Positions 1 to 34,238 of a DNA stretch of 34,238 bases are shown here, in pieces. Origin of the DNA: Planoprotostelium fungivorum (taxonomy: Eukaryota; Evosea; Variosea; Cavosteliida; Cavosteliaceae). The position numbers were made by a program, and so were the translations under genes. Each line of letters starts with the position of its first letter. The first letter of the stretch is position 1. The stretch is from positions 1-34,238 of the forward strand of contig MDYQ01000270.1 of NCBI GenBank assembly GCA_003024175.1, given 5' to 3'. The notes under the pieces were generated by a model that searched no databases, had not been told where the DNA came from, and worked only from the letters and a program-made list of their open reading frames with translations.

Positions 1-999
1 ATCATCATGATCGTTCTCACGTCAGACCAGAAACGTGCGAAGATGTATTGATCTTCCTCCGTCACTTGCTCTTGCAACGAACCGTTCACGATGGTAGACG
101 AAGCGGTGCAACGGTTGAGCCTGATGATGCACAGCTCACCCCTCTTCAACATCCTCCGCGCAGGTTTCGTTCCAGCGATGGATGCCGCCACTTTTCTGAC
201 TTCGCTCGCGATACTCTGCCTCATGTCATCGACGTGATGTCGAAATGTACGATGTGAATCTCTCTCCACCTTATCGTCCTTCATGGTGGACCACTTGATG
301 ATGAGATCAGATAAAGATTGTCCGTTGAACGATTCAGTGGCGTCGGCCTCGTTGAAATGTTTCTCTACCAATTGTAAGATAGAGCGAGAGGGAGTCAGAC
401 CCAAGAGACTGTTGTCGGGGTCCATTTCGTGAGTACAGAGATACTTGACCAGTTCTTTGTTCAGATCGACCTGATCGAGATGAGTTGAATGACGATGATG
501 CGGTGATGTTCACCAGCTCTTGATCGTCCGTCGGTAGTGATTGGTTCATAGAACCTATCCTATCGAGTGTCAGAGGAATCAAGTGATGATGGTGACGATT
601 GCACTGTGATGATCACCTGGACACGTATCTGTAATAGAAGAGGACCTTCTTCAGAAGCGAAGAATAGTTTGCGGGTTCGAATAATGTTTCTGTTATACAA
701 AGACGCTTATAAAACAATTGAGCCCAAGAGGTGAAGTTTTGCTCTTTCATCAGCTGCATATCATCAACATCATCTTGCATAAAATAGGCGGAAATCACCG
801 TTTTGACGTCTCTGAGGAACCGTTTGTACTGTTCACAAAAATACTCTTTGTCATCTAACGCAGTCAAAGTTCTTCTCCTTCCTCCTACCTACGCTATGTC
901 ATTTATGCTAGTTAACCTCGACGCTCGACACACTTGCACTCTTCCTTCTTTAAATGAGCTTTGTGATCCATCTTCTGGCTCAGCATCCGGCTCAGGCAT
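1..999 (-). CDS. Uncharacterised protein, 3' part outside window
   Basis: I do not recognise this family. A spliced frame reads leftwards from ATG 999-997. The exons are 934-999, 617-888, 514-559 and 21-470, and all phases agree. Introns are 45, 57 and 43 nt, and a GTGAG donor at 20 shows that the gene continues off the left edge. The visible product is about 195 residues, hydrophilic, acidic at the N-terminus (MPEPDAEPEDG) and probably helical. It has Phe/Tyr-rich stretches such as QYKRFLRDVKTVISAYF and KKVLFYYRYV. No signal peptide or membrane segment is seen in this part. The agreement of four exons supports a real gene, but no function can be assigned. It is divergent from the LRR gene to its right. 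Confidence 0.6.
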
Positions 1000-1387
1000 G
1001 GCTAAGTAACTTTAATCTCCGCCGACCATCTGAAACGATCTTCTCACCCGACACACGTTCGAACAGCTCCTCTATCTTAGTGCCATTCGATCGGCGCTGT
1101 TGTCTCTTCGCCGCCGCGCGCCACATCGCATGTGGAGTGTTATGATGGCACCTGCCTGGGAATCAAAGGACCTCCAGTGGTGATTTGGATGATCGCCGTT
1201 GTTCTCGGTTTTGGAGGGGTGGCATCTACAAGCCTCTCCAGAGATGCGTTGGAGGTTGTAATTTCCCGCGCTTTGGATGAGTCGCAACGACAGGCTTAAA
1301 ACTGAGCTTGTTGGATGAGCATCTCCCTTTCTTTTCGAGGTCTTGGGATAAGAGATCTAGAGGATGAAGTTCGGGTGAGGCTGATGG
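1000..1387. promoter_or_regulatory. Divergent intergenic region with a possible small exon
   Basis: This gap lies between the divergent starts of the left-edge gene and the LRR gene, so it should hold both promoters. One plus-strand frame, about 1083-1301, stays open and encodes a strongly hydrophobic stretch (GPPVVIWMIAVVLGFGGVAS) followed by a polar tail ending in QRQA and a stop. An overlapping frame from ATG 1131 gives a different short peptide. Neither has a convincing start and splice structure. It could be a short membrane protein exon or chance. Confidence 0.3.
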
Positions 1388-2705
1388 GTGACGCGGGTGG
1401 AGCTGACGGGCGGTAAGGCAACGCTAGAGATTGAGGGGATGAATCCAGACACCATAGAAGAGCTCGTGTTGTCTGACAATCACATCTCATCCACAGTATG
1501 TCTAAACCATTTTCACAACTTGACCGTGTTGGATCTGTCGTTCAATAAGATAGGTGAGCGTGCTCTTGATAGCTCCCAAGGTGATATCAACAGAGGTGTT
1601 GCGAGGGCTGCCGCCAACACTGATGAGATTGAACGTATCTTCCAATCGATTAAAGAACATCATCGACATAGATCACCTCGTCCAACTTGTGGAGCTAGAT
1701 GTCTCACATAATGAGATCACCAATCTAATTGGCCTTCGCACGAATTCGGAATTACGCACTCTACGTCTGGCTGATAACAAGATCTCACGGATACAACACA
1801 TCGAACATCTGATACAGTTAGAGAGGTGAAGTCACCTCGAGAGTGAAGTTCGTGACTGTTTTAGCCTGGATTTGCAACGTAATCGCATCTCTCTCACCGA
1901 AGATTTTCGATGTTTATCATACAACTCGAGACTGAAGAATCTCGTCTTGGAAGGTAACCCTGTGGACAAGTGATGATGAATCACACCACATCGTCCCACT
2001 CATCATCCTACACAGATTAGCATTTTACAAATACGCCTGCCGCAGCTTGCTGCCGCATCTGGTTACATTCGATGGAGCCAGTGAGATGTCTTGATCATCA
2101 TTGGGCACGGTGGATTGACCGTTTCAGAATTACCCAACCCAAAGGGCTCCACCCAATTGGGTAAAAAAGGTCAAGTTTCCGTGCGAAAACCTAATCCCAA
2201 GCCAAAACCGACCATTCTGAGTCCGACTGTCTCTTCAGCGGGTCGAGAAGCTATCACCATAGCTCAATTCAATGGAGCTCCTTCTCCATCACTTTCCAAG
2301 CGATCGACCAGTGCGTCGATGAAGAGAGCGTCGTCTCAGACAGCAATGACAAAATCGAGTGCCACGCGAGCGTTGGAAGATTTGAATGTATCAACAGAAG
2401 AGAAATCATTCATCACCATGGAGAAGGAAGTTTTGGAAGAGGCAGAGGAGAGAGAGATATTGATGGGGCAGACACCAACTTGGATGATGCTGACAGATTC
2501 AGAAAAGTTAGCAAAGATACGAGCAGGTAAGAAGATCAGTACAATTACACGGAGGTGATCGAATGCAGGGATCATCATGCTGATCGCGGAGAAACGGAGG
2601 GATATGGACAGAACGGAGAGAGAGAGAGCGAACTATGACCCCGATCAATGGAGGCAAGTGCTCGCTGAGGATGATCAGCAACAGAAGAGGCGCGGGCCCA
2701 TCTGA
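1388..2705 (+). CDS. Leucine-rich-repeat protein (SDS22/LRRC-like) with basic C-terminal tail
   Basis: Likely a cytoplasmic protein-binding scaffold; partner unknown. Exons are about 1388-1553, 1594-1825, 1865-1969, 2016-2080, 2128-2526 and 2569-2705, with consistent phases. About five 22-24 residue LRRs are visible (IEELVLSDNHIS, LTVLDLSFNKI, LVELDVSHNEI, LRTLRLADNKIS, LDLQRNRIS). An LRR-cap-like end follows (LEGNPVDKLAFYKYACRSLL). The rest is a Lys/Pro/Ser-rich tail (KPNPKPKPTILSPTVSS) and an acidic/basic helical end. The start is uncertain: the frame is open back to 1385 with no ATG, and the first in-frame ATG is 1439. A missed 5' exon is possible, because residues before Met 1439 still look coding. 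The family resembles LRR proteins of the PPP1R7/LRRC type, but no specific ortholog is claimed. Confidence 0.8.
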
Positions 2706-2898
2706 GTCGCGACGATATAAAGAGACTGTAAGATGAAGAGTAGACAGGGGGGTCGCCATATTATGAGACATGTCAGAACCGAGTTGAGTATATTTACCAG
2801 CAGCATGACGTGAACATAAACATGTGATATTTTAAAAGATTTCGTTGTACGCAGCCAGAAATCCACCAGATGCGATCATCACTGAGAAACAAAATGAG

Positions 2899-3229
2899 AT
2901 GCATCCGCAAGAGAGATTTGCAGAGCTGAAGATAGGACAGAGAAGTGTAAATAACAATTTTGCCACGGGCTGCTGCGGTATCTGTCTCCTCTTCTGTGTG
3001 TTCATCTTCTTCAGTGCTTCCATCTTTTCCATCTATGTGTCAAAGCTTCTGCCAGAGACAGGTGAGCATCAGTGACGAATGATGGAGAGTAATTGATCCA
3101 GGTAACATCGTGTTGGACACCATTCGAGAGGACGAACACTACTGCTTCCTCATCCCATTGAGTCTGATGACCACTTATTTATTCTTCTTCAACAACTGGT
3201 TGGCTATGAAATTCTTCCGTCACGTCTGA
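2899..3229 (+). CDS. PIG-Y-like subunit of GPI N-acetylglucosaminyltransferase
   Basis: The protein has 96 residues from two exons, 2899-3061 and 3102-3229 (intron 40 nt, GTGAGC..CCAG). PIG-Y is a small ER membrane subunit of the complex that transfers GlcNAc to phosphatidylinositol, the first step of GPI-anchor synthesis. Two hydrophobic segments are visible: CGICLLFCVFIFFSASIFSI, and LIPLSLMTTYLFFFNNW just before the C-terminus. The last residues (FFFNNWLAMKFFRHV) match the characteristic PIG-Y ending, an aromatic/Trp segment followed by K-x-F-R-H. Length and two-helix layout fit the family, though this copy is slightly longer than animal PIG-Y. The ATG at 2899 is the only in-frame Met before the first helix. 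It lies 193 bp downstream of the LRR gene on the same strand. Confidence 0.75.
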
Positions 3230-3347
3230 TGCTGATCTCGATTCACACACAATGACATCCGATCATCACGAAACAAGACGAATAAACATTCGGTCCTCAT
3301 CCCTTTCTCAGAGTGACAAGATATATCATCCATCTCCATTATCTCCA

Positions 3348-4846
3348 TCATCGACTGACTTCGGTCAACCATGCGACACCCACTTTGACAAAGTGAACCA
3401 TTCCGTCAAAGTCTAAACGGTTGTACGTGTCCTGGATGGAGTGAACGTATGGATCGGTCGGTTCCGACTCGATGTACATTCCAGCAGGGAAACCTTCGTC
3501 ATCGAAGGACCACTGATCACTGCAGGCGTACTGTATTCATCAGTCGGACCCGGATGCGTACGGTACTTACCCCGCAGGAATCTTTTATGATGGGGACTTC
3601 AGGGACGTAAGCTTGCGCGATCTTGTAGAGGTAATTTGCAAACTTGGAGTTGGGATCAGTCAGTGTCGTCATGCTGTTGCCTTCGGAGTGATAGCCTGAA
3701 GTCGTCAACTGCTGGCTCGTTGTAGAACCAATCACCCGTCATGTCGAATTGGAGCATTCCTCTCACGTTGGCCTTCTGTTTCTTGTACTGCTTAGCCACT
3801 GTGGCACTTCCCAGGAGGCCTGGCTCTTCTGCAGCAAACCACATGAAGTGGATCTGTCTCTTTCCCCTCCACTTGCCCTCTACGATCAATCTGAAGATCT
3901 CTAAGACGGTCGCACTGCCCGATGCATCTGTTGTGTGTCGGTGATGGTAGCATGCGATGGTGATTACGATGGACGTGATGGTGGTGATGACGACTCACCA
4001 TCGTCGGCTCCGGGAGCTCTGGCCTCTTTACCTCCCGAACAGTCTTCGGAACAGATGGAGTCGATGTGGGCGCCTACGATGCTGATCTCAGAGGAGGTGG
4101 AGCTACCCTCTTTCGCCGGAATCTTTACAATGACATTGGGCTGGTCGTAACCGGTGTTGTCGATGTATTCGACCTGCACTGTGTTAATGTCCGTCCATGG
4201 TATGTCCATCAGGTCCTCACAGTCACATCGGTGGTGCCTGCCTTCTTCAAGATCTCTTCTACCTTTCCACGGACAAATTCGGATGCTTGCCTCGACTCTT
4301 TAGACCTGTTATAAAATGAGATCCATGCATCTGTGACGTCTTACTTGTAGTATCTCGTTTGGAGGGAGGTCATCTCTTTGACGATGGACTCCAAGCTGTC
4401 GGCATTGGCTAACTTGAAGAGATCGGAGACCTATATGATTGAGGAAGACGAATGAGAAATTCAATACCTCGGGGTGAGCAGTGGGATTTGGTGTTGGGTA
4501 ATCTGGAATAGTGCCCTTCTTTCTCTCGACACTGATTCGACTTCCTTCCTCCCAGTGAGAGGTCACGTCTTTGAATCTATCGATAGTTGTTACATTCTCG
4601 ATGTCAATCGATGGAATTGGATCACCTTCTATACAGGCGGACAGCGATCCACAATTTAGGTGATACGGCAGTGTCAATGTCCATACCGAACATCAGGTTC
4701 TCCAAGACATCTCCCTGGACCCATTCTGCATGCTTCTCTGACGTCTGGATCAATCTCCATCCCGTTCCTTCAGGTCTGCTGGGATAGAAGAAACAGCTGA
4801 CGCAGCCGAGAAGACACAAGAGGACGAAGACGGTGGATGTTCTCAT
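3348..4846 (-). CDS. Secreted M28 zinc aminopeptidase (leucine-aminopeptidase type)
   Basis: A secreted or lysosomal exopeptidase that removes N-terminal residues using two zinc ions. The ATG at 4846 begins a signal peptide (MRTSTVFVLLCLLGCVSCF), followed by a propeptide-like region. The M28 metal ligands appear in order: His in GAHIDS, Asp in APGADDDASGS, the Glu pair in WFAAEEPGLLGS, Asp in QFDMTG, and the final His in YVHSIQDTYNRLDF. The domain is therefore complete and probably active. Exon breaks are visible at about 4655, 4480, 4340, 4220, 4000-3930, 3735-3695 and 3568-3530; all are short GT-AG introns, and the frame joins across each. The last exon ends TEVSR with stop 3348-3350. The gene is convergent with the PIG-Y-like gene (118 bp between stops). 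Its own promoter should lie in 4847-5162. Confidence 0.88.
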
Positions 4847-5162
4847 GCTTCCCTGTGAATGAGAAAATGCGTGCGAATATTGTGCGGCCCATGCGAATAT
4901 TTACCTTTCTTTAGCAAGCGGTACGACAACGCAAAATCACCACGGATACTCATCTTCTTAACGCACTTTTTTGAAAGGTACCACCAAAAACCCAATAACC
5001 CGACATTGGACAAAGAGTGTCAATCCATCGCAGTGGCTTGCCTATCCCCTCCCGCACGACAACACGAGATGGTCACGCACATTCACAGTGTGGAGTGAAG
5101 GCTGATCTACCAGATACTGAATCCTTTATATAAATTAATCATCTTCTTGCTTTTGATACATC
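4847..5162. promoter_or_regulatory. Intergenic region upstream of the M28 peptidase gene
   Basis: This 316 bp gap lies between the aminopeptidase start (minus strand) and the stop of the 7TM gene. It must hold the aminopeptidase promoter and the 3' UTR of the 7TM gene. An AT-rich patch near 5122-5142 (tatataaattaatc) may belong to either. A 79-codon open frame on the plus strand shows no family resemblance and is not called. Confidence 0.4.
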
Positions 5163-7182
5163 TTAATTCTTATCTTCAGTCTTGACTCTCTGTACCTGTT
5201 TCTATGTCATCATCACATCATCGTCTCTGCTTCTCACCTGGAAGGCAGTGAGAGACTCTTGAGCCATCTTCTTCGGCATGATGCCGGTGACAGAGAGAAC
5301 GTGCCATTTGAAGCATCCAGGGCAGATACCCGTGATGAGTTGGTTGCCCGTGAACGCTAAGAAGACACCCATGACCCAGAAGGCGGGTGTCGTGTATCCA
5401 CACAGGTAGACGATGAAAGACACTCCAAAGAATACGATTCCGTCGGTCTGTGCCTGTTGTTTGGGTGGTCCGGGGAGGTATCTGTAAAAGTAAATAAAAT
5501 GATTTTCGGGGCATTATCGTACCTGGGCTCGAGATTGAAGAGGGGAATGAAGACTTTGCAGCAGAACCAAGCGTCGATCTGGAATCGAGGCCCGGTCAAG
5601 AATCGAACGACGAAGGCTTGAAGGGGGTAGATGTATAACCACCAGGGACGAACATGTCCATTCGTGCAAGCGTGGACCAAGTTGATGGCAATAGCGAAAG
5701 CACACATGACGAAACCTGATGCGACATCAATCATCCGATCAGATTGAGATGAGATGATTCGACTCACATTGGAATCTAGATTCGATGTCGTTGACGGGGT
5801 GGGGGTACTTGAAGACGTCCTTCCAGCTCTTGGGCCACTTTTGCCAGTACGGATTTGCGACCTCCTCTGCGTACTCTTTGGCGACCTTCATGGGGATGCA
5901 GATACCGCAAGGGCATCTCTCAACCTCTTCTCCCTCCTCTTTTCCGTCCTCGGCGTGAGAATTGCAAGACTCTCCGGGTCCATGAGCGTGTGGTTTAGAT
6001 TGCTTCTTGTTCTGAGTTTCATCGTGGGAGTCGCAGCCGTCGTGGTCGTGGGAGTGAGAGCCGTCGGTGCTTAGAGCTCTCGATTCTTCTCTCCTGCTGA
6101 GCATGGACATGGCTGAGGGGATGTGAGAATAAATTCGAAATAAAAGTCCGTCTACCTGGCCCCTGCTCTACGGCCACTGAGGTGCGCTTGTTCTCGTCGA
6201 TCTTGATGATGACCTGTGGCTTTGTCACATCTTCTGATGGTGAAGATGATCTCTCACCGTGTCACCACGAAGAGCCTGAATACCCTTCTCGGTGAAAGAG
6301 GACTTGAAGATCATGAGACTGTAGGCTGTTGCCGAGGCACACAATGCCACCATCTCCAGAGCCGTCAATACCATCCAGCCGGCTGGTGTCCGTTGTTTCA
6401 ATACCACATCGTATAAGATGATGCGGACGAGGATGATGAGAGCCAGAAGCGAGACGAAAAATCCTCCAAACTTGACCTGTTCCACGTGTGAGTCACGTGT
6501 TGAGCTTCTCTTCGCAGATCACCTGTGTCTTTGTCTTCTTTGGTGAATTGCCCATGACGTATTTGAGAGCCTTTAAATTGGCATAGCCACCAATGATGCA
6601 GATGATGAAATAGAGGAGGAATGGTCCTCTCGACAGGAGGTATGTGTAGATGCCGCTGTCTGGTCTAAAGTGGATGAGAATGGCAGAGCCTACAGAGCAC
6701 AAGGGGAAAGGTATCTGCAGAAATTAATAAGAAGTATATCAATAGTAACTTACCCATGCCAGTGACGCGTATGCGAAGACTCTCTTCGTCATCTCCTTCA
6801 TATTCATCATTTTCTGGACGCTGAGGCGTCCCAGCATGATGAAGAAGAAAAACATGGCTCCCCAGGCGAACATTATCATACTGAGAGGAAGATCCCAAAT
6901 CAGCTCCACCCACCAATCGGTCCTCCAGTCTCCGTTGCGGAATCCCATTGCCCAGGCATGGGAGAGAAGAGAGGCCACCGCCAATGATAATAGGACCGAA
7001 ACATTCTCAAAGGGTCCTGCTGAGATACCACGTCGAGAGAAGGATATGAGCATGTGGCAGAACACCCCAATGAAGGTAGTGAAGAACCATATCGAGAGGC
7101 CCCAATAGAATGCTGTCAGAGAATATATCCAGTCTTCAGGGCAGTTCTGATAGCTCAGTCGAGGGTCACACAGCGACGGCAT
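5163..7182 (-). CDS. Seven-helix membrane protein fused to a DUF4395-like domain
   Basis: An integral membrane protein of roughly 570 residues from about eight exons. The N-terminal half shows seven hydrophobic segments: SIWFFTTFIGVFCHMLISF, VSVLLSLAVASLLSHAWAMG, LPLSMIMFAWGAMFFFFIML, FAYASLAWIPFPLCSVGSA, GPFLLYFIICIIGGYANL, GGFFVSLLALIILVRIILY and MVLTALEMVALCASATAYSL. This gives a GPCR-like count, although I see no specific GPCR motif. A linker rich in His, Asp and Glu follows (SHSHDHDGCDSHDE, then CPCGICIP). The C-terminal part resembles DUF4395 membrane proteins: an IESRFQC start, further hydrophobic segments, LTGPRFQ, a proline-rich PGPPKQQAQ and the closing GICPGCFKW. The start is ATG 7182. 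The last intron (GTGAGAAGC..AACAG) leads to a short exon ending KTEDKN and stop 5163-5165. Function is unknown; the His/Cys linker could bind metal (inference). Confidence 0.75.
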
Positions 7183-7721
7183 TGGACGCTGATTCTATTC
7201 TCGTTGAACGTTGAGAGTTGTTTTAAACGTCGGACGATATTTGATTGTTGGGCCGATCTTTGACAGGTCCTTGATGATGTCACGTCCCTATGCCATGACA
7301 ACAAGATCTCTCAATTCCAGGTTTAGAGATGGAATCTGACGAACAAGCACTACCAAGTCTAAGCCAATGTTGGTGAGCGATTGGAGTGGGGCTGATTAGC
7401 CTCGACCTGGCTTCGGCTGTGCGGGAGCGTATTTCCATTCGTATTTTTGTTTTGACCCGCGGTGTCCGAGGAACCAGATAGAAGTCGCCCTCTTTGATCA
7501 AAGGTTCGCACGAGAAACGAACACCCTGATCTTCCTACGATCACCACTCCCACTCTTTCATAGAGACGTTTTTGGACGAGTTGTGTTTACATGGAAATTG
7601 GGAACCTTGTCTTGACACAAAGGCTGATTTTTACCGTCTTTCGGCTGCCGCCGTTCATAAAACGGAGTCCATAATCATATTTCGTCAAGTTTGTACGCTG
7701 GAGCTCTGCAAGTGGTCCCAG
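7183..7721. other. Intergenic region, no firm gene
   Basis: This 539 bp gap lies between the 7TM gene start and the stop of the SFI1-like gene, both on the minus strand, so it holds the 7TM promoter and the SFI1-like 3' UTR. A minus-strand frame at about 7280-7540 looks mildly coding (SCEPLIKEGDFYLVPRTPR). It has no clear start, splice partner or family match. A plus-strand frame from ATG 7331 (MESDEQALPSLSQC) would need a 27-nt intron. Neither is called as a gene. Confidence 0.35.
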
Positions 7722-9537
7722 CTAACGTCTGTCCATCATCGCGATGGACTCTTGCATCTGAGCGATCAGAGGTAACTGCTCTCTGAATTGTTTCGTCTTC
7801 TCCTTTGCCTTCTTCTCGATCCTTTCCTTCTCTCTTTCCGTCCTCAAGATGGCATCTTCGTCTTGTACCTCCTTCCGTCAGATCGTCGATCGTGGCACAT
7901 TCTGCAATAGAACTTCACCTCTCTGTACTCTTTCAATCTTCTCGTGAGCTCGATGTGTCTCCTCTTCAACAAGTCGATCTCGTCTTTAAGGTCCTGAATC
8001 TCTTCGAACTTCTTTTCGATACTGTCGATGTCCACTGGTAATGGTGGATGCTGCGCAGGCGCCGGTGGTGAGACCTTTCGTGGGTGTTCGTTGGTTGGGT
8101 GAATTCTCTTGTTGCTGTTCCGTAAGACGTCTGATGGTTCATCGTAGTCTCTGTCTTTGGGACGATCATCAGCCTCCATCTGGCGCTGAGATAGCGTAGC
8201 GCTGGTATAAAAATTTGGCACGCGTGGAGGCTTCCGGGTCAGCGATGGTGGAGCGATGTTGAGTTCATCTTCTCCTCGCGTTTTCGCTCTCAACTCTCTC
8301 TGAGTGGAGGGAAAGCCAGTGACGATCCTCGCATCAGGTGGCATGACTGGAGGCATCTGATGATGATCAATCTCTGCAATGTGATGATCAACCTACCCTC
8401 CAACTGTTCTCGTTCAGAACCTCTGGAGAGTGGCGATTCGTGTATCTCGATTCGAAATGGTAGACGGGTGTTTGACTCAGTAGTCTCCTCCGGTATATGA
8501 ACTCTTTCCACTTCTGTGCGTATTTTTGGGCCAGGCGAAATTCGAGTTGAACCTTCTTCAAGAATGTATCCTCGGCAGCTTTCTGCCTTTGATCTCTGAA
8601 GTGAATCCCCAACTTGGATCAGTTCAGATGTTGATGCAGTGATGGATATACATTACCTCGACCAATTGATGGATGGCCTTCTTCTGCAGCCTCGACACGT
8701 ACATCCTCTTCGCTTCTGCTTCTCTCGTTTTCTTATTTCTCCTCTTATGTGAATAGCTTTTCCACAACTTCGTCTAATCAATTCCCGTAGATGGTTATAT
8801 CACTCACTTGAAACATTCTAATAATCAGAGTGTGATGTTGATATTGATCGGCGATGATTTTCCTCGTCTCCTTCGATTTCCATTCCAGAGTCTGCATCCT
8901 CCAAGCAGAAAAAGTGATGCTTAGTTTCCTGGTTTCGTACCATCTATGCGCCTCTCTTTCCTTCTTCCTCTTCTCTCTCTTCAATTGAACGTATAACTGA
9001 ACCGTCTGTTCAATCGACTGTGACGTTTACGGGTCTCCACCTTCCAAGCACCCAATGATTCACGTGCGGCTAGAATTCTCCTCAATCTCATGCGTCGTTG
9101 CCATTCGTGAAAGAATCTTGAAGACACCCTGAGGTAATCATGCGCTCTGGCGGCATTCCAATCGTCACGACGAGAGGCACAAGTTCGAGAGAAGAGACGC
9201 CACGCATCGAACACTCGGATCAGGAGACGGTGGGCCCAGAAATAGAGAGCAATGTCTTCCGATTCAGTGGAATCTCTTTCTTGCGTCTTATCTGTTCGAT
9301 GAGGCTGCGATTGTGAGATGAGAATCGCGAGACTTCACTCACCTCAATGAACGAGCTATCACTAGATAGGTCCAATATGTTATGTCTCTTCAAATTCTGT
9401 TGCCTCCGCGAAGGTTCTCTGTCATCTTCTTCGATTGATTCATCTCCATCTTCTAACAGCTCATCTAATAGATGTCTCACACGACCTCTTTCTTCATCGG
9501 ATTCGAGGCCAGTAAAGCTGCCTTCTCTGGTGCTCAT
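7722..9537 (-). CDS. SFI1-type centrin-binding repeat protein
   Basis: Likely a fibrous scaffold at a microtubule-organising centre: SFI1 family helices carry spaced Trp residues that bind centrins. The start is ATG 9537 (MSTREGSFTGLESDEERG). After an acidic N-terminus come long Arg/Lys-rich helices with SFI1-like Trp motifs: YFWAHRLLIRVFDAWRLF, RFFHEWQRRMRLRRI, SLGAWK, ITFSAWRMQTLEWKSKE, LWKSYSHKRR and AQKWKEFIYRRRLL. Then follow a Pro-rich linker (SPPAPAQHPPLP) and a coiled coil (IEKKFEEIQDLKDEIDLLKRR) to stop 7722-7724. The frame passes through at least six introns. One junction, 9018-9040, needs either a 23-nt GT-AG intron or a frame correction. It is divergent from the S8 protease gene (297 bp between starts). 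The family call rests on repeat pattern, not on a conserved catalytic core. Confidence 0.72.
9018..9040 (-). other. 23-nt GT-AG segment or frameshift in the SFI1-like gene
   Basis: Between the exon ending SLGAWK and the downstream frame SIEQTVQLYVQLKREK the minus strand reads GTGGAG...CACAG, 23 nt. Removing it joins two coding-like frames in phase 0. It is much shorter than the other introns here, so a sequencing or assembly indel is the alternative. Confidence 0.4.
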
Positions 9538-9834
9538 CGATGATGCGGGCAATTGGCCCGGACGAGCGGGAAATAATTCATGGAAAGGTCAAAAGACAAG
9601 TCCCAAAATCAGCAGACACAACAGAACGGAAGCCAGCCTTTTGGTTGAGAGAGCATATCAACTCGGCTAGGATATGCAATGAACACTTCTCCTTCTCTCT
9701 TTATCGGGAGACCACAACGGAGTGCCCCATTCTCGTCAAAGAGAAGCAGCAGCTCACAAAAATGCTCACGTGAGTTGGCTCATTCAAGATGAGGCCAGGT
9801 GGGGGCATTATACGGAGCGACGATAGACCTGAAC
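9538..9834. promoter_or_regulatory. Bidirectional promoter region
   Basis: These 297 bp separate the start of the SFI1-like gene (minus) from the start of the S8 protease gene (plus). Two short plus-strand open frames here have no family resemblance. No TATA-like element stands out. Confidence 0.4.
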
Positions 9835-12800
9835 ATGCATACAGCACTATTCTACCTATTTCTACTCTGGTCCCTGGCATTGGGCGCATTTGTCAGCGAA
9901 CACCACAGGGAACTCATAGAGAAGAGCCTGAACGAAAAGGGAAGAGTCAAATTGCTTGTGACATACGCCGCCTCCTCCACCTTCTTCAATGAGCTCGGTC
10001 ACGCGGAAGCGACACCTCTATCGCGATTACAGATCGAACAACGCTGGTCCAAAGTGCAGCCCAAGATCTTGTCCATCAATAATGGGAAGAGAGCAGACGA
10101 GCCAGACATTGTCGTCCACCGAATCATGCAACAACTGATTCCAGTCGCTGTGGTCACCGCGACCAGAGAGGGATACCAACAACTCCTCAACTTGGAAGAC
10201 GTACAGAACATCGAGTACGACGGAAAAATGAAGTTGAACATGGCAGAAGCCACGGATATCACTGGAGCCAAGAATGTCAGAACACCTTCTCTCGGTGGAA
10301 ATACAAAGTCTGCATGATCGTTCCATTCTTCGTTGCTCATTTTACTTGCAGTTACGATGGAAGAGGATGGACCGTGGCCGTTTTAGACGATGGCTTCTCA
10401 TTAAGCAACCCTTTCCTTCAGAACAAAGCCGTAGGGGAAGCATGCTTCGCCGACGGTGAAGATACATTCTGCCCGAACGGTGATTCGTCTCAATCAGGTG
10501 CGCATCTTCCACCATCTCGGTGTCTCACTCGAAGGAAGGACCTGGCTCGGCCACACCTGGTGCCGGTGGAACTCACGGTACTCACGTGGCGGGGACTGTC
10601 TTAGGCAACACGACGGGGCTGCAAGGAATCGCTCCTGGTGCAACTCTTCTCGGTGTGAACGTGAGATTCATCACATCGAACGACGTGATCACATCACGTG
10701 TCTGACATCATCTTCAGATCTTCGGTATCTATCCCAACGGATCTGCGGGCGAGTACAACGCCTACAGCTCGCTGTTAGATGCTCTCATCTACGTCCACAA
10801 CCAGACGTTCTACCACAAGATCGCCGCCGTATCTCTATCCATCGGTTCTAGCCAGAGATATGACAACTATTGCGACAGATTCTTCACTTCGGTGAGTCGA
10901 TCATCTTCGAATACCGTACGATGATGCTGATGCGGATGATGCAGTTGACCACCGTGATGAGAGCGTTGAGACAGAGAGACGTTGCCATCGTCATTGCTGC
11001 CGGTAATTCTGGGTTTAAGAATGGTATCGCTTTCCCTGCTTGCATGAGGTGAAAGAATCATCACGATGATGAAAAGATGACGGCTGATCAGTATGGCCTT
11101 CGCCATCGGGGCTAGTAGTAAGGGAGACAACCCGGCCTCCTTCTCCAACAGTAACTTCATGGTCAAATTATTCGCACCTGGAGTCGACATTTATTCATCC
11201 ATAGACAGCACGAGATACGAATACTACAAGGGTGGGTCTTCATACACAAAATGGAAATTGCTGCAATTCACATTTATTTACAATGGTAGGTACCAGCATG
11301 GCCTGCCCTGTCGTCTCTGGCGCATTTGCANTCTGGATTTAAGAATGGTATCGCTTTCCCTGCTTGCATGAGGTGAAAATCATCAAGATGATGAAAAGAT
11401 GACGGTGGATCAGTATGGCTTTTGCCATCGGGGCTAGTAGTAAGGGAGACAACCCGGCCTCCTTCTCCAACAGTAACTTCATGGTCAAATTGTTCGCACC
11501 TGGAGTCGACATTTATTCATCCATAGACAGCACGAGATACGAATACTACAAGGGTGGGTCTTCATCCACAAGATTGAAATTGCTGCAATTCACATTCATT
11601 TACAATGGTAGGTACCAGCATGGCCTGTCCCGTCGTCTCTGGCGCATTTGCAGTCTACCGTTCCGTGTGTGAGTCCCAATTCTTTCAAATCAATCCACAT
11701 TTTATTCACTTTTAATCTCAGACGGAGCGACACCCACCTCAGATTCCATCCTCAAGAAATTTCAAGATACGGGCCGTCTCATTGTAGATCCAGGCAACGG
11801 AAGAACTTTTCCGAGAATCGACTTGGCCCGAGCTCTCTGGTCGAACACGTCGAGATGTGGCAACTCCGTTGTAGACGAAGGGGAGAGCTGTGACGATGGA
11901 AACTTGTACAGTGGAGACGGCTGCACGTCTCGCTGCGAGATCGAGCCCCTCTACTACAAGAACGGGACTTCTGTGTCGTTCAGAAATGATCTCGTCAGAC
12001 AGAACGAGAACATGGTATCCGTGAGAGCCAACAGCGTGGGGTCCATCTGGTGAGTGTNCCTCAGATTTCATCCTCAAGAAATTTCAAGATACAGGTCGTC
12101 TCATTGTAGATCCGGGAAATGGAAGAACTTTTCCAAGAATCGACCTGGCTCGAGCTCTCTGGTCGAACACGTCGAGATGTGGCAACTCCGTTGTAGACGA
12201 AGGGGAGAGCTGTGACGACGGAAACTTGTACAGTGGAGACGGCTGCACGTCTCGCTGCGAGATCGAGCCCCTCTACTACAAGAACGGGACTTCCGTGTCG
12301 TTCAGAACCGATCTAGTCAGACAGACCGAGAACATGGTATCTGCGAGAGCTAACAGCGTGGGGTCCATCTGGTGAGTGTAGTGATGATGAGACGACGTCA
12401 TGACCCAAGATAGGACGGCGAGGACGGAAGCAGGTGCGACCACTTTCACTCACAATTACAACCGAAACCCGAACGGAAACGAAGATCGTCTCAGCTTTTA
12501 CTACAACATGCCGGCCGCCAGCTTCAACACGACGCAGAGGTTGAGCTTGGAGTTTCAGATGTCCCTCTCCCTCTACGATCCCGCAGGCGGCAGAGGAAAT
12601 TGCGAGCAGGGTTTCTTTGTTGTGGTCAACGGGTGAGACCTCACGATAAACCGTCACGACCTCATCATCACCGCCATCGGCTGATCATGCAACAGACAAC
12701 CCGTCCAATCATCAGGTTTTCCTTACAACGGCAATCTGAACACAAATTCATCTCTGTCCGTACCCAACTTCCCAGGCGTACGAGCCTGGTGTGGTTTCTC

Positions 12801-13164
12801 CACGAACGGTTTCGTCGACGTCTCCATCGATATTTCCCACTTTCAAGATCGCTCCGCCTTCGTCGGTTTCTTCTGGCAGGGATTCCCCTTCCAATCCACC
12901 GTCGCACCATCTCGAGGGCTCACGGTCAGCGTCAGAGGCATCAATCTGAGAAGAACTCTGTACGGCGGCGATTTCAGAAGCACCGTCAGCACTCACCCGA
13001 TAGACGTCGTGGCCAATGGGACTCTGATTTTGGAAAACAGTACGGTTCCAATCATTTCAGGCCCGGGCAGTACCATCTTCGAGACGTACACGCAAGATAA
13101 CGCAGGAGCCCGAGCAACGACAGTGATCTTGTTGGTCGCTATCCTCTGTGTAATTGTGATATAA
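9835..13164 (+). CDS. Secreted S8 subtilisin-like protease with Myxo-Cys repeat and GPI-like tail
   Basis: A subtilisin-family serine endopeptidase, secreted and probably held at the cell surface. ATG 9835 starts a signal peptide (MHTALFYLFLLWSLALGAF), and a propeptide follows. The catalytic residues are Asp in VAVLDDGFSLSNPF, His in GTHGTHVAGTVLG and Ser in GTSMACPVVSGAFA; the oxyanion Asn is in AAGNSG. Downstream is a cysteine-rich Myxo-Cys/DUF4215-type repeat (CGNSVVDEGESCDDGN...GDGCTSRCE) and a beta-rich region. The C-terminus, DNAGARA plus a hydrophobic TVILLVAILCVIVI end, looks like a GPI-attachment signal. At least seven introns are visible. The sequence as given is interrupted by two direct duplications, each with one N (11331, 12058), which break a single continuous reading. 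With one copy of each, the protein is intact. Stop 13162-13164 lies 27 bp from the stop of the convergent receptor gene. Confidence 0.88.
11008..11652. repeat. Direct duplication around N 11331 (probable assembly artefact)
   Basis: Segment 11008-11330 (323 bp, S8 protease gene) is repeated at 11332-11652 with a few substitutions and a 2-bp indel. A single N sits exactly at the junction. The copy spans the exon after the oxyanion Asn and the exon start with the active-site Ser. Two overlapping contig ends, perhaps of different haplotypes, joined without merging would give this. Confidence 0.85.
11737..12379. repeat. Direct duplication around N 12058 (probable assembly artefact)
   Basis: Segment 11737-12057 is repeated at 12059-12379 (offset 322) with scattered substitutions and no length change. 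One N is at the junction. It covers the Myxo-Cys repeat exon of the S8 protease gene. It has the same pattern as the duplication at 11008-11652. Confidence 0.85.
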
Positions 13165-13191
13165 AGAGAAAGAGAGATAAATTGGAGACGT

Positions 13192-16100
13192 TTATTGATA
13201 CATTCCGTAATCGTGAGGACGGAGGTCGGGGGAGAAACTGTACAAGTTTTCGTTGGTCTCCTTCTTTGTTGGTATCAGATTCTCCTTCCTGTGATGTGAT
13301 TCGATGTGATCTTGCAGTTCTCTGACGATGTCTTTACTCGTCATCCTGTCTTTCGCATCTGCTTTCCAGCTGCAGAAGGTCATCTCTTCGTTCGATGACG
13401 ATGATCTCACCATCTCTCGATGATCGAATTGTGCAGCTCTTCACCTTTGTTGTCTAATCTTCCACCCCCTGTCACGTATTCTCTGATCTATCGTTCGCGT
13501 CAGAACCATTCTAACGAATGAATTTGAAATACCTGTTGATCGGTCATGGCACCATAGGGCTCTTTACCATCCGATAAGACTTCCCTGATAGATTTGATCA
13601 GTAATTTGTTTCAATTCCAGCTCATACCAGAAGAGGACACCGAAGGACCAGATGTCAGAAGCATAGCTGTATTCTCCTTTCACCATGACTTCCGGTGCCT
13701 ATCAAGTTCAGCCATCCATCTCAATCATTTAAAGGTTCTCACGTTCCATCGCTGTTCACTGATGAATCGGCTCACAGCCTTCTTATTCGCCTTCATCGAT
13801 TCACCTTTATACGTGTCATTCTCCAGACGTGGAAGCTTGTGATGTGATATACGCACCGAATCCGGAGAGTTTGGCCGTATTACCTTTGATCAATACGTTT
13901 CTGGCCGCTACATCCGTGTGAATTATCTCGGCCGATTCGAGGTAAGACAAAGCCCTCGCGATTTGCAGCATTCTATCTTCACGTCAGTCTCTTTGTACAA
14001 CAACGAATTCATCACTCACATGTCGTAACGATGACTGATGACAAAGTCATTCGCGTCGACCAACTTTTGTCTCAGATTGTAATCCATCAATTCGAATAAG
14101 ATCCACGTGTCTCCACCATTATCGTTGAAGTGAGACAGATACTGCACCACGTTCGGATGATGTAGAGACTGGGCACATCAATCGAAATTGTAGATTGTCA
14201 TGTCACCTTCAGGTTCATCAACTCGTTCTGTAATTTCTTCGAATCTTTTGATCTCGTCTTCTTGACGGCCACGTGAGTTGTACCAGACTGCAAGCCTCTG
14301 TAGATAGTCGAGCTCTCTCCTTCTCCGATCTTCTCTTCTAACGTGACGAATTGCTGATGTTCTCGTCAATTCTATCCAATTCGATTCGATTTCAACTCAC
14401 GCTGGCATCCATGGTATCCAATGGAATATTTTCCATATTCGCCTGTTTTGTCTTCAGTTCGATACAATTTGGAGGAAAAAGTGATCACCTGTGCTGCAGA
14501 TCGCCTCTTTTTGAGAAGAATGAAGACAATTACTACCAGTACGGCGATCAAGAAAACGGACCCCACCACCACACCTGACGGTGTCATTTTCCTCCACGAA
14601 ATCTTCACTCACCGATGATAATTGGAACCATTGATGGAGAAGCAGCTCCATTGTCGGGCGCGACATTTCCTGGTCGTACGGGTGGACTTCCCACCGTGAA
14701 ATTCGTGAGATGATTGCAATTACAAGTGATGACGTAAGAAGTGTAGTTCCTCTCCGTTGAACACCCGTCGTCGCTCCAAAAGTGATTCGTCTCACTGTAA
14801 TACAGACACGAAACAGAGTCGAGTTGTTCTCTCGAAGTCAAACCGCTGGTGGGAATGACAATGGTAATATTCTCCTTCGAATCGGACACCTGCCACCAAT
14901 CAATCAAATATCATAGTGATGAATGATCACCTCTACGATGTTGCCATTGGCATCCGTGATGGTGAGGCCGTAGATGGAGGCCGATAGATTCTCCGGAGCT
15001 TTGACGGAGAAATTTCCACTATTGTAAGCGTATTCCATGAATACGACAAGAGCAGGTGGTGTCTGCTGATTTTCCGCCCTCGTTGTCTTCAGATCTTCCA
15101 AGAGTGACAGGCTGATCGACGCGGTAGCTGGGGTTATCTTATCTCCTCCCTGCGTAGTATTTGTCGACGTCGACACTTGGATCTGTACGATGGAGGTTGA
15201 GTTCAGCGTAGGTCTTGTGGTGTCGTAAGCGGTGAGGGAGAGAGAAGGTGCAGTGATGCTGATGGGATTGGATGATGTCTTGTTCGAGAACAGCTGTGAC
15301 ACTGTGTTGTAGATGACTTCTGTGGATACAGTCTTGTTAGGTGCGGCGATGTGCTGTATGGTCTGATTGGCTTGTCCATCAGAGATGGGAGAAGGAGGGG
15401 GAGGCACGGTTGTAGATGGAGTGGAGGTCGTAGAGGATGCCACTGATGAGGTAGAGGAGGTGTAAGTGGATGTGAAGGATCTCGTCGTGGTGGATGATGT
15501 TGTTGATGTGGTAGAGGATGTTGTTGATGTGGTAGAGGATGTTGTTGATGTGGTAGAGGATGTTGTTGATGTGGTGGATGAATATGTTGGAATCAGCTTT
15601 GTCGTGGATGTGGTAGGAGCTGCACTCGATGTCATTGCAGCTGAATCCGTCACAGAAGATGGTTCTGAGGGAATACCTACAGGTCCACCCGTCACAGAAT
15701 ATGGAATTGGCACTTTCGAGGTAGTCGTGCTCGACGAACAAGGTGATCCACAGCTGAACTGACTCGTGCTCCCGCAGTTGTCGAGATAGACTTGACTCGA
15801 TTTACCCGATGTCATCAGGCGACAGTACGCGTCCCCATTATCTGTGAGCAGTGAACTGCCCGGATCATCTAAATCGACGGACGGCCTTGTAGAGTTGTTG
15901 GGGCTGATCGTGAAGCTGGTCGAATACAATGAATGGGCACCTGTATCGATCAACGTCTCTCGAGAGGATCTTTACACTCACCGGCGTGAAGGAGGACTAA
16001 AGATTGTGCCTGCGATTGATAATCACCGTAAATGATACAATCAAGAAAGGAAGTCGTTCCGTTCGATTCGATGGCGTGAACGTTACCAGTAGATAATTTA

Positions 16101-17702
16101 GCGAATGTGAAATTGGATCGGGTGAAAGATCCACCAGAGGTAGTCAGTTTTACCACTGTGGAAGATCAGAGAGAAATAAAAGGAATTCCATTCACGTAAA
16201 ATCTTGGCATTTCCACCCTTGAAAGAAGAATCGGCGATGTCAGCCCTCCCAGCAGACACGATGACTGATTCATTCAGAAGATTAAATAAATTTGCCTCAC
16301 CGTCTGCGCTAGATCCTTCAAATTGGCATCTTTGAATGAGAACGTCATCCGCTTGGATCAGATTGCCTGACCCCACAGCGTTACTGGTGAAGCCACAATC
16401 AGAAACTTCCATCTGATTTGAACCCAAATATGAGATCAAGGGTTGCTGATTCGATGTGAATTGACATTGGTAGACGGTCACAGATTTCCAGCCGTTGAGA
16501 ATGACAGAACCGTCGCTCGCTCGATTGTCCGTGAAATTAGAATATTCGACGGACAACTGACTCCAGGTCTCTGCATCATGTCATTCAATGATGGATCGTG
16601 ATGATGACGGTGACTCACTCAACAAGGGTCCCACATTCGAAGCGATGACTGAAGTATCCAGCGAGGCAATAGAAGTTAAGATAGCACCCTGACTCAAGAA
16701 GGTATTATCGGTTATATTCAAACGGAGCAACTGAGCGATTCCGGCATTGATCACGTGACCTGAACAGCTGACGTTCCTGAATAGACTGTCGGTCACTTTC
16801 ACCAGATTGACTGCGACTGATGTCCTTCAGCTACATACATATCGCAATCTCACATATGACATCGTTCATGGATGTCGTGTCTGAGACGTCGATCACTTCG
16901 ACTTGATGCAAGATAACAGAGTTCTGACCGTAGAGGAAGGGATTGCGGCTGAGGTCTCCTGTGAAGGTGGCCAGGCTGACGCGGATGACTCGATACCCAG
17001 AATCATCGAGATGATTATCCAGATAAGAAGAGATGAATTGAGAGGGTGTATCTCCGGCGAGGACGGTGATGTTGTGACTGTTTGTTGTGATGCCCGATCG
17101 AATGAGGGTCACTTGACTCAGAATGACTTCACCACTGACGATCAAGAACGTGTCCTCCATGATGGTACTGGTCACAGTCAAGCCTGATGAAGTCAGCGGA
17201 GATCGTGAGAAGGGACTCATTACTCGATTCGTAATTGGGTTCCCATTTGAAACCATTGAGATGGCTTCTTGTAAAGGTGAAGGAAGTAGTAATACTATCT
17301 GATGATAGGCTACCAGATGTGATATTGAAATAGACGAAGGAGACCTAAAGATGATGAGCGGACGGAACATCGGATCGTAATGCACTTCACTTTTGAAATG
17401 TTTGTGAGTTTCAGATTGACGGTGGCGGGGGTGAACGGCGGCAGTAACCTGACGATGAGGTTGAGGGGGTCTTGGCCCGTCCAGTGCAACTCAACGAAGG
17501 CGGTTTCAAACAGAGGAGCGGATATCTCCACGGAAGTTTCATTGAGTGGGATTGCATTGAACGCTGTGAGGATCAACCTTCGTTGCATCTTCTTCCCACC
17601 GTCTATAAATCCAATGGCGGAGGAGTGAACCCAAGAGCCAGCGGATGGAGTGGAGTAGATCAAAACGAGACAGAAGAACCAAAGAGGTGTGTCCATCTTC
17701 AT
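13192..17702 (-). CDS. Beta-helix / mucin / GAIN-GPS receptor with tyrosine-kinase-like pseudokinase (paralog 1)
   Basis: A single-pass surface receptor of well over 1,000 residues. Order: signal peptide from ATG 17702 (MKMDTPLWFFCLVLIYSTPS); beta-helix-like repeats (VEYSNFTDNRASDGSVIL, VSDCGFTSNAVGSG); a Ser/Thr mucin stalk; a GAIN-like region from about 15390; a GPS motif with paired Cys, Trp and CNCNHLTNF, predicted cut between Leu and Thr codons at 14707/14706; a membrane helix (VVVGSVFLIAVLVVIVFILL, then KKRR); and the kinase domain. The kinase has a Gly loop (GEGESSTIYRG), the Lys of VAVKK, Glu in NELMNL, HTDVAARN in place of HRD, SGFG in place of DFG (codon 13861-13863), QRWNAPEVM, SDIWSFGVLFWEV and RCWKADAKDR. 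Loss of the DFG Asp predicts weak or no catalysis. At least 15 introns. The stop is 13192-13194. GAIN/GPS on a kinase is unusual (see findings). Confidence 0.85.
14698..14724 (-). other. GPS autoproteolysis motif (paralog 1)
   Basis: The codons read Cys-Asn-Cys-Asn-His-Leu-Thr-Asn-Phe. In adhesion GPCRs and polycystin-1 the bond between His-Leu and Thr is cut by the GAIN domain itself. The preceding Cys and Trp residues of the motif (SCLYYSETNHFWSDDGC) are also present. Confidence 0.85.
15181..15390. repeat. Near-identical tract shared with 29132-29341
   Basis: These 210 bp at the start of the GAIN-like region match 29132-29341 with only three visible mismatches and no indel. Coding on both sides is clearly diverged between the two paralogs. 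The encoded peptide begins SDGQANQTIQHIAAPNK. Confidence 0.9.
15496..15579. repeat. 21-bp minisatellite in mucin stalk (paralog 1)
   Basis: There are four head-to-tail copies of a 21-bp unit (gatgttgttgatgtggtaga plus g on the plus strand); the last is slightly altered. On the coding strand each encodes a seven-residue Ser/Thr block (STTSTTS type), so copy changes alter stalk length without shifting frame. Confidence 0.9.
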
Positions 17703-17810
17703 GATATTTTCTGGTTGTGAGGGTGTGAGGTCCGACACCGCACCGTCATTCAGAGAACGGATCATATCATGTATATCTACAACCACTATAGGGGAAATAT
17801 TACAGACATG

Positions 17811-18639
17811 TTATTGTTTATCCTCTGTCTCCTTCTTTGCGGCCTCTTGGATTCCCTCATTAGTGATGGTGATCACCTCTGTCCCGTCGATGGTGATCTT
17901 CTGTCCCAGATGACATATCGCCGCACCAACTGCATCATCGTCATTCTCTTTCCGTCGTGGTCAACATACCGACAGAAACAGGGATGGAGGGCATGACGAA
18001 TTGAGCGATTTTCTCTACCGTTCTCGCTGCACCTCCTCGGTTTAAGAAGCCCGGTCGATAGATGATCAGCCGATCGAATTCCATCTCCTTCAATGATTCC
18101 TCGATCTGATCGAGAACATTAGATGAAAAGGAGGATGGACACGTTTACCTCTCCTTTCGTCTTGGGGTATAAGAACCAGCTGTTCTTGTTGGCACCCATC
18201 GATGATACGTAATGCATGTTCTTGATGCCGGCCTCCTTTGCAAGACGGGCAAAGTCCAGCACATAATCACGATCGATACGTTGAAAAGCTGCCTGATGAG
18301 ATGTCAACTCGTTATGTACGAATCATCTCACAGCTGAGCCGGCATCTTTTCGAGTCGTACCAAATGTGCAGAAGGCGACATCGTGAGAATTGAACACGTC
18401 CTTGTGTTCAGAAAGTTTAGATACATCGACCACGACCTGCTTCACTTTCGCTACCATCGATCAGATGTTGAAATGGGCGTGAGATGTGTATCACATGAAG
18501 AATCATCGAGGTCTATCTGTCTTCTTCCAATGGATGTGATGCTCTTGTATCGAGGAGAACGAATGAGTGAGGCTAATAATTCCTTTCCCACTGCTCCACT
18601 ACCTCCCATGACAATTGCACTGATTCCTTCTGCGGCCAT
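17811..18639 (-). CDS. HTATIP2/TIP30-like NAD(P)-binding oxidoreductase
   Basis: A Rossmann-fold protein of the atypical short-chain dehydrogenase group, about 235 residues from five exons. ATG 18639 begins MAAEGISAIVMGGSGAVGKE, with the nucleotide-binding GGSGAVG. Middle: VAFCTFGTTRKDAGSA, which matches the C-x-GTTR-x-x-AG signature of HTATIP2. Next: RIDRDYVLDFARLAKEAGI and SSMGANKNSWFLYPKTKGE with a Tyr-x-x-x-Lys pair. Then FDRLIIYRPGFL, typical of the family. The C-terminus ends KKETEDKQ at stop 17811-17813. Introns are about 40 nt at each break. The human relative acts in nuclear import and metabolism; substrate here is unknown. It lies 108 bp upstream of the receptor gene start, same strand. 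Confidence 0.87.
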
Positions 18640-18858
18640 CGTTACGTTCTAATCGTTTCTGTTGTTGTTGTTAATGCCGTCATCAAGTGCTTCGGCGTTT
18701 CGGAGTGGGTTGTAGTAGCTGAAACGTTTTAAATTTAAATTTCATTTCAACTCCAGGCCAAGTGCACTCAATGGCTGATTCACATATGCAGGAGGTTCTA
18801 CTGATATCTGTAGGGTCGTATGTCTTGATGTAAAACAAGGTGGATCTCATCAGGTGAT

Positions 18859-21602
18859 CTATTCTACATCCAACATGGGAGCCCCAGCCTCCACCACTTC
18901 TCCCTCTTTCACAAAGTAAACAACTTTTCCGTCCTTCTTGGCTGAGATCTTGCTCTCCATCTTCATACTCTCCTGTCCTCCAGTCAATCGTGCTGCGGTG
19001 CTGATGTGATGCGATCACTATGACATACCATCGTCAACAGAGCTTGTCCTTTTTTGACGCTGTCTCCCGCTTTGTAGATCAGTTTGATGACCTTTCCTGG
19101 CATTGGCGAAGTGTATTCTGTGCCTTCCACTGCATCCTCTGCTTTCGAGTACAGGCGATTGTGTTTGTAGAGGAGAAAGGCTCCGAGCTGATCCGAATGT
19201 ACGTGATACGTCTCTGAATGGGCTGTAGAAGAGTCAACGATTATCGACATGGTGATGATGGCGATGATGATGACGATCCTTTCATGTCACCTGGATGAAT
19301 GATTGTGAATTTGCGAGTGAGGCCGTCGATGCTGATGGCAATCTCCTCCTCTGAAGCAGAAACGAGATGACAACGGTACGATCTGTTTTCAGAGCCCACG
19401 ACGGAGATGATGAAATGCTGATCACCTGATGCGTGTCATCATGACATCGCACGAAGACGTCTCGACGTTCACCCTTCACTTCGTACTCTAACGTCTGCAT
19501 CTGACCTTTCCCTGAACTTTCTGTGCCGAGGATGGTCCTCTGTTTCGAATACGGATTGTTTCTGAATCCGCTTCTCACCTGATTCAAAATTTAAAAATCC
19601 CGCCAAAATTCTTCTTCCTCTCACTTGTCTCAGAAATTTCCTCTCCCTCTCCCTCTCACTCCAACTGAACAGCGTCACAGCGATCAAAACCGGGTCAGGC
19701 ACTCCATTTTTTTCTGTCTTCAGATCGTTCGCACGTTCTTCTAAGAAGTGAGTGTTGATCATTCCACTGTTGAAACGAGGATGTTTCAATATGCTGACGA
19801 GGTACTCTCTGTTCGTATTGACACCGATGGCGACGGTGTGTTGCAGTGCTTTGATCAATAAGGATGTGGCCTCTTGACGATCACTACCGTGTGATATGAT
19901 CTTGCAGAGCATTGGATCGTAATAGATGCTGATGCGACTACCTGCACGAGTTCGATTCCCGGTCACGGCATATTTTTTCACCTCGTTCTACACCCGAATC
20001 GTATCGAATTCCTTGGCAAGGATGAGCAGACCAGGCCAGGAGTTTTCCGATGGAGGGAACAAAGTTTTGATCCTCTGCATACAGTCTACTCATCACATTA
20101 GAACTCATGATCGTGATCATCATCACGGTGATCGTGATCATCATCACGGTCATCGTGATGATGTGTACTGATCGATCACCTGACTTCGATGGAATGACCG
20201 TGGAGAGTGGGTGGGACAGTCAAGCCGAGAGACGTCAGAGATCTTCCAGATGCGATCTTGATCTGTAGATCCACCAGATCCAATCCGGTCACCATCTCCG
20301 TGACAGGGTGTTCCACCTCGATCGATATCAGAACGTCTTCTCTCCCATCGATCATCATCGACTTCGATCGTGATGCGATGATGATCGTGATGATGATCAT
20401 GATGGCTCACTTGTAGTCTGGTGTTGACTTCTAAGAAGTAGAATTGTTCGGTAGCTCGACCATTCTCCTCGTTGACCACGATGAACTCGACAGTACCCGC
20501 GTTGTAGTATCCGATCATTCTTCCAATCTTCACTGCGGCCTTAGACATCTTCGTTCTCAAATTTGCTGTGATGAACGAACAAGGGCTCTCCTCTACCACC
20601 TGACGAGATGAATATTTGTCCATCTACAACGATGTAGATGGTCACCTTCTGGTGACGTCTCTGAACTGTACACTCTCTCTCGCCTAGGCAGGTGATGTTG
20701 CCATGGTGATCGCCAAATATCTGCATCTCGACGTGTCTAACGTTGGGAAAATATCTGAGAAGAGTTAGCGTTGTAGATGGTCAGATGTACCTCTCCAACA
20801 GCAGGGAGCCGTCTCCGAACGAATTGACGGCCTCGGATCTCGCAGATGCGATCGCATCTCTCAGATCGCTCGAACCCCTGGCTATTCTCATTCCCTTGCC
20901 GCCTGTACGGGTCATCTACAACGAGCCAGATCGATCGAACTCACCTCCACCGGCTGAAGCTTTCACCAACAGGGGAAAACCGATTCGATTTCCTTCTTCG
21001 AAGAGACGATCATCGTCCTGCTCGATCCCATTATAACCCGGAATGAGGGGAACGGAGTCGTCTTTCGAATGAATGAGATCTTTCGCCGCTCTCTTCGATC
21101 CCATCACATCTAATTGTGAATCAGATGAAAGATGTGTTGGATGTTACGATGGTGATGTAGGTTGTTGTGACGAACCTATCGAATGAGGGGAGGGGCCTAC
21201 GAATAAGATGCCATTATCTTTGCAAGCTTCGGCAAACTTGGCGTTCTCTGATAGAAAACCGTATCCTTCGAAGAGTGAGCGTTACATTTACACACAAGGA
21301 CAAACAGTGGAACAGATATACATACCTGGATGTATGGCATCGGCGCCTACCGCTTTTGCAGCTCGTATGATCTCTTCTATGAGGAGATAAGAAGAAGATG
21401 CCTCTGAGCTGGTTCCAATCAATATGGCCTCATCTGATTCTTTGACGAATGGTGCGTCAGCGTCTTCTATCGAATGAACGGCAACAGTGCTGATGCCAAG
21501 ACGTCTACATGTTTGGAAGATCCTCCTTGCAATCTCGCCACGATTGGCAACCAATAATTTGTGTACACGTCGAATCGACTCTTCTCTTTGGTCAACTTGC
21601 AT
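18859..21602 (-). CDS. Biotin-dependent carboxylase alpha subunit, methylcrotonoyl-CoA carboxylase type
   Basis: Carries biotin carboxylase and biotin carrier functions; the MCC alpha subunit serves mitochondrial leucine breakdown. From ATG 21602: [20 protein letters not shown], then [12 protein letters not shown], the ATP-grasp glycine loop [46 protein letters not shown] and [13 protein letters not shown]. These are the full biotin carboxylase landmarks in order. The linker region is diverged ([20 protein letters not shown]). The carrier domain has [21 protein letters not shown] and the biotin-accepting Lys in ESMKMES. Stop 18859-18861 follows [15 protein letters not shown] resembles MCC alpha more than propionyl-CoA carboxylase, but the alternative stays open. 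No mitochondrial presequence is obvious at this start; an upstream exon may be missed. Introns include unusual repeat-rich ones at about 20085-20170 and 20325-20410. Confidence 0.85.
20109..20150. repeat. Two perfect 21-bp repeats inside an intron
   Basis: The unit gatcgtgatcatcatcacgg plus t occurs twice head-to-tail at 20109-20129 and 20130-20150, inside an intron of the carboxylase gene. It contains GATC and TGATCA palindromes, and the flanks continue with related GATGATC/ATCATC words. Confidence 0.85.
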
Positions 21603-21825
21603 GATGGATCATCAGATGTGATGTGCTCCGGAACAATTCCTCGCATTATTCCGGTCGACAGCCCAGGCTCCGCGACCAACTCCAAACTCGAAAATTTAAA
21701 ATCAGATAAATGAGGTTTTAAACTCGATTATCGGATCATTTTGAAGAAACATCACACAAGACACTGATGAAAGCTTGACGATCGTCTTTCTTCTATCACA
21801 AACATCAAAGTCGTCATGCAGGACT

Positions 21826-23792
21826 TTATATCTTCTTCATCAGCTTGAGTGTTCCGTAGCACAATATGGCGCCCAGTGCCAGTGGTGGAAGAGCCCAGCC
21901 AGGGTGAGGTACGTGCAACTGTTCGAGTCAGTCTCCTCCATCATGATGACGATCGTGAAGTCGTCGATGTCTGTGTGATGATGCATATCTCATCACCTGC
22001 TTCTTCTTCTCTGCTCTCTCGACGTCGATCTCAGCTTGTGCGATCATGAATATCTTTCTGGCGGAATACAAGGCACCACGGAGGTTCAATTCCGTTCTGC
22101 GAGTCTGTCTGAAGCACACGGCCTCGTCGATCCACTGACGCTACGAAATCACATCAATACAAATCAGCTCAAACATATGATGAAATTCATCTCATCGACG
22201 ATGTGAAAGATGCCATCGTAAATCAAATCCACTCGATGTGCATCACATCACACATTCACGGAATAATGATGGATGTTCCTCTACAATGTTGTAGATCTCA
22301 CCTTGGGGTGGTTCAAAAACTCCTCCAGGTATTCCTGAGACTTCTCCTTGACGAATGCGTTGTTGTAGATTTGGTTGTCTCCAGTCAAGAAGAAAGCCTT
22401 GCAGTTGAGACCCACGCATTGCTCCTGTGCTGTTCTGAACAGAAACTTGTAATGTAAGAACAGTGCCGTTCTACAATAGGGGTCGTAGTTGTTCTCCACG
22501 GCTCGCTTGGCGACTGGAAAGGTCAGGGAAAAGTCGGAGAAATTTCGAGGAACGTTCACTCACTGGCTTCAGGGTTGAGTGTCTTGTCGGCAGAATTGTC
22601 GTTTCTGACGACGTACTCGTAGCAAGACTGTAATCCTCTACCACTGCAGATGTCTTCCCATTCGATGGCGTGCTTTCCTCCGTAACTACAACGAGTCAGT
22701 CCGAGTTTCCGATTTCCAAATTCCAAATCTCACATCTTCTGGGCGAGCCATTCGAGGAATTGGACTTCCTCTTGGTAGCCCTCTTCGTGGGGTCCAACCG
22801 TGCTGACGGTCAAGTGACCAGTTTCTAAGGCGATGACCTCATGCACACCGTTGGGAAGGATGGCGAGAACACCGCAGCCGAGACCAGTACCCATGGCCAA
22901 CACGAGGTCTGCGAGATATCAGAGAGAACTCGACGAAATTTCGACTCACAGTTGGTGGGGTTGAGGCCGAAGCCGGGGGGTACGGGGTTGGACCTGGGGG
23001 TTTTAATTGATTTTAATCTCCGTCTACAACGACTCACGACCACAGTTGATCGAAGTACTTGTTCAGTCTTCCCTCTTCAGCTAACGAGTTGATACCTAAA
23101 GAGGTGAGCTTGTGGCCATGCGTGATCTCTGGACTCACCCTGGCAGGTGGCGGCGAGATCGTTGAGGAATCTCGTGCAGTCTGCGTTGAAGAGGATGGAG
23201 GGGAGTCCCTCTACGGACAAGTCCTTGTCACCGATGTAGTTGGTCAGGTTGACCTGATGTCGATAAGCTTGGAGATAGAGAGGGATGAAGACGAACCTTT
23301 CTTCCATTTTCGGAGACGGGTCCAGCGACAGAGACAACGGCAGAGATAGGTTTCCTCTTTGTGGCTTGGAGTAATTGTTGACCGACGAGTCTCAATTTTT
23401 CCACCAACTATCGCATGGTTCATATCGTCCATTTGATAGACATCAGATGATGTGTGAGAGGGTGATATATAAGAGGCTTTACCTGCTCGAGGGTGCTGGC
23501 CTTGAATTTGACCACAGCCAGGAAAGCACCAGATTTGGGTTGGTCAGGACCAGGGTTCTGAAGAGCGAGGATCCTCTCGTTCTCGTTGATAACACCGACA
23601 CGTGTGTTAGTTCCTCCAATGTCTACACCCAGATACAGATCTAATGGCTGAAATGTTCCTTCAGATCTCACGACACAATGTATAGAAGAGAGAGAGATAA
23701 TCTACCAGATCGAGGGCATCAGCTTCGACCTTCCATCTTTGGAGAGTCGATATGACCTGCTGTGAGAGCGTTGCATCGCCAAAATCAGTCAT
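21826..23792 (-). CDS. Glucokinase (bacterial Glk type) with C-terminal membrane anchor
   Basis: Phosphorylates glucose with ATP, the first step of glycolysis. About 440 residues; start ATG 23792 ([16 protein letters not shown]). Family marks in order: phosphate-1 loop [49 protein letters not shown] with the catalytic-type Asn-Asp; [35 protein letters not shown] with the Glk E-x-GH and EE positions; [10 protein letters not shown]; and [14 protein letters not shown] near the end of the catalytic part. A last exon adds [20 protein letters not shown] and KLMKKI before stop 21826-21828. This hydrophobic helix plus basic tail looks like a tail anchor, so the enzyme may sit on an organelle membrane (inference). 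Around ten short introns. Longer than typical Glk (about 320) because of N- and C-terminal additions and internal insertions. Confidence 0.85.
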
Positions 23793-24430
23793 GATGAAGA
23801 GTGAAGGGGATCGTAGGTTCGACGGGTTCGTGTGGTCTCTTACCGCTCTTCGATGTGGAGCTTGCGGCCTTGGAAAGATCGCAGGTTTTTCACATTCCCC
23901 GGAACGCAAGGAAAATTTCAAGTTGAAGAACCTGAGGTCTGCCAGTTCGTCTGGCTAACGATTAGAACACAGATGCAAATGAAGACACCAGGTCACAATC
24001 TGTCGGTCTCACACGAAAAGTCTTGAGTTCTCTTGATGGACTTGATCATGGTTTGGGTATGGCTCATGCAGGCAAACAGCTTGGATGGAAGAGGCTTCGA
24101 CGACCACGTCTTCTCGACGATGATGATGATGAACATCCTGCAGCTGCGATGATCGAGGCTAGGACAGTGATCTTTCTTTGTACCACCCGTCGATCACTGA
24201 ATGAACTCCCAGCCGCACGTTCTTCGTTTATATTGTGTCGTCAGCCAAATCAGACGGCACATTGGTTTTTGCCTCAGCCTCTCTCAATCAGCTCTCATGA
24301 CGGACCAAACTGTCAAAATTGTCGTGTCATTCACTTGGTTCATTTGTGGGTCGACATTGGCGAGACATCACTGACACATGCCTCACGAAACGGTTGTCGA
24401 CCATTCACAACTACCCCAGACCTGAACAGC
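23793..24430. promoter_or_regulatory. Divergent promoter region between glucokinase and sedolisin genes
   Basis: This 638 bp region lies between two divergent starts. A plus-strand frame is open from about 24023 and joins the sedolisin frame, but it has no ATG with a coding-like context. The encoded segment is not protease-like, and the signal peptide begins only at 24431. No other gene is seen. Confidence 0.45.
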
Positions 24431-27167
24431 ATGAGGTCACTCTTGTTCCTGTGTCTTCTCTTGGCCTTCGCTCAGGCGGGCCGATTGGCCCCTCACTATC
24501 ATAAGTCTCACGGATGGGTCATCTCTGAGGCCGCCGATGTCGAAGATGTCGTTCGTATCGGTTTCGGACCCAAGGTCAGTCTTCCCATTTGATGATGGAA
24601 GACGTATCTGATGTCGATTGACAGGAGTCCGCCGAGTCCATCAAGTTGGCTGACACCGTTCTCGAGTCGATTTCAGATCCCGCCTCCCCTCAGTTTGGAA
24701 GGCACTTGACTGCTGAAGAGATCCACAGGACCTTCGGTAATGTCGCCGCTCTCAACAAGGTCAAATCGTATCTCGATTCACACGGTAATCCATCCCATTT
24801 CCACTTGCCTTGGTCACTCGATTGATCATCTTCTCACAGGCATCGAATACACCGTCAGTGGAGATCACGCCTGGGCTGAGGTTCCAGTCCACAAGTTGCA
24901 GAAGATGTTGAACACCAAGTTCTTCAGACACACCCACCCCAATGCAGGAAGCCAGATCGCCGTTCGTGCTCAGTCATACAACATCCCAGACGAGGTGAGA
25001 CATCATCTCCCCTCACCATCTCACACGATGAACAGTTGGAGGATCACATCGCCATCATCTACGGAGTGGTTCACTTTCCCCACATCAGAAAGACAAAGAT
25101 GAACATCCAGCCCACCTTCTTCCAAGACATGACCCCCTCCAAGCTGCAACAAGTCTACCACGGTGAGCCCTCCCCTCCATCATCGTCACATCTGATGCGC
25201 TGTTGCAGTTCCAAATGTCCTCATCCAGAACTCATCTCAATCGCAAGTCATCTTGTCTGCCAGCAGCGGTTACATTCCATCAGATCTGTCCAAGTTCTTT
25301 CAAGTCACTGGCTCCGCCCTCAACGTCCTCGGCCTCAACTATCCTCTCGTCTTGAAGGGTCCCAACCAGACTGCAGACGTGAGACTTTTATTGTATTTTA
25401 ATCGCGCTGAATTGGGACAGTGCCTGCACCAGGATTGTGGGGAGTCCACTCTCGACGTGAGTTGATCGCCATCGTGATCATCATCATGATCGTCATCATG
25501 ATCATCATCTGACGGTGTCATCACAGTTGGAGTACATCATGGCTATGGCCCCTGGTATCAAGACTTACATCTTCAACACGCGTGGTGATGGTTTCTCTGA
25601 GCTCCCCAACTGGTTAGCCACAGACAACAACGCTCCTTTCGTAGCTTCCGCTTCTCTCGGTATCGGACTCGATTCAGTGAGCGATCATCATCATCACACG
25701 ATCAAGTCTCGACACGATCATCATCACACGATCACAATCATCATCACACGATCACAATCATCATCACACGATCACGATCGTCATCATCGTTGGAATGACA
25801 TACGTTCAGGACTACGCCCACAGACAATGCGCTATGGTTCAGAAGGCTGCCCTGCGTGGTGTCTCCTTCTTCGTTGCCAGTGGTGACTCTGGAGGTCTCA
25901 ACGATGACTGTTCTGCACAGACCGATTACCCCAGTGGATGTCCTTACATGATCTCCATCGGAGGTACCGATGGCAGCAACGACAACCGTCAAGAGGCAGC
26001 GTGGCAGTATGGAGGTGTTGGAAACGCCGCAAACATCTTCCCTCAGCCAGATTGGCAGAGTGAGTGTCTTCATGACGATGCTGCTGCTGATCATGATGAT
26101 GATCTGATGATGATCATCGATCATCGTGTGAGTCGATCGAGTCAACTCACATCGATAACAGAGCCTTACGCCGCCGCCTACCGCAACTCGAACCCCTCCG
26201 GCATCAACGTCGGAAACTTCAACTGGAACTCGCGTCTGTACCCCGATTTCGCCGCCCACGCCGGTGGTACCATGCTCATCTTCCAGGGCAAGCAGAGCGG
26301 AGCTATGGGAACCTCTTTCGCTTCCCCCATCTTCGCCGGAATCATCTCTCAGATCAACCACCAGAGAGCCCTCATTGGAAAAGGTCCGGTCGGTCTACTC
26401 AACCAACTCATCGCCAAGTTAAACAGCAACGGTACGTGTGATGACGTGTGATGACGTGTGATGAGGTACTGATGACGTCACAGGGGGTAGCGTGTTCAAA
26501 GATATTACGACGGGAAGCTCTCAGGGAGGAAAGTGTGGAAAAGTTCCCGCCACAACTGGATGGGATCTGGCCACTGGATTCGGTGCACCCGAATACAACT
26601 CCCTCTACAACGCTCTCGTCAAGGGTGATCACAACGCTTTCGTTACAGATCAATATTGAAACACACACATCATGATGAAGAAGTGATGACTGATTCGGTG
26701 CAGGTGCTGATCCCACGAACAAGCCCACACCTACCACTTCACCCGTCTACACCAAGACCGCCACCTACACCTACACCGCCGTCGGCACCCACACCATCAC
26801 CGCAAACTCTCCAGCCGGCTGCGACAATTCCATCGGTTCAGAGTTGACCTCTCCCAACCAGATCACTTCGAACGGAAAATTCGTGACCTCCCCCGACTGC
26901 AAGCTCCACCTCGTCCAGCAGCCGGACGGTAACGTAGTCATCTACAACGAGAATCAGCAGGCTCGGTGGGCTACGAACGGATTTGGAGACGCTCCACACC
27001 GTCTGGCCATGCAGGACGATGGAAATTTAGTTTCTTACAGCAAGAACGGCGTCAACTGGGCGTCGAACACTCAGTTTGCCGGGCAGGGACCTTACAAGTT
27101 GGTCCTCACCAACGAGGGAAAGCTTTCCATCGTCGATTCGAACGGACAGACCACCTGGAACAACTGA
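24431..27167 (+). CDS. Sedolisin (S53) protease fused to a bulb-type lectin domain
   Basis: A secreted or lysosomal acid serine peptidase of the tripeptidyl-peptidase/sedolisin family. ATG 24431 starts the signal peptide (MRSLLFLCLLLAFAQAGRLA). The pro-domain is visible (SPQFGRHLTAEEIHRTF, EYTVSGDHAWAEVPV). The catalytic Glu and Asp lie in GESTLDLEYIMAMAP, the oxyanion Asp in VASGDSGG and the nucleophile Ser in GAMGTSFASPIFAGI; VFKDITTGS near the end fits the calcium site. A Thr/Pro linker (NKPTPTTSPVYTKT) leads to a C-terminal bulb-type (mannose-binding, comitin-like) lectin domain with QPDGNVVIY and QDDGNLVSY, followed by a degenerate third motif (TNEGKLSIVD). Stop 27165-27167. At least eight introns, two of them rich in GATCATCATC repeats. 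It is convergent with the second receptor gene, 71 bp between stops. Confidence 0.88.
25683..25790. repeat. GATCATCATCACAC tandem repeats in an intron
   Basis: An intron of the sedolisin gene is filled with irregular copies of atcatcatcacacgatcac. A related intron lies at about 25460-25528 (gatcatcatcatgatcgtca). They resemble the repeats at 20109-20150. Coding exons on both sides are intact. Confidence 0.85.
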
Positions 27168-27238
27168 TTTCGATCGAAATAGATCGAACACTGTTACGTT
27201 GTCTATACTAAACGTGTATTTTTGTGTGTACAGTGAGA

Positions 27239-30200
27239 TCATTCGGAGAGGTCGAGTTTGGACGAAGATTGGATGCGGGATTGTAGTTCTGCGACAATGT
27301 CGCGGCTTGTCGTTCTCTCTCTTGGATCTGCCTTCCAACTGTTGTCGTTGAGTATGAAGACAGATGGTGACGATGACACACCATCTGCGCATGAGGACGT
27401 TGTGAGTCTCAAAACCCTTGCTGACCAGTCTTCCTCCTCCTGTCACATATTCTTCGATCTATCGATAGTCAGAAACACATCGAGAGGATACGATTTTCAT
27501 CATCTCAATAGAGACACACCTCTTGTTCACTCATGTAACCGTAGGGTATCTGTCCGTAGTTCATGACTTCCCTGTTGTCGGTCAGCCAATGATTGAATGG
27601 AAAGATGTTGTCAACTACCAGAAGAGAACACCAAAGGACCAGATGTCAGATGCGAAGCTGTACTCTCTTCTCTTCATCACCTCGGGTGCCTATGATTCAT
27701 CACTTTTCATTGATCACGGACTGTGACTCACATTCCATCGTCGGCTGATCTCTTTCACGCTCTCGTCTGGCTTCTGTCCGCTCATCATCGCGTGTCCTTC
27801 GCTCGTCAGTCCCACATAGTGAAGACGATCACGCACCAAAGCCGGATAATTTAGCTGTATCTCCCTTCATCAACACGTTTCTGGCTGATACCTCTGTGTG
27901 GATGATATCAGCTGATTCTAGATAAGATAATGCTTTTGCTATATGCAGCATTCCTATCGTCACATCAGTTTTAGATGAGGATGATACAATTCACATGTCG
28001 TATCGGTCTTCTAGGGGGAAATCTGCTGCTGTGGTCGCAATGAGCTTATCCTTCAGATTATATTGCATCAGCTCGTACAATATCCATGTATCTCCACTGA
28101 TGTCGTTGAAGTGTGACAGATACTGCACCACGTTCGGATGATGTAACGTCTGATCGTCATTCAGCGTAATAATGATAGTAAGGTAGACGTCACCTTGATG
28201 AGCGACACTTGGTTGCGCAACGCTTTCGCATCCATCTTCGACTTTTTCTTGACAGCCACGTGAGTCGTGCCAGACTGCAAGGCTTTGTAGACAGTGGAAT
28301 GCTCTCCTTGACCTATCTTGTCTTCTAACGTCACATATAGCTGAAGCCACCGTCATCTCTCCGTCTCTATGATTTCGAACTCACACTCGCATCGAGAGGG
28401 TCCAATGAAAGATCGTGCGTACCGGATTGCACTCTCGATCTCCTTCTTTTAAAGACAATGAGTGCGATGATGACCACAATAACAATCAATACGACCGATC
28501 CCACAACGACACCTATTCCGATCAGATTATGTCTTCCTTAAAGTCCTCCTTACCGATGATGACGATGATGAATGACGATGAAGGAGGATTGATAACGCTG
28601 TTTGCATCCTCGACGAATTGTCTCTTAGTGAGTGTACCGACGGTGAAGTTGGTGAGATGATTACACATGCAAGTGATGACGTAGCCGGTGAAATTGCGCT
28701 CCGTGAAACACCCATCATTCTCCCACGTATAATTTGTCTCGTTGTAGTACAGACAAGACACAGCCATCAGCTCTTCGACAGAAGAGATACCTCTCGTCGG
28801 GATTACGATACTGATGTTCTCCTTCGAATTCGACACCTGTCACGATCGTGTCATTTTGACGTATCGTTAACATTCTTTCACCTCCAACAAATTGCCATTG
28901 GCATCCGTGATGGAGAGTCCGTATACTGTTGCGAATCGAATTGGTGCAGCTGCGGTGGAGAAATTTCCACTGTCGTAATCGTATTGCATGAACACCACGA
29001 GAGCTGGGGCACTCTGTCCCTCTTCTCGTCTCTTCTTGGTGAGGGAATTCAAGAGTGATACACTGATGCCAGCTATCGCTTTCACTGCTCTCGCCCGTTC
29101 TGTGCTGTCCCTTGGAGCTTCACCCACTTGAATCTGCACGATGGAGGTAGAGTTCAGCGTAGGTCTTGTGGTGTCGTAAGCGGTGAGGGAGAGAGAAGGT
29201 GCAGTGATGCTGATGGGATTGGATGATGTCTTGTTCGAGAACAGCTGTGACACTGTGTTGTAGATGACTTCTGTGGATACAGTCTTGTTAGGTGCGGCGA
29301 TGTGCTGTATGGTCTGATTGGCTTGTCCATCTGAGATGGGAGGAGGGAGACTGATTGTTGCAGATGGAGTGGATGTGGTGGAGGACATCGTAGATGACGT
29401 AGAATCGGGGAGAGAGGACGAGGTCGATGTCGAGGAGGATATTGGTATGGTGGATGATGTTGTTGATGTGGTAGAGGATGTTGTTGATGTGGTAGAGGAT
29501 GTTGTTGATGTGGTAGAGAATGTTGTTGATGTGGTAGAGGATGTTGTTGTTGGAATCGCATCCAATGTCGTTGAAGATGATGGCTTTGAGGATGCGGTGG
29601 AGGGTGTTGTCGATGCGATTGCGGATGTCGACGATGGTATAGAGGATGTTGTTGATGTGGTAGATGTAGTCGTCGACGATGTTGTTGATGTGGTGGGAGG
29701 CATCGTAGATGTGGTGAAAGGTGTTGTCGATACGCCTGAACTCGTACTCGATGTACTTGAGATTGTGCTCAATTCGCCCGAATATGATACCAGGAGACTC
29801 GTACTTGTACTCGATCTACTTGAACTTGTACTCGATGTACTTGAACTTGTACTTGATGTGATTGTACTGGTAATCGATGTACTTGAACTTGTACTCGATG
29901 TGATTGAACTGGTAATCGATGTACTTGAAATTAGACTCGATGCGCTTATGCTTGCGCTGGAGCTGATACTTGATGGGAAAATGCTTGTGCTGGAGCTGAT
30001 ACTGGATGGACTTGAGGATGATAGTGATCCAATTGTACTTGAACTTGGTGTGTCTGCACTAGTACTCGGTGCGCTTGAATTCATGCTGGATATGTCTGAG
30101 GATGTGACCGATACACTTGCAATTGCATCCGATGAGTCTGTCGGTGTGCTCAAAATGGTGCTCGATGAGATAGTGGTCGACATCGATGTTGTAGGACTTG

Positions 30201-32385
30201 ATTGGATGCTAGTAATAGGCATCGTAGCAGCTGTGGTAGAACTCGTTGTAGGCGGTAGAGCTGAACAATTGTTTGTCTCACAACTGTAGTATTCCTCCAT
30301 GACACAGCTGGAATACGAGATGAAGGATGAGATATTATCATGCAGAGAGCAGTAGATGGAACCGTCATCCACAGTCAAAGAATTGGTTGCGTTGGAAGTT
30401 GAGATGAGTGGGCTAGCTGTCGCATTGAACTGCGAGCGAGAGATCTTGTGATAGCCTTGGAGACAAGTCAACGACGGGATGGTACGTCTGACACGCACCA
30501 TAGTTGAGAACGATGAGAGGTGAGCTCCCCGTGAAGATACAATGATCTATCGTCATGTTGCCTGATGCGATGAGGGAGGAGACAGAGCCGTTCATATCTC
30601 GTGTGAAATTCGAGTTGGTGATGATTCCTCCTCGTGAAGTGAAAATAGCTGAATGATGTCAGACGTTAATCGATCCAGTGATGAATGGGTCTGTATGCAA
30701 ATTCACCAGCAGATCCAGATCGTTCACTGAAAGAACTTCCATCGATTGTGACCTCTCTCGCGAAGATATTGACTGGTTGTAGATCAATCTCCAACTTCCA
30801 CTCCTACACTCACAAGGATTTCCCAGGTTCTGTGAAAACATCGAGTTGTAGATGCCCATCGACCCAGTGATCTGCAGGAGAGTCCGTGACGACCGCATGT
30901 TGTACGACACATGACAGTTCGTCAAATTGACGTCTGACAAGGTGGTGATCAGCGGTGCTAGATTACCGATGAAGGTACTGCCGGCGACTGATATCTCACT
31001 CGTCGCCATGACGACGGTCGAGTTGGAATGCCCACCATTCGTATCGAAATTTCCACGGAATGTACAACCGACCAGATTCATCGCCCCTCCGTCTAGCCTC
31101 TTTCAGTCGTGACGTCGCAGGAGATATCTCACTTAGGATGGAGCCATAGACGCCCAATCGGTTGTAGAAGAACGATGTATCGGACACGATCATGCTGATG
31201 GAGCTGATCAGACCCACCGAAGATGACGGCGAGTCACAAAAGTTGTTAATGAAAGAGGATCCATTGATGTAGATGGAATTGGTACCGGAGATGAGGTCTG
31301 GACTGAGTCAGGTTTGACTAGTTGTATGTGGATGATCACCCGATCCGGTCACCCGGCAAGTATCGAAGGTAGTCCTATAGATGGACAGTGAGGATGATCG
31401 GATGAGGAACTGGCTGCAGGTGACATTCGTAAAGTGAGAATATCGAATGGTCAATTGTTGGAAGTTTCCTGAGACTACATTCAGATCGTGTGTGATGATC
31501 ACCCATAGATTATCACCAAAGATGTCTTTTTGAAGCGCATTTGCATTGGCAAAGATCACGTTCTCGAACAAACCAGAAGAGCCTGAGTAGCCGGGACTGG
31601 CTGATGCGGACACCCCCTGGATGAAGGAGTTCCGGATCTTGAGGAGGCCAAATGCAGATGAGATACGAATCATCAAAGGTAGATGATTGGATGAATAGTC
31701 CTCGACTGAGAACGTGAAGTCCTGACTGTTTGAAATGGACATTGCACAGTGACACATTGCACCGTGGCACGAGTGATGTGCCAGTTAGAGACGTGTTGGT
31801 AATGCTGACACCTGTGTCTTGTTAAATGTTGAAATTGTGTATATCTGACCTGAACAATAGAAGTTGGTGGAGGGGAACGAGACGTTGGATAGTGATGAAT
31901 CGACAAAGTTCAGTGCTGGAGTGATTCCGGGTAACAATGAGAGAGTTAGAGAACTCAGTGAAGACGAGGAGAATGTAAGATTCAGTGCGTCCGTAGTGAG
32001 GACTCCTCCATAAAGAAGAAAGTTTTTGAAGGTGAGCTGAGGGATTTAGTCCTGATCAGAATGAGACTGAGATTCACTTGTGTGATGTTGATGAATTCTG
32101 TGTTGCCCAGCGACATACGTGCATCATTAGGCGCAGAAGTCAGAAGTGTGAGAGATAAACTCTGACTACCACTCCAGTTGAATGCAGATGAACTGAACGA
32201 TTGAGATTGGATGATCGCTTCAGAACAATTCGGCTGGATGCTTCTGAATGCTACCATGGTCAGTCCTCATTCTGACCCTTCTCATGCTCCTCACCATCTT
32301 GAAAACTTGCCGTGCTCGAATAAGGACCACAGCTTACGCCCCACACGAGAGGAATTAGAGAGAGGACAATCCAACAGAGGCTCAT
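27239..32385 (-). CDS. Beta-helix / mucin / GAIN-GPS receptor with degenerate kinase (paralog 2)
   Basis: Paralog of the receptor at 13192-17702, same order of parts. ATG 32385 begins a signal peptide (MSLCWIVLSLIPLVWGVSCG). The beta-helix-like ectodomain includes LTIRYSHFTNVTCSQFLI and VAGSTFIGNLAPLI. The Ser/Thr stalk is much longer than in paralog 1 (about 29340-30250). The GAIN-like region ends in the GPS motif (NYTWENDGC, CMCNHLTNF), then a membrane helix (VVVGSVVLIVIVVIIALIVF) and KRRR. The kinase keeps GQGEHSTVYKA and the VAVKK Lys. It has Gln at the alpha-C Glu position (28209-28211), HTEVSARN with Glu replacing the HRD Asp (27892-27894), and SGFG replacing DFG (27841-27843). RRWN, APEVM, SDIWSFGVLFW and RCWKADPRERTTS remain. 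It is almost certainly a pseudokinase. Stop 27239-27241. Confidence 0.84.
28645..28671 (-). other. GPS autoproteolysis motif (paralog 2)
   Basis: The codons read Cys-Met-Cys-Asn-His-Leu-Thr-Asn-Phe, with the predicted cut between the Leu (28654-28656) and Thr (28651-28653) codons. The upstream Cys-Leu-Tyr-Tyr and Trp positions of the motif are retained as in paralog 1. Confidence 0.85.
29132..29341. repeat. Near-identical tract shared with 15181-15390
   Basis: The second member of the 210-bp pair, offset 13,951 bp, same orientation. Outside it the proteins are clearly different, for example STSTNTTQGGDK versus GEAPRDSTERAR on the GPS side. Confidence 0.9.
29456..29539. repeat. 21-bp minisatellite in mucin stalk (paralog 2)
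   Basis: Four copies of the same 21-bp unit as at 15496-15579. Beyond them (to about 30250) the stalk has further degenerate Ser/Thr codon repeats. The opposite strand is left open as a long Val/Asp frame, which is a by-product of the codon pattern. Confidence 0.9.
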
Positions 32386-32594
32386 CGTGCGCCTCACCCT
32401 TGCTGACGTTCGTTGGTCACTGAATCTGTCTATCGATATGAATTGAGCCTCCCGTGTCCTGTCAGGACTAGGGATCACCAGGGACAAGAAACACCACCAC
32501 ACAAAAATGCGTCAGATCGATGGGCCGGCACGTTAAGAGGTTTCTCACCACATCTCCACAGTGAAGAGTTGAATCTACTCATTAACTTTCGTAT
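32386..32594. promoter_or_regulatory. Short intergenic region upstream of receptor paralog 2
   Basis: This 209 bp gap lies between the CLC stop and the receptor start, both on the minus strand. It must hold the receptor promoter and the CLC 3' UTR. No distinct element is recognised. Confidence 0.35.
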
Positions 32595-34238
32595 TTATAT
32601 CAAATCCTTCCCGTAGAAGGCCGGTTGAATGACGCTCTGTCTCTCATCGAAAAAGTGGAAATAGAGGAGATCGTGACGCGTCAAGATGCCGGTGACCTGC
32701 ATGAGATCGTCTACGACGGGTAAATGTCGTAGTCCTTGAGTTTGAAAGAGACGATATGCTTCTATGAATGAAAAACTCTGTTGGACTACAGGATGTGATC
32801 TGTCCATGTCTGATGATCGTCAAGGAGGAAACGTTCGCATGTCACATTATCAGAGAGGATACAATCGGAGACGTCCATATAGAGGTCGTGGCGTCTGTCT
32901 TTGGGTGGCAAACTGATATCCTCTAATGACCACTTGTGGTTCATCAATGTCTCGTAGTATTCGTTGTCCAGCATGGCCGCTGTCTCCAACCCAGGAGGCT
33001 GAGAATAATTTTAATATCTTTCTACAACGAGCTCGAAGTCTTTCCACCTGATACTGTTGGCGGTCGAGTAGTACCATGAGTTGCGTACGTAAGATGATTC
33101 CGCGAAATGTCTTCTCCCTTCCCAAGCCTTTGTTGTCCACAACAGGGAAACCGTTGTGATTCGTACTCTGCAAGATGTGTACGATTCGATCCAAACTATC
33201 TTTAACGTCGATGCACTGTACGTCGGGTGACATGACCTGCCACCGTTAAACCCTAAATCCACGTACAACCTCCGTCACCTCGGTGACGCCGACACGGAAG
33301 GCAAACGTGGGAGGGTGATATTCCAGCAACGGAATTGACTTGATCGCAGCCAATTCTTCGTAAAGTGGCTTGCTGATCGCATCGCCGACGAATTTTGCCA
33401 CGAGCACTGCGAGCAGAATCGGCAAGAGGTACTGTGTATCTGTAGGAGGTGAGGGGTCACACGTGTGATGACGTCATCACTCTCGGTCAGCTCGATGACG
33501 ATGACGCAGAGGGAGATGGTGATCCGACTGAAGCCGGACATCATGGCCGCGGCACCGACGAGGGCGTAGATGCTGGGATCGATGTTTTTTCCTGGGAAAC
33601 GTTGGAATTGCTGAGAACGGAAGAGTTTGATGATGACGATGACGATGACGATCATGACATGAGGATGAAATTTCATTTACCTTCCCAGATCACCTCCACG
33701 ATCTTTCCCACGATCCTACCCATACTCCCACCTATCCTCCATTCAATATCCATCTACAATCGATCTGATCTCTCACCGACTAACATCATCGGGACGAAGA
33801 GCCCCGCGGCGACGGATAGACCAGAAGTGAGGGCAGCCATGATAAAGTAAGAAATCAAATGCACGATCAACGGTGGAAAATGAAATAAACCGGTTGCTCG
33901 TGAGAACAATAACTGTCGTCATCAGAGGGAGAAGAAATTAAAATTTGAATCACACCCGAAGCGTTTCTTCGGCGGGAAGAATGGTCAGGAGGGCCATTTC
34001 ATTGTAGTTGTTCTATTTTTAAATTATTCTGCGATGATTCTGCGAACATTCACCTCCTCGCAGAAGTAAAACGTATCGATCGTCGTATTGGTGCCCTCAT
34101 TGTCACAAACATTTGGGACAGTATGGATGTCAGCCGTTGACTGACAAGTGAAGAACAGTGGTAGTCCAAAAGTGATGATGGCACAGATGGTCATCACGAT
34201 CATAACCTTTTCTCATGAGAATGAATCTCACATATCTC
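32595..34238 (-). CDS. CLC-family chloride channel/transporter, 5' part outside window
   Basis: The C-terminal half of a eukaryotic CLC protein, which moves chloride (often in exchange for protons) across the plasma or an endosomal membrane. Reading leftwards from the window edge: membrane segment VMIVMTICAIITFGLPLFF; extracytoplasmic Cys loop (VPNVCDNEGTNTTIDTFYFC); YNEMALLTILPAEETLR; helix with GLSVAAGLFVPMMLVG, containing the CLC GLFVP selectivity motif; GGSMGRIVGK; DPSIYALVGAAAMMSGFSR; ITISLCVIVIELTE; and LLPILLAVLVAKFVGD. Two cytoplasmic CBS domains follow: one with SLDRIVHILQSTNHNGFPVV, the second with GLRHLPVVDD and VTGILTRHDLL. Stop 32595-32597 after FYGKDLI. The N-terminal helices with the GSGIP motif lie beyond the right edge. 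Many short introns. Confidence 0.9.

Follow-up and report, generated by a model that had tools for sequence, protein, structure and literature searches.

Can a GAIN/GPS self-cleavage joint be built into a single-pass receptor that ends in a kinase fold, and, if so, does that kinase still act as an enzyme? The question is raised by a gene, here called RK1, lying in a window (the whole stretch of DNA analysed) of 34,238 nucleotides from Planoprotostelium fungivorum (contig MDYQ01000270.1). A preliminary description had placed a receptor-kinase gene at 13192-17702, and these limits are right: on the minus strand the ATG lies at 17702 and the stop at 13194-13192, and the spliced translation yields one protein of 1258 aa from 18 exons (17702..13192). 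The model was made by hand from genomic sequence; its 17 introns, each 37-52 nt long, are of the GT-AG type, and the reading frame is free of stops. From its N terminus the protein runs from a signal-peptide-like start through an ectodomain, a Ser/Thr stalk, the GPS and one transmembrane (TM) helix to a tyrosine-kinase-group domain. The features, including a paralog (RK2), are as follows:

17637..17702, minus strand: start codon and signal-peptide-like N terminus, aa 1-22 (spliced translation; hydrophobicity read by eye)
15738..17344, minus strand: ectodomain, aa about 105-571 with introns in between, perhaps like a beta-helix (Pfam Beta_helix, E 0.0023, under the cut-off)
15390..15737, minus strand: mucin-like stalk, aa 572-687 (66% Ser/Thr over 116 aa)
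14692..15389, minus strand: GAIN-like region, aa 688-906, two exons, intron 14890-14930 (family profile against PDB)
14692..14811, minus strand: GPS, aa 867-906, predicted cleavage L901-T902, codons 14709-14707 / 14706-14704 (Pfam PF01825, E 9.5e-8)
14507..14619, minus strand: TM helix, aa about 931-955, then KKRR (strong hydrophobicity, peak KD 3.4)
13315..14353, minus strand: tyrosine-kinase-group domain, aa 976-1218, eight exons (PF07714, E 1.2e-51)
13192..13314, minus strand: C-terminal tail and stop, with three Tyr close to the end, ENLYSFSPDLRPHDYGMYQ (spliced translation)
27280..32385, minus strand: paralog RK2, modelled from the GAIN-like region onward, with GAIN-like region, GPS (28639-28758), TM helix and kinase as in RK1 (3' end approximate; likely frame disruption near 27975)

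The mucin stalk and the single membrane helix first described are both present, the first part of the helix being coded by the end of the GPS exon and the rest lying past the intron at 14575-14612. An ectodomain is likewise present, while its assignment as a beta-helix is weak (18.0 bits against a Pfam cut-off of 25.9); single-sequence AlphaFold2 modelling of exon 5 alone was uninformative on this point (pLDDT 29). Among the six Pfam families listed for RK1 there was no REJ, PLAT or polycystin match, and membership of the adhesion GPCRs was rejected on the absence of a 7TM (PF00002) match and the presence of one TM helix. A genome-wide search for PF00002 also returned none, but the same search was silent in every control genome too. 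Rfam and tRNA scans found nothing in the window, and in the NCBIfam scan all models listed for the RK1 kinase fell below their cut-offs, with no model for the GPS exon.

The GPS was claimed to be complete, and the PF01825 scan bears this out: it scores 32.9 bits against a curated cut-off of 22.5 (37.9 bits in a profile search of the genome's contigs), and the cleavage triad is intact, with H900-L901 before the predicted cut and T902 after it (CNCNHL, then T). The remainder of the proposed GAIN-like region fared less well. A family profile of this region matched adhesion GPCRs in 23 of 23 PDB chains (best E 4.6e-12), and 13 of the 23 alignments begin 25-83 profile positions before position 120, that is, ahead of the GPS (L3 spans positions 37-163 and G1 60-163, of 163). 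The underlying alignment drew on 42 automatically spliced loci, with uncertain upstream parts, from which 21 were chosen and 19 used (L012 and L029 left out; A3 holds 14). PF16489 matched neither the 19 members scanned at E<=1 nor full-length RK1 at E<=0.01, the family profile with the GPS cut off found no GAIN match at E<=10, and AlphaFold2 returned a low-confidence model of the RK2 region from a three-row alignment (pLDDT 33). The GPS part of the claim thus holds, and a GAIN fold beyond it is unproven in this family.

RK1 is not alone. The same 36.9-Mb genome carries at least 150 scored GPS copies (the best 150 of 176 candidates); the list is incomplete, as L154 and L155 are members outside it. 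A same-strand kinase lies within about 1.5 kb of 144 of the 150 copies (weakest accepted score about 83, against 57 for the best reverse-strand or null score), the distance from GPS start to kinase start is narrowly spread (median 376 nt, range 278-528, 112 loci measured), and a TM-like 19-mer occurs within 330 nt in 135 of 148 loci. At five loci (L044, L060, L080, L092 and L117) a single open frame covers GPS, TM and kinase N-lobe, and splice-aware alignment places no intron there from the kinase start to the Lys region; a sixth locus, L066, had been flagged for a kinase motif in frame with its GPS and was removed, its frame being without a kinase. That GPS and kinase exons belong to separate adjacent genes could be argued from the six GPS loci without a kinase (one of which is truncated where its contig stops) and from gene models built on genomic sequence alone. 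We give this idea next to no credence, and reject it on the family-wide linkage and the shared open frames, which uphold the original placement of GPS and kinase in one gene. Together, these observations point to a large, apparently undescribed receptor class of about 150 genes in one genome.

The cleavage site is nearly invariant in this family. Across the 150 copies, which were chosen by a GPS model and so are biased toward intact motifs, His is present in 150, Leu in 146 and Thr in 147, with Ser in the other 3; the GPS Trp is kept in 150 of 150 and the GPS cysteines, in order, in 148, 133, 150 and 116. L154 and L155, found via their kinases instead, likewise keep HLT. One copy, L137, has a stop codon in its GPS. 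Past the cut, conservation ends at about P6 (TNF[ST][ILV]G). Self-cleavage had been proposed to leave a tethered peptide that triggers signalling; the GPS and its cleavage residues stand, and the tethered-agonist idea is weakened because conservation past the cut extends only to about P6 and there is no 7TM domain for a Stachel to bind. It may instead be that self-cleavage is a folding or export step only, that the outer fragment stays in place, and that signalling proceeds, as it does in ordinary receptor kinases, through clustering of the ectodomains. Conservation over so short a stretch suits a buried strand better than an agonist peptide. Animal adhesion GPCRs frequently work without cleavage, however, whereas here every one of the 150 copies has Thr or Ser at the cleavage position, and we regard a pure folding role as quite possible without being the probable explanation.

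The kinase domain itself is well supported, with a PK_Tyr_Ser-Thr (PF07714) match at aa 978-1218 (176 bits, above the curated threshold). It had been called tyrosine-kinase-like; the kinase assignment holds and a TKL-type label was rejected, since the domain groups with tyrosine kinases among PDB matches (60 of the best 60, of 2550). The kinase of paralog L146 behaves identically (60 of the best 60, of 2637), and Src-type kinases make up most of the best 60 matches for L127, together with some LRRK2. The motifs do not support a receptor kinase of the conventional kind with catalytic activity. In RK1 the VAVK Lys is kept, HRD has become HTD (13920-13912; Asp kept, Arg lost) and the DFG Asp is replaced by Gly (KLSGFG, 13863-13861). 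With the DFG Asp missing and the fold otherwise conserved, RK1 would class as a pseudokinase by its residues, and its domain has probably lost enzyme activity, though the retained VAVK Lys and catalytic-loop Asp may allow some residual or metal-independent activity.

The same loss runs through the family. Among the 119 kinases in which both catalytic Asp positions can be read, the HRD Asp (D166) is found in 10, the DFG Asp (D184) in 13 and both in only 4 (L098, L100, L131 and L146), so that at least one catalytic Asp is missing in 115 of 119. These counts leave out 15 divergent members with WDF or a gap at DFG and a poorly aligned HRD (L002, L005-L010, L014-L017, L022-L024 and L029) and ten further kinases in which one or both columns are missing. 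A raw tally including the divergent members has both Asps in 11 rows, of which 7 belong to the divergent group; there L023 and L024, whose sequences are identical, may really have both. L154 and L155, which these counts do not cover, have the DFG Asp and not the HRD Asp. In a kinase tree of 119 of the 150 loci, 90 rows beyond one branch (97/84) have neither Asp (four of them show a gap at the DFG column, read by eye as Val or Cys), and the Asp-keeping rows, RK1 included, all fall among the other 29. At the same time 112 of 123 kinases retain K72, the VAVK Lys, and 122 of 123 retain the alphaC Glu. Judged by these residues, the family kinases are mostly pseudokinases.

Two further explanations bear on this pattern. 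The first is that RK1 is an unusual kinase that remains active, perhaps phosphorylating independently of Mg2+, with cleavage gating true kinase signalling. CASK, which also has GFG, phosphorylates without Mg2+; D166 is kept together with Gly at the DFG Asp in RK1, L090, L106, L139 and L143; and at D184 Gly occurs more often than any other residue (44 of 144 kinases tallied, with the poorly aligned divergent members and 11 gaps counted in). Selection for GFG chemistry would predict, however, that D166 is retained alongside, whereas relatives have lost the other Asp too (RK2 has HTE and GFG, and the 90-row group has neither), and we find this explanation unlikely. The second is that the receptors otherwise work but carry kinase domains in decay, as pseudogene remnants, as might be suggested by the likely disrupted frame of RK2, stops in the kinase models of L047 and L144 and in the GPS of L137, kinase fragments at L153 and L156, and five GPS loci without a kinase. 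Against this, the median dN/dS of the kinase domains is 0.26 and all 88 paralog pairs, which are not independent of one another, lie below 1 (kinase score >=150, dS 0.05-1, >=120 codons); the near-complete retention of the VAVK Lys and alphaC Glu argues in the same direction. Decay is thus highly improbable, and the low median dN/dS indicates that the kinase domains remain constrained, under purifying selection.

We favor, with a probability of roughly 55%, a reading of RK1 as a type I receptor pseudokinase on a GAIN/GPS joint: self-cut, with a kinase fold serving as switch or scaffold through paralog pairing, and gated by the ectodomain. It builds on architecture, cleavage residues, catalytic-residue loss, purifying selection and family size as read from the sequence; from these we infer cleavage itself, pairing, phosphorylation and gating by force or ligand. 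Ectodomain and stalk would be synthesized as a single chain, and the GAIN/GPS module would cut itself at HL/T in the secretory pathway, leaving the outer fragment non-covalently held on a membrane fragment that begins TNFTV, crosses the membrane once and ends in the tyrosine-kinase fold. The kinase domain, which probably does not phosphorylate via the normal Mg-ATP route, could act as a switch or scaffold, most likely paired with one of the few paralogs keeping both Asps. The tail tyrosines of RK1 would then be phosphorylated and read by SH2 proteins; 86 SH2 exon matches in the genome provide candidate phosphotyrosine readers. A ligand or a pull on the ectodomain may weaken the hold on the outer fragment or free it altogether, thereby altering the pairing, and a role in mechanosensing and adhesion would follow by inference. 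Ectodomains seem to vary among paralogs (LRRs lie upstream of L044 and a TIG domain upstream of L002, both assigned by position), and about 150 paralogs with differing ectodomains could form a recognition repertoire over one shared output module.

A broader and more speculative proposal, which we put forward tentatively, is that these genes constitute a new class of self-cleaving GAIN/GPS receptor pseudokinases, about 150 in number and with exchangeable ectodomains, expanded in a single-celled and probably amoebozoan organism, in which contact with prey or neighbours breaks the GAIN joint and non-catalytic folds steer a few active partners. This would amount to mechanically gated combinatorial recognition, originating independently of adhesion GPCRs and plant receptor kinases. 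If true, the self-cleaving GAIN joint would prove transferable as a module, able to gate single-pass receptors with a tyrosine-kinase fold beyond the 7TM and polycystin types, and would have expanded in a lineage probably outside Holozoa. The contrasting fates of the two ends, cleavage residues kept nearly always and kinase Asps lost in nearly all readable members, offer a testable case for receptor-pseudokinase signalling at the scale of a repertoire, and the family provides a 7TM-free setting for asking what GAIN cleavage is for.

No GPS or GAIN kinase is described in the titles, abstract beginnings and passages of the literature searched (including PMC12716839, PMC10445921, PMC4053784, PMC13197933, PMC8662651, PMC4758236, PMC5006619 and PMC7746228); a description may exist in the 2012 GAIN structure paper, a pseudokinase survey or the Protostelium genome paper. 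Like adhesion GPCRs, RK1 has a large ectodomain and a GPS with the same Cys/Trp pattern and HL/T site; it differs in having one TM helix and a kinase in place of 7TM, and no long hydrophobic agonist after the cut. Passages of a recent study place the GAIN-7TM union in holozoans only (eLife 2025, PMC12716839), and also describe protist GPCR-TKL/K and GPCR-TK proteins, 7TM receptors fused repeatedly and independently to TK/TKL kinases (PMC12716839). RK1 shares with these the fusion of receptor and kinase but is single-pass. Polycystin-1-like proteins carry GAIN/GPS outside the GPCR superfamily, with membrane-proximal cleavage; RK1 likewise has a predicted juxtamembrane cut site, but one TM helix and no REJ/PLAT match. 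The receptor pseudokinases ErbB3 and CCK4/PTK7 are type I proteins with a TK-group fold in which the Lys and alphaC Glu are retained and HRD/DFG degraded. The RK1 family has the same layout, but with a juxtamembrane GPS, about 150 copies and nearly all readable members degraded. Among amoebozoans, the portions consulted of two studies report 4 tyrosine kinases in Physarum and 21-22 in Acanthamoeba, some of the TK-group kinases with one TM helix and with many SH2 proteins alongside (PMC4758236, PMC4053784), and the term 'GPS' occurs 0 times in the main texts of both. The TK group is common to those receptors and the RK1 family, which has far more copies and a GPS. Plant receptor-like kinases form a large repertoire with LRR or other ectodomains, one TM helix and a Ser/Thr kinase, and to our knowledge carry no GPS. 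The layout of a repertoire on one module is alike in the two, whereas in the RK1 family that module combines a GPS with a TK-group kinase.

The hand-built model of the gene under study, RK1, has 18 exons and 17 GT-AG introns of 37–52 nt, and encodes 1258 residues with no in-frame stops. The features referred to below are as follows.

Window 17702 to 13192, minus strand: RK1 gene, hand-made gene model
RK1 aa 867-906: GPS (Pfam E 9.5e-8, over curated cut-off)
RK1 aa 978-1218: PK_Tyr_Ser-Thr (Pfam E 1.2e-51, over curated cut-off)
Window 25461-27167, plus strand: presumed sedolisin-like peptidase gene, apparently with a bulb-lectin-like segment at its end (both names assigned from the ORF sequence letters)
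Window 27280-32385, minus strand: RK2, a paralog of RK1

The GPS and kinase marks of the preliminary description are thus borne out, as is its one membrane helix, found as a single hydrophobic helix at ~aa 931-955 followed by KKRR. Its Ser/Thr stalk also stands (66% Ser/Thr over aa 572-687), whereas its beta-helix ectodomain is less well supported, the Beta_helix match falling under its Pfam cut-off (E 0.0023). There are 21 N-glycosylation sequons in aa 23-930, and the predicted cut lies at H900-L901|T902. Elsewhere in the window (11673-12375, plus strand), a cysteine-rich coding segment occurs as two near-identical copies either side of an N at ~12058, which may mark an assembly join within a neighbouring gene.

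The same genome (36.86 Mb, 471 contigs) was searched for GPS, and 150 of 176 candidates were scored, every one over the cut-off. The 148 loci outside the window were read from the GPS to ~1.5 kb downstream, contig ends permitting, and a kinase profile was aligned to GPS loci with a purpose-written splice-aware program. A same-strand kinase was found at 144/150 copies, both window copies included (139/145 when one is counted of each of five ≥97% identical pairs, which may be alleles); the weakest accepted locus scored ~83 vs 57 for the best on the reverse strand. Six loci were flagged as having a kinase motif in frame with the GPS; one (L066) was dropped, as its flagged frame held no kinase, and at the others (L044, L060, L080, L092, L117) one open frame spans GPS, TM helix and kinase N-lobe, possibly through an unspliced in-frame TM-kinase intron. 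This linkage and these shared frames uphold the placing of the RK1 GPS and kinase in one gene rather than two. At L003 the contig edge cuts the locus off, and no kinase was found within ~1.5 kb downstream at the GPS-TM loci L052, L053 (C351), L074, L081 and L104, possible truncated or decoy receptors; by eye, leucine-rich-repeat-like frames come after L052 and L053. Two members found via their kinase, L154 and L155, are absent from the GPS list, so the family exceeds it. Two kinase fragments, L153 (C259:84700-86900, close to RK1) and L156 (C116:268700-270500), with no GPS in the stretch examined, are probably partial duplicates.

In this census, chosen with the GPS model and so biased towards intact motifs (matches listed reach down to 31 bits; cut-off 22.5), the cleavage residues over 150 copies were His in 150, Leu in 146, and Thr in 147 or Ser in 3, with Phe at P3 in 147/150. 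HLT is kept in L154 and L155 too, though these were found independently of the GPS model. Such a pattern fits selection for self-cleavage. One chief rival is that cleavage is a folding step only; the post-cut consensus T-N-F-[ST]-[ILV]-G (Gly in 109/150), where conservation ends, fits a buried strand and not a long agonist peptide. At L137 (C61:40959-41072) a TAA stop lies within the GPS, so this locus is probably a pseudogene.

The GAIN/GPS module proposed earlier is best graded by part. A GAIN-region profile of 19 members (from 21 prepared, 42 spliced) picked up only adhesion GPCRs in the PDB: 23 distinct sequences at E≤1, the best at 4.6e-12. Most of the score comes from the GPS, but 13/23 alignments begin well upstream of it, including latrophilin-3 (profile positions 37-163) and ADGRG1 (60-163). 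However, the profile minus its GPS matched no GAIN protein, PF16489 was absent from the matches of 19/19 members scanned, and AlphaFold2 on the RK2 GAIN region gave an uninformative pLDDT of 33 (three-row alignment, read-through intron inside). We therefore regard the GPS as intact in sequence and a surrounding GAIN subdomain B as probable, while the GAIN fold as a whole is putative and unproven.

Only tyrosine kinases appear among the 60 PDB matches listed for the RK1 kinase (EGFR, PTK6, Fes, Abl, Src and others), and its domain goes with that group by sequence. The sequence does not support a conventional active enzyme, as RK1 carries KLSGFG in place of DFG and HTD in place of HRD. RK2 reads HTE and GFG; the frame of its kinase appears to be disrupted by one base where two exons meet (window 27950-27990, minus strand), so RK2 may be a pseudogene or contain an assembly error. 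Both catalytic Asp columns are readable in 119 of the 129 main-family kinases: the HRD Asp is kept in 10/119, the DFG Asp in 13/119 and both in 4/119 (L098, L100, L131, L146). The VAVK Lys (112/123) and alphaC Glu (122/123) are mostly retained. Left out of the Asp count because of poor alignment of their HRD region were 15 divergent members, two of which, mutually identical, may keep both Asps; also outside it, L154 and L155 keep the DFG Asp with HTA at the HRD site. The 15 left out (L002, L005-L010, L014-L017, L022-L024, L029) are a subfamily with a very divergent kinase, with WDFR at the DFG site where alignable and the HRD motif gone in most. As a single control, the same program read HRD and DFG in an unrelated kinase, L157.

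In a tree of the 119 domains, rooted for drawing only, one branch (97/84) sets apart 90 that keep neither Asp, four of them being gapped at the DFG position, where Val or Cys is read by eye. Every row that keeps an Asp, RK1 among them, falls in the remaining 29, where several changes arose independently. L127, one of the 90, matches mainly Src-type kinases in the PDB, with some LRRK2. L146 has the look of an intact tyrosine kinase, and the 60 PDB matches listed for it all belong to tyrosine kinases. Median kinase dN/dS was 0.26 over 88 non-independent pairs, with none >1, and by this measure the kinase regions are evolving under constraint.

We suggest that RK1 would most likely be a self-cut, two-piece receptor, the inner piece a kinase fold serving as a switch or scaffold that would probably pair with the few paralogs keeping catalytic residues. 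Each step, from cleavage and release to pairing and phosphorylation, is one that we infer. The other chief rival is an unusual Mg-independent kinase using GFG, as CASK is. For the switch or scaffold reading, the surroundings include 86 SH2 exon matches in the genome (E≤0.01), which suggest that the machinery for reading phosphotyrosine is sizeable. The sequence upstream of four members was translated as open frames, with no gene model. In Pfam, L044 has LRRs there and L002 has TIG plus an LRR N-terminal match under cut-off, with LRR-like frames, so ectodomains appear to vary from member to member; fragments upstream of L146 and L041 matched no Pfam family over its cut-off.

Our full-text literature search found no description of a GPS or GAIN kinase, which the Protostelium genome paper may nevertheless mention. 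The main texts on Physarum and Acanthamoeba do not use the term GPS; they report 4 and 21-22 tyrosine kinases, respectively (PMC4758236, PMC4053784). Amoebozoan family 2 GPCRs, in a set including Protostelium, had no GAIN (PMC10445921). According to a 2025 eLife paper, GAIN and 7TM were first united in holozoans, and elsewhere the two domains sit in other genes (PMC12716839).

Follow-up and report, generated by a model that had tools for sequence, protein, structure and literature searches.

GAIN-bearing single-pass receptors with degenerate tyrosine-kinase-like domains in Planoprotostelium fungivorum

We found that the genome of Planoprotostelium fungivorum holds a large family of genes in which a GAIN domain and a single transmembrane helix are followed by a kinase-like domain that has mostly lost catalytic aspartates. 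The best explanation, to which we give a probability of roughly 0.6, is that these receptors signal without phosphotransfer through a pseudokinase of tyrosine-kinase fold that is under purifying selection; it is built on the domain order, the motif states, the parallel losses, the selection and a broken junction in one gene, P2. Most copies examined have lost one or both catalytic aspartates, while purifying selection maintains the fold, the Lys-Glu pair and also the degenerate motifs. P2 and its paralogue P1 both lie in the window, meaning the whole stretch of 34,238 nucleotides of contig MDYQ01000270.1 that was analysed (Table 1).

Table 1. Features of P2 and P1 in the window
Feature	Position	Strand	Basis or detail
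P2 gene	27239..32385	-	Start codon 32385, stop 27239; contig reading and NCBI model P0130
P2 encoded order	27239..32385	-	Signal peptide, beta-helix-like ectodomain, Ser/Thr-rich stalk, GAIN/GPS, one TM helix, tyrosine-kinase-like exons
P2 GPS motif, CMCNHLTNFTVG	28639..28758	-	HL|T tripeptide; PF01825 33.4 bits
P2 exon, transmembrane helix and juxtamembrane stretch	28385..28512	-	Exon reading; hydropathy on P0130
P2 kinase N-lobe exon	28194..28340	-	GxGxxS loop; VAVK Lys 28250-28248; alphaC Gln 28211-28209
P2 exon following alphaC	27995..28149	-	Ends in RYD, phase-2 donor; the frame of the N-lobe runs up to this exon
P2 broken junction	27952..27994	-	Intron 27994-27954; acceptor leaves two bases (27953-27952) ahead of ATG, not one
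P2 exon, catalytic-loop remnant HTEVSARN and GFG	27837..27953	-	Glu 27894-27892; Gly 27843-27841
P2 other C-lobe exons	27239..27796	-	27796-27732, 27689-27619, 27571-27520, 27458-27382, 27338-27239; open, GT-AG sites
P1 gene, same architecture	13192..17702	-	GPS-to-stop part in frame over 11 exons
P1 GPS motif, CNCNHLTNFTVG	14692..14811	-	HL|T; PF01825 37.9 bits
P1 kinase-like exons	13192..14353	-	K 14263-14261; alphaC E 14224-14222; HTD Asp 13914-13912; GFG Gly 13863-13861; PK_Tyr 3.2e-52
182 bases of P1 GAIN exon identical to P2	15199..15380	-	P2 29331-29150

Two receptor genes and the broken frame of P2

In both genes PF01825 scores above its gathering threshold and the HL|T tripeptide of self-cleavage is intact. 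Homology to GAIN-B upstream of the GPS was detected by comparing profile A2, made from nine relatives with P1 and P2 excluded, with ADGRG6 and ADGRG1 over 120-150 positions (best match ADGRG6, 1.2e-12), which is a test of sequence and not of structure. Of 14 proteins checked, P0130 (the NCBI protein of P2) among them and all of them other than P1, 13 have a single strong hydrophobic segment separating the GPS from the kinase part; the P0003 model is the one without it. Further upstream, the beta-helix of P2 was called by eye from its repeats and its likeness to P0001, and the start and ectodomain exons of P1 were likewise read by eye. For the predicted model of P0001 (mean pLDDT 58, seven sequences), the Foldseek and VIA-align lists were filled by kinases. 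Since one transmembrane helix and then kinase-like exons are encoded, not seven helices, these genes fall outside the adhesion GPCRs. Judged by its sequence, P1 is a receptor tyrosine pseudokinase, with a single transmembrane helix, a tyrosine-kinase fold and at least one catalytic residue missing, and P2 would join that class only if its broken frame were set aside.

The kinase-like part of P1 scored 177.8 bits against Pfam PK_Tyr (cut-off 23.1), while in P2 the C-lobe piece matched PK_Tyr (3e-36, 125.5 bits) and the N-lobe piece matched Pkinase (2.3e-10, 35.3 bits), both above the gathering cut-offs. A family kinase profile anchored on P1 gave scores of 827 for P1 and 698 for P2, and since the maximum over 37 negative stretches (7 pieces of the window and 30 reversed loci) was 55, the matches exceed chance. 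Among the three catalytic residues, namely the beta3 Lys, the HRD Asp and the DFG Asp, P1 (K/E/HTD/GFG) is without the DFG Asp, and P2 (K/Q/HTE/GFG, with its APE and SDIWSFG exons present) is without both aspartates; three-frame reads of the two genes revealed no alternative HRD or DFG exon. The changes that a preliminary description had listed for P2, Glu for the HRD Asp, Gln for the alphaC Glu, and GFG, were confirmed. Its statement that P1 is altered only at DFG holds for GFG and for the retained HTD Asp and alphaC Glu, but P1 and P2 both have Thr for the HRD Arg and Ser for the third Gly of the GxGxxG loop; of the other elements that it described as kept, the Lys, APE and SDIWSFG were seen in P2. 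The exon structure is common to P1, P2 and the P1 subfamily. The identity over 182 bases is likely due to recent gene conversion, as judged from the sequences; dS between P1 and P2 is 1.68, and the GAIN exon holds the conversion tract.

As assembled, the HTE/GFG exon of P2 is out of frame with the N-lobe exon, the junction reading CGACAT|gtgaat..cgatag|GAATGC. A single base precedes the conserved codon (ATG or GTG) in P1 and nine relatives, that is, in 10 of 10 other loci with the junction displayed (16 loci were checked, five of them without a displayed junction). The NCBI protein, whose model rests on the same assembly, ends in ...LEDRYDM inside this intron, since retaining the intron leads to a stop codon, and by eye we found no alternative splice site around 27995-27953 that would keep the frame. 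Because the frame is broken in both the assembly and the NCBI model, P2 is unusable as a functional end point; it could be a recently broken copy encoding at most an N-lobe-only receptor. Our best reading is that P2 either was disabled recently or owes its broken frame to an error in the assembly. The latter, by which the gene would yield a full-length pseudokinase receptor with K/Q/HTE/GFG, is a real possibility that we hold somewhat short of even odds: the downstream C-lobe exons are open with GT-AG sites, dN/dS between P2 and L083 is 0.20 at a dS of 1.11, and at two places in the same contig near-identical copies of about 322 bases are joined by a single N, but the extra base is absent from every relative with the junction displayed and the NCBI model, though built on the same assembly, stops at the same place.

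Catalytic states across the family

At least 150 GPS motifs occur in the genome. For 70 of the 150 listed hits, namely the 50 highest-ranking ones and 20 from further down (L009-L078), the DNA was read, and a kinase-like domain was found in 67 of the 70, a count that includes both L044 and L052, which overlap and form one gene. The kinase part of 12 more loci (L079-L086, L088, L091-L093) was added along with P1 and P2; members of L079-L093 were chosen for likeness to P1, which biases the sample toward intact members. After L052 had been dropped and seven loci with fewer than 175 columns excluded, 79 loci remained, comprising 77 distinct sequences; kinase codons are identical in L019/L020 and in L031/L032, perhaps duplicate contigs. 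When the K, E, HRD and DFG positions were scored across these paralogues, as had been proposed earlier, both catalytic aspartates were kept in only three of 79 loci, a count that could reach five with L092 and L093, each of which keeps one Asp with the other uncalled (14 of the 79 have no call at DFG). The HRD Asp is absent from 68 of 78 called loci, and the Lys/Glu pair is kept in 58 of 70. A handful of siblings, such as L081 (HTD/DFG), L088 and L091, are catalytically complete, and even such members lack the HRD Arg; L086, by comparison, reads HTQ/SFG, and the EukProt sequence P0121 reads HCD/DFG. Since five of six EukProt relatives are complete, kinase activity is probably ancestral, the family ancestor probably having been an active non-RD receptor kinase. 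The ectodomains are variable, with beta-helix-like, LRR and Kelch types among them. Literature searches aimed at such a family or at this organism turned up no description of the family; the species genome paper (Hillmann and others 2018) and the pseudokinase survey of Kwon and others 2019 fell outside the literature covered and may mention the genes.

For the pseudokinase explanation we infer cleavage, partner, ligand and direction of signalling. Self-cleavage of the GAIN domain at HL|T would take place while the receptor is being made; the membrane-proximal stub would be exposed or re-oriented when a ligand or a force acts on the ectodomain, and the pseudokinase would relay the signal without phosphotransfer, serving as a scaffold or else pairing with an active sibling or a different kinase and switching it on. 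A more specific version, in which more than 100 single-pass pseudokinase receptors that carry GAIN and have had their ectodomains exchanged serve as allosteric partners of the few complete siblings (L081, L088, L091), we regard as doubtful.

Kinase activity may persist in members with a retained HRD Asp, P1 being one. That P1-type members (HTD kept, with GFG) are atypical active kinases, cation-free or Mn2+-preferring in the manner of CASK or plant ILK1, is improbable, although it has precedents: P1, L082, L084 and L087 keep the Asp at the HRD place and the Asn, with GFG or GFV; ILK1, which has GFG and belongs to the non-RD ILKs with HCD, phosphorylates with Mn2+ according to passages of PMC9403797; and CASK, in which the DFG Asp is absent, is active without cations according to passages of PMC4718504. 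However, close relatives of P1 (HTN, HTR, HTQ) are among the loci without the HRD Asp, and therefore yet another mechanism would be needed for them.

Parallel losses and selection

Within the P1 subfamily of 13 members, parsimony requires the HRD Asp to have been lost five times and the DFG Asp three times, and the order differs. The sister of P2 is L083 (HTR/GFG, support 97) and that of P1 is L087 (HTD/GFG, support 100). Since L079 (HTE/DFG) and L068 (HCN/DFG), on other branches, lost the HRD Asp with DFG kept, the losses are parallel and follow no fixed order; in the family as a whole, catalytic Asp losses are repeated and independent. The 20-sequence tree was made with P0006 realigned beforehand and the poorly aligned P0008 left out. 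We therefore reject the proposal of the preliminary description that a single progressive loss runs from P1 as an early stage to P2 as a later one, which the sister relationships and parallel losses, together with the broken frame of P2, leave highly improbable; on its side, the six sequences that group with P1 and P2 all carry Gly in place of the DFG Asp but differ at the HRD Asp, so that GFG may have arisen first within this group, whose support is only 49%.

In our own spliced alignments, the pooled dN/dS of the kinase-like domains was 0.31; by segment, in values given without bootstrap, the degenerate catalytic loop (0.16) and the DFG segment (0.18) were among the best kept and the activation segment (0.78) the least. 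The earlier suggestion of an expanded family of GAIN/GPS genes whose degenerate kinase-like domains are under selection is supported. Frameshifts occur in nine of 75 loci, with two to three in L087 itself, and in-frame stops in three of 75, so P2 may not be the only dead copy. We nevertheless reject, as very remote, the view that the family's kinase-like domains are functionless pseudogenes in decay, given the pooled value, the conservation of the degenerate motifs and dN/dS below 1 in 67 of 69 partly overlapping pairs (dS 0.03-1.2).

Comparison with known receptors and pseudokinases

The family resembles the animal receptor tyrosine pseudokinases (HER3, EphA10, EphB6, ROR1/2, PTK7, RYK, STYK1) in being single-pass, with a tyrosine-kinase fold and missing catalytic residues, and it differs from them in size, with about 80 loci read in one amoeba against eight human members, and in lacking the HRD Arg even when catalytically complete. 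No animal receptor tyrosine pseudokinase is known to have a GPS. A table in PMC13259870 lists GFG for EphA10 and HRN for HER3, and the word GAIN is absent from that text. With adhesion GPCRs the family shares GAIN-B and GPS homology and the HL|T tripeptide, but it has one helix and a kinase-like domain in place of seven helices. Membrane receptors fused to kinase domains occur in a unicellular eukaryote as the choanoflagellate GPCR-TKL/K and GPCR-TK (sections of PMC12716839); these, however, carry seven helices. Closer in host are the receptor tyrosine kinases of Physarum, also in Amoebozoa, which have a single helix and a tyrosine-kinase domain; there, 29 candidates were reduced to four with the full tyrosine-kinase consensus, and the word GPS is absent from that text (PMC4758236).

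GAIN self-cleavage and the receptor pseudokinase, two well-studied separate modules, are here united in one unicellular lineage, in which catalysis has been lost several times naturally and in parallel and active relatives are there for comparison. Two questions become testable: whether one helix is enough for GAIN release to signal, and what persists of a kinase fold after catalysis is lost. Plant ILK1 and CASK are not known as receptors of the GAIN, transmembrane and kinase-like architecture. The likeness to plant ILKs lies in GFG for DFG and the non-RD motif (HCD in ILKs), and that to CASK in the absent DFG Asp, whereas both ILK1 and CASK have measured activity in the passages cited above. 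If the partner reading were true, the family would represent an adhesion-GPCR trigger without seven helices and mostly without catalysis, reached through many independent losses from one active ancestor.

A kinase-like domain behind nearly every GPS read

A genome GPS search of the assembly of the amoeba Planoprotostelium fungivorum (Amoebozoa, Variosea; 36.9 Mb, 471 contigs), in which the window is contig C226, found at least 150 GPS motifs, all over the Pfam cut-off; several lie in clusters, e.g. on contigs C1, C58, C196 and C351. Loci were scored by position-specific spliced alignment anchored on the kinase domain of P1, the first of the two GAIN-kinase paralogues of the window. The score exceeded 250 in 67 of the 70 GPS loci read, whereas seven window pieces and 30 reversed loci, used as negative controls, reached at most 55; a GPS in the loci read is thus almost always accompanied by a kinase-like domain. 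The exceptions were L011 and L046, both at contig ends, and L029, which scored 152. Two pairs of loci, L019/L020 and L031/L032, have identical kinase codons on different contigs. Each pair is either a very recent duplication or the product of a contig present twice, and the number of GPS motifs counted for the assembly may accordingly be a little too high.

The residue census covers the 79 loci, 77 of them distinct in sequence, for which 175 or more of the 253 columns were present. The HRD Asp was retained in 10/78 called loci and the DFG Asp in 8/65, and only three of the 79 kept both (HTD/DFG in L081, HCD/DYG in L088, HGD/DFS in L091, written as the residues at the HRD and DFG places); in L092 and L093 one Asp was retained and the other column was uncalled. 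Arg was found at the HRD place in none of the 79 loci. The beta3 Lys was retained in 60/70, the alphaC Glu in 63/75 and the two together in 58/70. Eight ordinary kinases on the same profile kept the HRD Asp in 7/7 called cases and the DFG Asp in 8/8. In a divergent subgroup (L010, L013-L016, L018, L022-L024, L030-L032) DNI, DYR or DID stands at the HRD place while PPE/APE and VWxFG are retained, and its degenerate motifs look conserved; L031 and L032 have Asp at the HRD-Asp column, with the His replaced by Asp.

P1, P2 and the broken frame of P2

P1 and the second paralogue, P2, share a signal-peptide-like start, a beta-helix-like ectodomain, a Ser/Thr-rich stalk, GAIN/GPS, one TM helix and a tyrosine-kinase-like domain. 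The motif changes that the preliminary description gave are right: the genes read VAVK and SGFG in both, alphaC Glu and HTDVAARN in P1, and alphaC Gln and HTEVSARN in P2. However, Thr already replaces the HRD Arg in both, and the Gly loop said to remain has Ser for its third glycine in each. The run of identical bases in their GAIN exons is probably a recent gene conversion.

Coordinates of features in the window
Feature	Positions	Remark
P1	17702-13192	minus strand; start (17702) and ectodomain exons assigned by eye only
P2	32385-27239	minus strand
182 identical bases, GAIN exons	15380-15199 (P1) = 29331-29150 (P2)	inside 79%-identical alignment
Ser/Thr-rich open frame	28867-30546	stalk frame of P0130 differs
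Tandem pair of near-identical ~322-base copies	11008-11656	N at 11331
Tandem pair of near-identical ~322-base copies	11737-12379	N at 12058
Short tandem repeats, ATCATGATC-like units	20108-20159, 25463-25509, 25687-25786	within or beside neighbouring genes

What the preliminary description chiefly missed was the reading frame of P2, whose kinase-lobe exons are out of frame as assembled. The part of P1 from GPS to stop comprises 11 exons, all in frame. In P2, two bases precede the ATG of the exon with HTE and GFG after a phase-2 donor; one base is present at that junction in P1 and nine other relatives (10/10 printed; 5 of 16 checked loci were not printed), and our purpose-written spliced aligner put a +1 frameshift there. 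Since the frame is broken at this junction and P0130, the NCBI model of P2, runs into the intron and ends after ...LEDRYDM, P2 as assembled cannot yield a single protein with both kinase lobes. P0130 is annotated as a hemagluttinin motif-containing protein. Because the exons downstream of the break are still open and dN/dS between P2 and L083 is 0.20, the break is either a recent event or an assembly error. P2's own contig has two single-N joins, each between near-identical copies within a protease-like gene (subtilisin-like by eye); the pattern looks like contig ends joined unmerged, and the gene is therefore probably an assembly artefact.

Parallel losses and selection

Among the matches that protein searches listed are EukProt transcripts with the architecture of P1 and P2: P0004, P0006, P0121, P0123 and P0124 have HxD, x not being Arg, and DFG, and P0008 has YGN/GFG. 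We built a tree of 20 sequences with nine motif columns removed, rooted on the five intact EukProt proteins just named, in which 13 P. fungivorum sequences grouped with P1 (support 98), P2 was sister to L083 (97) and P1 to L087 (100), with support of only 41-67 at nodes among the outgroups and L045. Parsimony gave six losses of the HRD Asp and five of the DFG Asp, or five and three without L045 and the protein P0125. Gly takes the DFG Asp position in all six sequences grouped with P1 and P2 (group support only 49), which may mean that this group lost DFG first; the opposite order is found in L079 (HTE/DFG) and L068 (HCN/DFG). P0029, a protein from an ENA record, has a kinase-like domain with VHTKLCSRH and SGF in addition to EGF-like domains and a hydrophobic stretch, a similar degeneracy elsewhere.

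Pooled dN/dS was 0.31 (15 pairs, each locus used once; bootstrap over pairs 0.25-0.37), and it was below 1 in 67/69 pairs, which overlap, at dS 0.03-1.2. By segment, with no bootstrap, it was 0.25 in the N-lobe, 0.35 in the C-lobe, 0.16 in the catalytic loop, 0.18 in the DFG segment, 0.78 in the activation segment, 0.15 from APE to the F-helix and 0.39 in the last part. By these values the altered motifs are conserved in their altered form; against conservation stand frameshift events in 9/75 loci and an in-frame stop in 3/75.

A possible working and known systems

Beyond the domain order, motif states, parallel losses and selection observed, we propose that the GAIN domain would cleave itself, that ligand or force would release or re-orient the stub, and that the receptor would signal either as the partner of an active kinase or as a scaffold. 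Self-cleavage has been demonstrated for the GAIN domain of ADGRE2 on a single-pass PDGFR helix (PMC12488864). For P1-type members the strongest rival is that they are atypical active kinases, since plant ILK1 (GFG, non-RD) is reported to be active with Mn2+ and CASK without cations.

GAIN, the single helix and the tyrosine-kinase domain are each already known modules; in the portions of the literature searched, a coverage that excludes the species' genome paper, we found no large family that combines GAIN with one helix and a tyrosine-kinase domain that mostly looks inactive. According to a survey with P. fungivorum among its species (PMC10445921), family-2 GPCRs of Amoebozoa showed no GAIN domains, and the presence of GAIN in a different receptor class here fits that absence.
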